From Luteimonas terricola (GTDB lineage Bacteria; Pseudomonadota; Gammaproteobacteria; Xanthomonadales; Xanthomonadaceae), in assembly GCF_004352845.1 (NCBI RefSeq), contig NZ_SJRX01000001.1, forward strand, positions 744,001 through 808,000: DNA of 64,000 nucleotides. The letters run 5' to 3'. Under the pieces are notes generated by a model that was not told the DNA's origin, did not search any database, and saw nothing but the letters and a program-made list of their open reading frames with translations. The translations under genes and the position numbers were made by a program. Positions 1-64,000 of the stretch are shown piece by piece (position 1 is the stretch's first letter; each line of letters opens with the position of its first letter).

Positions 1-170
1 TCCTCAGCGGCCGCGCCGAGCAGGCCCTGATGCAGCTCAACACCCTGCGCAGGCGCGACGACATCGACTACTACGCCCGCGCCCGTATCGATGCCCGCAT
101 CGCCGCGATCACGCCGACCGTGCTCGAGCTCCGTCGCCAGGGCATCCGCGACCCGGACCTGCGCAAGTAG
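1..170 (+). CDS. C-terminal fragment of an upstream protein, possibly an M48/BepA-like metalloprotease
   Basis: An open frame enters from the left edge and ends at TAG 168-170, giving about 55 residues. The tail is helical and rich in Arg, Ala and Asp, with no catalytic motif in the visible part. From memory of gene order in Xanthomonads, an M48-type periplasmic protease with TPR repeats often precedes phoB, and a helical tail of this type would suit such a protein. That identification is inference from context only. The stop lies 30 bases before the Pho box, so the two genes are probably not co-transcribed under phosphate starvation. Confidence 0.4.
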   Translation, partial: LSGRAEQALMQLNTLRRRDDIDYYARARIDARIAAITPTVLELRRQGIRDPDLRK

Positions 171-199
171 CCGGGGACCCGGCCAGGTGGCTGGTGACA

Positions 200-233
200 C
201 TGTCACCAAACCGTCACCAAACCGTCGTCTAAT
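200..233 (+). promoter_or_regulatory. Pho box and -10 element of the phoB promoter
   Basis: Three consecutive 11-base units are visible: CTGTCACCAAA at 200-210, CCGTCACCAAA at 211-221 and CCGTCGTCTAA at 222-232. They match the direct-repeat architecture of the enterobacterial Pho box (CTGTCAT repeats with A/T-rich spacers). A -10-like TCTAAT lies at 228-233. PhoB should therefore activate its own operon. The arrangement places the transcription start near 240, which argues against any phoB start codon upstream of that point. Confidence 0.8.
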
Positions 234-264
234 GGCTGCAGTACCCGGAACGAGCGCTAAAAGC

Positions 265-954
265 GTGCAGAAACGCATCCTGATCGTCGACGATGAACCC
301 GCAATCCGCGACATGGTGGCGTTCGCCGTGCGCAAGGGCGATTACGAAGCGGTCCACGCCGGCGATGCCCGCCAGGCGCAGGAGGCGATCGCCGACCGCG
401 TCCCCGACCTGATCCTGCTGGACTGGATGCTGCCGGGCACCACCGGAATCGAACTGGCCCGCCGCTGGCGCCGGGAAGCGCTGACCCGCGAGATCCCGAT
501 CATCATGCTGACCGCGCGCGGCGAAGAGAACGACCGCGTCGGCGGCCTCGAGGCCGGGGTCGACGACTACGTGGTCAAACCTTTTTCCTCGCGCGAGCTG
601 CTGGCGCGCATCCGCGCGGTCATGCGCCGTTCGCGCGACGACGACGAGGACGGCAGCGTGACCCAGGGCGAGCTGCGCATCGACGGCGCGGCGCACCGCG
701 TGTTCGCCGGCAACGAGCCGGTGTCGATCGGTCCCACCGAGTACCGGCTGCTGCACTTCTTCATGACCCACGCCGACCGCGTGTACTCGCGCTCGCAGCT
801 GCTCGACCACGTCTGGGGCGGCAGCGTCTACGTCGAGGAGCGCACGGTGGACGTGCACATCCGCCGCCTGCGCAAGACCCTTGAGCCCTTCCGGCTCGAC
901 GGCATGGTGCAGACGGTGCGCGGCGCGGGTTACCGATTCTCCGCCTCGGTCTAG
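265..954 (+). CDS. phoB: Phosphate regulon response regulator PhoB
   Basis: This is an OmpR/PhoB-family response regulator of 229 residues. The receiver domain (about 1-120) has the acidic pair at 9-10, the phospho-acceptor Asp53 in LLDWMLPG and the conserved Lys in VVKPF. A winged-helix DNA-binding domain follows (about 130-227), ending in the usual VRGAGYRF. I chose the GTG at 265 because the protein then starts directly before KRILIVDD, as in relatives, and because the Pho box and -10 lie at 200-233; an ATG at 232 falls inside the -10. phoR follows after 9 bases. Once phosphorylated by PhoR under low phosphate, PhoB activates Pho-regulon promoters. Confidence 0.95.
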   Translation: MQKRILIVDDEPAIRDMVAFAVRKGDYEAVHAGDARQAQEAIADRVPDLILLDWMLPGTTGIELARRWRREALTREIPIIMLTARGEENDRVGGLEAGVDDYVVKPFSSRELLARIRAVMRRSRDDDEDGSVTQGELRIDGAAHRVFAGNEPVSIGPTEYRLLHFFMTHADRVYSRSQLLDHVWGGSVYVEERTVDVHIRRLRKTLEPFRLDGMVQTVRGAGYRFSASV

Positions 955-963
955 ACTGGCGGC

Positions 964-2325
964 ATGCCGCCGACTTCCAAGACTTCGTGGCAGCGGACCC
1001 TGGCCACGCTGGCCGTGGTCCTTGCCCTGGCCCTGCTTGCCGGCCTCGCCATCGGCCAGCCCTGGCCGGCCCTCGCCCTGGCTGCCCTGGCCCTGCTCGC
1101 GGTGCACCTGCTGCGCCTGCGCCGGATCATGGGCATGATCGACGCCCGCATGCGTCTACCGCCACCGCCCGCCGGCGGCGGCGGTGCCTGGGCGGGCATG
1201 GAACGCCTGCTGCATCGCGCCCGCCACGAAGTCGGTGGCCGCGAACGCCGGCTCGTGGAGATGATGCGCGCCTACCGCGCGGTCGCCATCGCCCTGCCCG
1301 ATGCCCTGGTGGTCGTCGACCGCAACACCCAGCGGGTGATCTGGTGCAACGCCGCGGCCGACAGGCTGCTTGGCCTGGACTATCCGCGTGACAAGGGCGC
1401 CAGCCTCTGCGAACGCCTGCAGCCGCTGCCCCTCGCCCACTGGCTGAGCGCCGGCCGCCATGCCGAGCCGATCATCGATGCCGCATCACCCGCGGATCCG
1501 GCGATCCGCATCAGCCTGCGCCTGATCCCCTATTCCGACGCGCTGTGGCTGCTGGTGGCCCGCGACGTCGGCAAGCTGATGCGGCTGGAGAAGATGCGCC
1601 GCGACTTCGTCGCCAACGTGTCGCATGAACTGCGCACGCCGCTGACCGTGATCCACGGCTACCTCGACATGCTCGAACCCGACGAGACCTCGGACTGGGA
1701 ACCGATCATCAGCGAGATGCGCCGCCAGTCGCAGCGCATGACCCAGCTGGTGGAGGACCTGCTGACCCTGTCCAGGCTCGAGGCCCAGGACACCATCGAA
1801 GAGGACGGGGTGGCGATGTCGCCGATGCTCGCCACCCTCCGCCGCGAGGCCGGCGCACTGAGCCAGGGTCGCCACGATGTCACCGTGGAGGACACGGCCG
1901 GCGTCGACCTCCGCGGCTCCACCCGCGAACTGCACAGCGCGTTCTCCAACCTGGTCGCCAACGCGATCCGCTACACGCCAAGCGGCGGCCGCATCGCGGT
2001 CCGCTTCGCGCCCGCCGAGGACGGCGGCGCCGTGCTGTCGGTCGAAGACAGCGGCTACGGCATTCCCGAGCCCCACATCGCGCGCCTGACCGAACGCTTC
2101 TACCGCGTGTCGAGCAGTCGCACGCGCGAAACCGGCGGCACGGGCCTGGGCCTGGCCATCGTCAAACACGTGCTGCAGTTGCACCAGGCGCGGCTGGACA
2201 TCGCCAGCGAGGTCGGCCGCGGCAGCATCTTCTCCTGCCATTTCGGGCCTGGGCGCATCATCGATCGCCTGGACGACCCGCATGAAGAGCCACATGACCA
2301 GACACACACCGGCGAATCCGCCTGA
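964..2325 (+). CDS. phoR: Phosphate sensor histidine kinase PhoR
   Basis: This 453-residue membrane kinase partners PhoB. Two hydrophobic helices (about 12-30 and 34-50) are separated by a very short loop, so there is no periplasmic sensor domain, as is usual for PhoR. A PAS domain spans about 95-200. The HisKA motif FVANVSHELRTPL places the phospho-acceptor at His221, and an HATPase domain with N and G boxes (NAIRYTPS, GYGIPE, GTGLGLAIV) follows. A Gly/Pro-rich stretch at 66-75 links membrane and cytoplasmic parts. The end of the gene overlaps the start of ppk1 by 44 bases, so the phosphate signal and polyphosphate synthesis are probably co-transcribed. Confidence 0.95.
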   Translation: MPPTSKTSWQRTLATLAVVLALALLAGLAIGQPWPALALAALALLAVHLLRLRRIMGMIDARMRLPPPPAGGGGAWAGMERLLHRARHEVGGRERRLVEMMRAYRAVAIALPDALVVVDRNTQRVIWCNAAADRLLGLDYPRDKGASLCERLQPLPLAHWLSAGRHAEPIIDAASPADPAIRISLRLIPYSDALWLLVARDVGKLMRLEKMRRDFVANVSHELRTPLTVIHGYLDMLEPDETSDWEPIISEMRRQSQRMTQLVEDLLTLSRLEAQDTIEEDGVAMSPMLATLRREAGALSQGRHDVTVEDTAGVDLRGSTRELHSAFSNLVANAIRYTPSGGRIAVRFAPAEDGGAVLSVEDSGYGIPEPHIARLTERFYRVSSSRTRETGGTGLGLAIVKHVLQLHQARLDIASEVGRGSIFSCHFGPGRIIDRLDDPHEEPHDQTHTGESA

Positions 2326-4450
2326 GGCCCGCGCCCCGCGCAGGACCGCGGCACGGGCGACCACGCGCGAAGCCGCCGCGACTTCGGACGCCGCGGCGGA
2401 ATCGCTCAGCGACCCCGGGCTGTACCTCAACCGCGAGCTGTCGCAGCTCGACTTCAACTTCCGCGTGCTGGCGCAGGCGGAGGACGCGACCGTGCCGCTG
2501 CTCGAGCGCCTGCGCTATCTGTGCATCTCCTGTACCAATCTCGACGAGTTCTTCGAGATCCGCGCCGCGACCGTGCGCCACGCACAGGATTTCGAGGTGC
2601 CGCTGCCGCCCGACGGCCTGTCGCCGGGCACCGTGCTGCGGCGCATCCACGAGCGCACCGCCGAACTGGTGGATGCGCAATACCAGTGCTGGAACGACAT
2701 CCTGCGCCCGGCCCTGGACGACGCCGGCGTCCGCGTGCTGGCCCGCGAGACCTGGAACACGCGCCAGCGCCGCTGGCTGCGCGCCGTCTTCCGCGAGGAC
2801 ATCCTGCCGGTGCTGTCACCGCTGGGCCTGGACCCCTCGCATCCGTTCCCGAAGATCCTCAACAAGTCGCTCAACCTCGTCGTCGTGCTCAAGGGCAAGG
2901 ACGCGTTCGGCCGCAGCGGCCACCTTGCGATCGTCCGTGCGCCGCGCTCGCTGGCACGGATCATCCGCCTGCCGCCGCGGGTCTCCGGCGGCGAGCACGA
3001 CTTCGTCTTCCTCTCGGCGATGCTCTCCGAATTCGTGGAGGATCTCTTCCCGGGCATGGAGGTCGAGGGCGCGTACCAGTTCCGCGTCACCCGCAACTCG
3101 GAGCTGATCCTCGACGAGGACGAAGTCGAGAACCTGGCGCTCGCGCTGCGCGACGAACTCCTCGGCCGCGGCTACCTGCGCGCGATGCGCCTGGAAATCG
3201 CCGCCGACTGCCCGGAGCCGATCGTCCGCGGCCTGCTGCAGAACTTCGACCTGCCGGAGAACGCGGTCTATCGCATCAACGGGCCGGTCAACCTCAACCG
3301 GGTGATCCACGTCTACAACGAGGTCGACCGCCCCGAGCTCAAGTTCACGCCGTTCCAGCCGCGCCAGCTGCCGGGAAGCGATGCGATGTTCGACCGCATC
3401 GCCGCCGGGGACGTGCTGCTGCACCACCCCTTCGACAGCTTCAGCCCGGTGCTGGAGCTGCTCAAGCAGGCCGCGGCCGACCCCGGCGTGCTCGCGATCA
3501 AGCAGACGCTGTACCGCACCGGGCGCGACTCGCCCATCGTCGAGCACCTGGTGCAGGCCGCGCGCAACGGCAAGGACGTCACCGTGGTGGTGGAGCTGCG
3601 CGCACGCTTCGACGAAGAGGCCAACCTCGGCCTCGCCGACCGCCTGCAGGACGCCGGCGTGCAGGTGGTCTACGGCGTGGTCGGCTACAAGACCCACGCC
3701 AAGATGCTGCTGGTGGTGCGCCGCGAAGGCCGGCGCCTGCGGCGCTACGTGCACATGGGCACCGGCAATTACCACAGCGGCACCGCGCGCGCGTACACCG
3801 ACCTGGGCCTGATGACCGTCGACCCGGACATCGGCAGCGACGTGCACCAGATCTTCCAGCAGATCTCGGGACTGGCGCCGGCGATCCGCCTCAAGCGCCT
3901 GCTGCAGTCGCCGTTCACCCTGCACGCCGGGGTGCTGTCGCGCATCCGCCGCGAGGCGCAGTTCGCGGCGGCCGGCCGCCCGGCGCGGATCGTCGCCAAG
4001 ATGAACGCACTCAACGAACCGCAGGTGGTGCGCGCGCTGTACGCGGCGTCGCAGGCCGGGGTGCGGATCGACCTCATCGTGCGCGGCGCCTGCACCCTGC
4101 GCCCGGGGGTGCCCGGCGTGTCCGACAACATCCGCGTGCGCTCGATCGTCGGGCGCTTCCTGGAACACACGCGCGTGTACTGGTTCGCCAACGACGGCGC
4201 GCCGGAAACCTGGTGCGCCAGCGCCGACTGGCTGGAACGCAACCTGCTGCGCCGGGTCGAAACCTGCTTCCCGATCCTGGACCCCGCCGTGGCCACGCGT
4301 GTCCGCGAGGAGGCGCTGGAAACCTATCTTGCCGACAACACCAACGCCTGGGAACTGCAGCCGGACGGCAGCTACCGCGAACTCGCGCCGGCCGCGGGCG
4401 AGGCGCCGCACTCCGCGCAGAGCGCACTGCTGGCGAGGATCTGCGGATGA
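2282..4450 (+). CDS. ppk1: Polyphosphate kinase 1
   Basis: Ppk1 reversibly transfers the terminal phosphate of ATP onto polyphosphate. From the first ATG the product has 722 residues, typical of the family once the basic, Ala/Thr-rich N-terminal 40 residues are set aside. The conserved core starts at LYLNRELSQLDFN. The FHFDSF-like HPFDSF motif is visible, as are the two phospholipase-D-like catalytic modules with KTHAKMLLVVRR and the HTRVYWF region. A shorter start at 2294 is possible, because the N-terminus overlaps phoR and is unlikely to be conserved. The stop codon overlaps the ATG of ppx (ATGA), indicating translational coupling. Confidence 0.95.
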   Translation: MKSHMTRHTPANPPEARAPRRTAARATTREAAATSDAAAESLSDPGLYLNRELSQLDFNFRVLAQAEDATVPLLERLRYLCISCTNLDEFFEIRAATVRHAQDFEVPLPPDGLSPGTVLRRIHERTAELVDAQYQCWNDILRPALDDAGVRVLARETWNTRQRRWLRAVFREDILPVLSPLGLDPSHPFPKILNKSLNLVVVLKGKDAFGRSGHLAIVRAPRSLARIIRLPPRVSGGEHDFVFLSAMLSEFVEDLFPGMEVEGAYQFRVTRNSELILDEDEVENLALALRDELLGRGYLRAMRLEIAADCPEPIVRGLLQNFDLPENAVYRINGPVNLNRVIHVYNEVDRPELKFTPFQPRQLPGSDAMFDRIAAGDVLLHHPFDSFSPVLELLKQAAADPGVLAIKQTLYRTGRDSPIVEHLVQAARNGKDVTVVVELRARFDEEANLGLADRLQDAGVQVVYGVVGYKTHAKMLLVVRREGRRLRRYVHMGTGNYHSGTARAYTDLGLMTVDPDIGSDVHQIFQQISGLAPAIRLKRLLQSPFTLHAGVLSRIRREAQFAAAGRPARIVAKMNALNEPQVVRALYAASQAGVRIDLIVRGACTLRPGVPGVSDNIRVRSIVGRFLEHTRVYWFANDGAPETWCASADWLERNLLRRVETCFPILDPAVATRVREEALETYLADNTNAWELQPDGSYRELAPAAGEAPHSAQSALLARICG

Positions 4451-5979
4451 TCCAGGCGCTTGCGCCCGCCGCTTCGCAGAGCCAGCCGCTGGCCGACGGC
4501 GACATGCTCGCCGCGATCGACCTGGGTTCCAACAGCTACCACATGGTCGTCGCCAGATACACGCTGGGCCAGCTGCGGATCGTCGACCGCCTGCGCGAAA
4601 CCGTGCGCATGGCCGAAGGCCTGGATGGACGCGGCGGCCTGGATGCCGAGGTGCGCCAGCGCGCCCTGCGTTGCCTGGCGCGCTTCGGCCAGCGCATCCG
4701 CGACATCCCCGCGCACCGCGTGCGCGCCGTCGCCACCAACACCGTGCGCCGGCTGGCCTCGCCGCAGGCCTTCCTTATGCCGGCCGAGACCGCGCTCGGC
4801 CATGCCATCGAGATCGTGTCCGGACGCGAGGAGGCGCGCCTGGTGTACCTGGGCGTGGCCCACGCACAGCCCCCCAGGAACAGCCATCGCCGGCTGGTGG
4901 TCGACATCGGCGGCGGCTCCACCGAATGCATCATCGGCCGCGGCTTCGAGACCCTGGAGCGCGACAGCGTGCAGCTCGGCGCGGTCGCCGGCACCCTGCG
5001 CTACTTCGGCAACGGCAAGCTGTCGCGGCGGAAATGGCGCGAGGCGCTGATCGAGGCCTCGGTGGAATTCCAGCAGTTCGCCGCCACCTATCGCAGCCTC
5101 GGCTGGCAGGAAGTCATCGGCGCCTCGGGCACCAACAAGGCCATCGGCGAGATCTGCGCGCAGATGAAGCTCACCAAGGGCGCGATCACCGCGGAAGCGC
5201 TGCCGGTCGTGCGCGATCAACTGCTGCGCGCCAGCAGCATCGACGACATCAAACTGCCTGGCCTGTCCGACGACCGCCGCCCGGTCATCGCCGGCGGCCT
5301 GCTGGTGCTCGAGGCCGCGTTCGCCAGCCTCGACCTGCAGCGCATGGTGGTGAGCAAGGCTGCGCTGCGCGAAGGCGTGCTGTACGACATGCTCGGCCGC
5401 GCCGGCGACCAGGATTCGCGCGATACCTCGGTCGACGCGCTGGGCCAGCGCTACGGCATGGACCGTGCGCAGGCGCTTCGCGTCGAGGCCACCGCGTGCC
5501 GGCTGTTCGACCAGGTGGCCGCCGCCTGGCAGCTGTCGGACGACGACCGGATGATGTTGTCCTGGGCCGCGCAGTTGCACGAGCTGGGACTCACGATCGC
5601 GCACAGCCAGTACCAGGTGCACGGCGCCTACATCCTCGCGCAGTCCGACATCGCCGGCTTCTCGCGCCAGGAACAGCAGCTCCTTGCCGCCCTGGTGCGC
5701 GCGCACCGGCGAAAGGTGCCCAAGACCGTGTTCGAGGCCCTGCCCGACCGCCTGCTGCCGGCCGCGCGGCAGATGTCGATGCTGCTGCGGCTCGCCGTCG
5801 TCCTGCACCGGGGCCACGAAGATCCCGACATCCCGGGCCTCGAAGCGCGCGCCGATGGCGACGCGCTCACGCTGCGGCTGCCGCCGCGCTGGCTGGACGA
5901 GCGCCCGCTGCTGCAGGCCGACCTGGCCGGCGAGCCGGCGGAAACTGCGGCGCTGGGGATCGCTCTGCGCTTCGCCTAG
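4447..5979 (+). CDS. ppx: Exopolyphosphatase Ppx/GppA family
   Basis: This is an exopolyphosphatase of about 510 residues that releases phosphate from polyphosphate ends. The actin-like ATPase fold shows the phosphate-1 motif AAIDLGSNSYHM near residue 24 and the phosphate-2 motif VVDIGGGSTECIIG. The C-terminal half resembles the HD-like helical domain of GppA/Ppx proteins (AAQLHELG). The ATG lies inside the ppk1 stop region (ATGA overlap at 4447-4450), so synthesis and breakdown enzymes are made from one transcript, presumably under PhoB. Distinguishing Ppx from GppA (pppGpp hydrolase) by reading alone is not certain; the ppk1 linkage favours Ppx. Confidence 0.92.
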   Translation: MIQALAPAASQSQPLADGDMLAAIDLGSNSYHMVVARYTLGQLRIVDRLRETVRMAEGLDGRGGLDAEVRQRALRCLARFGQRIRDIPAHRVRAVATNTVRRLASPQAFLMPAETALGHAIEIVSGREEARLVYLGVAHAQPPRNSHRRLVVDIGGGSTECIIGRGFETLERDSVQLGAVAGTLRYFGNGKLSRRKWREALIEASVEFQQFAATYRSLGWQEVIGASGTNKAIGEICAQMKLTKGAITAEALPVVRDQLLRASSIDDIKLPGLSDDRRPVIAGGLLVLEAAFASLDLQRMVVSKAALREGVLYDMLGRAGDQDSRDTSVDALGQRYGMDRAQALRVEATACRLFDQVAAAWQLSDDDRMMLSWAAQLHELGLTIAHSQYQVHGAYILAQSDIAGFSRQEQQLLAALVRAHRRKVPKTVFEALPDRLLPAARQMSMLLRLAVVLHRGHEDPDIPGLEARADGDALTLRLPPRWLDERPLLQADLAGEPAETAALGIALRFA

Positions 5980-6068
5980 GTCGCACGGCGGTCGCCGCCG
6001 CGCAGGCCGGACCATCCGCCACCGTATCGAGCGATGCTATGCTCGGCCAGTCCTGACGGGAGGCAGCA

Positions 6069-6548
6069 ATGGGTCGTCGAATCCTCATACTTGTGGCCAT
6101 GTTGGCGGTCGTACTGGCAGCCGCGTGCTCAAGCGGCCCGGTGCGCAGGATCTCGGAGCCCGCCGCCAGCATCCAGCAGCTCGCGGTGCAGGCCGACGGC
6201 AGCTGGCTGGTCAGCCTGCGACTGCAGAACTACAGCAGCATTCCCATGCGCTTCGAGGCGGTGGACATCAAGGTCAGCGTCGGCGGACAGGCAGCCGGCG
6301 CGCTGCAGCACCGCCCGGGCCTGGAGATCGGGCCGGAGTCGGCCGACGTGGTTTCCGTGGACATGCAGCCCGATTCCAACGCCCGCATGCTGCTGGCCGA
6401 TGCGCTGGCGGCGGGCCGTCGCGTGGACTACGAACTCGACGGCAACATCGACGCGGCGCCGACCGACCGCGGCTCGTCGCGCACCTACAAGGTGGAACGC
6501 AAGAGCGCACTCAGCCCCACGCCCGGCCTTCCCGGCGTGCTGCGCTGA
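6069..6548 (+). CDS. Exported lipoprotein of the LEA type 2 / WHy-like fold
   Basis: The product has 159 residues and a lipoprotein signal peptide ending LAAAC|SSG (Cys near residue 20), so it should be membrane anchored. The mature part has alternating strands with the pattern VSLRLQNYSSIPMRFEAVD, which resembles the LEA type 2/water-stress (WHy) domain found in small Xanthomonad lipoproteins. The function is unknown; related domains are linked to desiccation or membrane protection. It sits alone between ppx and the acyl-CoA dehydrogenase gene with about 90 and 40 bases on either side. A GGGAGG ribosome-binding sequence lies just ahead of the ATG. Confidence 0.7.
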   Translation: MGRRILILVAMLAVVLAAACSSGPVRRISEPAASIQQLAVQADGSWLVSLRLQNYSSIPMRFEAVDIKVSVGGQAAGALQHRPGLEIGPESADVVSVDMQPDSNARMLLADALAAGRRVDYELDGNIDAAPTDRGSSRTYKVERKSALSPTPGLPGVLR

Positions 6549-6589
6549 GGCCTGCACCATCGGCACACACAAAGGATCCGTTCCCGCAC

Positions 6590-8380
6590 ATGAGCCAGTA
6601 CACCGCCCCGCTCGACGACATCCGCTTCATCCTCGACGACGTGCTCGACGCGCAGTCGCAGTTCGCCCGCCTCGGCTACGCCGACGCCAGTCCCGACGTG
6701 GTGGATGCGGTGCTGGAGGAAGCCGCGCGCTTCACCGGCAGCGTGCTCGCACCGCTCAATGCGGTCGGCGACCAGCAGGGTTGCCGCCACGATCCGGCCA
6801 CCGGCGATGTCGCCACGCCCGAGGGCTTCAAGGCCGCCTACGGCCAGTTCGTCGAGGGCGGCTGGCCCGGCCTGACGGCTGATCCACAGCATGGTGGCCA
6901 GGGCCTGCCGCACCTCGTGGGTCTGTCGGTGAGCGAGATGATCAACGCCGCCAACCTCGCCTGGGGCAACTTCCCGCTGCTGTCGCACGGCGCGGTCGAG
7001 GCGCTGATCCAGCACGGCGAGGACTGGCAGCGCGACGTCTTCCTGCCGCCGCTGGTCGAGGGCCGCTGGACCGGCACCATGTGCCTGACCGAGCCGCACT
7101 GCGGCACCGACCTCGGCCTGCTGCGCACCCGCGCCGAGCCCGCGGACGACGGCAGCTACGCGATCACCGGCACCAAGATCTTCATCACCGCCGGCGAGCA
7201 CGACTTCACCGACAACATCGTGCACCTGGTGCTGGCCAAGCTGCCCGACGCACCACCCGGCGCCAAGGGGATTTCCCTGTTCGCCACGCCGAAGTTCAAG
7301 GTCGCCCGCGATGGCAGCGTCGGCGAGCGCAACGCGGTGCGCTGCGGCTCGATCGAGCACAAGATGGGCATCAAGGGCTCGGCCACCTGCGTGATGAACT
7401 TCGACGGCGCGCAGGGCTGGCTCGTCGGCGAGCAGCACGGCGGGCTCAAGGCGATGTTCACCATGATGAACTCCGCGCGCCTGGGCGTGGGCCTGCAGGG
7501 CCTGGGCCTCTCCGAACGCGCCTGGCAGAACGCCCTGCGCTACTCGCGCGAGCGCCTGCAGTCGCGCGCACTGACCGGCCCGAAGTTCCCCGACAAGCCG
7601 GCCGATCCGATCATCGTGCATCCCGATGTGCGCCGCATGCTGCTGTCGGTGAAGGCGCTGACCGAGGGCAGCCGCATGCTGGCGATGCACGCCGGCAGCC
7701 TGCTCGAGGAGGCCGCCCACGCCAGCGACCCCGCCGAGCGTGAGCGCGCCGAGACCCTGGTCGGCTTCCTGACCCCCATTTCCAAGGCCTGCCAGACCGA
7801 GTGGGGCATCGAGAACACCTACAACGCCCTGCAGTGTTTTGGCGGCCATGGCTACATCGCCGAACACGGCATGGAACAGCTGGCGCGCGATGCCCGCATC
7901 ACCACGCTGTACGAAGGCACCACCGGCATCCAGGCGATGGACCTGATCGGGCGCAAGACGGCGTACTCCCAGGGTGCGGGGCTGAAGCTGCTCCTGGCCG
8001 ATGTCGAAACCTTCTGCGCGGCGCATGCCGACGATCCGGAGCTCGCCGCCAATGTCGCCGCACTGCGCGCCAGGTGCGTGGAGTGGACCGCCCTGACCAC
8101 CGAGATCCTGCAGGCCTCGGCCGCCGATCCCGACGAGCTCGGCGCCGCCGCCCACGACTACCTGTTCTATTCCGGCTACGTCGTGCTGGGCTACTGGTGG
8201 CTGCGCGCCAGCGTCGCCGCGCGCGCGTCGGCGCGTCCGGCCGCGTTCAAGGACGCCAAGCGCGAAACCGCGCGCTTCTACTTCGCGCGCATCCTGCCGC
8301 GCACCCTGGCGCACGCCGCGGCGATCCGCGGCGGTGCCGGGTCGCTGATGGACCTGGACGCGGACAGCTTCGGCGCCTGA
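6590..8380 (+). CDS. Acyl-CoA dehydrogenase with C-terminal extension (DmdC/AcdB type)
   Basis: This flavoprotein of 596 residues oxidises an acyl-CoA to the trans-2-enoyl-CoA. The central FAD-binding segment TGTMCLTEPHCGTDLG and the substrate-binding motif with ITGTKIFITAGEHDF are visible. Near the C-terminal half is the family signature CFGGHGYIAEHGMEQLARDARITTLYEGT. Family members with about 600 residues carry an extra C-terminal helical domain and include 3-methylmercaptopropionyl-CoA dehydrogenase (DmdC), but also general fatty acyl-CoA dehydrogenases in Xanthomonads. The substrate is therefore unassigned. The ATG at 6590 begins the conserved MSQYTAPLDD region, and AAGGA lies 12-16 bases upstream. 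No beta-oxidation partner is adjacent. Confidence 0.88.
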   Translation: MSQYTAPLDDIRFILDDVLDAQSQFARLGYADASPDVVDAVLEEAARFTGSVLAPLNAVGDQQGCRHDPATGDVATPEGFKAAYGQFVEGGWPGLTADPQHGGQGLPHLVGLSVSEMINAANLAWGNFPLLSHGAVEALIQHGEDWQRDVFLPPLVEGRWTGTMCLTEPHCGTDLGLLRTRAEPADDGSYAITGTKIFITAGEHDFTDNIVHLVLAKLPDAPPGAKGISLFATPKFKVARDGSVGERNAVRCGSIEHKMGIKGSATCVMNFDGAQGWLVGEQHGGLKAMFTMMNSARLGVGLQGLGLSERAWQNALRYSRERLQSRALTGPKFPDKPADPIIVHPDVRRMLLSVKALTEGSRMLAMHAGSLLEEAAHASDPAERERAETLVGFLTPISKACQTEWGIENTYNALQCFGGHGYIAEHGMEQLARDARITTLYEGTTGIQAMDLIGRKTAYSQGAGLKLLLADVETFCAAHADDPELAANVAALRARCVEWTALTTEILQASAADPDELGAAAHDYLFYSGYVVLGYWWLRASVAARASARPAAFKDAKRETARFYFARILPRTLAHAAAIRGGAGSLMDLDADSFGA

Positions 8381-8432
8381 GGCCGCTTCCGCTACCCAAG
8401 CCGTCACCTGGGGCGTATAAACTGCTGTTCCC

Positions 8433-9089
8433 ATGGAACCAGACAGAGCGCGACTTCGCCTCGTCAGCGGCATGGAACCCCCGGCGCCGCCGGCAGACCG
8501 GCATGTGGCCGGCACGGGGGTCCCGGCGCTCGGACGCGTGCGCCTGCTGGCCCTGGACGCGCACGGTCGCGCACTGGACTGGATGAGCTGGCAGGAGGCG
8601 ACCTGCCTCTATGTTCGCGGCGCGGTGGCCTGGACCCTCGGCGATCCCTGCCTGGCAGTGCGCGGAGGCACCAGCCGCGCCACCGGCCAACGCAGCCTTG
8701 TCGAACTCCACCCCATCGTGGCGGCCCGCGGCCACGCCCGGGCGCGGGCCCTGGATCCGACGCCCGCGCTCACCAACCCCGCCCTGTTCGCCCGCGACCA
8801 GCACCTGTGCATGTACTGCGGGCACTCGTTCCCGCGGCAGCGGCTGACCCGCGACCACGTGCAGCCGGTGTCGCGCGGCGGCGCCGACACCTGGGAGAAC
8901 GTGGTCGCCGCCTGCTTTGCCTGCAACTCGCGCAAGGGCGGCCGCAACCCGGCGCAGGCGTCGATGCCGCTGCTCGCCATTCCCTACCGGCCGAGCTGGA
9001 TCGAACACCTGATCCTGTCCAACCGCAACATCCTCGCCGACCAGATGGCCTTTCTCTCCAGCCAGCTGCCCAAGCGCCGACGACACTGA
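8433..9089 (+). CDS. HNH endonuclease family protein
   Basis: The product has 218 residues. The HNH module lies at about 125-175: a CMYC pair, then LTRDHVQPVSRGG with the His of the catalytic motif, then the ENVVAACFACN segment with a second CxxC. Both cysteine pairs would bind a structural zinc. The N-terminal 100 residues have no domain I recognise. A TATAAA at 8416-8421 lies only 12 bases before the ATG, so the messenger may have a very short leader or start at the later ATG 8472. Chromosomal HNH proteins of this type are widespread and of unknown role. Nothing nearby suggests a restriction or phage system. Confidence 0.82.
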   Translation: MEPDRARLRLVSGMEPPAPPADRHVAGTGVPALGRVRLLALDAHGRALDWMSWQEATCLYVRGAVAWTLGDPCLAVRGGTSRATGQRSLVELHPIVAARGHARARALDPTPALTNPALFARDQHLCMYCGHSFPRQRLTRDHVQPVSRGGADTWENVVAACFACNSRKGGRNPAQASMPLLAIPYRPSWIEHLILSNRNILADQMAFLSSQLPKRRRH

Positions 9090-9255
9090 CGGCGCCGCGG
9101 GGCACCGCGCAGCGTGTCGCAGGGCCGGCGCGACCGGCGTCACCAAACAGTTCGGAAAGTGACGCACAGCAGCCGCAAGTGCCGCCATGCGCGCGTTGAC
9201 GGCAGTGGCGCGCTCCGCAACACTCGGCGACTTCACACGTCCGGAATGCTGCGCA

Positions 9256-10344
9256 ATGTCGCTGACCCTCGGCCTGACCGGGATGGATCCCGCCACGGAA
9301 ACCGCACTCAAGGCCGCGTTCGGCGCGGCCAACGCGCGCCTTGGCACGCGCTGGTCGCTCGTGCCCGATGCCGAGGCCGGACACGTCATCGTCGACATGG
9401 ACAGCATGTATGGCCCGATGAGCTGGCTGCGCCTGCATGCCTCCGGACGCCGCGTGATCGGCCTCACCTCGGCACCGCGCACCCAGACCGACTACAGGCT
9501 CGGCCGCCCCTTCGATACCGAACAGCTCATGGCCCTGCTGACCGAGGTCGCGCGCGCGGAGGGCGTCGAACTGCAGGCGGACGCCACGGATACCGCCATC
9601 CCGGCGCCGGTGACCGCCCCCGCGCCGGTTCCCGCAACGCCCGCAGTGCCACCGGCTCCTGCTCCGCCGCCTGCCGCACCGGCACACGTCACCGAGGCGG
9701 CAGCCGAGCCCACCGGCGAGGCCCCGGCCGCAGTCGAAGCGCCGCCGCAGCCCACCGGACCAGTGGCCTACCTCAGTGGAGATACGATGGCGGCGTGGCT
9801 GCAGCCCGGCGCCTTGGCCGGCCGCGTGCGTTATGGCCGCGGTTCCGGCCCCAGCTTGCTCATCGACGCGTCCACCGATACCTGGTTCGGCCCGACGCCG
9901 CTCAAAGCGATCGCGGCCTACTTCGAGGGCGCCGTCACCAGGTCCGACTTCGAACCCGTCGAGGCCGAGGCCTGGACGCGTGAAACTGCGTCCGCCGGCG
10001 CGGCGCAGCCCCTGGTGCGCCTGCGCTGGCTCGGCGGCCTGCTTGCCGGCGGCGGCACGCTGCTGCCGGGGCTGGACCCGCAGGACCGTTTCCAGCTCCA
10101 CAAGTGGCCGCAGACCGAGCGCGAGTATCCCCGCCACTTCCGCATCGCCACCCAGATGATGAAGGGACCGGCGACGGTTGCCGAGATCGCCCAGGCCAGC
10201 GGCGTGCCCGAGGCCGACGTCACCGATTTCGTCAACGCCAACCTCGCCACCGGCTTCGCCACGCCGGTCGTCGACACGCCACCGCCAGCCGAGGAAGCCG
10301 CCAAGTCGCGCGGCGGCCTGCTGGGGCGCCTGCGCAACCGCTGA
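9256..10344 (+). CDS. Unrecognised two-domain protein with Pro/Ala linker
   Basis: The product has 362 residues, starting at the ATG at 9256 ([12 protein letters not shown]). An N-terminal alpha/beta domain (about 1-95) is followed by a low-complexity Pro/Ala linker (about 105-165). A C-terminal domain follows, with [16 protein letters not shown] and a winged-helix-like end ([25 protein letters not shown]). The last residues are basic. I do not recognise a named family. The N-terminal part resembles small receiver-like folds only in a general way, and the C-terminal helix-turn-helix look suggests DNA or protein binding. No signal peptide or membrane segment is seen. The next gene is dxs, 68 bases downstream. 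Confidence 0.65.
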
Positions 10345-10412
10345 ACGGGGGCCGCCGCGTGCGGCCCGGTGGTACATGCGCCACGTACGCCGTGGCGTCT
10401 TACAATGCCGTC

Positions 10413-12329
10413 ATGATCGACTCCACGCGCTATCCGCGCCTATCGCGCATCGACACACCGGCCCGCCTGCGGGAATTCGACGAAGCCGAGCTGCCGGCGA
10501 TCGCCGACGAGCTCCGCGCCTACCTCATCGAGTCGGTGGGCAAGAGCGGCGGCCATTTCGGCGCCGGCCTGGGCGTGGTCGAACTGACCGCCGCCCTGCA
10601 CTACCTTTTCGACACCCCGCGCGACCGCATCGTCTGGGACGTCGGCCACCAGGCCTATCCGCACAAGATCCTCACCGGCCGCCGCGACAGCATCCACACG
10701 GTCAAGCAGAAGGACGGCGTGGCGCCGTTCCCCAAGCGCGAGGAAAGCGAGTACGACACCTTCGGCGTCGGGCATTCCTCGACCAGCATCTCGGCCGCGC
10801 TGGGCATGGCCGTCGCTGCCGCCCGTGCAGGCGACGACCGCAAGGTGGTGGCGGTGATCGGCGACGGCGCGATGACCGCGGGCATGGCCTTCGAGGCGCT
10901 CAACCACGCCGGCGGCATGGAGCCCGAGCCCAACCTGCTCGTGGTCCTCAACGACAACCGGATGTCGATCAGCGAGAACGTCGGCGGCCTGACCAAGATG
11001 CTGGGGCGCGCCACCGGCAGCCACACGCTCAACGCGCTGCGCGAGGGCGGCAAGAAGCTGCTGGGCGACAAGAAGAAGACGCCCGCGCGCTTCGTCCGCC
11101 GCTGGGAAGAACACTGGAAGGGCATGTTCGTGCCCTCCACCCTGTTCGAGGAAATGGGCTTCCACTACACCGGCCCCATCGACGGCAACGACATCAGGGC
11201 GCTGGTCTCGGCGCTGAAGCTGGTGCGGACGCTGAAGGGCCCGCAGCTGCTGCACGTCATCACCACCAAGGGCAAGGGCTACGAACGCGCCGAGGGCGAC
11301 CAGATCGGCTACCACGCGGTGTCGCCCTTCGACCCGGGGCAGGGCCTGGTGTCCAAGCCGGGCGCAGTGAAAAAGCCGACCTATACCGACATCTTCGGCG
11401 ACTGGCTGTGCGACATGGCCGCCGCCGACGCCACGCTGATGGGCATCACGCCCGCGATGCGCGAGGGTTCCGGCCTGGTGCGCTTCAGCAAGGAGTATCC
11501 GGAGCGCTACTTCGACGTCGCCATCGCCGAGCAGCACGCGGTGACCCTGGCCGCAGGCATGGCCTGCGAGGGCGCGAAGCCGGTGGTGGCGATCTATTCG
11601 ACCTTCCTGCAGCGCGGCTACGACCAGCTGGTGCACGACGTCGCCGTCCAGGACCTCGACGTGCTGTTCGCGATCGACCGCGGCGGCGTGGTCGGCCCCG
11701 ACGGCGCCACCCACGCGGGCAACCTCGACCTCAGCTACCTGCGCTGCGTGCCCAACATGGTGGTGATGGCGCCGGCCGACGAGAACGAGTGCCGGCAGAT
11801 GCTGTCCACCGGTTTCCACTTCCACGGTCCCGCGGCGGTGCGTTACCCGCGCGGCAGCGGACCCGGGGTCGCCATCCAGCCGACGCTCGATACCCTGCCG
11901 ATCGGCAAGGCGCAGCTGCGCCGCCAGGGCGCGGGCATCGCGCTGCTGGCCTTCGGCGCCACCGTACCGGCGGCCGAGGCCGTGGGCGCGGAGCTGGGCC
12001 TGACGGTCGTCAACATGCGCTTCGTGAAGCCGCTCGATCGCGAACTGGTGCTCGAGCTGGCGCGCAGCCACGAAGGCTTCGTGACCATCGAGGACAACGT
12101 GGTCATGGGCGGCGCCGGCTCGGCCGTGTCCGAGCTGCTGGCCGCCGAAGGCGTGCTGCTGCAGGTGCTGCACCTGGGGCTGCCCGACGCCTTCCAGCAC
12201 CATGCCAGCCGCGAGGACCTGCTGGCGGAGGCCGGAATCGACGTCGCGGGCATCCGCAGCGCAATACTGGCGCGCTTGCCGCAGCTTGCACAGGGCGCGG
12301 ACGCGACCCCGCTCACCGCTGCGGGCTGA
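10413..12329 (+). CDS. dxs: 1-deoxy-D-xylulose-5-phosphate synthase
   Basis: Dxs condenses pyruvate and glyceraldehyde 3-phosphate to DXP, the first step of the MEP isoprenoid pathway, and also feeds thiamine and pyridoxal synthesis. The 638-residue length is typical. Visible motifs are the N-terminal [18 protein letters not shown] with the active-site His, the thiamine diphosphate motif [20 protein letters not shown]...VLNDN, and the transketolase pyrimidine-domain segment with [17 protein letters not shown]. The ATG at 10413 is preceded by a TACAAT at 10401-10406 that could be a -10 element, giving a nearly leaderless transcript. It stands alone without ispA or xseB neighbours. Confidence 0.96.
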
Positions 12330-12414
12330 AGCCCACGGGGGAAATCCCTCAGGCTTATACTCGTCCGACGTCGGCGCATGACGCCGGCTTGGCCCGGACA
12401 GGGGGAGGCCAGCG

Positions 12415-13524
12415 TTGCAGGAAGCAGGAGTACCCGGCTCACCGTCGCGCGAACGGGTGACCGTGTTCGCGTCCAAGCGTGCGCGCGCATCGCTGCCCCG
12501 GCGCATCTACCTCTACCGCAGCCTCGGCATGGGGCTGGGCGCACTGGTGATCGCGATGGTGCTGCTGGAACTGCAGGCCGGCCCCTTGCGCTGGGCGCTG
12601 TGCATCTTCACCGGCCTGGCCTGGCCGCATCTCGCCTACCAGTGGTCGCGACGCAGCGCCGCCCCCTTCCGCGCAGAGCAGCGCAACCTGGTGATCGATT
12701 CCGCGATCGCCGCACTCTGGGTACCGCTGATGCACTTCAACCTGCTGCCCAGCGTGCTGCTGATGGCACTCTCCGCTGCCGACAAGATGAACACCGACAT
12801 CCCCGGCCTGGTCCAGCGCACGCTGCTGCCGTCGCTGCTCGCGCTGCTGGCCGGCGGGCTGGCCACGGGCTTCGCCTTCGAGCCCCACTCGAGCACCGCG
12901 GTGATACTGGCCTGCCTGCCGATGATGCTGATCCACACCTTGATGGTCGGCCTCGGGCGCCTGCAGCTGGTGCGCAAGGTCCTGCAGAAGAACCGGGAAC
13001 TCGACCTCCTGAGCCGGACCGACGTGGTCACCGGCCTTGTGCTGCGCGGGCACTGGGAGCGGGGCGCGGTGGCCACGCTGCACGATGTCCATGCGCAATC
13101 CCGACCGGCGGCGCTGGTGCTGATCGACATGGACGGCTTCAAGCTGGTCAACGATCGCCACGGCCACATCGCCGGCGACGCCCTGCTGCGCAAGGCCGGG
13201 GCGGTGCTGCGGAGCGTGCTGCGCCCGGGCGACATCGCAGGGCGCTATGGTGGCGACGAATTCGCGGTGGTGTGCCCCGACACCGGGCTCGACGAAGCCA
13301 CGGCGATGGCCGAGGCTTACCGTGCGGCGATGGAAGGCATCGCACTGACGCAGGCACCGGACCATGCGCACTCGGTGAGCATCGGCATCGCCCGCGCACG
13401 GGCCAACCACGCGCGCATCGAAGACTGGATCAACGCCGCCGACAAGGCGCTGTACGAAGCCAAGCGCCGCGGCCGCAACTGCCTGGTGGTGGCGTCCGAG
13501 CCTCAGGGGGCGTCCACCACGTAG
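12415..13524 (+). CDS. MASE2-type membrane diguanylate cyclase
   Basis: This 369-residue inner-membrane enzyme makes cyclic di-GMP from two GTP. The N-terminal half holds about five hydrophobic helices preceded by LPRRIYLYRSLGMGLG, the typical opening of a MASE2 sensor domain (as in AdrA/DgcC). The C-terminal GGDEF domain has an intact RYGGDEF active site. An inhibitory-site RxxD (RPGD) sits five residues before it, so product inhibition is expected. The start is TTG at 12415, chosen because GGAGG lies six bases upstream; no ATG is suitably placed. It ends 22 bases inside the convergent TraB-like gene. Confidence 0.88.
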   Translation: MQEAGVPGSPSRERVTVFASKRARASLPRRIYLYRSLGMGLGALVIAMVLLELQAGPLRWALCIFTGLAWPHLAYQWSRRSAAPFRAEQRNLVIDSAIAALWVPLMHFNLLPSVLLMALSAADKMNTDIPGLVQRTLLPSLLALLAGGLATGFAFEPHSSTAVILACLPMMLIHTLMVGLGRLQLVRKVLQKNRELDLLSRTDVVTGLVLRGHWERGAVATLHDVHAQSRPAALVLIDMDGFKLVNDRHGHIAGDALLRKAGAVLRSVLRPGDIAGRYGGDEFAVVCPDTGLDEATAMAEAYRAAMEGIALTQAPDHAHSVSIGIARARANHARIEDWINAADKALYEAKRRGRNCLVVASEPQGASTT

Positions 13525-14348
13525 CCGCGCGCGGCCAGTGTCTCAAGCATTTCCCCATCGCCGAGCAGCTGGTGCATGGGCAGCACGGCGAAACCGACCT
13601 GATGTTCCGCCAGCGCCGCCTCCACGTTCGCAAGCCACGCCTGCCTGGCGCGCTGCGGCAGTTCGTCCATGCCGAGCCTGCGCGCCAGCTCGCTGCCGGT
13701 CACCGCCTCCTGGCAGGTCGCGTAGTGGTTCTACCAGGGCAGCGCGCGCAGGCCCTCCAGGTCGCCCACCGCCCAGGCATTGGCACGCGCGCGCATGGTA
13801 TCGCCCCCCATGCGCAGCCCGGACTTGCGCAGTGCCGCCTCGTAGAGCTCCCGTGCCGCGAGCAGCGGGCGACGCTTCTCGACGCCGCGGTCGCGGCCCA
13901 TGTAGCGCGCCTTGAGCACCTCCCAGCGCGCATACAGCTCCGGCGACACCACCTCCCGCAGCGGCCGCTTGCCGGGGTTGTTGCGCGCCCGCAGCATCGC
14001 CGGCAGCAGGGCCATGCCGCGGAAGATGCCGATGTCGGCATCCACCACCACCGCCAGCGGCGCGATCACCACCTGCGCGTCCGCGATCACGGACTCGACC
14101 TCCGCCGACATCCACTCCATGCGCCGCGGCAGCGGCGAGACCGTGCCGAGGATGTAGAGCACATGGTCGCCGCTTGAGACCTTCCACATGCCGGGACCCG
14201 GCTGGGCGCCGGAGACCACCATCGCTTCGAGGTCGACGATATCGTCGTCCGCGGCCACGCGGGCCGGGTCCGCTGCGGTGGCTGGAAAGGCCACCAGGAG
14301 GGACAGCAACAGCGTCGCAAGGATCGTTCGTACCGGCTTCGCAAGCAT
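13503..14348 (-). pseudogene. TraB/GumN family protein interrupted by an in-frame amber codon
   Basis: Read on the minus strand, a signal peptide starts at the ATG at 14348 with GGAGG just ahead. The mature part contains the GumN/TraB pattern: PGMWKVSSGDHVLYILGT, then the helical middle. Translation stops at TAG 13733-13731 after DLEGLRALPW. The same frame then continues unchanged for about 75 more residues to 13503, carrying the typical C-terminal family signature (VGFAVLPMHQLLGDGEML and a final ARGYVV). The total length without the stop would be about 281 residues, the usual family size. One substitution (for example CAG or TAC to TAG) explains it. Sequencing error or amber suppression are alternatives. 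The family role is unclear. Confidence 0.75.
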
Positions 14349-14426
14349 GCAGCGCCCTCCCTCGGGTCCGCGTCGGGTCATCCTGGGAGCGCGACGCGCG
14401 CGCTTGGTTCCCCCAAGGGCGGAAAG

Positions 14427-14455
14427 CACGAAGCCCGCTTGTGGCGGGCTTCGTG
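14427..14455 (-). terminator. Intrinsic terminator after tRNA-Pro
   Basis: A perfect 12-bp stem pairs 14427-14438 with 14444-14455 around a 5-base loop. On the minus strand it is followed by GCTTTCC, a short T-rich run. It lies 9 bases past the tRNA 3' end and before the start of the interrupted TraB gene, so it should end the tRNA transcript. Confidence 0.7.
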
Positions 14456-14463
14456 GAATCGGA

Positions 14464-14540
14464 TGGTCGGGGTAGCCGGATTCGAACCGACGACCACTTG
14501 TCCCCCAGACAAGTGCGCTACCAGGCTGCGCTATACCCCG
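14464..14540 (-). tRNA. tRNA-Pro (anticodon GGG)
   Basis: A 77-base tRNA can be folded on the minus strand. The acceptor stem is CGGGGTA paired with TACCCCG, with an encoded CCA at 14466-14464. The D-loop has the GG pair, the anticodon stem is CTTGT/ACAAG and the seven-base loop is CTGGGGG. This reads anticodon GGG with G37, the position methylated to m1G in proline tRNAs. The T-loop is GTTCGAATC. It lies just downstream of the merR-like gene on the same strand and is followed by a strong hairpin. Confidence 0.93.
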
Positions 14541-14580
14541 GTCGGAGAATTATAGCGGTCGCGGCCGCGCTTGGGGAGCT

Positions 14581-14937
14581 TCAGCGCCGCAGCAGCTGCA
14601 GCACTTCCTCCAGCTCCATCCGCACCTGGCGGACGATCTGGGTGCTGAGCGCGGATTCCTGCTTCGCGCCCTCGCCCTCCAGGCGCAGGCGGGCGCCGCC
14701 GATGGTGTAGCCCTGTTCGTACAGCAGGCCGCGGATCTGGCGCACCATCAGCACGTCGTGGCGCTGGTAGTAGCGGCGGTTGCCGCGGCGCTTGACCGGG
14801 CTGAGGCTGGGGAATTCGGTTTCCCAGTAGCGCAGCACGTGCGGCTTGACGTCGCAGAGCTCGCTGACCTCGCCGATGGTGAAGTAGCGCTTGGCCGGGA
14901 TCGGCGGCAGTTCGCGGTTGCTTCCGGGGTCAAGCAC
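14581..14937 (-). CDS. MerR family transcriptional regulator next to ihfA
   Basis: This 118-residue MerR-type regulator has an N-terminal winged helix ([26 protein letters not shown], about 17-40, then RRYYQRHDV) and a short coiled-coil dimerisation helix at the end. No C-terminal effector domain or metal-binding cysteines are seen, so its ligand is unknown. The start is GTG at 14937, overlapping the last 8 bases of ihfA, with AGGAG seven bases ahead. This small MerR protein downstream of ihfA is conserved in gammaproteobacteria. It ends 40 bases before tRNA-Pro. Confidence 0.88.
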
Positions 14938-15232
14938 GGCTGGCTCCTGCGTAGGCCTCGACGCGCTCCTTGAGCTTCTGGCCCGGGCGGAAGGTGACCA
15001 CGGTGCGGGCGGAGATCGGGATCTCCTCGCCGGTCTTGGGGTTGCGGCCGGGACGCTGGTTCTTGCGGCGCAGGTCGAAGTTGCCGAAGCCGGACAGCTT
15101 GACCTGGCGCCCACCCTGCAGCGCTTCGCGCAGCGCAGTGAAAAACGCATCGACGAATTCCTTCGCCTCGCGTTTGTTCAGGCCTACCTCTTCGTACAGT
15201 CGCTCTGCCATTTCCGCCTTCGTCAACGCCAT
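14930..15232 (-). CDS. ihfA: Integration host factor subunit alpha
   Basis: IHF-alpha is the nucleoid protein that with IHF-beta bends DNA at specific sites in recombination, replication and sigma-54 promoters. The 100-residue product shows the HU/IHF pattern: [41 protein letters not shown] with the intercalating Pro on the beta arm, and [11 protein letters not shown]. It is the last but one gene of the thrS-to-merR block, as in Escherichia coli where ihfA follows pheT. The gap to pheT is 14 bases and the overlap with the merR-like gene is 8 bases. Confidence 0.95.
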
Positions 15233-15246
15233 GCCAGCCCCCCTGG

Positions 15247-17625
15247 TCAGCTCCTGATCCTTGCGCCGTGCGCACCCGAGACCGCATCGGTGACCGAGGC
15301 CACCACCGCATCCACATCGCGGTCTGTCAGCGTGCGCGAATCATCCTGCAGAATCAAGCCCATGGCGACACTCTTGAATCCCGTTTCCACGCCCTTGCCG
15401 GCGTAGACGTCGAACAGGCGCAGGCTGCGCAGGCAGGGGCCGGCGGCCGCGGACGCGGTGGCTTCGAGCTCCCGCCAGGCGAGGCCCTCGGCAACGATGA
15501 ATGCGAGGTCGCGACGCACCGAGGGGAACTTCGACAGCGGCTTCGCCTGCGGGAGATCGCGCACGACCAGGGCGCCCAGGTCGAGTTCGAACGCCACCAC
15601 GGCGTGATCCAGGTCCAAGGCCTGCTGCAGGCGCGGATGCAGCTCGGCGATCGCGCCGACCACCACGCCGGCGCGCAGCACCTCGGCCGCGCGGCCGGGG
15701 TGCGCCCAGGGCGGCGATGCCGGGCGGAACGCGAGCCGCGCTCCGGACAGCGAGGCGAGCGCTTCGAGGTCACCCTTGAGATCGTGGAAGTCGACGCGCC
15801 GCGCGGGCAGGCCCCACTGTTCGGCCACCACGTCCCCGGTCGCGACCGCGGCGATGCGCGGCGTTTCGCGCGGGGCTTCGCCGGCGGTCTCGGCGGCGGC
15901 GAACACCTTGCCGAGTTCGAACAGGCGCACGCGCCCCTGCTGGCGCGCAGCGTTGCGCGCCAGCGCGTCGACCAGTCCGGGCAGCAGCCGCGGACGCATC
16001 ACGCCCAGCTCGGCGCTCAGCGGATTGGCCAGCGGCACCAGGCCTTCGTCGGCCTGCCAGCGCTCGAGCAGGCCGGCGTCGACGAAGGCGTAGTTGATCG
16101 CTTCCAGATAGCCGCGACCGGCCAGGGCGCGGCGCAGGTCGTGCTCGGGCACCTTGCCTTCCGGCGGCGACACCAGGCGGGTGGAACCGCCGGGGAGCGT
16201 GGTCGGCACGGCGTCATAGCCGTGGATGCGCGCGATCTCCTCGATCAGGTCTTCCTCGATCGCAAGGTCGAAGCGGCGGGTCGGCGCGGTCACCGACCAG
16301 CCGTCCGCAGCGGCGTCCACGCCCAGGCCCAGCGCGCGCAGGATGCGTTCGACCTCGGCGTCGTCGACCTGCACGCCAAGCACGCGCGCCAGGCGGGCGC
16401 GGCGCAGCAGGATCGTCGTCGGCATCGGCAGCGCGTCGGCAAGCACGGCCTCCGTGACCGGGCCGGGCGTACCGCCCGCGATGTCGAGGATGAGCCGCGT
16501 CGCGCGTTCGATCGCAGTGCGCGGCAGCTCCGGGTCCACGCCGCGCTCGAAGCGGTGGCCGGCATCGGTGTGCAGGCCAAGGCGCCGGCCGCGGCCGATG
16601 ATCGCGGCCGGGGCGAAGTGCGCGGCCTCGAGGAACACGCTGCGCGTGGCGTCGGTGACGCGGGTGTCGAAGCCGCCCATCAGGCCGGCCAGGCCCACCG
16701 GGCGATCGGCGTCGGTAACGGCCAGGAAGCCATCGTCGAGCGCGGCCTCCCGGCCGTCGAGCAGGACCAGCGACTCGCCGTTGCGCGCACGGCGCACGCC
16801 CACCGGACCCTTCAGCAGCTCGCGGTCGTAGGCATGCATCGGCTGGCCCAGCTCCAGCATCACGTACTGGGTGACGTCCACCAGCAGCGACAGCGGGCGG
16901 ATGCCGCTGCGGCGCAGACGCTCGGCCATCCAGACCGGCGTGGGGCGGGTGGCGTCGATGCCTTCGATGACGCGGCCGAGGTAGCGCGGGGCGTCGGCGC
17001 CGGCGTCGAGCCTCACCTCGACCGTGGCGTCGCTGGCAGCGGCCACCGGTGCGGCATCGAGCTCCGCGACCGCGCCGTCGCAAGCCGCGGCAACGTCATA
17101 GGCGATGCCGCGCACGCTGAAGCAGTCGGCGCGGTTGGGGGTGAGCTTGAGCTCGAAGCTCGCGTCGGGCAGGCCGAGGTAGCCGGCCAGCGGCGCGCCC
17201 ACGGGCGCATCGTCCGGCAGCTCCAGCAGTCCCGAGGCGTCAGCGTCGATGCCCAGCTCCTTCGCCGAGCAGAGCATGCCCTTGGACTCCACGCCGCGGA
17301 GCTTCGCGGCCTGGATGGTCAGCTCGCCCACCTGCGTGCCGATGGTCGCCAGCGGCGCCACCAGGCCGGGGCGCGCGTTGGGCGCGCCGCAGACGATCTG
17401 CAGCATGCCGGCGGCGCCGGCATCGACCTGGCAGACCTGCAGGCGGTCGGCTTCGGGATGCTTTTCCGCCGACACGATGCGCGCGACCAGCACGCCATCG
17501 AGCGCCTCGCCCAGCGGCGTCACCTCTTCGACCTCGAGGCCGATGGCGGTCAGCGTGGCTGCCAGCTCATCGCGCGTGGCCCCGGTGGGGACGTGCTGGC
17601 GCAGCCAGTTCTCGGAAAATTTCAT
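15247..17625 (-). CDS. pheT: Phenylalanyl-tRNA synthetase beta subunit
   Basis: PheT is the large subunit of the alpha2-beta2 synthetase and carries the editing site that hydrolyses Tyr-tRNA-Phe. The 792-residue length is normal. Domains in order are an N-terminal EMAP/OB-fold tRNA-binding region (about 40-150, with [14 protein letters not shown]), B3/B4 editing, B5 and the catalytic-like core. The C-terminal anticodon-binding FDX-ACB domain has [11 protein letters not shown]. It follows pheS after 43 bases on the same strand and precedes ihfA by 14 bases. Confidence 0.96.
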
Positions 17626-17668
17626 TGCAGCACCCGGATGGCAGGTTCGTGGGGGCGACGCTTGGGCG

Positions 17669-18820
<1,152 letters not shown>

Positions 18821-19180
18821 TTACGCTGCGAGCGCGCCCTTCGCCTTCTCGGCCAGCGCGGCAAAACCCGCCGCGTCGTGCACGGCGATATCCGCCAGCA
18901 CCTTGCGGTCGAGGGTGATGCCGGCCTTCATCAGGCCGTTCATGAAGCGGCTGTAGCTCAGGCCGTTGATGCGGGCCGCGGCGTTGATGCGGGTGATCCA
19001 CAGCGAGCGGAAATTGCGCTTCTTCTGCTTGCGACCGATATAGGCGTACTGCAGGGCCTTGGTGACGGCCTGCTTGGCAACGCGGAACACCTTGCGGCGC
19101 GCGTTGTAGTAACCCTTGGCCTGCTTGAGGACCTTCTTGTGACGGCGGCGCGCCTGCACGCCACGCTTGACTCGTGCCAT
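18821..19180 (-). CDS. rplT: 50S ribosomal protein L20
   Basis: This is a 119-residue L20, needed early in 50S assembly through 23S rRNA binding and, in E. coli, a translational repressor of rpmI-rplT. The family opening [25 protein letters not shown] and the [19 protein letters not shown] segment are clear. It lies 13 bases after rpmI. The last residues end in [10 protein letters not shown], normal for the family. Co-transcription with rpmI from the promoter at 19547-19576 is likely. Confidence 0.97.
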
Positions 19181-19193
19181 TGTTCAGTCCTCC

Positions 19194-19391
19194 TCAGAGA
19201 TACGGCAGCATGCGATCGAGACGACCGCTGTCGCATGCAGGAATGTGGTTCGTCTGGCGGAGGTTGCGCTTCCGCTTCGTCGCCTTCTTCGTGAGGATAT
19301 GGCTGCGGTTGGCATGGCCCGCCTTGTACTTTCCGGAAGCGGTCTTCCGGAAGCGCTTGGCCGCGCCCCGATGCGTCTTGATCTTGGGCAT
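19194..19391 (-). CDS. rpmI: 50S ribosomal protein L35
   Basis: This is a small basic L35 of 65 residues, beginning [14 protein letters not shown] and ending RMLPY-L as in the family. The ATG at 19391 has AAGGA 8-12 bases upstream; the in-frame ATG further up would add 18 residues not found in L35 proteins. The 5' leader from the likely start site to the ATG is about 150 bases, long enough to hold an L20-responsive structure like that of E. coli, though I could not fold it. Confidence 0.96.
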
Positions 19392-19546
19392 TGCTGTGTC
19401 CTTGTCGGTACGTCTTCTACTGGCCCGGGCGGTGGCTCGCGCCACGCTTTCCGTCCTGCCCTTGCCTGTTTGATGGCCCCGGGTCCCGAAGGGAGCCGAG
19501 GCGGGTCCAACCGGCCCACCCGCAGTACGGGCGAACCGAGCCGCGC

Positions 19547-19576
19547 ATTATGCACGCGTTATCGTTCCTGTTGCAA
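19547..19576 (-). promoter_or_regulatory. Promoter for rpmI-rplT
   Basis: On the minus strand a TTGCAA (19576-19571) and CATAAT (19552-19547) are separated by 18 bases, a good sigma-70 match. It sits in the 230-base gap between infC and rpmI, an AT-rich island in GC-rich surroundings. Transcription would start near 19540 and give an untranslated leader of about 150 bases. The rest of the gap shows no gene. Confidence 0.6.
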
Positions 19577-19621
19577 ATCATGGGCTTCGCGGCGGGGTCG
19601 CCCCCGTCCTGCCCCCGCGGC

Positions 19622-20143
19622 CTACTTCTTCTTGGGCGCGATCATCATCACCATCTGCCGGCCTTCAAGGCGCGGCCTGGACTCGATGACGATGTCCTCG
19701 CCCAGGTCGGCCTCGATCCGCGCGGCCATGCCGCGGCCGAGCTCCTGGTGGCTCATCTCACGGCCACGGAAGCGGATGTTGACCTTGATCTTGTCGCCTT
19801 CTTCCAGGAAGCCGCGCATCTTGCGGAGCTTGATCTGGTAGTCGCCCTCGTCGGTCACCGGACGGAACTTGACTTCCTTGATCTCGACCTGGCGGGTCTT
19901 CTTCTTGGCTTCGTTCGCCTTCTTCTGGGCTTCGAACCTGAACTTGCCGAAGTCCATGACCTTGCAGACCGGCGGATCGGCGTTGGGCTGGATCTCGACC
20001 AGGTCAAGTCCTTCCGCCTCGGCCATGGCGATGCCTTCATCGCGCGTCAGCACGCCGATCATTTCGCCATCCGAGCCGATCACGCGCACGCGCGGCACGC
20101 GGATTTCTAGATTCCTGCGGTTCTGCTTGTCCGGGGTACTGAT
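19622..20143 (-). CDS. infC: Translation initiation factor IF-3, with an ATC start codon
   Basis: IF-3 prevents premature subunit joining and proofreads start codons. The N-domain (EIRVPRVRVIGSDGEMIGVL), the basic linker with FEAQKKANEAKKKTRQ and the C-domain (KEVKFRPVTDEGDYQIKLRKM, FRGREMSH, ending APKKK) are complete. The family N-terminus aligns with ATC at 20143-20141 followed by STPDKQNRRN, with GGAG eight bases ahead, giving 173 residues. An ATG at 20197 in the same frame would add an Arg/Gly-rich stretch unlike IF-3. E. coli uses AUU for IF-3 so that the factor limits its own synthesis; AUC would work the same way. This start is inferred. Confidence 0.9.
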   Translation of the reverse strand: MSTPDKQNRRNLEIRVPRVRVIGSDGEMIGVLTRDEGIAMAEAEGLDLVEIQPNADPPVCKVMDFGKFRFEAQKKANEAKKKTRQVEIKEVKFRPVTDEGDYQIKLRKMRGFLEEGDKIKVNIRFRGREMSHQELGRGMAARIEADLGEDIVIESRPRLEGRQMVMMIAPKKK

Positions 20144-20235
20144 ATTGCGATCTCCGTGGGTGGAACGTCCTGGCAGGGCCCCGTGTCCGGGACCCACGAC
20201 GCCTGCCGCATGGCAGGCATCGGGCTATATGATAC

Positions 20236-22140
20236 TCAGGGACCCCTCTCCGCGTGCATCCGGGCCATGAAATCGGCCAGCGGCATCGAGCCGAGGTCCT
20301 CTCCGGCACGCGTGCGCACGGCGACCGTGCCCTGTTCTTTCTCGCGGTCCCCCACCACGAGCAGGTACGGCACGCGCTGCAGCGTGTGCTCGCGGATCTT
20401 ATAGCCGATCTTCTCGTTCCGCAAATCGGATTCGACCCGGAGGCCTTGATCTGCAAGGGTTTTCCGGATGTCCTCGGCCCAGTCGGCCTGGGCGTCGGTG
20501 ATATTCATCACCACCGCCTGCACCGGGGCCAGCCAGGCGGGGAAGGCGCCGGCGTGCTGTTCGATCAGGATGCCGATGAAGCGCTCCATCGAGCCCACGA
20601 TGGCGCGGTGCAGCATGACCGGCGTGCGCTTCTGGCTGGCTTCGTCGACGTATTCCGCGCCAAGACGGCCCGGCATCATGAAATCGACCTGCATCGTGCC
20701 CAGCTGCCAGGTGCGGCCAATCGCGTCGCGCAGGTGGTATTCGACCTTGGGCCCGTAGAACGCGCCCTCGCCCGGCAGCTCCTGCCATTCGACCCCGGCG
20801 GCGGACAGCGCGGCGCGCAGGGCGGCCTCGGCCTTGTCCCAGGTGGCGTCGTCGCCCAGCCGGGGTTCCGGGCGCAGGGCCAGCTTGACCTGGACGTCGG
20901 TGAAGCCGAAATCGGCGTAGACCTTCATCGCCTGGGCGTGGAAGGCGGTGACCTCCGGCTCGATCTGCGACTCGGTGCAGAACACGTGGCCGTCGTCCTG
21001 GGTGAAGCCGCGCACGCGCAGGATGCCGTGCAGCGCGCCCGAGGGCTCGTTGCGGTGGCAGGCGCCGAACTCGCCGTAGCGGATCGGCAGGTCGCGGTAG
21101 CTGTGCAGGCCCTGGTTGAACACCTGCACGTGGCCGGGGCAGTTCATGGGCTTCACCGCATAGGTCCGCTTCTCGGACTCGGTGAAGAACATGTTCTCCT
21201 TGTAGTTGTCCCAGTGGCCGGACTTCTGCCACATGCTGACGTCGAGGATCTGCGGGCAGCGCACCTCGCCGTAGCCGCTCGAGCGGTAGACGCCGCGCAT
21301 GTACTGCTCGACCACCTGCCACAGTGCCCAGCCCTTGGGGTGCCAGAACACCAGGCCCGGGGCCTCTTCCTGCAGGTGGAACAGCTCCTGCTGCTTGCCG
21401 ATGCGGCGGTGGTCGCGCTTTTCGGCCTCTTCGATGCGCAGCACATAGGCCTTGAGCTGCTTCGCGTCGGCCCATGCGGTGCCGTAGATGCGCTGCAGCT
21501 GCTCGTTCTTCGCATCGCCGCGCCAGTAGGCGCCGGAGGTGCGCAGCAGCTTGAAGGCCTTCAGGAAGCGCGTGTTCGGCACGTGCGGGCCGCGGCACAT
21601 GTCGACGTATTCCTGGTGGTGGTACAGGCCCATGGCCGTGACCTCGGGACCCATGTCGTCGATCAGGCGCAGCTTGTAGTCCTCGCCGCGGGCCTCGAAC
21701 GTGGCGACCACCTCGTCGCGCGGGGTCATGCGCTTGATGACGTCGTATTCGGTGTCGATCAGCTCGCGCATGCGCTGCTCGATCGCCACCATGTCGTCGG
21801 GCGTGAAGGGCTGCTCGCGCCAGATGTCGTAGTAGAAGCCGTCCTCGATCACCGGCCCGATCACCATCTTGGCGTCCGGGTACAGCTGCTTGACCGCGTG
21901 TCCGACCAGGTGGGCGCAGGAGTGGCGGATGATCTCGACGCCCTCGGGGTCCTTCGGCGTAAGGATCTGAAGGCTCGCGTCGCGGTCGATGATGTCCGAG
22001 GCGTCGACCTGGCGGCCGTCGACCTTGCCGGCCACGGTGGCCTTGGCCAGGCCCGGGCCGATGGACTCGGCGACCTGCATGACGGTGACGGGGGCTTCGA
22101 ACTCGCGGCGGCTGCCGTCCGGGAGGGTGATCGTGATCAT
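20236..22140 (-). CDS. thrS: Threonyl-tRNA synthetase
   Basis: ThrS charges tRNA-Thr and is 634 residues here. Domains in order are TGS (about 1-62), the editing domain with [16 protein letters not shown] (His73/His77-type zinc-like motif) and a class II core. The core has [39 protein letters not shown] and [17 protein letters not shown]. The C-terminal anticodon-binding domain lies after [12 protein letters not shown]. infC follows after 92 bases. Ahead of the ATG is a leader containing an 8-codon frame with three Thr codons in a row and a Rho-independent terminator (see separate entries), so expression may respond to charged tRNA-Thr. Confidence 0.97.
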
Positions 22141-22185
22141 CTGGATAGGGGCGTCTGGTCTGTGGCGGGCGTACCCGCGGGCATC

Positions 22186-22211
22186 AAAAAGGCGCCACGC
22201 AGGCGCCTTCC
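22186..22211 (-). terminator. Leader terminator (candidate attenuator) upstream of thrS
   Basis: On the minus strand the stem AAGGCGCC/GGCGCCTT (22209-22202 with 22196-22189) has a 5-base loop and runs straight into TTTTT at 22190-22186. It sits 46 bases before the thrS start and 20 bases past the stop of the Thr-rich leader frame. This is the layout of a transcription attenuator. It could alternatively be the terminator of the type IV operon, but virB6 ends 150 bases earlier and a promoter lies between. Confidence 0.75.
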
Positions 22212-22231
22212 GGATCGGCCGCGGGCAGGTA

Positions 22232-22258
22232 TCAGCAGTGGGCGGTGGTAGTGCTCAT
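22232..22258 (-). CDS. Candidate threonine leader peptide MSTTTAHC
   Basis: The minus-strand frame ATG 22258 to TGA 22232 encodes eight residues with three consecutive Thr codons (ACT ACC ACC). It lies between the -10 at 22318-22323 and the terminator at 22186-22211. In amino-acid attenuators, a ribosome stalled at codons for the scarce residue prevents the terminator from forming; here low charged tRNA-Thr would raise ThrS. No strong Shine-Dalgarno sequence is visible ahead of the ATG, which lowers confidence. An antiterminator pairing was not established by eye. Confidence 0.6.
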
Positions 22259-22317
22259 GTCGCACGCTCGGCCGGCGCTGGGCGCGGGCCACCTTGTTCC
22301 GGAATGAAGCTCTCCCG

Positions 22318-22345
22318 ATTCTAGCCCAAATGGCGACCCTCAATG
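22318..22345 (-). promoter_or_regulatory. Promoter for the thrS leader transcript
   Basis: On the minus strand TAGAAT (22323-22318) is a good -10, with a weak CATTGA -35 (22345-22340) at 16-base spacing. Transcription would begin near 22311, giving a leader of about 170 bases before thrS and separating thrS from the type IV secretion operon that ends at 22361. Confidence 0.5.
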
Positions 22346-22360
22346 GCGGCACGACCCCGC

Positions 22361-23365
22361 TCAGCCACCCCGCCCCGCCACCCCGGGCGGCAGTCCCGAA
22401 CCCGGGGGCGGTGCTCCGCCGCCCCCGGTCGCGACGCCGACGGCGTTGTAGGGAGAGAACTGGCCCAGCACGCCGTTGAAGAACATCGCCGCCATGGGCG
22501 GCGCGCTGACGATCAGCATGGTCAGGATGATGCCCATGCCACCCTGCTGCATCGCCATCGATGACAGGCTCTCCTGCGTCCCGGGCAGGCCGACCAGATC
22601 CGCCACCCAGAACGCGAGGCCGACGGCGATCAGCATGTCCATCGCCAGCGTCACCATGACCGTGAGCAGGGCCAGGGAAAACAGCGTGCCCAGTCCGTAA
22701 TACAGCCATTTGCTGAACAGCTGCCGCGTGCCGCGGAACAGCAGGCACAGGATGAAGATCGGCCCCAGCCCGATCACCAGCGCGATCGCCACCTTGTTCA
22801 GCAGCAGCATGCCAGCCGCGACGATCGCGGGACCGCCGAGGCCGACGCCGGTGAACCACATTGCGCGCGACTTCCGCTGTTCGGTGAGCAGATCGCCACC
22901 CTCGTCGATGGCACCGATCACCTCCAGTGCCACCTGCATGATCGCCAGCGCCTTGTCGATATCCTGGTAGGCGCTCCCTTCCTGTCCGGTCACGACTTCG
23001 GACACCACCCCGGCCAGGCCATCGGTGAGCACGCGATAGATCGATCCGGTGCCGGCCGCGGAACCGGTGGCGATGCCGATGATCAGCACCGCCTTCAGCG
23101 AATCCCCGACCAGGGCCATCATCGGCTCGCGCGACAGGCCGGTGGCGATGCGGTAGCCCTGTACCAGGATCCACAGCGTGAGCAGGGTCAGCGCGGCACT
23201 CCCGGCCACGACCACCACGCGCCCGAGCAGGTTGCCGGCGAACTCGCCGATCTCGTCGTCGAGGAAGCTGTTGATCTCGTGGAAGAACACCATGTTGGGC
23301 AGCGACTGTGCCTGCGCCCAGTCCATGGCCACCGTCATGAGGCACGCCACGCTGTCGATCGCCAT
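22361..23365 (-). CDS. virB6: Type IV secretion inner-membrane protein VirB6
   Basis: This polytopic inner-membrane component has 334 residues and about five to six hydrophobic helices, with a Gly/Pro-rich C-terminal tail (GGGGAPPPGSG). VirB6 is the least conserved channel subunit; the assignment rests on membrane topology, the TrbL/VirB6-type segment around residues 35-80 and 170-300, and its position last in the virB operon. It is 10 bases downstream of virB5. The next minus-strand gene is the unrelated thrS, reached after its own promoter. Confidence 0.85.
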   Translation of the reverse strand: MAIDSVACLMTVAMDWAQAQSLPNMVFFHEINSFLDDEIGEFAGNLLGRVVVVAGSAALTLLTLWILVQGYRIATGLSREPMMALVGDSLKAVLIIGIATGSAAGTGSIYRVLTDGLAGVVSEVVTGQEGSAYQDIDKALAIMQVALEVIGAIDEGGDLLTEQRKSRAMWFTGVGLGGPAIVAAGMLLLNKVAIALVIGLGPIFILCLLFRGTRQLFSKWLYYGLGTLFSLALLTVMVTLAMDMLIAVGLAFWVADLVGLPGTQESLSSMAMQQGGMGIILTMLIVSAPPMAAMFFNGVLGQFSPYNAVGVATGGGGAPPPGSGLPPGVAGRGG

Positions 23366-23375
23366 CGCGGGCTCC

Positions 23376-24113
23376 TCAGCGGTCCCGCTCGCGAGCGGCC
23401 CGCAGTGCGAGCTTCAGCGCCACGCCCTGGACCAGCGCCCCACCCGGCTGTCCCTGCAGGGCCTCATTGGCCACGCGAACATGGTTTTCACGCAGGGCGC
23501 GCAGTGCAGTGTCGTACGCGGCCATCAGCCGTTCGCCGCTTTGCACGTCGTTCTGCAGCTGGCCCTGGATCGACAGGATCCGGTTGGTGTTGGACGCGAG
23601 CTTGCCCTCCTCCTCCTTGCCGATCGCTTCGCGCTCGGCATAGGCCGCCCGCAATTCCTCGTCCCGGTCATTGACGACCTCGAGCATGTCCACGATCGCG
23701 TTGAAGCGGCGGTTCTCGGTGCGCACGATGGACGTGCAGTAGGCGAACTGTTCCTCACCCTTCGCGTGCCTGGCAGGACCGGTACCGCAGCGCTTGACGA
23801 GGTCGGCGTCCGCGTCGCGCTTCTCGAAGTTCTCGCGATGCCCGGCGCTGCCGGAGTAGGCCGTGCCGGTCACCAGGGCCTGCTCGTACTGCTTGTTCAG
23901 CGTCTGCAGCTGCTCGAGCTGGCGCTGGTAGTCCTCGATCATCTGCCGGTACTGTGCCACCCAGCCGAGCGCTGTCTTCACCGTGTGCGGTACGTCGACG
24001 ACCGCCCACTGCGCCATCGCCGGGCCAGCGGCCAATGCACCGCAGAGCGCGAGTACCAGCCCACCCTTTCGACCGCACCGCCTGCGCGGCCCCCCGACTT
24101 CCCTGTCGTCCAT
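23376..24113 (-). CDS. virB5: VirB5-like pilus-associated protein
   Basis: This is an exported protein of 245 residues. The start at 24113 has AGGAG six bases ahead. A basic n-region (RRRCGRKGG), a hydrophobic core and a cleavage site after GPAMA form a Sec signal. The mature protein is almost entirely helical, with a coiled-coil stretch (YRQMIEDYQRQLEQLQTLNKQYEQAL) and two cysteines (C149-, C167-like positions) that may pair. VirB5 is the minor component at the pilus tip. Sequence identity in this family is low; the call uses topology, coiled coil and its place between virB4 and virB6. Confidence 0.78.
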   Translation of the reverse strand: MDDREVGGPRRRCGRKGGLVLALCGALAAGPAMAQWAVVDVPHTVKTALGWVAQYRQMIEDYQRQLEQLQTLNKQYEQALVTGTAYSGSAGHRENFEKRDADADLVKRCGTGPARHAKGEEQFAYCTSIVRTENRRFNAIVDMLEVVNDRDEELRAAYAEREAIGKEEEGKLASNTNRILSIQGQLQNDVQSGERLMAAYDTALRALRENHVRVANEALQGQPGGALVQGVALKLALRAARERDR

Positions 24114-24141
24114 GTCCCACTCCTTGGGTTGAAACGATGTC

Positions 24142-26580
24142 CTACGCGACCGATACGTCCGCACGCCTGCCCTTGCGTCGCAGCTGGAACTCCGCAAGCC
24201 ATTGCTCGGGCCGCAGCGCGTCCGCGGGCGCGCCAATGGCGACGGCCCTTTCCGTGATGACCTGGTGCATGACTTCGATGTTGTCGGTGGATGCCGAGAT
24301 CACCGCGAGCACGTCGTCCATGCCTCCCAGGTCCAGGCGACACACCGCCGAGGCATGACCCTGCTTGACCAGGAAGCAGCGCGAGCGCTCGTCGAGCGAG
24401 ACCACCACCCGGTACTCGGCGTCGGTGAGCTTCAGGCCTTCGACGTAGTCCTTGCGGCTGGCGTTCGGGTTCGGCAGCAGGACGAGGGTGGCGGTCTGCT
24501 CGACCAGGGCCGCGGCGATGTCGCTGGCCAGCGCGTCTTCCGGGCTCTGGGTGGCGAAGATCCCCAGTCCGTTCTGCTTGCGGATGGTCTTCTGCTTGTT
24601 GCGCGCGAACTCCTTGAGCGCACCGCCGCCTTCGAGGATCTTCCAGAACTCGTCCATGACGTAGACCAGGCGCCGGCCGTCGATGATCCCTTCCAGCCGG
24701 TGCAGCAGGTAGCGCACCACGGGCACCCTGACCTCGGCGTTGTCGAGGATCTCGGTGTAGTCGAAGCCGATGATGTTCGCGCGCGACAGGTCGACGGTGT
24801 CTTCGGGATTGTCGAACACCCAGCCCAGGCTGTTGCCCGCGGTCCATTTTCGCAGGCGCGCGTAGAGCCCGTCATCGCCCATGTTGGGCAGGCTCTTCTG
24901 CAGGTTCGCCATGCTGCGCAGGTGCATGGGCGTGTCGAGGATGCCTTCGACCGCCCGGTGCACGTCCTCGTCCTCGCGCGCGGTGTAGACGGGCTTGCCG
25001 GCGAGCAGCTTCACCAGTTCGGCGAGGAACTGGACGTTGGCTTCGCTGCGTTCGCATTGCAGGGGGTTGAAACCCGTCGGGCGTCCATTCTCGAGCGCGA
25101 GGTAGTTGCCGCCGCATGCACGCACGAAGATCTCCGCGCCGCGGTCCTTGTCGAAGAAGAACACGGTGGGTGCGGGATCGAGCTTCTGCGACTGGGCGAG
25201 CAGGAAATTGACCAGCGCTGTCTTGCCGGTGCCGGACTTGCCGATCACCAGGGTGTTGCCCAGCGCCTTCTCGTCGAGGGAATCCTCGGCCGGATGGGTG
25301 GCATGGAAGTTGAAGTAATAGGGTTGGCCGTTGCTCGCCTGCAGCGTGGTCACGCAGTCGCCCCAGGGATTGCGCGTCCGCTTGCCGGTGGCGAAGTTGT
25401 GCAGCGGCGACAGGCCGAGGAAATTGAGCGAGCTGAGGTTCGCCAGCCGCGTCCGGTAGCGCCAGTTTCCGGGCAGCTGGGCGTAGAAGGCCGACGCCAC
25501 CGCCAGGTCCTCCTTGGCCGACACGAAGCCGGCATTCGAAAGCTCGGCGCGCGCATCGGCGACGTGGCGCGACAGCGCCTCCTGGCTGCCGGCATGGATG
25601 GCCAACGAGAAGTGGTACTCGCCAAGCACGAAGTTGCCTGACGCAAGCTCGTCCATGGCCTGGTCGAGCTCGGCGATCTGGCTGACCGCCCGGTCGCCCG
25701 ACGACACCATCATGCCCTTGGTGCGGTCGAGCACGCGCAGGGCGTCCTGCCGCCCCATGGGGCTGAAGGATTGCGTGAGTACATACTCGAAGCCCAGGTA
25801 CTTCAGGCCGTTGAGGATCCCGGGCCAGGTGGCGTCGGTGTACTCCTTCACGTTGAGGATGGCGCCGTAATGGTGGCCGCCCGAAGGCGTGGCGACCACG
25901 AAGTCACCCGTCCGCGCGGAGAAGGTGTGGCGACTGGTTGGGAGGTAGTCGGCGATGGCCGCCGGCAATACCGGCACCGGCTCGTCGAGACGATTCAACA
26001 CGTAACCATAGAGTTCGAGCACTTCCGAGAACACGACGCCGTTGTCGCGTTCATACGTCCCCAGGCGTCGCGGTGAGTAGTCCTTGAGCACGGCCTCGAC
26101 GTTGCCCGCCAGCTCATGCAGGCGATCGACGGCCTGCCGCTCGATGACCCGGAGGCGCGCAAGGTCCGCCGAGCGCTCGACCAGGCGGCGACCGGCCACG
26201 ACGGGGCGGTAGATCATGGTCAGGAAGAGTTCGTTCTGAAGCGACTCCTTCTCCGCCAGCGACGCGAAGTACGCGTCCGAGAGCGCCTGGTTGAAGGCGC
26301 CGTCGAAGTGCCCGCCGCCCTGGATCTTCCGGCGCCGGCGGATGTCGTGGGTCCAGAACGCGACGTTCGCAAAGTCCGGCGCGCGCAGCGTCTGCAGCAT
26401 GCGGTTGAAGGTCGCATGCCGATGCTCCAGCTCCCATTCCTCGCGCCCGACGAACGGCAGTCCGTCGAGCCGCCACGCGACCAGGTAATCGCCGCCGGTG
26501 GTCTTGACCACGTCATCGGCGACATGGCTCGACAGCGGCACGAAGCCACCGACGGCGACATCGGCAAGCACCGCGTTCAC
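24142..26580 (-). CDS. virB4: Type IV secretion ATPase VirB4
   Basis: VirB4 is the large inner-membrane ATPase that powers pilus assembly and substrate transfer. The product is 812 residues from the GTG at 26580, which overlaps the virB3 stop (GTGA). The N-terminal half is the VirB4-specific domain. Walker A GKSGTGKT lies at 447-454 and Walker B near LVYVMDEFWKIL. The later motif IFATQSPEDAL is normal for the family. The start choice makes the N-terminus VNAVLADVAVGGFVPLSSHV, where family similarity begins; an ATG far upstream would run through virB3. Confidence 0.95.
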   Translation of the reverse strand: MNAVLADVAVGGFVPLSSHVADDVVKTTGGDYLVAWRLDGLPFVGREEWELEHRHATFNRMLQTLRAPDFANVAFWTHDIRRRRKIQGGGHFDGAFNQALSDAYFASLAEKESLQNELFLTMIYRPVVAGRRLVERSADLARLRVIERQAVDRLHELAGNVEAVLKDYSPRRLGTYERDNGVVFSEVLELYGYVLNRLDEPVPVLPAAIADYLPTSRHTFSARTGDFVVATPSGGHHYGAILNVKEYTDATWPGILNGLKYLGFEYVLTQSFSPMGRQDALRVLDRTKGMMVSSGDRAVSQIAELDQAMDELASGNFVLGEYHFSLAIHAGSQEALSRHVADARAELSNAGFVSAKEDLAVASAFYAQLPGNWRYRTRLANLSSLNFLGLSPLHNFATGKRTRNPWGDCVTTLQASNGQPYYFNFHATHPAEDSLDEKALGNTLVIGKSGTGKTALVNFLLAQSQKLDPAPTVFFFDKDRGAEIFVRACGGNYLALENGRPTGFNPLQCERSEANVQFLAELVKLLAGKPVYTAREDEDVHRAVEGILDTPMHLRSMANLQKSLPNMGDDGLYARLRKWTAGNSLGWVFDNPEDTVDLSRANIIGFDYTEILDNAEVRVPVVRYLLHRLEGIIDGRRLVYVMDEFWKILEGGGALKEFARNKQKTIRKQNGLGIFATQSPEDALASDIAAALVEQTATLVLLPNPNASRKDYVEGLKLTDAEYRVVVSLDERSRCFLVKQGHASAVCRLDLGGMDDVLAVISASTDNIEVMHQVITERAVAIGAPADALRPEQWLAEFQLRRKGRRADVSVA

Positions 26581-26882
26581 CGGCGCGTCCCGGGATCGCG
26601 CCCGGCGATCGGCGCGAAGGACCAGTCGCCGCCGCGCAGCGCGCGGTTGCGCACCCTGGCGCGGAGCTGCCAGCGCAGCCCCAGCAGCCGGAACACCATC
26701 TCGTCGCGGCGCGCCATCTGCCGCATGGCCAGTATCACCAGGGGCATCAGTACGAGCAGGAGCAGGTTGACGTACACCGCAAGCAGCAGGCATGCCCCCG
26801 CGCCGATGAAGAACGGCACGTAGGGCACGCCAAGGAACATGGCCGGCCGCGTGCATCCGCGGAAGAGCACGTCCTTACGCAT
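26577..26882 (-). CDS. virB3: Type IV secretion protein VirB3
   Basis: This is a small inner-membrane protein of 101 residues. It opens with RKDVLFRGCTRPAMFLGVPYVPF, a clear VirB3 signature, followed by two hydrophobic segments (about 16-55) and a basic C-terminal tail. VirB3 associates with VirB4 in the inner-membrane complex. It overlaps virB2 by 8 bases and virB4 by 4 bases, so all three are translationally coupled. Confidence 0.93.
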   Translation of the reverse strand: MRKDVLFRGCTRPAMFLGVPYVPFFIGAGACLLLAVYVNLLLLVLMPLVILAMRQMARRDEMVFRLLGLRWQLRARVRNRALRGGDWSFAPIAGRDPGTRR

Positions 26883-27258
26883 GGAACACCGGAACCAGCG
26901 CGTCGAGCATCGCCGTGCACTCGCCCGCTTCCGGACCCAGCAGCATGCGCGCGATCTGCGCGGCGGCGCCGATCAGCAGCCCGCCGACGAGGATCGGCGC
27001 CACGTCGGAAATGCGCTTGTGCGCGAAGGCGATCTGGTAGCCGGCGAAGATGATGGCGATGGTGACCACGGCGATCGACGCCATGTTCAGCAGGCCGTTG
27101 ACGTTGTCGAAGAAGCCGCAAACCTTGGCGTCGGCTCCGCCGAAGCCCTGGGCCAGGACCACGGCCGGAGCCGCTGCCAGGAGTGCCGCGAATCCTGCCG
27201 CGATGCGGCCCTGCCGGTGATGGCGCGTGCAACTGGTGTCGGAGGTATTGGTATCCAT
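26875..27258 (-). CDS. virB2: Type IV secretion pilin VirB2
   Basis: This is a prepilin of 127 residues from the ATG at 27258 (GGAAG ahead). It has a long signal sequence with cleavage likely after VLA-Q near residue 37, then two hydrophobic helices (about 55-77 and 85-106) typical of VirB2/TrbC pilins. Two cysteines (CGFF and GECTAM) flank the helices and may form a disulfide. It lies between virB1 and virB3, the standard order of the Xanthomonadales system. Confidence 0.9.
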   Translation of the reverse strand: MDTNTSDTSCTRHHRQGRIAAGFAALLAAAPAVVLAQGFGGADAKVCGFFDNVNGLLNMASIAVVTIAIIFAGYQIAFAHKRISDVAPILVGGLLIGAAAQIARMLLGPEAGECTAMLDALVPVFHA

Positions 27259-27305
27259 GCTTGCTTCCTTGCTCTGGGTGGTTGGGACCGCGGCATCCAC
27301 CGCGG

Positions 27306-28079
27306 CTAGAAGACGAACGCGGAGTCGCCCGCGCGCCCTGGAGATGGCGATGGCGACGAAGGCAACGCCTGCGCCGTCCCTGGGCCGGTGACCTGCGGCA
27401 CGAACGGAGCTCCATCCAGTCCACTCGCGGGAAAGGCCGCGCCCGGGCCGTCCTCACCCTGGTTCTGGCCGACAAGGGGCAGGTTCCAGGAGCTGCCTGG
27501 TGGATCAGGCCTCGCCGGGACGGACACCGGCCCGGCAGCGCGGCGTTCACGCAGATCCGCGGCCACGCCTTTGGGTGTCGCTCGCCGCGGCGCCCCCGAC
27601 GCAAGCGGGATCGCCGCCATCAGCTCCCCGACAAGATCCAGACCGGCCGCGACCATGGAGCTGCGGATCTTCTGCACGTAGCCGTCGCGGAAGCCGCGGA
27701 CGAAGTTGCCCGAGTAGTAGCAGCTGAACGCCTTGTCCCAGTCTCCACCGGCCCGTACATGACAGTCGGCGAGGATGCGCGCGCCGGCGGCCAGGTTCGG
27801 GCACGCGGCAAAAGCGTCCTCATAGCTCGACAGTCCCTGGGCCGCGAGGTTGTGGCGATTCACCTGCGCAAGCCCCAAGGAGAAGTTGTAGCCATCCAGT
27901 TCGAGCCGGGAGGCGGTGGCGACGGCTTCGTCCAGGCTGCGCGGCTGCCGCGCCAGGCGCGCGCCCACGACTCCGATCGCATAGGGGTTGAACGAAGACT
28001 CCACGCGCACCACGTGTTCCATGATCTCCGTCGGCACCGCCAGGTCCTGGCATGCCAGCATTTCCAGGCCCGGGATCAT
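27306..28079 (-). CDS. virB1: VirB1 lytic transglycosylase
   Basis: This is a peptidoglycan lytic transglycosylase of 257 residues that opens the cell wall for secretion channel assembly. The SLT domain occupies about 10-150. The catalytic Glu is Glu27 in VRVESSFNPYAIG, and the family motif FSLGLAQVNRHN follows. The C-terminal 100 residues are Pro/Ala/Gly-rich without a domain. No signal peptide is obvious after the ATG at 28079, which overlaps the virB11 stop (ATGA). Export may use an atypical signal, or a different start may exist. Confidence 0.9.
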   Translation of the reverse strand: MIPGLEMLACQDLAVPTEIMEHVVRVESSFNPYAIGVVGARLARQPRSLDEAVATASRLELDGYNFSLGLAQVNRHNLAAQGLSSYEDAFAACPNLAAGARILADCHVRAGGDWDKAFSCYYSGNFVRGFRDGYVQKIRSSMVAAGLDLVGELMAAIPLASGAPRRATPKGVAADLRERRAAGPVSVPARPDPPGSSWNLPLVGQNQGEDGPGAAFPASGLDGAPFVPQVTGPGTAQALPSSPSPSPGRAGDSAFVF

Positions 28080-29146
28080 GCCGCAGCCTCCCCGGCCAGC
28101 GCGTCCGCGCAAGCCCCGCCGAACTCGATGCCCGTGATGTGCCGCCGGCCACCACCGCTGCCGATGTGGACGACGATGTCGATGCTCATGGCCAGCAGCC
28201 TGCGGATGGTGGAAAACTCCAGCCCCGCACCCTCAGCCGATGCCTTGACCATCAGTGCAAGCTGGTCCCAGGTCTGCGCGGTGCTCCCGGCGTGGCAGCT
28301 GGTGATCGAACCGGGATGCCCGGACGCGCAGTTGCGGATGAAGTAGAAGGCCTCGTCGCCACGCAGCTCGGCGAGGATGATCCGGTCGGGCTTCATCCGC
28401 AGGCAGGCTTCCATGCAGGATTTGGCCGTGACTTTCGCCGTGCCCTGCCCACCCTTGGAATACAGCAGGTGCACGGCATTGGGCTGGCTGATGAACAGCT
28501 CGCGTGCGTCTTCGATCGTGACCAGCCGCTCGGCGGCCGGGATGTGCTCGACCAGCGCCTTCATGAAGGTGGTCTTGCCGCTGCCGGTGGCGCCCGACAC
28601 CACGATGTTCCGCCGCAGCTGGACCGCGCGCCGGAAGAATTCCGCATGATCTCCGTCCGCATGCAGGCCAAGCAGTTCGCGCTGCCCCTCGCTCAGGCCC
28701 CCGGCGGTGCGGATCGACGAGAAGAAGCCGTCGGCCTCGTAGTCTTCGAGGCGGCGGACGTGGCACGAGGGCAGCCGGATGGTGATCGACACCGTCCCGG
28801 CCTCGCATGCCGGCGGGATCACGAACTGGGCACGCTGCCCGGTCGGGAAGGTCAGCGACACCACGGGTTCGGCATCGGTGATGCGCTGCCCGGTATTGCT
28901 CTCGTTGACCACCGCGGTGCAGAACTGGCGCGCCCGCTCGAAACTCAGGCCGGGCACCGCCACCCGCTGCCAGCCTTCGCGCGTCTCGAGCCAGATCTCG
29001 CCCGGACGGTTGATACAGATCTCGGTGACGTCCGTCGAGGCCATGTGCTCCAGGATTCCCAGCACCTGGTACTGGTAATCGAGGAAGCCTGCGGCAACCC
29101 CGGCCACCTGCTCACGATCCATCGCGCGGGTGCCATCGGCCATCAC
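28076..29146 (-). CDS. virB11: Type IV secretion ATPase VirB11
   Basis: VirB11 is a hexameric traffic ATPase of the secretion-ATPase family, 356 residues. Walker A is GATGSGKT at 185-192. The Asp box (TIEDARELF), the Walker B region (RPDRIILAELRGDEAF) and the His box (GHPGSITSCHAG) are all present. It switches VirB4/VirB6 between pilus assembly and substrate transfer. It overlaps virB10 upstream and virB1 downstream by ATGA at both ends. Confidence 0.96.
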   Translation of the reverse strand: MMADGTRAMDREQVAGVAAGFLDYQYQVLGILEHMASTDVTEICINRPGEIWLETREGWQRVAVPGLSFERARQFCTAVVNESNTGQRITDAEPVVSLTFPTGQRAQFVIPPACEAGTVSITIRLPSCHVRRLEDYEADGFFSSIRTAGGLSEGQRELLGLHADGDHAEFFRRAVQLRRNIVVSGATGSGKTTFMKALVEHIPAAERLVTIEDARELFISQPNAVHLLYSKGGQGTAKVTAKSCMEACLRMKPDRIILAELRGDEAFYFIRNCASGHPGSITSCHAGSTAQTWDQLALMVKASAEGAGLEFSTIRRLLAMSIDIVVHIGSGGGRRHITGIEFGGACADALAGEAAA

Positions 29147-30267
29147 AGCTGCGCCACCACCGCGGAGAAATCGACGTCTCGGGCGACGTAGACATTGAGC
29201 ACGGTGCCGTGCTGGATGGTGACCGTGGGCGGACGGCGGGCATCGAGCGCCTGGTTCGCCAGCCGCTCCATGCTGCGCGCGGTCGCGCTTTCATAGGGCG
29301 AGTGGACGACAACGCCGCCCTCGCCGATCACGGCGCCGGTGGGGCCTTCCTTCGCCGCCGCGTACTTGAAGGCGTCGCTGATCATGCTGACCAGGAGCGC
29401 CGAGCCGATGCGCGAACCCCAGTGCGCGCTGTAGTGGCCGGGATGGCCGGCCCCGCCGAGGCCGTCGACACCGGGACTGGCCATGCGGATGTCGATGCCG
29501 GTCGGCGTGGTGATCCTGTCCCAGACCACGGCCACGCGCGGGCCGCGCGGCTCGGAATCGTAGCGGCCGAGCACCTTGGAGCCGCTGGGCAGCAACAACC
29601 GGCGTCCGTTGATCGAATACACCGGCTCGGTGACGACGCAGGACGTGAAGCCGGGAATGTCGGTGACGATGCGCGTTTCCAGCACGCAGCGGATATAGGT
29701 GCCACGGACCAGCAACGAGTCGGCGCGCAGGATCGGCCTGGCCGCGGTGGCCGGATCCGCCGGCGGCGGCGGTGCCTCCGTACCCTGCAGGCCAGCCAGC
29801 ATGGCCTGCATGTACGGGTCGCCCGAAGGCGGGGCCTCTCCCCCGGCGGTGCGCCGGTCCAGCAGGCTCGGACCCTGCGGTGCCAGCGACGGCACGACAA
29901 GTCCGGCCAGCGGCAGCGCCGGCGGCTGCGGCATCGGCACTACCGGGACCGGCTCCATGGCGATCGGCGGTGGCAGCGACGCTGTGGCCGGCGTTGCCGC
30001 CACCCGCGGCAGGTCCGGAATGACCACGGCCTGCTCGCGCGGAGCGACGGCGGTGTCTCCGCCTCCGCCGACCGCACGCATCATGCCGACGATCGCAAGC
30101 ACAAGGAGCAGCACGATGCCCGCGAGGAACACCAATGCCTTGCGGTTGAGCCGTTGCACGTCTTCCACCCGCAGCGCCGGAGCCGCGGCATCGAGATCCG
30201 GCGCCGCCTGCTGTGCCGCGTAATGGCCGCCGGCCGTCCCATCCCGGGTCCGTTCCGCGCCGGTCAT
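29143..30267 (-). CDS. virB10: Type IV secretion protein VirB10
   Basis: VirB10 spans both membranes and links inner-membrane energy to the outer-membrane pore. It is 374 residues here. A cytoplasmic N-terminus (about 1-42) precedes one membrane helix (43-63). A Pro-rich periplasmic stretch (about 75-170) precedes the C-terminal TrbI domain with GTYIRCVLETRIVTDIPG and a typical ARDVDFSAV end. The antenna region near GSALLVSMISDAFKYA is present. The ATG overlaps the virB9 stop (30264-30267) and its own stop overlaps virB11. Confidence 0.95.
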   Translation of the reverse strand: MTGAERTRDGTAGGHYAAQQAAPDLDAAAPALRVEDVQRLNRKALVFLAGIVLLLVLAIVGMMRAVGGGGDTAVAPREQAVVIPDLPRVAATPATASLPPPIAMEPVPVVPMPQPPALPLAGLVVPSLAPQGPSLLDRRTAGGEAPPSGDPYMQAMLAGLQGTEAPPPPADPATAARPILRADSLLVRGTYIRCVLETRIVTDIPGFTSCVVTEPVYSINGRRLLLPSGSKVLGRYDSEPRGPRVAVVWDRITTPTGIDIRMASPGVDGLGGAGHPGHYSAHWGSRIGSALLVSMISDAFKYAAAKEGPTGAVIGEGGVVVHSPYESATARSMERLANQALDARRPPTVTIQHGTVLNVYVARDVDFSAVVAQL

Positions 30268-31016
30268 CGCGCATTCCTCCTCAGTCCAACCACGTCACGA
30301 TCGTGGCGCACGACCAGGAACGGATAGGTGCCGTGCACCACCAGCACCCCGTCCTCGACCGTGGTGTTGACGGCGAACTCTTCGCCGTCGCGCGCCCGGC
30401 GTGCGAACACGGCCGGGAACGTACCGGTGGGAAGCGCCGCCTGCCCGCCCATGCGCAGGTAGGTAAAGCGACCGTCGTCATAGACGTTCACCGGAACCAG
30501 CCATGGCGGGGCGCGGCGCGCGGCGGCATCGTAGTCGAAGTTGTAGTGGCGTCCCTTCTCGAGCCCGGTGCTCTGGCCGAGGTCGGCGACCGCCTCGAGC
30601 GGCGCGGCGAAGCTCGCATCGGCCGGGTAGCGAAAGGCGACCTTGTACTGCACCCCTGCGCGCCGGACCTGCTCGAGCGTGGTCCAGTCCGTCGCCACCA
30701 CCTTCAGTTCGAAGATATAGGCATGGGTTTGCGTTCGCACCAGCATGTTGGTGTCCACGTCGACGCCGCGCGGCCGGAGGTAGAACACGTTTCCGCGGCG
30801 GATCAGGTCCCAGCCGGTACTGAACCCGGTGCTGAAGTCGAGGATCTCCTCGGCGGGATCAAGCTCGACCTGGGTGGTGATGCCAAGCGCGGCCCGGATT
30901 GGATAGACGCCGTCGACGACATAGTCGTAGACGTCGACCTGGGGCGCGGGACCCGGCTGTGCGGCGGCGGGCGGCGCGAGCAGGCAGGCGGCAAGAAACA
31001 CGGGGACGAGGTTCAT
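30264..31016 (-). CDS. virB9: Type IV secretion protein VirB9
   Basis: VirB9 is the periplasmic outer-membrane-complex protein that binds VirB7 and VirB10. The 250-residue product has a Sec signal (NLVPVFLAACLLAPPAAAQ), an N-terminal beta domain with GVYPIRAALGITTQVEL and a C-terminal domain with RFTYLRMGGQ and VVRHDRDVVGLR. The start at 31016 overlaps the virB8 stop (ATGA), and the frame is open far upstream without a conserved start, so this ATG is preferred. Confidence 0.94.
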   Translation of the reverse strand: MNLVPVFLAACLLAPPAAAQPGPAPQVDVYDYVVDGVYPIRAALGITTQVELDPAEEILDFSTGFSTGWDLIRRGNVFYLRPRGVDVDTNMLVRTQTHAYIFELKVVATDWTTLEQVRRAGVQYKVAFRYPADASFAAPLEAVADLGQSTGLEKGRHYNFDYDAAARRAPPWLVPVNVYDDGRFTYLRMGGQAALPTGTFPAVFARRARDGEEFAVNTTVEDGVLVVHGTYPFLVVRHDRDVVGLRRNAR

Positions 31017-31879
31017 GGCTGTGCTGCTCCGGCATGCGGATCGGGGCCATCGACGGGCGCGAGCTCCGCGGCATCCATCTGCTGGCCATCGGGAAACGCC
31101 GCTGCATCCACGAAAGCCGGCTCCGGCTCCGCCTCGGCCGGCGGCAGCGGCGCGTAGTCGTTGTCGGCCCGGTAGCTGGTGACCTGGAAACCCAGGGGAT
31201 TCTCGAGCCGGTCGGGCTCGTCGAGCTTCAAGGCCAGGTTGTAGGTGAAGCCGATGGTGGCGATGCGGCTGTCGAGGGGGCGGGTCGCTCCGCTCGCCTT
31301 GTCGTAGATGCTGCGCTGGAAGCGCACCGTGGCACCGTCCGCGCCGCCGCCGCGGCCGTCGACGAGCTGGATGCTGAGGATCCGCACCCGGATCGCCCGG
31401 CTGCGACCGTAAGTGTTGTATGGACTGCCTGGATTGTTGGCGGCGTGCAGCGCCGCGTACTCGCGCCCCACCTCGGGCGCGGACATGCCGTGCACCGCGC
31501 GCCAGTCGCGGAGGTTCATCATTGCCACGTCGTAGGACTCGCGCAGGCTCACGAAACGCGCGACGTTCGCGCGCGCGATCGCCTCGCTGGCGGTGATGCT
31601 GCGGTGGCGAAAGTCGGCATCGAGCCGCGCGACGGTGGCATTGCCGCTGTAGGCGTCGGCCATCACCAGGAAGGGCACCCGCTCCTTGAGCGGCATGACC
31701 AGGAGGTAGCCGGCACCCAGCAGCAGTGCGGTCACCGATGCGATCGCAGCCACCCACCACGCGCGGCGCTCGCTGCGAAGCGCAAGGTCGGCGATGCTGG
31801 TTTCGTAGTTGACCGCGGCGGCGACCGCATCCCTGGTCGCCGGCCCCGATGGCTTCTTGTCGAACATGCTGCAATCCAT
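31013..31879 (-). CDS. virB8: Type IV secretion protein VirB8
   Basis: This is a bitopic inner-membrane assembly factor of up to 288 residues. A short cytoplasmic N-terminus, one membrane helix (about 42-63) and a periplasmic NTF2-like domain with VPFLVMADAYSG and YDVAMMNLRDWRAVHG fit VirB8. The C-terminal tail beyond about 245 is acidic and Pro/Ala-rich. Two starts are possible, 31879 and 31867; relatives begin near MF, so 31867 is a fair alternative. Neither has a strong ribosome-binding sequence. Confidence 0.93.
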   Translation of the reverse strand: MDCSMFDKKPSGPATRDAVAAAVNYETSIADLALRSERRAWWVAAIASVTALLLGAGYLLVMPLKERVPFLVMADAYSGNATVARLDADFRHRSITASEAIARANVARFVSLRESYDVAMMNLRDWRAVHGMSAPEVGREYAALHAANNPGSPYNTYGRSRAIRVRILSIQLVDGRGGGADGATVRFQRSIYDKASGATRPLDSRIATIGFTYNLALKLDEPDRLENPLGFQVTSYRADNDYAPLPPAEAEPEPAFVDAAAFPDGQQMDAAELAPVDGPDPHAGAAQP

Positions 31880-31912
31880 GCAAGGTCCGTGTCTGGTTTT
31901 CGAGTGCGTCCG

Positions 31913-32326
31913 CTAGCCTTCCCCGCCACCTCCCGCGGCGACGACAAGCCGGTGCCCCTCCATCCGCATCACGACTCCGTGCAGGCCGAAGGCGCTGTCC
32001 AGCTGCGCCACCGCATCCGCGATGCTGTAGGCGCGCACGGCGCGGACCGGCTGGTGCAGGGTGAAGTCGGACGGGTGGCGATAGTCGAGCTCGGCGCCGC
32101 TGTCGCGCGCCCAGCGCGCGAGCAGGGTCCGCAGGGTGCGGTCCATCGGCGAGGCCTGGAACACGTAGGCGCCGCGCAGCGGAATCGCTTCGGTGTGTTC
32201 GGCGTATTTGTTGACCGGTGCCCAACGCCCGGAGAAGTCACGCGCCTCGTGGCCCGCGCAGGCGCTGGTTACCAGCGACGCGCCAATGACCGCCATGCAT
32301 GCAAGCTTCGACAACCTGATGTCCAT
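31913..32326 (-). CDS. virB7: VirB7 lipoprotein with C-terminal N0 domain (X-T4SS type)
   Basis: The product has 137 residues, far longer than the roughly 45-60 residues of Agrobacterium VirB7. A lipobox VTSAC places the lipidated Cys at residue 23. The VirB9-binding segment RWAPVNKY lies at 34-41, and a globular domain at about 60-132 fits the N0 fold described for Xanthomonas citri VirB7. That extension defines the Xanthomonadales system used to kill rival bacteria. The start at 32326 has GGAGG ahead. It is the first gene of the operon; virD4, which usually precedes it, is absent here. Confidence 0.9.
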   Translation of the reverse strand: MDIRLSKLACMAVIGASLVTSACAGHEARDFSGRWAPVNKYAEHTEAIPLRGAYVFQASPMDRTLRTLLARWARDSGAELDYRHPSDFTLHQPVRAVRAYSIADAVAQLDSAFGLHGVVMRMEGHRLVVAAGGGGEG

Positions 32327-32362
32327 GCCACCCTCCCTGGCCATTGCGCTGGACACGCGAAT

Positions 32363-32395
32363 AAAAAGAGGCCGGAACGATCCTTGTCCTCGGCC
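32363..32395 (-). promoter_or_regulatory. Weak hairpin with T-tract and GGA motifs in the virB7 leader
   Basis: On the minus strand GGCCG (about 32395-32391) can pair with CGGCC (32374-32370) around a mostly unpaired interior. The pairing is followed closely by CTTTTTATT, 37 bases before the virB7 ATG. The interior carries GAGGACAAGGA, with two GGA motifs of the type bound by CsrA/RsmA, and the Shine-Dalgarno sequence is itself GGGAGG. This could be a weak attenuator or a CsrA target. The stem is short, so the call is tentative. Confidence 0.3.
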
Positions 32396-32603
32396 GTGGA
32401 ACTCCCTGGTGCCGCGTCGTGCTGCGGCCAGCGCGCTCTCTCCCCTCGCGCCATGACTCCACGCTAACCCCGCATCACCCCGGGTTCAATACGTGTTCGC
32501 GCGCAGTTATGTGACTTCGGCCAGAGAAAGGAAAACTCCTACTGCGGTTTCAGGCAGCAAACAGCGAATACAAGCTGTCATCCAAGCCCTTTATCATCGG
32601 CCC

Positions 32604-33890
32604 ATGCTTATCCATCTCCGAACCGCGGCCCCCTTTGCCGCCATCCTCGCCGCCGCGCTCGCCCTTTCGGCCTGCAGCAGCCCCGGCCCGGGCATCACCC
32701 CGTCGCCCGCACCCGGCGCCCAAACGGCCGCGCCGGACCCGGTGTTGCTCATCTCCATCGACGGCCTCCACCCCGACCGCATCAACACCACCGACTCGCC
32801 CACCATCGCCCGCCTTGCCGCCGGCGGCGTGCAGGCGCGCTGGATGACGCCCTCCTACCCCTCGCTCACCTTCCCCAACCACTACACCATCGTCACCGGC
32901 CTGCGCCCGGACCGCCACGGCATCGTCCACAACTCGATGCACGACGAAGACCTGGGCACCTTCCGCCTGTCCGACCGCGACGCGGTGGGCAACGGCGACT
33001 GGTGGGGCGGCGAGCCGATCTGGGTGGGCCTGGAGAAAGCCGGCACGCGCACCGCCACCATGTTCTGGCCGGGTTCCGAGGCCGAGATCGCCGGGGTGCG
33101 GCCCACGCGCTGGCACCTGTACGACGAGACGATCACGGCGGCCGATCGCGCCGACACGGTGGCCGGTTGGCTGCTGGAAGACGACGCCACCCGCCCGCGC
33201 CTGGCCACGCTGTACTTCCACTCGGTCGACACGGCGGCCCATACCTTCGGCCCGGATTCCGACGAGGCGCGCGCCGCGCTCGTGGACATCGATACCGCCA
33301 TCGGGGGGCTGTTCTCCACACTCGAGCGCGGCGGGCGACTGCAGCACACTAACATCGTGCTGGTCTCCGACCACGGCATGGCCGCTGTACCGCCCGGCAA
33401 CCAGGTCTCCGTGGGCGACATGGTGACGATGGAGCAGGCGCAGCTGGCCAGCATCGGCCAGGTCGTCCAGGTGCAGCCCAGGCCCGGCTTTGAATCCGAG
33501 GTGGAAGCGCGCCTGCTCGGGCGCCACGACCACTACGAATGCTGGCGCCGTGACGAGCTGCCCGCGCGCTGGCACTACGGCACCCACCCGCGCGTGCCGG
33601 CCATCGTCTGCCAGATGGACGAGGGCTGGGATGCGCTGCTGCCGCGGATGCTGCAGGGACGTGCTGAAGGCGGCATGCGCGGGTCGCACGGCTACGACCC
33701 GGCGCTGCCGTCGATGCGGGCGGTGTTCATCGCCTCGGGCCCCGCCTTCCACGAGGGCGCCGTGATCGATCCCATCGACAACGTCGACGTGTATCCGCTG
33801 CTGGCGCGGCTGCTCGGCATCCCGGCCGCCGACAACGACGGCGATCCGGCGGCCCTGCTGCCCGCGCTGGCGCCCGCGACGGCCGACTGA
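32604..33890 (+). CDS. Ectonucleotide pyrophosphatase/phosphodiesterase-like lipoprotein
   Basis: This alkaline-phosphatase superfamily hydrolase has 428 residues. A lipoprotein signal ends ALSAC|SSP (Cys near residue 22). Metal ligands and the nucleophile are visible: LISIDGLHPD with the first Asp, SLTFPNHYTIVTGL with the nucleophilic Thr, YFHSVDTAAHTFG, and VLVSDHGM followed by a C-terminal GSHGY with the last His. This is the NPP pattern; bacterial NPPs cleave nucleotide pyrophosphates and phosphodiesters in the periplasm. The start at 32604 is chosen for its signal peptide. It is divergent from the virB operon, with a 277-base gap containing no other gene. Confidence 0.88.
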   Translation: MLIHLRTAAPFAAILAAALALSACSSPGPGITPSPAPGAQTAAPDPVLLISIDGLHPDRINTTDSPTIARLAAGGVQARWMTPSYPSLTFPNHYTIVTGLRPDRHGIVHNSMHDEDLGTFRLSDRDAVGNGDWWGGEPIWVGLEKAGTRTATMFWPGSEAEIAGVRPTRWHLYDETITAADRADTVAGWLLEDDATRPRLATLYFHSVDTAAHTFGPDSDEARAALVDIDTAIGGLFSTLERGGRLQHTNIVLVSDHGMAAVPPGNQVSVGDMVTMEQAQLASIGQVVQVQPRPGFESEVEARLLGRHDHYECWRRDELPARWHYGTHPRVPAIVCQMDEGWDALLPRMLQGRAEGGMRGSHGYDPALPSMRAVFIASGPAFHEGAVIDPIDNVDVYPLLARLLGIPAADNDGDPAALLPALAPATAD

Positions 33891-33921
33891 GCGCCGTGGG
33901 CGTGGCGCGGTGGGCGCGACC

Positions 33922-34015
33922 CTGCTTCGAAGAACAGCGTGCCGTCACGCTGGCGCAGGCTCATCGCCATTGCGCCCTGCAACCGGTACTCGCCAACCAG
34001 TGCCTTTGAGGAGTT
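33922..34015 (-). pseudogene. Possible remnant of a DUF3471-like hydrolase tail
   Basis: On the minus strand the short segment GEYRLQGAMAMSLRQRDGTL followed by FFEAG has the look of the C-terminal DUF3471-type module seen in serine hydrolases. There is no start codon or rest of a domain; the frame runs into antisense of the neighbouring phosphodiesterase gene on one side and out of frame with hutF on the other. It may be a decayed gene end or chance similarity. Confidence 0.25.
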
Positions 34016-34049
34016 CCTGCGGCGGCGACGCACACGTGGAGCAGCGGAA

Positions 34050-35333
34050 TTACGGAGTGGTGAACCGGTGTCGCGAGGATGCAAGCAGCCCGGCCATCGC
34101 GGAGTGGAAGCGCGCGGCCACCGCGTCGCGATCGCGGTGCCGACCTCCCCTGACCACGGTGCTCCCGGCGACCTCCACCTCGACCACCACGGGCCGGTTG
34201 CCGCTGAAGATCCAGCGATCAGCGAGGTCCTCAGCGCCCGCCCCGGCCAGGATCGGCGCCTGCGCGTCGAGCACCACGACATCGTCATGCGTGTCTTCGA
34301 AGCCGGTGGCGTTGGCCGCAGTGGCATGCACCCCGCCCAACAGCGTCTCGCCCACGCTCGGCGAGTCCGGGCGCACTGCGATATTGCGGTGGCGGGACAC
34401 CAGCCGCTGGCCGTACTCCAGCCAGCGCAGCTCCTCCACCGGCGATACCGAGATGTGCGAATCCGAGCCGATGCCCCAGGCGCCGCCGGCCGCGAGGTAA
34501 TCGCGCAGCCGGAACAGGCCGTCGCCGAGGTTGGCCTCGGTGGTGGGGCAGATGGCCACGGTGGCACCGCTGTTCGCGATCCCGGCCACCTCCCAGTCGT
34601 TGAGGTGGGTCGCATGCACGAGCGTCCAGCGCGCATCGACCTCGGCGTTCTGCAGCAGCCATTCCACCGGGCGGCGGTCGCGGATCGCGAGGCAATCCTG
34701 CACCTCGCCCACCTGTTCGGCGATGTGGATGTGGACGCGCGCATCCGCCGGGAGTGCGGTGAGCACGACGTGCATCGCATCGGCCGGCACCGCACGCAGG
34801 CTGTGCAGTGCGCAGCCGACGCGGAGCGTGTCGCTGGACTGCGCGTGCAGCGTCTCGAACAGGCGCAGGTAACCGTCGACGTCATGGCCGAAGCGCTTCT
34901 GGCGCTCGCCCAGCGCGCGGCCATCAAAGCCGCCGGCCATGTACAGCACCGGCAGCAGGGTCAGTCGGATGCCCGCGTCGCGCGCGGCGGCGATCAGCGC
35001 CTGCGACATCGCCGTAGGGTCGGCATAGGACCGGCCGTCTGGCGCGTGGTGCAGGTAGTGGAATTCGCACACGGTGGTGTAGCCGGCCTCCAGCATCTCG
35101 ACGTACAGCTGGCTGGCGACCGCGTGCAGGGAGTCGGGATCGAAGCGCGCGGCCATGCGGTACATGGTGTCGCGCCAGGTCCAGAACGAATCCTCGGGAT
35201 GGGTCTGGCGCTCGGCCAGGCCGGCCATGGCACGCTGGAAGGCGTGCGAGTGCAGGTTGGCGATGCCGGGCAGCTGCCAGCCGGCGTCCACCTGGCGGAC
35301 GTGAGGCGCGGGCGGGGGGGGGCTGACAGGCAT
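34050..35333 (-). CDS. hutF: Formimidoylglutamate deiminase HutF, short N-terminus
   Basis: HutF converts N-formimidoyl-L-glutamate to N-formylglutamate and ammonia in the five-step histidine degradation pathway. This amidohydrolase has 427 residues. Metal ligands are in NLHSHAFQRAMAGL, HIHIAEQ, LVHATHL and GIGSDSHIS; the family motif FHYLHHAPDG is present. Compared with the Pseudomonas enzyme, the N-terminus before PGIANLHSHAF is about 30 residues shorter and is Pro-rich (MPVSPPPPAPH), next to a run of nine C. No upstream frame supplies the missing beta strands. hutI is divergent with 111 bases between; hutU and hutH are not in the window. Confidence 0.9.
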   Translation of the reverse strand: MPVSPPPPAPHVRQVDAGWQLPGIANLHSHAFQRAMAGLAERQTHPEDSFWTWRDTMYRMAARFDPDSLHAVASQLYVEMLEAGYTTVCEFHYLHHAPDGRSYADPTAMSQALIAAARDAGIRLTLLPVLYMAGGFDGRALGERQKRFGHDVDGYLRLFETLHAQSSDTLRVGCALHSLRAVPADAMHVVLTALPADARVHIHIAEQVGEVQDCLAIRDRRPVEWLLQNAEVDARWTLVHATHLNDWEVAGIANSGATVAICPTTEANLGDGLFRLRDYLAAGGAWGIGSDSHISVSPVEELRWLEYGQRLVSRHRNIAVRPDSPSVGETLLGGVHATAANATGFEDTHDDVVVLDAQAPILAGAGAEDLADRWIFSGNRPVVVEVEVAGSTVVRGGRHRDRDAVAARFHSAMAGLLASSRHRFTTP

Positions 35334-35444
35334 GGCGGAACGCTCCGGCGGAGGGTGCGATAGGCTACCGCGTCGACGCCACCCGAGTTCGATCCATGCC
35401 GCACAACGCGATCAACACCGTGCTTTCGCCGGAGGCCGCAGCCC

Positions 35445-36668
35445 TTGGCCGCTGAGCGCTGGGACGGCCTGCTGGTCGGGGCGCAGTTGGCCACGCTCGA
35501 TGCCATCGAGGGCTACGGCCTGGTGGACGCCGGCGCACTGGGCTGGCGCGACGGGCGGATCGTGTACGCGGGCGCCGTCGAAGCGCTGCCCGCGCCGCCC
35601 GATGTGTTGGCCCATGAAGTCATCGACGCCGGCGGCGACCTGGTCACGCCCGGCCTGGTCGACTGCCACACCCATCTGGTGTTCGCCGGCAGCCGCGCGG
35701 CCGAGTTCGAACAGCGCCTGATGGGCGCGAGCTACGAAGCCATCGCGCGCGCCGGCGGCGGCATCGTGTCGACCGTGCGCGCCACCCGTGCCGCGGATGC
35801 GCAGGCACTGCTGGCCGAGTCCCTGCCGCGTGCCCGTGCCCTGGTCGCCGACGGCGCGACCACGCTCGAAGTGAAATCCGGCTACGGCCTGGACTTCGAG
35901 AACGAACGCAAGATGCTGCGCACCGCGCGCGAGCTGGGCGAAACGCTTGGCATCCCGGTGCGCACCACCTTCCTCGGCGCCCACGCGCTGCCGCCGGAGT
36001 TCGCCGGCGACCCTGACGGCTACATCGATGCGGTCTGCGACTGGCTGCCGCGGCTGCACGCGGAAGGCCTGGTCGACGCAGTCGATGCCTTCTGCGAGCG
36101 CATCGGCTTCACGGCCGCGCAGACCCGGCGCGTGTTCGAGGCCGCGCGCGCGCTCGGGCTGCCGGTGAAGCTGCACGCCGACCAGCTCAGCGACGGCGAA
36201 GGCGCGGCGCTGGTGGCGGAATTCGGCGGTCTGTCCGCCGACCACGTCGAGCACACGTCCGAGGCCGGCGTGCGCGCGATGGCCGCGGCGGGCACCGTGG
36301 CGGTGCTGCTGCCCGGCGCCTTCCACGTGCTGCGCGAAACCACCCTGCCGCCGATCGACGCCTTCCGCGAGCATGGCGTGCCGATGGCCGTGGCCACCGA
36401 CTGCAACCCCGGCACCTCGCCGCTGCTGTCGCTGCGCCAGGCGATGCAGCTGGCATGCACGCACTTCCGCCTCACGCCCGCCGAAGCGCTGCTCGGCGCC
36501 ACCGTGCACGCCGCGCGGGCGCTCGGCCTCGACGACCGCGGCGCGCTGCGCCCGGGCCTGCGCGCGGACTTCGTGCGCTGGCGCGTGCGCGAGCCCGCCG
36601 CGCTGTGCTACTGGCTTGGCGGCGACCTCGCCGCATCCGTCCACTGCAGCGGCCGTCGCGTCGCATGA
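35445..36668 (+). CDS. hutI: Imidazolonepropionase
   Basis: HutI hydrolyses imidazolone-5-propionate to formimidoyl-glutamate, the substrate of the divergent hutF product. The 407-residue amidohydrolase shows [46 protein letters not shown] and [11 protein letters not shown], with all metal-binding His and Asp residues in place. The start is TTG at 35445 with GGAGG nine bases ahead; no ATG in frame is better placed. A separate 19-codon frame begins at ATG 35397 and overlaps the start; whether it is translated is unknown. The stop overlaps the alternative start of the dipeptidase gene. Confidence 0.94.
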
Positions 36669-36682
36669 ACCCGGAGATCCGC

Positions 36683-37897
36683 ATGACACCTGCCCCGCCG
36701 CTTGCCGCCCTCGCGTTCGCCCTGTCACTCGTGCTGGCTGCACCGGTGTCCGCACAGGCCACCGACGCCGCCCGCGCCCTGGCCGCCGACGCGCTCATCG
36801 TCGATACCCACATCGATGCGCCCGGAGTACTCGTCAGCTCCTGGGCCGATCTCGGCGAAGCCGCGCCCGACCGCGAGTTCGACTACCCGCGTGCGCGCGA
36901 AGGCGGCCTGGACGTGGCCTTCATGTCGATCTACACCTCTGCGCGGCAGGACGAGTCCGGCGCCGCGTGGCAGGCGGCCAACATCCAGATCGACGCGATC
37001 GAGGCGCTGGTCGCGCGCCATCCCGACCGCTTCGCCATCCTCACCTCGCCGGGTGACGTGGAACGCCTGCGCGCAGGAGGCCGCGTGCTGCTGCCGCTGG
37101 GCATGGAGAACGGCGGGCCGATCGGCGAGGACCTGGCACAGCTGAAGTTCTTCCACGAGCGCGGCGTCCGCTACATCACCCTCGCGCACAGCGGCAACAA
37201 CCGCATCGCCGACTCGTCGTACACGGTCGAGAAGCGCTGGAACGGGCTCAGCCCCTTCGGCCGCGAGGTGATCGCCGAGATGAACCGGCTAGGGATCATG
37301 GTCGACGTCTCGCACGTCTCCGACGATGCCTTGCGCCAGGCGGTCGAACTCAGCCGCGTGCCGGTGATCGCCAGCCATTCTGCGCTGCGCCACTTCACGC
37401 CCGACTTCGAGCGCAACCTCAGCGACGAGTTGGCGAAGCTGATCGCGGCGAAAGGCGGCGTGGTGCAGATCCCCTTCGGCACCGCCTTCGTCAACCCGCA
37501 GGCAGCCGCCAACACCCGCGACTGGTTCCGCGAATCCCTGGCCTTCGACCGCCGCAGTGCGGAGCGCGTCGCCGCCGGCGACCCCGCGCTGGATCGCAAG
37601 GCCTTCGAGGCGCAGTGGGCGCTGGACCATCCCAAGGTGGAGGCCCCGATCAGCGACGTGCTCGACCAGATCGACTACGCGGTGAAGCTGATCGGCATCG
37701 AGCACGTCGGCATCGGCTCCGACTTCGACGGCGTCGATGGCGAGCTGCCCGAGGGCCTGCGCACCGTGGCCGACTTCCCCAACTTCATCGCCGGCCTGCA
37801 GGCGCGCGGACATTCGGACGAGGACATCCGGAAGATCCTCGGGGGCAACCTGATGCGCGTGTGGGCGAAGATCGAGGCGGGGGCGGAGGTCCCCTGA
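36683..37897 (+). CDS. Membrane dipeptidase family protein (M19)
   Basis: This is an exported zinc dipeptidase of about 404 residues with a Sec signal ending PVSAQ. M19 zinc ligands are in VDTHIDAPG (His and Asp), GMENG (Glu), ITLAHSGNN and VIASHSALRH (His residues); the GIGSDFDGVDG motif is near the end. Family members cleave dipeptides, including D-amino-acid and dehydro forms. I prefer the ATG at 36683, six bases after GGAG. The ATG at 36665, which overlaps the hutI stop (ATGA), would add six residues. The coupling suggests co-transcription with hutI, possibly as peptide scavenging feeding histidine breakdown. Confidence 0.9.
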   Translation: MTPAPPLAALAFALSLVLAAPVSAQATDAARALAADALIVDTHIDAPGVLVSSWADLGEAAPDREFDYPRAREGGLDVAFMSIYTSARQDESGAAWQAANIQIDAIEALVARHPDRFAILTSPGDVERLRAGGRVLLPLGMENGGPIGEDLAQLKFFHERGVRYITLAHSGNNRIADSSYTVEKRWNGLSPFGREVIAEMNRLGIMVDVSHVSDDALRQAVELSRVPVIASHSALRHFTPDFERNLSDELAKLIAAKGGVVQIPFGTAFVNPQAAANTRDWFRESLAFDRRSAERVAAGDPALDRKAFEAQWALDHPKVEAPISDVLDQIDYAVKLIGIEHVGIGSDFDGVDGELPEGLRTVADFPNFIAGLQARGHSDEDIRKILGGNLMRVWAKIEAGAEVP

Positions 37898-37943
37898 CCT
37901 GACCTGACCGCAGCCACAGCCGCTCCTGCAGGTCCATGAACGA

Positions 37944-37969
37944 CGAAGCCCCGCATCCGCGGGGCTTCG
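37944..37969. terminator. Bidirectional terminator between dipeptidase and bTHX genes
   Basis: A perfect 11-bp stem pairs 37944-37954 with 37959-37969 around a 4-base loop ATCC. It lies in the 95-base gap between two convergent genes and could end transcription from both sides. There is no strong T-run, so efficiency is uncertain. Confidence 0.6.
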
Positions 37970-37992
37970 CTGCGTCAAAGCTGGCCCGGGGC

Positions 37993-38184
37993 TCAGCCCT
38001 TGGCGACGGTCTTCTTGGCCACGACCTTCTTCGCCGGGGCCTTGGCCACGGTCTTGGCGCCGGCCTTCTTCACGACCGGCGCGGCGGTCGCGCCGGTCGC
38101 CTTGTCGGTGACGTGGCTGCGGGCGTTGCCGTAGCTGGAGTTGTAGCGCTTGCCCTTGGCCGTCTTGCGATCGCCCTTGCCCAT
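37993..38184 (-). CDS. 30S ribosomal protein bTHX
   Basis: This 63-residue basic protein opens with GKGDRKTAKGKRYNSSYGNAR, the recognised 30S protein THX (bTHX) signature, which binds at the top of the 30S head in Thermus. The tail is a Lys/Ala-rich run (KKAGAKTVAKAPAKKVVAKK) typical of the longer proteobacterial forms. AGGAG lies eight bases before the ATG at 38184. It has its own position between the dipeptidase terminator and the MerC-like gene. Confidence 0.9.
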   Translation of the reverse strand: MGKGDRKTAKGKRYNSSYGNARSHVTDKATGATAAPVVKKAGAKTVAKAPAKKVVAKKTVAKG

Positions 38185-38261
38185 CTGTTGCTCCTGGTGG
38201 TTCGTTCGGTGGGCGCGCCCGTGCACGCCGCAGGGCGCGAATCCTAGCACGGACGCGGGTT

Positions 38262-38663
38262 TCACGCCGGCTGGCGGACCGCAGCGGCGTGGGTCAGGCG
38301 AAGGTTCAACAGGTGCGCGCCGGCGATCATCAGGCCACCGACAGTCATCAGGCCCGCATGCAGCATGCCGTGGTCGTGCAGCGGGCTGAACGCGCCGATC
38401 CAGACCAGCGCCAGGCCCGGGAACAGCAGCATCCAGGCGTGGAAGACGCGGTGGCGACGGTAGCCGATGGCCAACGTGGTCGTGCCCAGCAGGGTGGCGA
38501 AGACGGTGACCGCCTGGTCGATGTCCACCCAGCCGCCCACGGACAGCCCCAGCGTCGGCATCAGGGCCAGAGCCAGCGGCACCAGCGCGCAATGCAACGC
38601 GCACACGAACGAGGCTGCGAAACCGATCCGGTCAGCTCGACTGAGGTTGCAGGATGAGGCCAT
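38262..38663 (-). CDS. MerC domain membrane protein
   Basis: This is an inner-membrane protein of 133 residues with four hydrophobic helices. The MerC pattern ASFVCALHCALVPLAL, with cysteines in the first helix, is clear; in MerC transporters this CxxxC pair carries metal across the membrane. The C-terminal half has His-rich loops (HDHGMLHAG). The start at 38663 follows GGAAG. It is transcribed away from the ZnuD-type receptor, with a 68-base gap that holds a dyad like a Zur box. A zinc-uptake role is inferred from that context rather than known. Confidence 0.8.
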   Translation of the reverse strand: MASSCNLSRADRIGFAASFVCALHCALVPLALALMPTLGLSVGGWVDIDQAVTVFATLLGTTTLAIGYRRHRVFHAWMLLFPGLALVWIGAFSPLHDHGMLHAGLMTVGGLMIAGAHLLNLRLTHAAAVRQPA

Positions 38664-38681
38664 GACTTCCGAGGGGTGGCA

Positions 38682-38714
38682 GGAGAGTTGAAACAGTATA
38701 ACATTCCAATCAAC
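38682..38714. promoter_or_regulatory. Candidate Zur operator between merC-like and znuD-like genes
   Basis: The AT-rich stretch contains GTATAACATTCC at 38696-38707, which matches a half-site of the gammaproteobacterial Zur consensus (TATAACATTTC type). An imperfect complementary half, GGAGAGTTGAAAC, lies at 38682-38694. GTTG/CAAC bracket the core at 38687-38690 and 38711-38714. A TATACT -10 for the minus strand is embedded in it. Repression of both divergent genes under zinc sufficiency is inferred. Confidence 0.5.
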
Positions 38715-38731
38715 TTCAAGCACGGTCTCCA

Positions 38732-40972
38732 ATGATGCCCCAGAACGTCCGCAACGCCTCCCGCCTCCGCCTCCGCCCCGCCCTGCTCGCCGGCGCCGTC
38801 CTCGCGGCGCTGGCCGCGCTCCCGGCCGCTGCGCAGGAGGCAGCCCCGGAAAGGACCGGCCACGACCACGGCGTCACCGACCTCGACGCCATCCGGGTCC
38901 ACGCCAACCCGATCCACCGCACCGCCGAGGATCTCGCCCGCCCCGTGGCGGTGCTCGCCGGTGAGCGCCTGGACGAGGCCAAGGCCAACTCCATCGGCGA
39001 AACCGTCTCGCGCCTGCCCGGCGTGCAGTCCTCTTTCTTCGGCGCCGGCGTCGGTCGCCCGATCATCCGCGGCATGGAGGGCGCGCGCGTGCAGGTGCTC
39101 AGCGACGGCCTCGCCGCCGGCGACGTCTCCACCGTCAGCGTCGACCACGCGGTCAGCATCGAGCCCTTCCTCGCCAACCAGATCGAGGTACTGAAGGGTC
39201 CGGCCACCCTGCTCTACGGCAACGGCGCCATCGGCGGCGCGGTCAACGTGGTCGACGGGCGCATCCCCGAGGCCGCCACCGCGCGGCCGCTGGAAGGCCG
39301 CGCCGAGCTGCGCGCCGGCAGCGTCAACGACGAGCGCACCGGCATGCTCCGCCTGGACGGTACGTCCGCCTCGGGCCGCTTCGTGTTCCACATCGACGCC
39401 CTGCACCGCGAGACCGGCGACATCGACATCCCCGGCTACGCGGAGAGCGCGGCGCTGCGCGGGGAGCACGGCCACGACGACCATGATGACCACGACGACC
39501 ACGAAGAGGCCGGGCACGAGGACGCGCGCGGCCGCCTGCCCAACAGCTTCGTGCGCACCGACAGCGGCGCGCTGGGCCTGTCCTGGATCGGCGACCGCGG
39601 CTTCATCGGCATCGGCCAGAGCCTGTTCAACACGCGCTACGGCGTGCCCGGGCATGTCCATGTCGAGGACGACCACGGGCACGATGACCACGATGACCAC
39701 GGCGATGACGCTGATCATGACGACGGCGGCGTGCACGTCGTGATGGACCAGCGCCGCAGCGAGATCCGGGGCGGCGTCGACGACATCGGTCCCTTCCAGA
39801 GCCTGCGCGTCAAGCTCGCACACACCGACTACACCCACACCGAGTACGAGGGCACCGAAGTGGGTACGGTGTTCGACAACACGACGGTCGAAGGCCGGCT
39901 GGAACTCGTGCACGGGTCGCTGGGCGGCTGGGAGGGCGCGTTCGGCGCGCAGTGGTCCCAGCGCGACTTCGCCGCGGTCGGCGCCGAGGCCTTCGTGCCG
40001 GACTCCGATTCCAGGGACGCCGGCGTGTTCTGGATCGGCGAGCGCGACTTCGGCCCGGCCAACCTCGAGCTCGGCCTGCGCCACGACCGCAACAGCATCG
40101 ACATCGCCGCCGACGCCGGCCCTTCGCGCGACTTCGACACCACCAGCCTGTCCCTGGCCACGCGCTGGAACCTGAATCCGGAGATGCACCTGTCGTTCGG
40201 CCTCGACCGCGCGCAGCGCTCGCCCACCGCCGAAGAGCTGTACTCCAACGGCATGCACGTGGCGACGCAAAGCCACGAGTTCGGCGATGCCGGTCTCGAC
40301 GTCGAGACCGCCAACCGTGCCGAGGTCGGCCTGCATTGGCACCGCGGGCCGCTGCGCCTGGAAGCGTCGCTCTACCACGTGCGCTACGACGATTTCATCC
40401 ACCTGGCCGACACCGGCATCGTCGACGGCGGCCTGCCGGTTCGCGCCTGGCACCAGGCCGACGCCCGCTTCAGCGGTGGCGAGGTGGAAGCTGAGTGGAC
40501 CTTCATCGACAACGGCAGCGGCGCGTGGACCCTGCGGGCCTTCGGCGACGTGGTGCGGGGGAAGCTCGCCGGCCACGGCACGCGCACGGTGGATATTTCG
40601 GTCCCGCATGGTGGCCACAGCCATGACTACAGTGCGCAACTGCCGCTCTCCGGCAACCTGCCGCGGCTCGCACCCTCGCGCGTTGGCGGGGACCTGCGCT
40701 GGACCAGCGACCACTGGCGCGCGGGGATCGGCGCGGTGCGCTACGCCAGCCAGGACGATGTCGCGGAGTTCGAAGAAGCGACGCCCGGCTACACCCTGGT
40801 GCATGCGAACCTCGCCTGGCATATGGACACCGCCAGCGGCAACGCCGTCGAGCTGTTCGTCAACGGCAACAACCTGCTCGACAAGGAAGCGCGCGCGCAC
40901 ACCTCCTTCCTCAAGGATCTCGCGCCCCTGGCCGGCCGCGGCGTGAGCGCGGGCGTGCGCGTGCTGTTCTAG
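38732..40972 (+). CDS. znuD: Zinc-type TonB-dependent receptor (ZnuD-like), His-rich loops
   Basis: This outer-membrane receptor has 746 residues. A Sec signal ends AAAQ near residue 35. The plug domain (about 55-170) includes SRLPGVQSSFFGAGVGRPIIRGMEG and LKGPATLLYGNGAIGGAVN. The 22-strand barrel ends in FLKDLAPLAGRGVSAGVRVLF with a C-terminal Phe. Two extracellular-loop segments are almost pure His/Asp (HGHDDHDDHDDHEEAGHED and HGHDDHDDHGDD), fitting metal capture; ZnuD receptors in Neisseria and relatives carry such loops for zinc uptake. A short GHDHG sits near the mature N-terminus. Two adjacent ATGs (38732 and 38735) are possible starts. Confidence 0.88.
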   Translation: MMPQNVRNASRLRLRPALLAGAVLAALAALPAAAQEAAPERTGHDHGVTDLDAIRVHANPIHRTAEDLARPVAVLAGERLDEAKANSIGETVSRLPGVQSSFFGAGVGRPIIRGMEGARVQVLSDGLAAGDVSTVSVDHAVSIEPFLANQIEVLKGPATLLYGNGAIGGAVNVVDGRIPEAATARPLEGRAELRAGSVNDERTGMLRLDGTSASGRFVFHIDALHRETGDIDIPGYAESAALRGEHGHDDHDDHDDHEEAGHEDARGRLPNSFVRTDSGALGLSWIGDRGFIGIGQSLFNTRYGVPGHVHVEDDHGHDDHDDHGDDADHDDGGVHVVMDQRRSEIRGGVDDIGPFQSLRVKLAHTDYTHTEYEGTEVGTVFDNTTVEGRLELVHGSLGGWEGAFGAQWSQRDFAAVGAEAFVPDSDSRDAGVFWIGERDFGPANLELGLRHDRNSIDIAADAGPSRDFDTTSLSLATRWNLNPEMHLSFGLDRAQRSPTAEELYSNGMHVATQSHEFGDAGLDVETANRAEVGLHWHRGPLRLEASLYHVRYDDFIHLADTGIVDGGLPVRAWHQADARFSGGEVEAEWTFIDNGSGAWTLRAFGDVVRGKLAGHGTRTVDISVPHGGHSHDYSAQLPLSGNLPRLAPSRVGGDLRWTSDHWRAGIGAVRYASQDDVAEFEEATPGYTLVHANLAWHMDTASGNAVELFVNGNNLLDKEARAHTSFLKDLAPLAGRGVSAGVRVLF

Positions 40973-41057
40973 CGCGAGCGGGCACCGCCCGTCGGCCTTC
41001 TGCGCGGATGTCCGAATATGGCCAGTCATGCCCTGGCCGCGGTGCTAGCCTGCGTCC

Positions 41058-42607
41058 ATGCCCTGTCCCGCCCTGCCAACGCACGAAGCCTGCGACCAGG
41101 CCCGTCGAAGCCGCGACCCGCGCTTCGACGGGCTGTTCTTCACCGGCGTGCACAGCACGCGGATCTACTGCCGCCCGGTGTGCCCGGCGCCATTCGCGAA
41201 GCGCGTGACCTATTTCGCCAACGCCGCCGCGGCGGAAGCCGCCGGCTACCGGCCGTGCCTGCGCTGCCGCCCGGAGCTGTCGCCGTCCGACGGCGCCTGG
41301 CGGCGCGGTGACGCCGCAGTCGCGCGCGCGCTGAAGCTGATCGACCAGGGCGCACTCGCGGATGCTCCGCTGGCCGCACTCGCCGAACGCGTAGGCCTTG
41401 GCGAACGCCAGCTGCGGCGCGTGTTCGTCGAACGCCTGGGCGTGCCGCCGATCGGCGTGCACGGCACCCGCCGGCTGCTGTTCGCCAAGCAACTGCTGAC
41501 CGAGACCGCGCTGCCGATCACCGAGGTGGCGATGGCCGCGGGCTTCGGCAGCCTGCGCCGCTTCAACGCCACCTTCCAGGAGGCCTACCGGATGGCGCCG
41601 CGCGACCTGCGCCGACAGCCGGGCGCGGCAACGCGCAGCGGCGGCGACACGCTGGCGCTGCGCCTGGGCTACCGCCCGCCGTACGACTTCGCGGCAATGC
41701 TGGCCTTCCTCCGCGGCCGCGCCCTGCCCGGCGTGGAAGCCGTGGACGACACCAGCTACGCCCGCGTCATCGCCGGCAGCGACGGTTCGCCGCACGGCTG
41801 GCTGCGCGTGTCGGAATGGCCCGGCGGCGAGCACGCGCTGAAGCTGGAACTGCATGCGCCGCTGGCCTCGCGCCTGCTGGACATCGTGCAGCGCCTGCGC
41901 CGCATGTTCGACCTGGACGCCGACCCGCACGCGATCGCGACCACGCTGTCCGCGGACCCGCGGCTGCAGCCGCTGCTGCACAAGCGTCCCGGCCTGCGCC
42001 TGCCCAGCGGCTGGGACGGGTTCGAGATCGCGGTGCGCGCGGTGCTCGGCCAACAGGTGAGCGTGGCGGCCGCGCGCACGCTCGCCAACCGCCTGGCACA
42101 GCGTTTCGGCGAACCGCTGCCGACGCCGTTCCGCGATGGGCTGGAACACCTGTTCCCCACCCCTGCCGCCCTTGCCGAGGCCGACCTGTCGACGATCGGC
42201 CTGACCCGTGCCCGCGCAGACACCGTACGCACCGTGGCCCGCGCCCTGCTCGACGGCCGCGTCGACTTCCGCCCCGAGCGCACCCTCGAAGACTTCGCCG
42301 CGCGCTGGGTGGCACTGGCGGGCATCGGCCCGTGGACGGCGCAGTACATCGCGATGCGTGCGCTGGGGCATCCCGACGCGTTCCCGGCGGAGGACCTGGT
42401 GCTGCAGAAGGCAGTGCCCGGCGACGGCTCCCGGCTCACGGCAAAAGTGCTCGGCGCGCGCGCCGAGGCCTGGCGGCCATGGCGCGCCTACGCCGTGATC
42501 CATCTCTGGAAGGAGGCCCTGGCGACCACCGCTGCCGCGAGCGTGCCGCCCGGCAACACGGTTTCGCGCATACACGCGCGCACTGGAACACGAGAGGCAA
42601 CTACACC

Positions 42608-42611
<4 letters not shown>
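41058..42611 (+). CDS. AdaA-AlkA fusion: alkyl-phosphotriester sensor/AraC domain with 3-methyladenine glycosylase
   Basis: This is a 517-residue DNA alkylation repair and regulatory protein. The N-terminal Ada zinc domain has ligands Cys38, Cys42, Cys67 and Cys70 (YCRPVC and CLRC), of which the first accepts the methyl group. An AraC helix-turn-helix pair follows (about 90-190). The C-terminal AlkA domain (about 200-490) has the helix-hairpin-helix GIGPWTAQYIAMRALG and the catalytic Asp in PAEDLVLQ. There is no methylguanine transferase domain; the separate ogt overlaps its stop (ATGA). It should sense DNA methylation and excise alkylated bases. Confidence 0.92.
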
Positions 42612-43111
<500 letters not shown>

Positions 43112-43237
43112 GGCCGGAGGCTCGGCCGTGGCGCTCAGCCGTGGCGCTTGACGCTTGACGCTCCGCACCCGGACGCAACCCCCGAGCTCTCGAGTCCCGC
43201 TCGCTCCACGGCCTGGATGGCCGCGCAGGACGCAAGG

Positions 43238-43750
43238 TCAGGGCGGACCGCCGGCGCCTTCCGCCACGATGCATTCGGCACAGGTGCCATGCACCTCGAG
43301 CGTCTGCGCCCGCGGCCGGAAGCCGAGCCCGCGCGCGCGCTCGTCGAGCGCGGACACGATCTTGCTGTCCTCGAGTTCGACCGCCGCGTGGCAGCTGTCG
43401 CAGATCAGGAACGGCACCGAGTGCTGCGCGGTGCTGGGATGGTGGCAGGCCACGAAGGCGTTGACCGACTGCAGCTTGTGGATGAAGCCGTTGGCGAGCA
43501 GGAAGTCGAGCGCGCGGTACACCGTCGGCGGCCCGGCGGCGCCGGGGCCGTTGCCCTCGCGCACGCGGTCCAGCAGGTCGTAGGCCTTGATCGGCTGCTC
43601 GACCTCGGCGATCAGGCCCAGCACGTGCGCACGGATCGGCGTCAGGCGCAGGCCGCGTTCGCGGCAGGCGCGCTCCACCGCGGCCACGAAGGCGGGGCCG
43701 TCGTGGACGTGGTGCTTGGGGTCTGTACAGGCGTGGGCATGCGCGGGCAT
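43238..43750 (-). CDS. zur: Zinc uptake regulator Zur (Fur family)
   Basis: This is a Fur-family repressor of 170 residues with a His-rich N-terminus (MPAHAHACTDPKHHVHDG). A winged helix (LRLTPIRAHVLGLI, TVYRALDFLL) is followed by a dimerisation domain. ICDSC and GTCAEC form the structural four-Cys zinc site, and HHPSTAQHS contributes sensory ligands. The arrangement fits Zur better than Fur. The likely local target is the dyad at 38682-38714. It is convergent with ogt across a 126-base gap that holds only short direct repeats (GCCGTGGCGCT twice, TGACGCT twice). Confidence 0.88.
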   Translation of the reverse strand: MPAHAHACTDPKHHVHDGPAFVAAVERACRERGLRLTPIRAHVLGLIAEVEQPIKAYDLLDRVREGNGPGAAGPPTVYRALDFLLANGFIHKLQSVNAFVACHHPSTAQHSVPFLICDSCHAAVELEDSKIVSALDERARGLGFRPRAQTLEVHGTCAECIVAEGAGGPP

Positions 43751-43798
43751 GCAGAGATGATGGTGCCGAACGTGCGGCGACTCAAGTCGGCACCGTGT

Positions 43799-45196
43799 TC
43801 AGCCCGCGCGCACGATCGCCGCCGCGATGCGCCCGAGCGCCTCGTCGCGCCCGGCCAGGTACACCGTATGCGCGATGTCCGGGCTCACCTGCGTGCCCGT
43901 GATCGCCACCCGCAGCGGCTGCGCGACCTTGCCCATGCCCAGCCCCAGCGCCTCCGCGGTGGCCTGCAGCACCTCGGCGATCGCTTCCACCGTCCACTCG
44001 GGCAGCGCTTCCAGCCGCTGCCGCGCATCGGCCAGCGGCGCCTGCGCCTCGGGCTTGAGGTGCTTGGCCACGGCCTTCTCGTCGTACTCCAACAGCGGCC
44101 GGTACCAGACGGACGCACGCTCGGCCATGTCGGCCAGCGTCTGCACGCGGTCGCGCAGCGCGAGCACGACATCGGCCGGTGCCGGCCCGGCCGCGAGGTC
44201 GTAACCCGCCGCCAGCAGATGCCATTCGAGGTGCGTCGCGACATCCGCCGGATCGTCGCTCTTCAGGTACTGCTGGTTGAGCCAGCCGAGCTTGGCCATG
44301 TCCAGGCGCGCGGCCTTGGCGTTGACGTCCTTGAGGTCGAACAGCGACTTCATCTCGTCGATCGAGAACACTTCCTGGTCGCCATGCGACCAGCCCAGGC
44401 GCACCAGGTAGTTGAGCAGCGCGTGCGGCAGGTAGCCGGCGTCGCGGTACTGCATGACGTCGGCGGCGCCGGTGCGCTTGCTGAGCTTGGCCCCCTGCTC
44501 GTCGAGGATCATCGGCAGGTGCGAGAACGCCGGCACATCGGCGCCCAGCGCGCGGTAGATATTGATCTGCCGCGGGGTGTTGTTGACGTGGTCGTCGCCG
44601 CGCACGACGTCGCTGATGCCCATGTCGAGGTCGTCGACGACCACGGCGAAGTTGTAGGTCGGGTAGCCGTCCGGGCGGAAGATGACCAGGTCGTCGAGCT
44701 CGGTATTGCTGATCTCGATACGGCCCTTGACCTTGTCGTCCCAGGCCACGACGCCATCGAGCGGGTTCTTCAGGCGGATGACGCGGTTGGGGTCATCGCG
44801 GTACGGGGCGCCCTGCTCGCGGTAGGCGCCGTTGTAGCGGGGCTTGTCGCCCTTGGCCATCGCCGCTTCGCGCATCGCGTCGAGCGCTTCCTTCGACTCG
44901 TAGGCGTAGTAGGCCTTGCCGGAGGCGACAAGCTGCTCGGCGACCTCGCGATACCGCTCGGTGCGGGCGGTCTGGTAGACCGGGCCTTCGTCGTAGTCGA
45001 GGCCAAGCCAGTCCATGGCCTCGAGGATGGCGTCGATGGCTGCCTGGGTGCTGCGCTCGCGGTCGGTGTCCTCGATGCGCAGGACGAACTGGCCGCCGCG
45101 GCGACGCGCCTCCAGCCAGCAGTACAGGGCGGTGCGGGCGCCGCCGATGTGCAGGTAGCCGGTGGGGCTGGGGGCGAAGCGGGTGCGGCAGGTCAT
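43799..45196 (-). CDS. gltX: Glutamyl-tRNA synthetase
   Basis: GltX is a class I synthetase charging tRNA-Glu, 465 residues, normal length. The HIGH-type motif is [17 protein letters not shown] near residue 10 and the KMSKS-type motif is [11 protein letters not shown] near residue 235. The helical anticodon-binding domain follows. The product also supplies Glu-tRNA for tetrapyrrole synthesis. It lies 49 bases upstream of zur on the same strand and is divergent from lpxH across 190 bases. Confidence 0.96.
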
Positions 45197-45317
45197 GGCA
45201 TCGGGGGCTTGCTGGGATGACCGGCGATTTTAGCCCACCCGGGCGCGGCCTCACGGCTGCCTGGGCGATCGCTGCTTGTGAGGCTGGGGCTTTGGGGGCG
45301 TCGCGGGGTGGAGGGTT

Positions 45318-45348
45318 GGTGGGGCAAGTACCCCACGCGCCCGGCGCC
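45318..45348. repeat. Single copy of the GTACCCCACGC repeat with hairpin
   Basis: GTGGGG (45318-45323) pairs with CCCCAC (45330-45335) around CAAGTA. The right arm GTACCCCACGCGCCCGGCGCC (45328-45348) resembles the arm of the inverted repeat at 50627-50646 (GTACCCCACGCACCCGGTGC). It lies in the gltX/lpxH intergenic region, suggesting a dispersed intergenic element. Confidence 0.45.
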
Positions 45349-45386
45349 ACCGCGACCCCACCAGCGCACCCAATTACAATCCCCCG

Positions 45387-46118
45387 ATGACCACCCTTCT
45401 CATCTCGGACCTGCATCTCGACCCGGCGCGCCCGGAGATCACCCGCCTGTTCGGGGAGTTCGTGGACGGCGAGGCGCGCGGCGCCGATGCGCTGTACATC
45501 CTCGGCGACCTGTTCGAGGCCTGGGTGGGCGACGACGACCCTTCGGAAACCGGCGCGTTCGTGGCGGAGCGGCTGGCGGCATTGGCGGGGAGCGGCGTGC
45601 CGGTGTACTTCATGCATGGCAACCGCGATTTCCTGCTCGGTACCGGTTACGCACAGCGGGCGGGCATGACGCTGCTGGAGGATCCGACCGTGATCGACCT
45701 GCACGGGCGGCGCGCACTCCTGATGCACGGCGACACCCTATGCACCGACGACGTGGCCTACCAGCAGTTCAGGGCGCAGACGCGGGATCCGGCCTGGCAG
45801 CGGCAGTTCCTGGCGCAGCCACTGGCGGCACGGCAGGCCTTCGCGCAGCAGGCGCGCGCCGCCAGCCAGGCGCGTCAAGGAGAGCTTCGTGACGCTGGGA
45901 AGATGGAGACAATCACGGATGTCGCACCCGCTGCGGTGGACGCGGCATTCCATGCCCACGATGTCGACCTGCTGATCCACGGCCATACCCATCGACCGGC
46001 GGTGCATGCGCTTGATGTCGATGGGCATGCATGCACGCGGGTGGTGCTGGGCGACTGGTACGAGCAGGGCTCGGTGTTGCGCGTGGACGCGACAGGAGTC
46101 CGGTTGGCGAGCCTGTAA
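45387..46118 (+). CDS. lpxH: UDP-2,3-diacylglucosamine diphosphatase LpxH
   Basis: LpxH cleaves UDP-2,3-diacylglucosamine to lipid X and UMP in lipid A synthesis. The calcineurin-like fold of 243 residues has metal ligands in ISDLHL (Asp8, His10), [12 protein letters not shown] (Asp41), MHGNRD (Asn79), LMHGDTLC (His114) and HGHTHRP (His195/His197). A TACAAT at 45375-45380 lies just ahead of the ATG. Neighbours gltX and the TonB receptor gene are on the other strand. Confidence 0.95.
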
Positions 46119-46140
46119 ATCCGCGCGTCCTCGACCCGCC

Positions 46141-48387
46141 TCAGAACGCAACTTCAAGATTGGCGCGAACGCTGAAGTGCGACGGCCGCAGGCGTTCGAT
46201 CCGCTGCCTGCCGCTGGCATCGAAGTATTCCGTATCGCTGGCGATGTCCTGCTGCAGCACGTTGGCCACGCCCAGCCGCAGCCGGGCCTTTCCCCACAGG
46301 CTGGCCAACATGTAGGCATCAAGTTCCCGCCGCGCGGACTCGCCTGCGATCTGATGGATGCCGGTTCGCGTCGAACCGCCACTGCGATAGCTGTAGCTGG
46401 CACCGACCGACCAGGCGGGGCTGAAGCGGTAATCCGCGGCCAGGGTCGAGCTCAGGCTCGGCTGTTTGTCGATGCGGTTGTCCGGCCCCGGCAGATCGTC
46501 GACCCGGGACCAGTTGCGGGTCAGGTTGAAGCGGAGTTCCAAACCTGGCGCATCCGCAGCCTGTGGGAACGATAGCCTGGCATCCAGCTCGATGCCCCAG
46601 GCGGTCGCGCTGCCGCCATTGCTCGGCATGGCCACCCAACGGTCGCCGATCAGGCGTGTTTCCATGCGAACGACGTCATCGATGGCTCGCGCGTAGCCGC
46701 CGAGGCTGAGCATGGCACCGTCCTCCCGGTACGACTCGTAGGCCAGGTCCACGCCGGTGGCCAGCTCGGGCTTCAGCAGCGGATTGCCCATGGTATCGGG
46801 ATCGAGTTCGCGGTTGTTGGTGGAGGTGTAAGGCCTTGGAACCAACAGGCGGAGCTCCGGGGAGCGGTAGGTACGGCTCAGCCCGAGACGAACCTGGTCT
46901 TTGGAATCCGGCAGCCTCCACCGCGACTGCAGCACCGGCGAGAGCACGCTGGAACGGTTGCGGACCGGCATGAAGTCGCTGCCGTCGCTGCGGGTTTCGA
47001 TCTGCTCCCAGCGCGCCCCGAGGTACAGGGACCAGGCGGGAGTCACCGTCCATTCGTCCTGCGCATAGACCGCGGCGCGCTGGATCCGGGCATCGAATGA
47101 AAGATCGCTGAAGCTTTCCGGGATCCCGTCGAAAGCCAGCAGGCGCTGCACGCGCGCTTCGCGCCGGCGGTCCAGGCTGCCCTCCCATCCCGCCTCGAAC
47201 ACATGCGCTCCGCTACCGGGCCAGGTGTACTTGCCGAAGGAGGCGAAATTCTGCACGCGCAACCATCCATCGGTGGCATCGTCCAGGTTCTGCATGCCGT
47301 CGGCGCCATACCCCTGTTCGCGGAAGCGGTAGTCCTCGCGGTTGCCGCCCAGCCCCAGCTTGCTGCTGAGCTTTCCGCCGCTGTCGAACTCACGCGCCCA
47401 GCTGAGATCGGTGCGGAGCTGGACCACGTCGATGCCGGTGGACTGGCGGTAACGCACGTGCCGCAGCTCCGGTCCGGACTGCGTCTGCCAGTCGATGTCG
47501 CCATGCTTGTTGTAGTTGCTGGCCTCCAGGAACGTCTGCCAGCCGAGGGTGTCGCCGTTCTCCAGGACGGCGTTGAAGTAGGGAGACAGCGAAAGCACAT
47601 CGCGGAATCCTTCGACGCGCAGGTTCGTGCTGCGATGCAGGTCCTGCACGCCTTCAGGGCTGAAGCCGGCTTCGATACCGGTGTCCTCCACCAGGAACGC
47701 GCGCCGTGACAAGGCGGCATTCACCGTGTAGCCACGGTGTTCACCGCGACGGGACCGGCTCCAGTTGATGCCGGGCGTGGACCGGCCATTGGATTCCGCC
47801 AGGCTGATCTTGAGCTCGCGCGAATCCCGGCTTGCAGCCTTGGCCAGCACGATGTTGATCGTCCCGGCGATGGCCTCGGCGCGCATGTCGGCGGTGGCCG
47901 TGCGCAGGATTTCGATCCGCTCGACCATGTCCGGGGACAGCGAGCCGGGATCGAAACCCGCGTGAGCAGCCTGCCCGTCGACCAGGATCTGCGTGTATCC
48001 CTTGCCCATCCCGCGCAGGGTGATGCTGCCCGTGCTTCCGGGCGCGGCGGTGGTCACGGTCACCCCCGGCAGCCGTTTGATCGCATCCACAAGCGTGGTG
48101 TCTCCGTGCCGGACCAGTTCGTCCTTGCCGAAGACCAGGCGGGAGGCCGTATCGTGCCGCCGCGGATCATGGCGCTCGCCCCTGACCTGCACCTGCTGCA
48201 GGTCGGTCACGCCTTCGGGCGCAGGTGCCTGCAATGCTGCGACAGTCGAGGGCTGGGGCGCGGAATCAGTGGCAGCGGCCGCTTGGAAGCAGGCCAGCAA
48301 CAGCGGAGCAGCAAGTCCCAGGCGCAGACAACTGCAAGTGGAAGGCGATGCGGAGCGGACTTTCATCTGCAGGAGCGGATTTTTCAT
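46141..48387 (-). CDS. TonB-dependent outer-membrane receptor, substrate unknown
   Basis: This receptor has 748 residues. A signal region (LGLAAPLLLACFQAAAA) is followed by a plug with DAIKRLPGVTVTT, SITLRGMGKGYTQILVDGQ and EILRTATADMRAEAIAGTINIVLAK, which fits the plug. A barrel ending NLEVAF has a terminal Phe. The pattern is closest to generic outer-membrane beta-barrel receptors (PF14905 type) rather than a defined siderophore receptor. It lies 125 bases downstream of the M56-M23 and BlaI genes on the same strand and may be controlled by them. The first ATG at 48387 and a second at 48366 are both possible starts. Confidence 0.82.
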   Translation of the reverse strand: MKNPLLQMKVRSASPSTCSCLRLGLAAPLLLACFQAAAATDSAPQPSTVAALQAPAPEGVTDLQQVQVRGERHDPRRHDTASRLVFGKDELVRHGDTTLVDAIKRLPGVTVTTAAPGSTGSITLRGMGKGYTQILVDGQAAHAGFDPGSLSPDMVERIEILRTATADMRAEAIAGTINIVLAKAASRDSRELKISLAESNGRSTPGINWSRSRRGEHRGYTVNAALSRRAFLVEDTGIEAGFSPEGVQDLHRSTNLRVEGFRDVLSLSPYFNAVLENGDTLGWQTFLEASNYNKHGDIDWQTQSGPELRHVRYRQSTGIDVVQLRTDLSWAREFDSGGKLSSKLGLGGNREDYRFREQGYGADGMQNLDDATDGWLRVQNFASFGKYTWPGSGAHVFEAGWEGSLDRRREARVQRLLAFDGIPESFSDLSFDARIQRAAVYAQDEWTVTPAWSLYLGARWEQIETRSDGSDFMPVRNRSSVLSPVLQSRWRLPDSKDQVRLGLSRTYRSPELRLLVPRPYTSTNNRELDPDTMGNPLLKPELATGVDLAYESYREDGAMLSLGGYARAIDDVVRMETRLIGDRWVAMPSNGGSATAWGIELDARLSFPQAADAPGLELRFNLTRNWSRVDDLPGPDNRIDKQPSLSSTLAADYRFSPAWSVGASYSYRSGGSTRTGIHQIAGESARRELDAYMLASLWGKARLRLGVANVLQQDIASDTEYFDASGRQRIERLRPSHFSVRANLEVAF

Positions 48388-48512
48388 GTTTCGCCAGGCA
48401 AGCAGCGTCCCTCCCGTGAGCCGGGAAGCGCGGCAAGTGATGGTTGTGGGGGAGGCCAGCCAGGGATACGCCGACCGGGACTCCGGTGCAGCCGTGCTGC
48501 GTGCCTATCCGC

Positions 48513-50063
48513 TCATCGCAGCAAGGGCTCCGGATCGACGCGCTGCCCGTCCAGCAGCAGCTCCATGTGCAGGTGCGGCCCTGTCACCTTGCCGGTGGTA
48601 CCGGCGCGGCCGATCTGCGTACCGGCCGCGACCCGTTGCCCGACCTGGACGTCGAAGCCGTCGAGATGCGCATGCAGTGACTGCCAGCCACCGCCGTGGT
48701 CGAGCACGACCACCGTCCCGTAGTTGGGGCCATCCGGATAGCGCGTGGTCGCCGCCACGACGCTTGCATCCGCAGGTGCGTAGACGGGAGTGCCACGCGC
48801 CGCGGCGAAATCGATGCCCCTGTGCGGGCGCGTGTAGGGCCCGCCTTCGGCCCCGTAGCGGCTGCTGACCCTGGGCGCCGTCACCGGAAAACGAAAGCCG
48901 ATGGCGGGCCTGGCAGACACGCCGGCTGTGGCTTCCGGAGCCGCCGCTTCACGGCGCACAGGCGCCACGACCGACACGACGGCTGCCCGTGGGCCGGCAG
49001 CAGCTTCGTCGATGCCGGCCTGGTCGCGGCCAGGCGTGACCGTGCCGATCTGCACTGCAGCCACCGCGCCGCCGGCCACCAGCGCCAACGCAAGCAGCGC
49101 GATGCGCCATGGCAGGGCCAGGCGTCGCCGCGCATCCCCCTGCACCATGTGGCGGATCCTCAGCCTGTGGCTGCCGGGGTCATGGCGCGAGAATGCCGCG
49201 ACCGGGGATGGCATCTGCGATCCTGCCGACAGGCGCAAGGCTTCCAGGTAGGCCCTCGCATAGACATGGCGGGCTTCCGGCTCCACTCCCGCCGCCGCGG
49301 CGTCGCAGCACAGTTCCGCGGCGACCTGGACACGGCGCTCGATCAGTCCCAGGAAGGGATTGAACCAGAACACCACGCTCACCAGGCGCATAAGCGCCGC
49401 GCGCTGCGGGTCATGCCGGGCCAGGTGGCTCGCTTCATGGCGCAGGACCATCTGCAACTGGCGATCCTCCAGGCGAGCGGCCAGGGCAGCCGGGATGATG
49501 ATCGCCCGCCGCGGCCAGCACAGCGCGAAAGGACTGACCTGCCGCGTGGTCGCCCGCAGTTCGATGCCAAGACGATGGAGGCGTTGCCATTCCATTGCGG
49601 ACAGGGGCCCCGGCAAGGCAGCCGGAACGACCGGGGACGACGCCCGGACGATGCAGCGAACAGCGAGCATGCCCCTGCCCCAGCGCAGGGCCGCCAGCCC
49701 GGCACCGGCCACATACAGCATCAGCAGCAGTGGTTCCTGCCAGGCCCTGGCGCCAAGAGGCTCCGCTGCGTCCTGCCACGGCGCTTCAAGGCCGTTCGAC
49801 CACCCACCCAGCTCGGCGACCGATGGCAGCGGCAGCGGCATGGGCAACGACCAGCTCGCACCTGCCGAGGCGAAGCCGTGGAAGGCGACTGCCAGCAAGG
49901 TCGGCAGGATCGCCAAGGCCCAGACGACGAGCCAGTAGCTGCGCGCCGCGTGCGAGATGCGCAGGCCGCGATGCAGGGCAAGACCCAGCGACCAGGCCAG
50001 CGCGCCGGCGAACAGGCAGGCGCCGGCGTGAAACCCCCAGATATCCGGCGCGAAGATGCTCAT
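48513..50063 (-). CDS. M56 BlaR1-like membrane peptidase fused to an M23 peptidase domain
   Basis: The product has 516 residues in two parts. Residues 1-340 form the M56 integral membrane peptidase: helices near 12-32, 42-62, 110-128 and 318-338. The zinc motif HEASH is at 209-213 with a downstream Glu250 in AAELCCDA. Residues about 388-516, after a periplasmic linker, are an M23/LytM domain with HRGID (His414, Asp418), HAH at 464-466 and HLH at 497-499, all the zinc ligands of active enzymes. In BlaR1 proteins the outer part is a penicillin-binding sensor; here a peptidoglycan-endopeptidase fold replaces it. The ATG overlaps the blaI stop (ATGA). Inference: a cell-wall-state sensor that inactivates BlaI. 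Confidence 0.88.
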   Translation of the reverse strand: MSIFAPDIWGFHAGACLFAGALAWSLGLALHRGLRISHAARSYWLVVWALAILPTLLAVAFHGFASAGASWSLPMPLPLPSVAELGGWSNGLEAPWQDAAEPLGARAWQEPLLLMLYVAGAGLAALRWGRGMLAVRCIVRASSPVVPAALPGPLSAMEWQRLHRLGIELRATTRQVSPFALCWPRRAIIIPAALAARLEDRQLQMVLRHEASHLARHDPQRAALMRLVSVVFWFNPFLGLIERRVQVAAELCCDAAAAGVEPEARHVYARAYLEALRLSAGSQMPSPVAAFSRHDPGSHRLRIRHMVQGDARRRLALPWRIALLALALVAGGAVAAVQIGTVTPGRDQAGIDEAAAGPRAAVVSVVAPVRREAAAPEATAGVSARPAIGFRFPVTAPRVSSRYGAEGGPYTRPHRGIDFAAARGTPVYAPADASVVAATTRYPDGPNYGTVVVLDHGGGWQSLHAHLDGFDVQVGQRVAAGTQIGRAGTTGKVTGPHLHMELLLDGQRVDPEPLLR

Positions 50064-50437
50064 GCCTGCCCATCCTGGTCGGGATCACGCAGCAACGCCT
50101 CCAACTCGTCGACCTCGTCCGCGCTAAGCAGGCGACTGTCGGCAAAAGCCTGTGCCGGAAGCGGCCCCTCTATCTCCAGCACTCTCCGCGCGAAGTCCAT
50201 GCTCAACGCCGCCAGCGTCGAAACCTTGCCGACGGCCGCGCGGTAGACGTTCAAACCGTGCGAATCGAACTCCTCGACCAGACCCTTTTCCACCATCCGC
50301 TCCAGCGTCTTGCGCGTGGACGAGTAGGACCAGCCGAGGACGGGCGTCACATGGTTGTGCACTTCGCGGGCGCTGCAGGCAGCGTGCCGCCACAGGCACT
50401 TGAGCAGCTCAAGCTCGGTATTCGAGGGATGGATCAT
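50060..50437 (-). CDS. BlaI/MecI family repressor
   Basis: This is a dimeric winged-helix repressor of 125 residues from the ATG at 50437 (MIHPSNTELELLKCLW). The helix-turn-helix (VHNHVTPVLGWSYSSTRKTLERMVEKGLV) and the C-terminal dimerisation helix are typical. BlaI proteins are cleaved by M56 partners, lifting repression. An in-frame ATG at 50482 would add 15 residues but falls within the palindromes at 50452-50501 that look like the operator, so the shorter start is preferred although its ribosome-binding sequence is weak. It overlaps the M56-M23 gene by ATGA. Confidence 0.88.
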   Translation of the reverse strand: MIHPSNTELELLKCLWRHAACSAREVHNHVTPVLGWSYSSTRKTLERMVEKGLVEEFDSHGLNVYRAAVGKVSTLAALSMDFARRVLEIEGPLPAQAFADSRLLSADEVDELEALLRDPDQDGQA

Positions 50438-50451
50438 CGAAGCTGTGTCCG

Positions 50452-50501
50452 CGACATGTCGTGAGTCGCAAACATACGACACTTGTCACACGCATGACAA
50501 G
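50452..50501. promoter_or_regulatory. Candidate BlaI operator palindromes
   Basis: Two palindromes precede the BlaI start: CGACATGTCG at 50452-50461, and CTTGTCA/TGACAAG arms (50482-50488 and 50495-50501) separated by six bases. A partial GACACTTGTC lies between. BlaI-family operators contain TACA/TGTA-like half-sites with dyad symmetry; ACATGT fits loosely. Autorepression of the operon is inferred. Confidence 0.45.
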
Positions 50502-50566
50502 CCTCGTCCCATGGGCGTCACGGGCAGTCCCGCCCCAACCCGCCCCAACCCGCCACAGCGATGGCA

Positions 50567-50646
50567 GCACCGGGTGCGTGGGGTACGCAGCCGGCATAAA
50601 GACCACCACCCTGGTCAGCCGGCGGAGTACCCCACGCACCCGGTGC
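50567..50646. repeat. 80-base palindromic element with 20-bp perfect arms
   Basis: GCACCGGGTGCGTGGGGTAC (50567-50586) and its exact reverse complement (50627-50646) enclose a 40-base interior with further symmetry: GCCGGC at 50590-50595 and again at 50618-50623, and GACCA/TGGTC. The whole can fold into a long near-perfect hairpin. It lies in the 220-base gap between the BlaI gene and the DUF455 gene end. It could be a REP/MITE-like intergenic element and may terminate transcription of the DUF455 gene. Confidence 0.65.
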
Positions 50647-50660
50647 CCGCCGCCAAACCC

Positions 50661-51473
50661 TCAGCCCGAAAGCTGCTGCAACGCCAACAGCTCGTCCTCG
50701 CTGAAGCCCGCCGCGCTGCGCGCATCGATGTTGAATGGCCCATGCAGCACCGCGCGCGCGTACTCGGCGAGCAGCTCGCGGAAGCGCGGCTCCGGGTCGA
50801 TGCCTTCGCCTTCGCAGCACCAGCGGAACCAGCGGCTGCCAGCGGCCACGTGCGCGACTTCCTCGCGCAGGATCACTTCGAGGATCCCGACGGTGGTCTC
50901 GTCGCCCAGCGCGCGCAGCTTCACGATCATCCCCGGCGTCACGTCCAGGCCGCGCGCCTCGAGCACCCGCGGCACCAGGGCCATGCGCGCCAATGCATCG
51001 TGGGCGGTCTTCTCGGCCATCTCCCACAGCCCGTTGTGGGCGTCGAAGTCGCCGTAGTCGAAGCCCATCGCCTGCAGCCGCGTGCGCAGCATCGTGAAGT
51101 GCCGCGCTTCGTCGTCGGCCACCATCACCCAGTCCACGTAGTACTGCGCCGGCATGCCGCGAAAGCGGTAGACCGCGTCCCAGCCGAGGTCGATCGCGTT
51201 GAACTCGATGTGGGCGATGGCGTGGATGAAAGCGGCGCGGCCTTCGTCGCTGCCGAAGCCGCGACGCGGCAGCTCGCGCGGGTGCACCAGGCGCGGACAC
51301 GGCGGACGACCCGGCATGCGGATCGGTTCGGGCTGCGGCGCAGCCGCATCGACCACGAGCTCGCCGCGGCGGAACGCGGCGGCGGCGGCATGCGTGGCCG
51401 CGACCTTGTCCTCAGGCGATGCCGCGGCGAGGCAATCGCGCGCCGCGTCGAACAGCGAACCTCCCACCCTCAC
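50661..51473 (-). CDS. DUF455 family ferritin-like protein
   Basis: The product has 270 residues from the GTG at 51473, which overlaps the purF stop (GTGA). The DUF455 core carries a ferritin-like di-metal pattern: [33 protein letters not shown] and [16 protein letters not shown] with Glu and His pairs on helices. MiaE-type tRNA hydroxylases have a related fold, but the sequence is closer to DUF455. A redox or hydroxylase role is possible but unknown. The gene is coupled to purF; its 3' end faces the palindrome at 50567-50646. Confidence 0.85.
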
Positions 51474-52942
51474 GCGCCCACGCGGCGCTTCTTCTTCGCC
51501 TCGTCGGAGCGCAGCTGGCGCAGGCGTTCGAAGTAGCCCGGCTCGATGCCGGTGACGTACTCGCCGCTGAAGCAGGAGCTGTCGAACTTCTTGCCGGGGA
51601 ACTTGTGCCCGGCCACCGCGGCCTCGAGATCGGGCAGGTCCTGGTAGACCAGCCAGTCGCAGCCCAGCACCCCTTCGATCTCCTTCTCGCTGCGGCCGTT
51701 GGCCACCAGCTCCTCGACCGAAGGCATGTCGATGCCATAGACGTTGGGATGGCGCACCGGCGGCGCCGCCGAGGCCAGGTACACCTTGCGCGCACCGGCG
51801 TCGCGCGCCATCTGCACGATCTGCTTCGAGGTCGTGCCGCGGACGATCGAATCGTCGACCAGCAGCACCACCCGGTTGCGGAATTCGAGCGGGATCGCAT
51901 TGAGCTTGCGCCTCACCGACTTCGCCCGCTCGCCCTGCCCCGGCATGATGAAGGTACGGCCGACATAGCGGTTCTTGACGAAGCCCTCGCGGTACTTCAC
52001 CCCGAGCACGTTGGCCAGCTCCATCGCCGAGTCGCGCGAGGTGTCGGGGATCGGGATCACCACGTCGATATCGTGGTCCGCGCGCTCGCGCAGGATCTTC
52101 TCGCCGAGCGTCACGCCCATGCGCATCCGCGCCTTGTGCACCGAGATGTTCTCGATCATCGAGTCCGGACGCGCGAAGTACACGTACTCGAAGATGCACG
52201 GCGCATGCTCGCCGGCCTCGACGCACTGGCGCTGGTACAGCTCGCCGCGCGCGGTGATCACGATGCCCTCGCCCGGCTCGACGTCGCGCACGCGTTCGAA
52301 GCCGAGGATGTCCAGCGCCACCGACTCCGAGGCCACCGCGTACTCGGTGCCGCCCTCGGTCTCGCGCTTGCCAAGCACCAGCGGGCGGATGCCGTTGCGA
52401 TCGCGGAACGCCACCAGGCCCAGGCCCAGCACCAGGGCCACCGCGGCATAGCCGCCGCGCGCGCGCCGGTGAACGCCCTCGACCGCATTGAGCGCCGCTT
52501 CGGGGGTCAGCGTGCGATGGCTGTCGAGCTCGTGCGCGAAGACGTTGAGCAAAACTTCCGAATCGGATTCGGTGTTGACGTTGCGGCGGTCGGTCTCGAA
52601 GACCTCGCGGCGCAGCGCATCGGTATTGATCAGGTTGCCGTTGTGCGCGAGCGCGATGCCGTAGGGCGAGTTGACGTAGAACGGCTGCGCCTCGTCACGG
52701 CCTTCGCTGCCGGCGGTCGGGTAGCGGCAGTGGCCGATGCCCACGCGCCCTTCGAGCAGCGCCATCGCCGCGTCGTCGAAGACATCGCGCACCAGGCCGT
52801 TGCCCTTGTGCACGCGCAGGCGGGTGCCGTGGCCGGTGGCGATGCCTGCGGCGTCCTGCCCGCGGTGCTGCAGCACCGTGAGGCCGTCATACAGCGCGGC
52901 TGCGACTTCAGTGGTTCCGACGATGCCAACGATGCCGCACAT
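51470..52942 (-). CDS. purF: Amidophosphoribosyltransferase
   Basis: PurF makes phosphoribosylamine from PRPP and glutamine, the first step of purine synthesis. The 490-residue product begins MCGIVGIVG, with Cys2 as the N-terminal nucleophile after Met removal. The glutaminase domain contains [11 protein letters not shown] and GHCRYPT. The PRTase domain has the PRPP motif [19 protein letters not shown]. It follows dedD after 33 bases; the usual cvpA between them is missing. The end overlaps the DUF455 gene by four bases. Confidence 0.96.
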
Positions 52943-52975
52943 GGGGGTTCTGCCAGGTCTGGGTTGGAGCGGTGA

Positions 52976-54073
52976 TCAGGGATGCGAACGCACGAGGCCG
53001 TCGATGCCGAAGCCCGACTTCACCCGCGCCTTGAGCTGGTCGGCGTCGCCGCGCGTGGCGACGGGACCGGCCTTGACGCGGGTCAGCGTGCCATTGTCCG
53101 TCTGTACGGTGTCGGTGAAGGCGCCGATGCCGGCGGCGCGCAGCCTGTCGCGCAGCGCGTTCGCATCGGCGGCGTTGCCGAAGGCGCCGAGCTGCACGGC
53201 GAAGCCGGTACCGCCCGCGGCGGCCGGCGCCGACGCTGCCGGGGTCGTGGAGCCCGTCGTTGCCCGCGGCGCCGCGGCGCTGCCCGAGCCCGAAGACGCC
53301 GGAGTGGCCGCGTCCAGCGCGACCACCGCGGCCTGGGCGCGCGAGCCGATGCCGGCGGCGCGGACGCGCGCGGACTCGGCGTCGGCACGCCCGGCGTAGG
53401 GACCGATGCGCACCCGCCACGCATCGCGGCCGTTGACGCGCGTTTCCTCCACGTAGGCAGGCAGGTTCTCGCGGCGCAGGCGCTCGACGACGGTGCCGGC
53501 GTCGGCACGGGTGGCGTAGGCACCGAAGTTCACCGCGTAATCGCCGCCGGCCGTGGCGGCGGGCAGGCGCGGCGCAGGCGGCGCAGGCGGCGCAGGCGTG
53601 GGCTTCGGAGGCTCGGGCTGTGCGGGCTCCGGGGCCGGAGGCTCTGGCCGGGTCGTGGCGACCGGAGGCGAGGTCGGCTCGGGCGCGGCTTCGCGGGGCG
53701 TTTCCGCCACCGGTTCCGGCGCGAGCGGCTCGGCAGCCACGTCGCTGCCCGCCACCGGCAGGGTCGCCACGTCCGAAGCCAGGTCGGCTGCATCTTCGTG
53801 GCGCGCATCGCCCTCGGGCCGCGCGGTCGCGGTGTCGACGGTCGCCAGGCTGCCGTCATCGGCCAGCAGGCCGGCGCTGGTCGTGGCATTGGGCACCACC
53901 AGCGGCAGGTCGCGGGTGACGTAATCGCCCGTGGGTGCGTCAGGCACCTGCAGCGACAGATCGGACACGCCGCTGTCGGGCGCCGGGCCCTGCACCAGCA
54001 TCGGCAGGAAGATCACGGCCAGCGCAATCAGTACCGCGGCGCCGACAAGGCGCTGTTTCAGTCCGGAGTCCAT
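52976..54073 (-). CDS. dedD: DedD-like protein with two SPOR domains
   Basis: This 365-residue protein has one N-terminal membrane helix (KQRLVGAAVLIALAVIFLPML). A long Pro/Ala/Glu-rich periplasmic linker (about 90-172) precedes two SPOR domains: one starts near DYAVNFGAYATRADAG and a second at GFAVQLGAFGNAADAN near the C-terminus. SPOR domains bind glycan strands lacking stem peptides at the septum, so a cell-division role is likely. Most DedD proteins have a single SPOR domain, so the duplication is unusual. It lies between folC (30 bases) and purF (33 bases), as in the folC-dedD-cvpA-purF order, without cvpA. Confidence 0.88.
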   Translation of the reverse strand: MDSGLKQRLVGAAVLIALAVIFLPMLVQGPAPDSGVSDLSLQVPDAPTGDYVTRDLPLVVPNATTSAGLLADDGSLATVDTATARPEGDARHEDAADLASDVATLPVAGSDVAAEPLAPEPVAETPREAAPEPTSPPVATTRPEPPAPEPAQPEPPKPTPAPPAPPAPRLPAATAGGDYAVNFGAYATRADAGTVVERLRRENLPAYVEETRVNGRDAWRVRIGPYAGRADAESARVRAAGIGSRAQAAVVALDAATPASSGSGSAAAPRATTGSTTPAASAPAAAGGTGFAVQLGAFGNAADANALRDRLRAAGIGAFTDTVQTDNGTLTRVKAGPVATRGDADQLKARVKSGFGIDGLVRSHP

Positions 54074-54103
54074 GGGTGCTCGGGGCAGCAGGGGGCACTG
54101 GAA

Positions 54104-55423
54104 TTATACGGCCCCGCCCGCTCCGGCTTCTGAATCCCCGGCAGCGAGCCACGCCAGCGCGGCACCGGCGACGTGGAAGGAGCCGAAGGCGAGCACGCGA
54201 TCGCCCGTCCGGGCCTGCGCCAGGGCGACCGAGAGCGCTCCGGCGACGTCGTCGTGAGGGGATCCATCGGCCGCCGCGGTGTTCGCAAGTGCCGCGGCAA
54301 GCGTACGGGCCTCGCGGCCACGGCTGCCGGCATCGGCAATGCCCGCGAGGTGCCAGGAGTCCACGCAGGGGGCGATGGCCTCGACCACGCCGGCGGCATC
54401 CTTGTCGGCCAGCGCCCCGTACACCGCGATCGTGCGCGCGGCCGGGGCCGCGCGCAGCCATTCGGCCAGGGCACGCGCTGCCTGCGGGTTGTGGCCGACG
54501 TCGACCAGCACCTCGACACCGTCGCGTTCGAAACGCTGCAGCCGCCCGGGCACCTGCGCCGCGGCGACGCCGCGCGCCCAGGCGCCGTCATCGATGTCGA
54601 GGTCCAGCGCGCGCAGCGCGGCGATCGCGGTCGCGGCGTTGCGCAGCTGCGCGGGCGCCGCCATGCGCGGCAGGGGCAGCGCCAGTTCGAAGCCGGGCTC
54701 GCGCCACCACCATCCCGCGCCCGCTCCTTCCACTGCGCCTGCACCGGCTCCACTGTCATCGCGCCCGAAGCGGTAGTCGCTGCCGGCGCGGATCGCGGAC
54801 GCGCCGATGGCATAGGCATGGCCCAGCACGCTCGATGGCGGATCGTCCTCACCCAGCACCAGCGGCGTCCACGGCCGCGCGATGCCCACTTTCTCGGTGC
54901 CGATGGCCTCGCGATCGGGGCCGAGCCAGTCCTGGTGGTCGAGGTCGACGGTGGTGATCACCGCCACGTCCGGATCCACCAGGTTGACCGCGTCCAGGCG
55001 CCCGCCCAGCCCGACCTCGAGTACCGCCAGGTCCAGGTCGGCGCGCTCGAACAGCCACAGCGCGGCGAGCGTGCCGTATTCGAAGTAGGTCAGCGTGATC
55101 GCTTCGCGCGCCGCTTCGACCGCCTCGAAGGCCTCCACCAGGGCCGCGTCGGACGCGTCGGCGCCGTCGATGCGCACGCGCTCGTTGTAGGCGAGCAGGT
55201 GCGGCGAGGTATAGGCGCCCACGCGCAGGCCCGAGGCCGCGGCGATGGCTTCGATGAAGGCCACCGTCGAGCCCTTGCCGTTGCTGCCGGCGACGGTGGC
55301 CACGCGGCGCGCGGGCCGGCCGAGCCCCATGCGATCCGCGACCGCACGCACGCGGTCCAGGCCCATGTCGATCGACTTCGGGTGCTGTTGCTCGATGCGC
55401 TGGAGCCAATGCTGCAGGTTCAT
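54104..55423 (-). CDS. folC: Bifunctional folylpolyglutamate/dihydrofolate synthase
   Basis: FolC adds glutamate to dihydropteroate and then to folates. The 439-residue Mur-ligase-like enzyme shows the P-loop VAGSNGKGST near residue 45, TSPHLLAYNERVRIDG, the ATP/Mg region with LAVLEVGLGGRLDAVN, and HQDWLGPDREAIGTEKVGI. The C-terminal domain ends in the usual substrate-binding region. It is the first gene of the minus-strand group folC-dedD-purF-DUF455; accD, which precedes folC in many gammaproteobacteria, is not adjacent here. Confidence 0.95.
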   Translation of the reverse strand: MNLQHWLQRIEQQHPKSIDMGLDRVRAVADRMGLGRPARRVATVAGSNGKGSTVAFIEAIAAASGLRVGAYTSPHLLAYNERVRIDGADASDAALVEAFEAVEAAREAITLTYFEYGTLAALWLFERADLDLAVLEVGLGGRLDAVNLVDPDVAVITTVDLDHQDWLGPDREAIGTEKVGIARPWTPLVLGEDDPPSSVLGHAYAIGASAIRAGSDYRFGRDDSGAGAGAVEGAGAGWWWREPGFELALPLPRMAAPAQLRNAATAIAALRALDLDIDDGAWARGVAAAQVPGRLQRFERDGVEVLVDVGHNPQAARALAEWLRAAPAARTIAVYGALADKDAAGVVEAIAPCVDSWHLAGIADAGSRGREARTLAAALANTAAADGSPHDDVAGALSVALAQARTGDRVLAFGSFHVAGAALAWLAAGDSEAGAGGAV

Positions 55424-55492
55424 GGGGCGAGTGTGGCGGATCGCCCGGGGGATGGCGACGGGCTGGTGGCCCCCGAGGACGGGAATCGCCTC

Positions 55493-56305
55493 TCAGAACG
55501 ATTGCAGGTAGCTGGCGCCTCCGCCCCACTCGGGACTGCCGTCGGACAGGCCCCTGCTGAGATAGAGCTGGAAGCGGCCGCCGCCTCCGGCCTGTGTCGA
55601 GAAGAAACCGGTCAGGTCGCTGCGGTCGTCGAAGCTGCTGGAGGCGGTCTCCCGGTAGTCGTACATCAGGCCGAGCCGGCCACGGTTGCCGGCGCGCCAG
55701 CCCACGCCGAAATTGCCGCTGAGGACGTTGTCGACCTCGATGTAGTCCGAGTCGCCGAGCCGGGTGTAGCCAGCGCCACCGAACAGCATGGTGCCGTCGA
55801 AATCACGGTACAGGTCGATGGCGACGCCGTAGTCGTTGGCCCCGGTGCCCAGGCTCTTGTCCTCGTCGGCAGTGGCGACCTTTGCGTTGAAGGCCAGGTC
55901 CACGCCGAGCGCGCTGCCGGTCGGGATGGAATAGATCGCGGCGAGCGACAGATCGCCGATACCTGAGGTGCTGCCGCGTTCGGCGGGCTGGTCCGCGCCG
56001 TCGCCCGGGATGCCGACCAGGCCCCCTCGGCCACGGCCGAGCGGATTGAGATTGCTGACCCGGCCGGTCGTCGGCAGCACATTCGGATCACCGCTCACGT
56101 GCAGCCAGGGCAGGCTCGCGCGAAGGCTCCAGTTGCCGCTGTCGATGCGGCCGCTGACCGGGATCGAAAGGATGTCGGTGGTGGTGTCGCTGCCGTAGTC
56201 GCCGCTGCTGTAATCGACGCCGAGGCCGAAGCTGAAACCATCGACGGCATGGGCCTGGCCGGCGAGCGCGAGCAAGGCGAGGCTGAGAACGCTGGAACGG
56301 ATCAT
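55493..56305 (-). CDS. Outer-membrane beta-barrel protein of unknown function
   Basis: This exported protein has 270 residues from the ATG at 56305, with a Sec signal (RSSVLSLALLALAGQAHA). The mature part has alternating polar/hydrophobic strands (FSFGLGVDYSSGDYG, SGRIDSGNWSLRASLPWLHVSG, SIPTGSALGVDLAFNAKV) and ends in Phe after SYLQSF, typical of outer-membrane proteins. It resembles small transporter-like barrels of the phenol-degradation type, but no substrate can be inferred. It is the last gene of the minus-strand group headed by the subtilase. Confidence 0.75.
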   Translation of the reverse strand: MIRSSVLSLALLALAGQAHAVDGFSFGLGVDYSSGDYGSDTTTDILSIPVSGRIDSGNWSLRASLPWLHVSGDPNVLPTTGRVSNLNPLGRGRGGLVGIPGDGADQPAERGSTSGIGDLSLAAIYSIPTGSALGVDLAFNAKVATADEDKSLGTGANDYGVAIDLYRDFDGTMLFGGAGYTRLGDSDYIEVDNVLSGNFGVGWRAGNRGRLGLMYDYRETASSSFDDRSDLTGFFSTQAGGGGRFQLYLSRGLSDGSPEWGGGASYLQSF

Positions 56306-56386
56306 GGGGTCTACCCTTGTGGAGAGGCTGTACGGAAGAACCGGACGCATATGCCAGGTCGCATGCGCCCGATTCGGACACGAAGA

Positions 56387-56414
56387 CCGATGGGCGCCTG
56401 GCGGCCCCCATCGG
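56387..56414 (-). terminator. Hairpin between the Ala-rich exported protein and the outer-membrane protein
   Basis: A 12-bp stem with one mismatch pairs 56387-56398 with 56403-56414 around TGGC. No T-run follows on the minus strand, so it may act as a weak terminator or RNA stabiliser within the operon. Confidence 0.4.
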
Positions 56415-56440
56415 CAGGGATCATCCTCGTGGGCGCCGGA

Positions 56441-57178
56441 TCAACGGCCAACGCGCTGCGGGCGCTCGGGGCGCTGCGCACGTTCCGGCAGCAGGGGGCG
56501 CTCCGGCAGCAGCGCACGGGTGGGCAGCACCGGCTTCACGGCGCCTTCCGGACGGCCGGAGATATCACCGCGCGCACCGGCCTCGATCCTGGCGTTGGCG
56601 CGCGCGCCGGCGGAGACATCCGCACCGACCCCGGCGCGGCTGCGGGCGTCAGCAGCGGTGGCGGCACCGGCACCCGCGCCGCCGGCGTTGGCGGTGCCGT
56701 GGCCAGCGGCCTCGCCGGAGACCGCCAGGTCGACTTCGGCGTGGCCGCGGGCGCCCAGGGCACGACGGGGAGCACTGACCAGTTCGCCGAGGTTGAAGTC
56801 AAGCTCGCGGGCGATCTGGCCCCAGCCCATGCCGTCGACGCGCAGGTCGAGAACGCTGGCCAGGGCTGTGTCGAGGTCGGCCACGGCCCCCCCTTCGAGC
56901 ATGGCTTCGGCCATCGCGAGGGTGAGGTTGATCTCGCCGTAGGCCATCGCCGCGCTGGTCTCGCTGCCCTCGCGCAGTGAGTCGACCAGGTCGACAGCGG
57001 CCTCGGTCGAGCCCGCCAGCTCGGCGTAGCGGTCGGCAAGCCTCTCCGCCGGCACGGTAGCCCGGGCGACCACTTCGGCATCCGCCGTGGCGTCGGCGGC
57101 GGCATCCTGGGCATGGGCCGTGGAGAGGGCGAACAGGGTGGCGAGCACCGCCGTCGTAAGCAGGGTCTTGTGGTTCAT
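56441..57178 (-). CDS. Exported Ala-rich protein with a GWGQIA-type motif
   Basis: This is a secreted or periplasmic protein of 245 residues from the ATG at 57178, with signal TLLTTAVLATLFALSTAHAQ. A helical middle carries DGMGWGQIARELDFNLGELVS, a motif I recall from other proteobacterial exported proteins of unknown role. The C-terminal third is low complexity (Ala/Gly/Arg) and ends in repeats of LLPERP and RPERPQR. It lies 95 bases downstream of the subtilase gene on the same strand. Confidence 0.6.
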   Translation of the reverse strand: MNHKTLLTTAVLATLFALSTAHAQDAAADATADAEVVARATVPAERLADRYAELAGSTEAAVDLVDSLREGSETSAAMAYGEINLTLAMAEAMLEGGAVADLDTALASVLDLRVDGMGWGQIARELDFNLGELVSAPRRALGARGHAEVDLAVSGEAAGHGTANAGGAGAGAATAADARSRAGVGADVSAGARANARIEAGARGDISGRPEGAVKPVLPTRALLPERPLLPERAQRPERPQRVGR

Positions 57179-57272
57179 GTCTGGGACTCCATGACGTCGC
57201 GGACCATCCGCGGCCTTCGAGTCCAACTACGAGCGGGGTCGCGGGTTTCTTCCCGGACCGGTCAGGTCGCGT

Positions 57273-58625
57273 TCATGGCGGCGGGTCGGCCTCCACGAAT
57301 CCTGGAGCCGTGCCCAACAGACCATGGCCGAAGGTGTTGTCGCGGCCGGGGCCGCCAAGGTTGCGGGCCTGCGCGGCCAGCGCGTTCCGGACCGCTTCGT
57401 TGCCCTCGCCGCTCGGCGCCGGCACGAGCTGCGCGGCCAGCCGGGCCACGATCGGCGCGGCGAAGGAGGTCCCGCGCACCCTGTCCCAGCCGCCGGCCGG
57501 CACTGCCACGCGCAGGTCGGCACCCGGTGCCGCGAAGTCGACCTGAGGTCCGCGCCCGGCCTCGGCCAGAACGCGCATGCGCGCATCGACCGCGGTCACC
57601 CCGATCACTTCGGGGTAGGCGGCCGGAAACAGCGGCGGCGCTGCCGGCCCGTCATTCCCGACCGCGGCGACCAGCACATGGCCGCGCCGGTGCATGGCCT
57701 GCACCACCCGCTCCAGCAGGCGGTTGTGCGGGCCAACGAGGCTCAGGTTGATGACACCCACCTGCTCGCGCGCCAGCCAGGCCATGGCCTCGGCCAGGCT
57801 GGTGACGGTGCCGCCGACCGGCTGGCCGCAGTAGATATCGGCAGCGAACAGCGTGGCCGGGGCGGGCGCGACCGTTCCGTCGCCGGTATCGCCCACGAGC
57901 AGCGACGCGACCGCGGTGCCGTGGCGGTCGGGTCGGGGCCCGCCATCACAGCCCCAGACATGCAGTTCGACGCCGGCCAGGGCCGGATGGCCGCCATCGA
58001 CGCCGCTGTCGACCAGGCCGATGCGCCCCGGCCTTCCGCCAGCGCGTGCGACGAGGGTCGAGGCCGGGGCCTGCCCTCCGGCGCCCTTGGACGCGGAGCC
58101 GAGATAGAGGTGGTTGTACTCATACTGGCCGTCCGGATCGAGGCGCCGCATCCGCCGCAGCGCGGCGCGGGTGCCCATGCCATCGCGCGCACGCAGGACC
58201 ACGATGCGCAGGCCCAGCTCATCCAGCTCCGACTGGCCGGCGATGCTGAAGCCGCCCGCCTGTGCGCGCCGCAATGATTCGACGCTCGGGTCGATGGCGA
58301 CGATCTCGCTGCGCACCACCGGTGCGCCGGTCCGGTCCGTGTCGATGACGTCGCGGTGCGCGCGCGCCAGGCGTTTGAACTCCACCGTGGTGGGCGCCGA
58401 CCGCAGGACGCCGTTGGCGGCCTTCTCGATGGCTGCCTGCGGCACGGGCAGCTCCTGCAGCTGTCCGGACGGCAGTCCGTGCACCCGTGCCGGCACCGGC
58501 AGCGCTTCCGGCACGCGCCCGGTGTGCGGAATCCGCTGCGCGGATGCCGCCGACGCAGCGGCCAGCGCCAGTGCGGCCAACGCCAGTGCCAGGTACCGCG
58601 GGGATGAATGTTTCCAATTGCGCAT
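57273..58625 (-). CDS. S8 family serine peptidase
   Basis: This exported subtilisin-like protease has 450 residues. A signal peptide (about 1-29) is followed by a 165-residue propeptide-like region. The catalytic domain (about 198-430) has Asp206 in IGLVDSGVD, His235 in HGTAVASLL, oxyanion Asn324 in AVGNDGPAA and the nucleophile Ser387 in GTSFAAPIVA; all are intact. It is divergent from the ECF sigma gene with 165 bases between, so one promoter region may serve both. Confidence 0.93.
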   Translation of the reverse strand: MRNWKHSSPRYLALALAALALAAASAASAQRIPHTGRVPEALPVPARVHGLPSGQLQELPVPQAAIEKAANGVLRSAPTTVEFKRLARAHRDVIDTDRTGAPVVRSEIVAIDPSVESLRRAQAGGFSIAGQSELDELGLRIVVLRARDGMGTRAALRRMRRLDPDGQYEYNHLYLGSASKGAGGQAPASTLVARAGGRPGRIGLVDSGVDGGHPALAGVELHVWGCDGGPRPDRHGTAVASLLVGDTGDGTVAPAPATLFAADIYCGQPVGGTVTSLAEAMAWLAREQVGVINLSLVGPHNRLLERVVQAMHRRGHVLVAAVGNDGPAAPPLFPAAYPEVIGVTAVDARMRVLAEAGRGPQVDFAAPGADLRVAVPAGGWDRVRGTSFAAPIVARLAAQLVPAPSGEGNEAVRNALAAQARNLGGPGRDNTFGHGLLGTAPGFVEADPPP

Positions 58626-58790
58626 GGGACTGGATGGCGGCCTGCCCGGGTCCGCCCGCGGAAACGGTGGTGGCGGTGGATGCTAGCATCCGCCCCCGCC
58701 ATTCCGTCCGCTGGCCGGGCGCACGCGCGGCATTCAGGATGAGGCACACAATCCGGGGAAGAAAACCCGCGCGCCGGACGTATATATCCA

Positions 58791-59291
58791 ATGACCGACA
58801 ACGATTCCGTCCATGCGCTGCAGGAGCGACTGTGCGAACTGCTGCCACGCCTGCGCCGCTTCGCGCGCTCGCTGGCCGGCAATCCGCACGATGCCGACGA
58901 CGTCGTGCAGCTCGCGCTTGAACGCGCGCTGGCACGCGCGGCGCAATGGCGTGCGGGAGAATCGCTGGAGGCGTGGGTGTTCGGCATCGTCCGCAACGCC
59001 TGGATCGACGAACTGCGCGCACGCGGCCGCAGGCAGCGGATGTTCGCACCCGAGGAAGCGGGCGAGCACGTAGGCAGTTCGCCGCTGGAGGGCCAGGTGG
59101 CGGCGATGGCGGTACAGGCGGCGATGGCGAAGCTGCCGCCGGAGCAGCGCGAAGTGATCGCGCTGGTGCTGGTTGAAGGGCTGGCCTACCGTGAGGCGGC
59201 CGAGGCGCTGGGCGTTCCGATCGGCACCGTCACCAGTCGCCTCGCACGCGGACGCCACGCGTTGCAGCAGATGCTCGACGACGCTCGCTAG
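58791..59291 (+). CDS. ECF RNA polymerase sigma factor
   Basis: This is an extracytoplasmic-function sigma factor of 166 residues with region 2 (LRRFARSLAGNPHDADDVVQLALERAL, AWVFGIVRNAWIDELR) and region 4 (LPPEQREVIALVLVEGLAYREAAEALGVPIGTVTSRLARGR). The target promoter is unknown; the divergent subtilase gene is the obvious candidate. The anti-sigma gene follows after 22 bases. Confidence 0.93.
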   Translation: MTDNDSVHALQERLCELLPRLRRFARSLAGNPHDADDVVQLALERALARAAQWRAGESLEAWVFGIVRNAWIDELRARGRRQRMFAPEEAGEHVGSSPLEGQVAAMAVQAAMAKLPPEQREVIALVLVEGLAYREAAEALGVPIGTVTSRLARGRHALQQMLDDAR

Positions 59292-59313
59292 GGAAATGCA
59301 ACCGGGACAAACG

Positions 59314-60069
59314 ATGAAGATCGACGACCAAGCCCTGATGGCCTACGCCGATGGCGAACTCGACCCGGCCGAAGCCGCGCGCGTCGAGGCCATGGTCGCG
59401 TCCGATCCCGGGCTGGCGGAGGAGCTCGCGCGGCATCGCGCCCTGCAACGGCGATTGTCGGCGGCGTTCGACGACATGCTCGACGAACCGGTGCCCGGCC
59501 ACCTGCTCGCCGCCGCGCGCGGCGGCGACCGCGCGACCGGCGGCGCCACCGGCATCAGCGCAGCCTCGCCACGGCGCGAGGCGCACACGCAGCGGCGCCG
59601 GTCATGGCCGCGGTGGGGCGCGATGGCGGCGTCGCTGCTGCTCGGCGTACTGCTCGCACAGGGGTTCCATGCGCACAACGCCCGCACCGATCCGCTGGTG
59701 GTCGATGCGGGCGGACGATTGCACGCGCAGGGCCGTCTGGCCGAGGCGCTGGAGGCTCGGCTGGCCAGCGAACCGGAGGCCACGGCCGAGGTCTCGATCG
59801 GCATCAGCTTCCGCGATGCGGGGGGCCGCTACTGCCGCAGCTTCGTCCTGCGGGGGAAGCACGCCCAGGCGGGACTCGCGTGCCGGGGCGAAGCGGGATG
59901 GCAGGTGCCGGTGACCAGCGAGGTCGCGGCCGCGCCGGGCGGCGAACTGCGCCTGGCATCCACCCCGCTGCCGGCTGCTGTGGTGGCCGAACTGGATGCG
60001 CGCATCGAAGGCGAACCCCTCGATGCCGACGCCGAACGCGCCGCCCGTGCCGCCGGCTGGCGCCGATAG
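59314..60069 (+). CDS. Transmembrane anti-sigma factor
   Basis: This 251-residue protein has a cytoplasmic anti-sigma domain (DDQALMAYADGELDPAEAARVEAMVASDPGLAEELARHRALQ) lacking the HxxxCxxC zinc motif. A membrane helix lies near residue 105 (WGAMAASLLLGVLLAQGF), and a periplasmic domain with two cysteines (RYCRSFVL, GLACRG) ends with AAGWRR. The start at 59314 has GGGA seven bases ahead; an ATG at 59296 is possible. It should hold the upstream sigma factor inactive until a periplasmic signal triggers release. Confidence 0.87.
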   Translation: MKIDDQALMAYADGELDPAEAARVEAMVASDPGLAEELARHRALQRRLSAAFDDMLDEPVPGHLLAAARGGDRATGGATGISAASPRREAHTQRRRSWPRWGAMAASLLLGVLLAQGFHAHNARTDPLVVDAGGRLHAQGRLAEALEARLASEPEATAEVSIGISFRDAGGRYCRSFVLRGKHAQAGLACRGEAGWQVPVTSEVAAAPGGELRLASTPLPAAVVAELDARIEGEPLDADAERAARAAGWRR

Positions 60070-60087
60070 CGGGAGCACGGAAGGCGC

Positions 60088-60732
60088 TTACAGCGCCCGG
60101 TGCACCGCCTCGCCGAACAGGAGCGTGTGGTGCGCACAGTCGTTCAGGCGCACCACCTCGAGCTGGCCGGGTTCCGGGCCCTCGAGCAGGTTCAGCGTCG
60201 CCGGCGCCTGGCGGAAGGTCCACAGGCGGAACAGCGGCAGGCCCAGCACCCGGCACAGCAGCACGCGGTTCACCGCGTCATGCGAAACCACCAGCAGCGT
60301 GTCCTCCGGCCCCAGCCCTTCGCAGGCCTTTGCGAACGCCGGCCAGGCGCGCTCGAGCACCTTCTTCAGCGACTCGCCGCCGGGCATGTGCACCTTGTCG
60401 GGCGTGTCGCGCCAGGCCGCCAGGCGCTCCGGGTCGGACTCGCGGATCTCGCTGGCGAGCTTGCCCTCCCAGCTGCCGTGGGCGATCTCCATCAGGTCCT
60501 GGTCGACCTCGAGCATGTCGGCCCGCGCATCGCCCAGCGCCAGCCGGGCGGTGTCGTAGGCGCGCCCCAGGGGCGAGGCCACGGCGCGGTCGATGCGCAG
60601 GTCGTGCAGGCGTTCGCCCAGGCGCAGCGCCTGCTTGACGCCGGTCTCCGACAGCGGGATGTCCTCCTGTCCCTGGTAGCGGCCCTCGCGATTCCAGTCC
60701 GTCTCGCCGTGGCGGGCCAGGAGGATCCTCAC
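60088..60732 (-). CDS. Histidine phosphatase family protein (GpmB-like)
   Basis: This phosphatase or mutase has 214 residues. The catalytic RHG motif is LLARHGETDWNREGRYQG near residue 8, and a second His lies in LLVVSHDAVNRVLL. The acid residue region SWEGKLASEI fits the GpmB/CobC branch, so phosphatase activity on small phosphates is more likely than glycolytic mutase. The ATG overlaps the stop of the DPP7-type gene (60729-60732), so they are coupled. Confidence 0.86.
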   Translation of the reverse strand: MRILLARHGETDWNREGRYQGQEDIPLSETGVKQALRLGERLHDLRIDRAVASPLGRAYDTARLALGDARADMLEVDQDLMEIAHGSWEGKLASEIRESDPERLAAWRDTPDKVHMPGGESLKKVLERAWPAFAKACEGLGPEDTLLVVSHDAVNRVLLCRVLGLPLFRLWTFRQAPATLNLLEGPEPGQLEVVRLNDCAHHTLLFGEAVHRAL

Positions 60733-62900
60733 CGCTTCGGCTCCAGCCCGAGTTCGGCGAGCACGCGCGGCGCCGGGAAGACCTCCTGCATGATCCAGCG
60801 CATGTAGCGCTGGTCGACCGAGATCATCCGCGTCATCACCGGGTCGAACACCCAGTTCGAGGCCACCGATTCCCAGTTGCCGTCGAAGGCCAGGCCCACC
60901 AGCTTGCCGTGCGCGTCGAGCACCGGGGAGCCGGAATTGCCGCCGGTGATGTCGAGATCGGCGAGGAAGTTCACCGGCACCGACTTCAGGCGACGATCCT
61001 GCAGGCCGCCGTAGCGCTTGTCCGCGATCGCCTCGAGCAGCACCTTCGGGGAGTCGAAGGGCTCCTCGCCGGTGTCCTTGGCGGGGATCTCTTCGAGCAC
61101 GGTGAACGGCTGCTGCGGCGTGCCGTCGAGCTTGGTATAGGGCTTGACGTTGCCGAAGGTGATGCGCAGCGAGGAGTTGGCGTCGGGATAGACGAACTCG
61201 CCCTTGCTGGCCTTGTAGTCGGCCACCGCCTGCAGGTAGACCGGGCGCGCCAGCAGGGCGTCGCCTGCACGTGCCTTGCGCTCCTCTTCAAGCGCCAGCA
61301 GGGTCGGCATCACCGCCACCGCATAGCTGATCGCAGGGTCCTTGCTGGACTCGAAGGCCTGGCGGTCGGCCTGCAGCCACTTCAGGCGCACGTCGGTGCC
61401 GTCGGCCAGTTCGCTGCGCCCAAGGCGGTCGAGCGCGCGGTCGATGGCCTTGTCGTCGCTGCCACCGAGCCATGTGTCCACCGCTTCGACGCGCTGTCCT
61501 TCCGGCAGCTTCACGTACTCGTCCAGCCAGTAACGCTGCAGGCCTCGATCCATCCCGGCCACGTAGCGGCGCTCCATCTGGCGCACGGCACCTTCCAGCG
61601 TCGGCAGGTCGCGCTCCTGGTAGCCCTGCTCGCGGTCGGCGTCGGGCTTCTCGCGCTCGATCGCCAGGCGGTAGGCGCGGATCGCGGTCGACAGCACGCC
61701 GGTGCCGTTGAACTGGCCGAACACCAGGTCGCGCTCGCGCGTGGCGCGGCCGACGGCGTTGAGTTCCAGCAGTTGCGCGTGCGCGTCGAGCACGGGCTGT
61801 CCGGCTTCGCCCTCGCCCTTCGCCCAGGCCAGCACCTCGGCCTCCTGCTGTTCCTTGGCGGCCATCGCGTTCGTACGCTCGAAGCCGGCCAGCTGGCTGT
61901 CGTAGTTCTTGTAGACGTTTTCCCAGCCGCGCATGGCGCTGGCGTACTTGACCTCGATGTCGGCGTTGTCCTTGCCGGCGTCGGCGACCATCTTCTGCAG
62001 CGCCTTGTAGTGGCGGACGATGGTCGGGTATTGCCAGTCCCGGGTGTCCTGGAACTCGCTGGCCAGGGCGTAGCGCGCGGTGCGGCCCGGATAGCCGGCC
62101 ACCATCACGAAGTCGCCTGCGCCCAGCGGACGGTCGGCGAACTCGAGCCAGCGCTTCGGCTCGTAGGGCACGTTGTCTTCGGCGAACGCCGCCGGCTTGC
62201 CGTCCTTGCCCACGTAGGCGCGATAAAAAGAGAAGTCGCCGGTGTGGCGCGGCCACATCCAGTTGTCGACCTCGCCACCGTAGGCGCCGACGCTGCCCTG
62301 CGGCGCATACACCAGGCGCACGTCGCGGATCTCGAGGTTCTTGAACAGCCGGTAGGTGTTGCCGCCGGCAAAGCTGTACAGGCGGCAGCGGTAGCCTTCA
62401 TCCGCCTCGCAGGAGGCCACCAGGGACTTCTCGATCGCGTCGAGCGCATGGGTGCGGCCGATGGCGTCGGCGGCGCCGTCGACCGCGGCCTGCACCTGTG
62501 CGGTGACGTCCTCGATCGACTCCAGCGCGAAGATGCGCGAGTTCGGCCCGGCGCTGATCTCGTCACCGACCTCGGCGGCGTAGAAGCCGTCGCGCATCAG
62601 GTTCTTCTCGGGCGTCGAATTGAGCTGGATGGCGCCGTAGGCGCAGTGGTGGTTGGTCGCGACCAGGCCCTGCGGCGAGACGAAGCTCGCGGTGCAGCCG
62701 CCCAGCGAGACCACGGCGCCCAGGGGATCGCCGGTGAGGTCGGCAAGCTGCTCGGGCTTGAGCTTGAGCCCGGCCTTCTTCAGTGGCAGCGCGATCTCGG
62801 GGAGCTGCTGCGGCACCCACATGCCTTCGCCGGCGTAGGCGGGGCTGGCGGCGGCCGTGACTGCGGCGGCGGCGGCGGCGGCGATGAGGGTCTTGCGCAT
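60729..62900 (-). CDS. S46 dipeptidyl-peptidase, DPP7-type
   Basis: This exported dipeptidyl-peptidase has 723 residues and a signal peptide (KTLIAAAAAAAVTAAASPAYA). The chymotrypsin-like core has His85 in ATNHHCAYG, an Asp near EVDNWMWPRHTGDFS and the nucleophile Ser656 in GGNSGSPVLD. The residue that sets P1 specificity in this family (673 in Porphyromonas numbering) is Gly674 here, in FDGNWE, which predicts DPP7-like preference for hydrophobic P1. A helical domain (about 300-560) covers the active site. It lies 37 bases downstream of the DPP11-type paralogue and is coupled to the histidine phosphatase gene. Confidence 0.92.
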   Translation of the reverse strand: MRKTLIAAAAAAAVTAAASPAYAGEGMWVPQQLPEIALPLKKAGLKLKPEQLADLTGDPLGAVVSLGGCTASFVSPQGLVATNHHCAYGAIQLNSTPEKNLMRDGFYAAEVGDEISAGPNSRIFALESIEDVTAQVQAAVDGAADAIGRTHALDAIEKSLVASCEADEGYRCRLYSFAGGNTYRLFKNLEIRDVRLVYAPQGSVGAYGGEVDNWMWPRHTGDFSFYRAYVGKDGKPAAFAEDNVPYEPKRWLEFADRPLGAGDFVMVAGYPGRTARYALASEFQDTRDWQYPTIVRHYKALQKMVADAGKDNADIEVKYASAMRGWENVYKNYDSQLAGFERTNAMAAKEQQEAEVLAWAKGEGEAGQPVLDAHAQLLELNAVGRATRERDLVFGQFNGTGVLSTAIRAYRLAIEREKPDADREQGYQERDLPTLEGAVRQMERRYVAGMDRGLQRYWLDEYVKLPEGQRVEAVDTWLGGSDDKAIDRALDRLGRSELADGTDVRLKWLQADRQAFESSKDPAISYAVAVMPTLLALEEERKARAGDALLARPVYLQAVADYKASKGEFVYPDANSSLRITFGNVKPYTKLDGTPQQPFTVLEEIPAKDTGEEPFDSPKVLLEAIADKRYGGLQDRRLKSVPVNFLADLDITGGNSGSPVLDAHGKLVGLAFDGNWESVASNWVFDPVMTRMISVDQRYMRWIMQEVFPAPRVLAELGLEPKR

Positions 62901-62937
62901 GCGTCGGTATCCTGGATTCTGGTGGATGGATCGGAGT

Positions 62938-64000
62938 CTAACGGCCGGCGGCGGCGGCCGGGCGCTGCCGGTCGGCCTGGTCGAGCGGCAGGCCCATCTC
63001 GCGCAGCAGCTGCGGCGCGGGATAGACGCGGGCCATGATCCAGCGCATGTAGCGGGCGTCGACATGGATCGCGCGCTTGTAGCGCGGGTCGAACTTCCAG
63101 CTGGCGCTGACCGCTTCCCAGTTGCTGTCGAAGTTCAGGCCGACCAGGCGACCGCGGGCGTCCATCACCGGCGAACCCGAGTTGCCGCCGGTGGTGTCCA
63201 GGTTGGTGAGGAAGTTGACCGTCTGCGTGCCGAGGCCGGGATCGACCGTGGCGCCGAAGTCGCGCCGCGCAATGGCGGCGAGCAGCGGCGCCGGGGCGTC
63301 GAAGGGATCCACGCCGGTGTGCTTCTCGACAATGCCCTCGACCGTGGTCAGCGGCGACCAGCTGACCGCGTCGCGCGGCTGCAGGCTGCTGATGCGGCCG
63401 TAGCTCACGCGCAGGGTGGAGTTGGCGTCCGGGTACACCGCCCTGCCCTGCGAGCGCGCGTGGCCGATCATGCCGCGCATATAGGCCGGGCGCAGGCGCA
63501 GCAGTTCACCGGCGCGGGCCTTGTCCTCGTCCTCGAAGCGCAGCTCGGCCTGCAGCAGGGTGGCCGCGGCGCCCATCAGGGGATCCGCCGAGGCCTGGAC
63601 TTCGGCCGGGTCGGCCGCCAGCAGGCGCAGGCGCTCCTCCTCCGCGGCCAGCGCCGTATCCGAGTACAGGGCCACGAGCGCGGCTTCGGTGGCGGCGGCA
63701 TCGGTGCCGAACACGGCCTCGACTTCGGGCACCCGCTGCGCGGCCGGCAGTGCGCGATGGCGGGCCAGCAGCTCGGTCAGGATCGCGCGCTCCACCGCCG
63801 GCGCGTAGCGGCGCTGGGCCTGTTTCAGGGCGGCTTCGATCCGGGCTTCGTCGCGCAGCTGGTAGCCAGGCTCGCGCCCGGCATCCGGCTTGCCACGCTC
63901 CAGCGCCAGCCGCTGCAGCTGCATGGCGCCACGCAGCAGTTGGGTCCGGCCGCCCAGCATCGCGAACAGCTGGTCGCGTTCGCGCGTGGCGCGGGCCTCG
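62938..64000 (-). CDS. S46 dipeptidyl-peptidase, DPP11-type, partial at right edge
   Basis: This is the C-terminal part of a second S46 peptidase; the frame is open to position 64000 and its start lies beyond the window. The nucleophile motif is GGNSGSPVMD and the last segment ends RYMRWIMARVYPAPQLL plus a Pro/Ala-rich tail. At the specificity position the motif reads FDSNWE, with Ser instead of Gly; Ser or Arg at that site is reported for DPP11 (Asp/Glu P1). The tandem pair with the DPP7-type gene would cover both hydrophobic and acidic substrates. Confidence 0.88.
   Translation of the reverse strand, partial: EARATRERDQLFAMLGGRTQLLRGAMQLQRLALERGKPDAGREPGYQLRDEARIEAALKQAQRRYAPAVERAILTELLARHRALPAAQRVPEVEAVFGTDAAATEAALVALYSDTALAAEEERLRLLAADPAEVQASADPLMGAAATLLQAELRFEDEDKARAGELLRLRPAYMRGMIGHARSQGRAVYPDANSTLRVSYGRISSLQPRDAVSWSPLTTVEGIVEKHTGVDPFDAPAPLLAAIARRDFGATVDPGLGTQTVNFLTNLDTTGGNSGSPVMDARGRLVGLNFDSNWEAVSASWKFDPRYKRAIHVDARYMRWIMARVYPAPQLLREMGLPLDQADRQRPAAAAGR

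Follow-up and report, generated by a model that had tools for sequence, protein, structure and literature searches.

In E. coli, threonyl-tRNA synthetase (ThrRS) is a textbook example of an enzyme that regulates its own translation through tRNA mimicry, and in Firmicutes the T-box leaders of thrS sense the charging of tRNA-Thr directly, without a peptide, and act on transcription termination. A further kind of control is the attenuation of pheST (with its leader gene pheM) and of amino acid operons, in which a short open reading frame (ORF) containing codons for the sensed amino acid is combined with a terminator and an alternative pairing; pheM is annotated in E. coli K-12. According to the excerpted text of PMC3858243, E. 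coli ThrRS binds two hairpins of thrS and prevents 30S binding. Leader-peptide attenuation of synthetase genes is a known kind of regulation: the excerpts of PMC1262725 mention it for pheST in gammaproteobacteria and for the Streptomyces genes trpS and leuS, and a Thr-dependent leader peptide, thrL, has already been proposed 5' of thrS in Streptomyces lividans (PMC8079986, in excerpt). The excerpted text of PMC2965389 mentions threonyl-tRNA synthetase only for the E. coli autoregulation, and our literature search, with Vitreschak 2004 on proteobacterial attenuators outside its scope, returned no thrS leader peptide for the group considered here. As far as the literature was searched, the thrS member described below, its spread, the apparent replacement of one circuit by another and the start-site module appear to be new.

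The locus lies in the window, by which we mean the whole 64,000-nucleotide stretch of Luteimonas terricola DNA that was analysed, and is read from the minus strand in the following order:

22318..22323, minus strand: -10-like TAGAAT, probable leader promoter (from the sequence and from the comparison of promoter matches in relatives)
22289..22295, minus strand: AAGGTGG, probable ribosome-binding sequence of the leader ORF (AGGTG or AGGA stands at this position in most rows of A1)
22270..22290, minus strand: hairpin 1 (GGCC...GGCC), between the ribosome-binding sequence and the leader ATG (from compensatory changes)
22259..22269, minus strand: linker GAGCGTGCGAC, abutting the leader ATG, with the consensus NAGYGTGYGAC (from the pattern in relatives)
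22258-22232, minus strand: leader ORF, ATG AGC ACT ACC ACC GCC CAC TGC TGA, encoding MSTTTAHC (from the sequence and 145 ORFs)
22219..22223, minus strand: predicted antiterminator 5' strand CGCGG, with its partner at 22198-22202 (from the fold with the ribosome on the Thr codons)
22198..22202, minus strand: predicted antiterminator 3' strand CTGCG, overlapping the 5' arm and loop of the terminator (from the fold and from matched changes in relatives)
22191..22209, minus strand: terminator stem-loop AAGGCGCC-TGCGT-GGCGCC (from our own terminator search and pair covariation)
22186..22190, minus strand: T5 run of the terminator (from the sequence)
20236..22140, minus strand: thrS, threonyl-tRNA synthetase, the probable regulated gene (Pfam TGS, tRNA_SAD, tRNA-synt_2b, HGTP_anticodon)

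Part of this layout had been described in the initial annotation, and after rechecking of the coordinates it is borne out: the MSTTTAHC frame and the G+C-rich terminator are in place, the extended terminator stem (GGAAGGCGCC) starts 20 bases 3' of the leader stop, and 46 bases separate the end of the T-run from the thrS ATG (22140). A strict terminator scan did not list this terminator, which has -16.5 kcal/mol in a separate terminator search. The TAGAAT of the claimed promoter is present; its -35 is poor, and a strict promoter scan gave no match in the window leader. Among 95 relatives, the best promoter match 5' of the element averages 6.9 of 12, compared to 4.1 in shuffled sequence. The codons ACT ACC ACC of the leader are presumed to be the regulatory ones.

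We propose that the thrS leader is very likely a ribosome-mediated transcription attenuator responding to charged Thr-tRNA, as had been suggested from the window alone; this reading is now strengthened by the conservation of the frame and its Thr codons, by a terminator that is mostly kept and by an antiterminator in the window's family. Sequence comparison supports the leader frame with its Thr codons, the terminator and hairpin 1, and within the window's family it also supports the pairing of the antiterminator; we infer the translation, the stalling, the direction of the response and the cotranscription downstream. Transcription would start a short way past TAGAAT, roughly 15-20 bases 5' of AAGGTGG, and a ribosome would start on the 8-codon frame. 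With ample Thr-tRNA, this ribosome would arrive at the stop codon and cover the bases just 3' of it, the terminator (22209-22186) would form, and transcription would end before thrS. With Thr-tRNA in short supply, it would stall on the ACT/ACC codons at positions 3-5 and leave the post-stop bases free; these would pair with the loop and the upper part of the terminator 5' arm, blocking the terminator so that thrS would be made, along with any genes cotranscribed behind it.

Genes for IF3, PheS and PheT follow thrS (Pfam), and by eye an L20-like ORF lies between genes downstream of thrS. Unusual start codons are expected of IF3 genes, and the infC of the window is without an ATG at its conserved N-terminus; an AUC (window 20143-20141) a few bases past GGAG is its likely start. 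Just before pheS (window 18751-18705) lies a hairpin, GGGGAAGG...CCTTCCCC, followed by the T-rich ATGTTTCGTTTTGG, with two Phe codons. Directly 5' of the thrS leader (window 22361-26856) are type IV secretion or conjugation genes (TrbL/VirB6, VirB4/TrbE). An overlapping frame that starts with GTG (window 22137-22265) crosses the leader, and its end falls on the thrS ATGA; in G+C-rich DNA, chance alone often leaves such frames open.

The element is widespread in two families. In the window's family, thrS was found in all 149 genomes sampled, and when the upstream DNA of 110 of the family's thrS loci was compared, the element, GNGYGACATG followed by a short frame, stood 5' of thrS in 106 of them. 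A covariance model of the element, R1, has one match in the window's own genome at 5.1e-13, with the next best at 2.86. Of 299 genomes of the order, 149 match it, each exactly once, and with a single exception these lie in two families; the matches in the class, found in 5 of 369 genomes, all belong to the same two families. When 40 R1 matches from outside the window's family were fetched, a thrS start was found behind every one, and 39 had the pattern with a short closed frame. A pattern scan of named genomes gave at least 120 stretches, and among the matches listed (80) are Xanthomonas, Stenotrophomonas, Pseudoxanthomonas, Lysobacter, Luteimonas, Thermomonas, Arenimonas, Rhodanobacter, Dyella, Frateuria, similar genera and a few metagenome bins.

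Conservation of the leader ORF was followed in 145 frames, 106 from the window's family and 39 from outside it, the latter required to be closed in fewer than 20 codons. The frame and its Thr codons are kept in relatives, the point on which the initial annotation had placed its check: codon 3 is Thr in 144 of the 145 and codon 4 in 127 (ACC 103, ACG 14, ACA 6, ACT 4, with all four Thr codons used), and codon 5 is Thr in 56. Most frames contain two or three Thr codons; ten contain fewer than two, and the frame of one locus, L022, contains none. Their length is 5-9 codons, with one of 12, and they end on TGA (135), TAG (6) or TAA (4). All 145 have an in-frame stop at codons 5-13, as against none in the +1 frame and 6 in the +2 frame. 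Together with the synonymous changes at codon 4, these features support the view that the leader frame is translated, as judged from its evolution. A close relative, L002, has a terminator 5' of thrS and no leader ORF of such kind.

We note a bias in codon 3, which is ACT in 137 of the 145 frames (window 22252-22250); ACT is rare, with 4 occurrences among the 122 Thr codons of five genes in the window.

Might the arrangement be a coincidence, a short frame that happens to stand next to an unrelated terminator of the upstream gene? The folding energy of the window leader alone is unremarkable (z -1.47), as such an explanation would have it. Against it stand the conservation across two families, the frame specificity of the stops, the compensatory pairs and the background: a short ATG frame with two adjacent Thr codons and then a strict terminator occurs 73 times in 1246 kb (both strands of 80 named loci, which were chosen for holding the element), and 70 of these are the thrS element itself, leaving 3 as background. 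We regard chance as hardly credible.

The terminator, whose conservation the initial annotation had also proposed to check, is kept in most relatives but not in all. In the window's family a strict terminator is present in 77 of 106 loci and a lenient rule adds 15 more, some of them poor, giving 92 of 106; the other 14 keep the leader ORF and linker without a recognisable terminator (L048, L050, L054, L007, L009, L011 and L014 are among them). In 66 of the 77 strict cases, the stem starts 44-56 bases 3' of the leader ATG. Among 50 relatives, 94% of the cells in the terminator pairs are paired and 3 of 7 pairs have double changes. Outside the window's family, 36 of 39 loci have a strict terminator. 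The 14 loci, and the 3 of 39 outside the family that are without a strict terminator, fit an alternative in which the leader ORF works by translational attenuation, controlling access to the thrS start, or by way of Rho, with the intrinsic terminator perhaps only an optional extra. The strict or lenient terminator at 92 of 106 loci and the matched antiterminator changes in the window's family speak against this alternative, which we consider quite unlikely.

The antiterminator had been left unestablished in the initial annotation. With a ribosome on codons 3-4, pairing is possible between the bases past the stop (consensus CGAGG) and the terminator top (CCTCG), and by eye there are matched versions in individual lineages, CCAGG/CCTGG in L013, L026, L059 and L089 and ATTGG/CCAAT in L105. 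In the window, the pairing of CGCGG (22223-22219) with CTGCG (22202-22198) is predicted at -10.2 kcal/mol with the ribosome stalled on the Thr codons and at -4.3 with the ribosome on the stop, the ribosome positions in these folds being assumed. Being weaker than its terminator (-16.5), the window antiterminator would have to form first in order to prevail; the balance favours the antiterminator in 43 of 77 loci of the window's family and in 11 of 36 of the second family.

Minimum energies of the stalled leaders showed no excess over those with shuffled spacers (mean z +0.13, 77 loci), and after this null result a swap test, pair counts and pairing probability were used for the antiterminator. 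In the swap test, complementarity within a locus exceeded that with swapped partners in the window's family (p<=0.00005 for 77 loci; p 0.0016 for 40 de-duplicated ones), but no excess was found in the second family (p 0.64-0.82; z +0.9 for 36 loci and p 0.64 for 20 de-duplicated ones). In the antiterminator columns, 83.1% of the cells are paired compared to 78.5% after shuffling, and 12 cells have double changes compared to 5.3. Double changes occur in 4 of 6 antiterminator pairs, a count that 118 of 500 shuffles also attain; double-change cells number 14 and 13 in two slid versions of the pairing, against the 12. With the ribosome on the Thr codons, the pairing of the arm in the window's family is 0.64, as opposed to 0.51 with shuffled spacers. 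Moving the ribosome to the stop lowers it by 0.19, compared to 0.10 with shuffled spacers; in the second family, where the pairing can be drawn, the drop is 0.089 against 0.076. Some of any such drop is built into the test, since a ribosome at the stop leaves fewer bases available. In loci with 6-codon frames (L020, L041, L047), the antiterminator keeps a fixed distance to the ATG and not to the stop, making its masking by a terminating ribosome less clear. Taken for the window's family, the swap test and the matched changes support a mutually exclusive antiterminator that would be governed by ribosome position; for the second family, the swap test is not significant.

The part of the leader in front of the ATG has its own signature. 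In hairpin 1, all five tested pairs show compensatory changes among 82 relatives, 93.4% of the cells are paired compared to 81.6% after shuffling, double-change cells number 30 compared to 5.0, and the covariation is 0.319 compared to 0.122. Between hairpin 1 and the leader ATG the linker NAGYGTGYGAC (window 22259-22269) is strongly conserved; its invariance and that of the ATG in A1 are partly by construction because the rows were chosen by that pattern, and the count of 106 in 110 family loci is the fairer measure. The TGYG within the linker resembles an RNA polymerase pause consensus, a likeness offered as an idea only. Two other pairings were rejected by eye: a hairpin across the start codon, GTGC-GACATGA-GCAC, is broken by several codon-2 variants, and a GGTGG-CTACC pairing is lost where the ribosome-binding sequence is AGGAA. 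The CGTG/CATG pairs of the RNAalifold structure give no covariation test because their letters are invariant.

By eye, the stem of hairpin 1, GGTGGCC...GGCC, resembles the operator stem GTGGCC...GGCCAC of other gammaproteobacteria. This raises the alternative of ThrRS feedback on a tRNA-like leader, in which ThrRS would bind the hairpin before the ORF and block translation, and E. coli thrS is under such ThrRS control (PMC3858243, in excerpt). In other gammaproteobacteria, a hairpin like GTGGCC-tctCGTAtc-GGCCAC is common just 5' of thrS, and a model of this operator hairpin, R2 (6 pairs, 3 of them with double changes), matches 34 of 68 of their loci at E<=0.01, 24 of the 34 having been used to train it. 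R2 also finds thrS of E. coli K-12 (35.4 bits), which was absent from its training, unlike a Blast of the operator sequence against E. coli, which gave no match; yet among 190 loci of the order the model of this CGU-loop hairpin has no match at E<=1. Moreover, hairpin 1 is without the CGU loop in most A1 rows and sits before the leader ORF, not at the start of thrS. With these results, ThrRS feedback at the present leader seems very improbable. At two loci of other gammaproteobacteria, L309 and L316, two and three operator-like hairpin matches, respectively, stand in tandem 5' of thrS.

Reading of Thr codons by a leader peptide may extend beyond the two families. Forty upstream regions of thrS from the order that have no R1 match were compared by a fixed rule, under which the last 260 bases had to contain an ATG frame 5-16 codons long whose Thr codons were adjacent, spaced by one or at least three in number. 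Thr mini-frames of other sequence were found in 25 of the 40, 15 in the first 20 loci and 10 in the second 20, whereas shuffles of the first 20 gave 0.85 by the same rule. MTRTGTPD, MNVSFRTTT, MCQQATTTTTP and MKTTTKN are examples, and MTRVTLSNH (L159) and MTRGTGNH (L162), which lie outside the rule, are of the same kind by sequence. Where a terminator was called, its stem starts 21-32 bases past the stop (in L164 by eye). No Thr mini-frame was found in L166, L170 and L174 among the first 20 loci, in any of the 7 loci of family f9 or in three of the five loci of family f8. In other gammaproteobacteria, such frames occur in 5 of 68 loci compared to 2.85 expected from shuffles, about the level of chance. 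A terminator-based survey of Thr leaders outside the order, covering the 26 of 68 loci with a terminator, yielded a handful of frames (L317, L333, L337) that were long or overlapped a tRNA and that we found unconvincing.

The simplest reading of this distribution, from which its direction is drawn, is that leader-peptide attenuation took the place of the ThrRS operator in the order. Within E. coli's own class, much of an order appears to have swapped tRNA mimicry for a leader peptide that reads charged Thr-tRNA, and if so, this would be a clear example of a gene exchanging one feedback circuit for another, in a group covering Xanthomonas, Stenotrophomonas, Lysobacter, Rhodanobacter and Dyella. 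One may go a step further and consider, jointly with an order-wide replacement of an ancestral ThrRS-binding operator by Thr leader peptides, that hairpin 1, the NAGYGTGYGAC linker and the near-invariant rare ACT form an RNA module of their own, marking the two-family attenuator as a distinct variant and acting, for example, as a transcription pause or a start-site gate that times ribosome loading. We hold this joint proposal tentatively and lean somewhat against it. If true, a start module would explain how as few as two or three Thr codons can be enough and why loci that have lost the terminator still keep the module.

How, then, does the leader compare with the systems described before? With the E. 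coli thrS operator it shares the gene and the need, more ThrRS when ThrRS is short, but the operator senses free ThrRS and acts on translation, and its hairpin is the one not found in the 190 loci of the order. A T-box likewise senses tRNA-Thr charging and acts on transcription termination, and differs in sensing the tRNA directly with no peptide; an Rfam search with the window leader gave no T-box match at E<=5 and nothing at the cut-off, its one match at E<=5 having 13.8 bits against a cut-off of 50. The S. lividans thrL, as described in the excerpts of PMC8079986, belongs to an actinobacterium and has an 18-residue peptide of unrelated sequence with two Thr, on a leaderless transcript; termination is there said to be unclear, with one hairpin and no U-rich stretch. 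With pheM and the amino acid operon attenuators it shares a short ORF with codons for the sensed amino acid, a terminator behind them, an alternative pairing and, as for pheM, a synthetase that would be under the control of tRNA charging. The present leader differs from these in that the gene is thrS, in that the frame has 5-9 codons (12 in one case), mostly with two or three for Thr, and in the covarying hairpin placed between the ribosome-binding sequence and the ATG.
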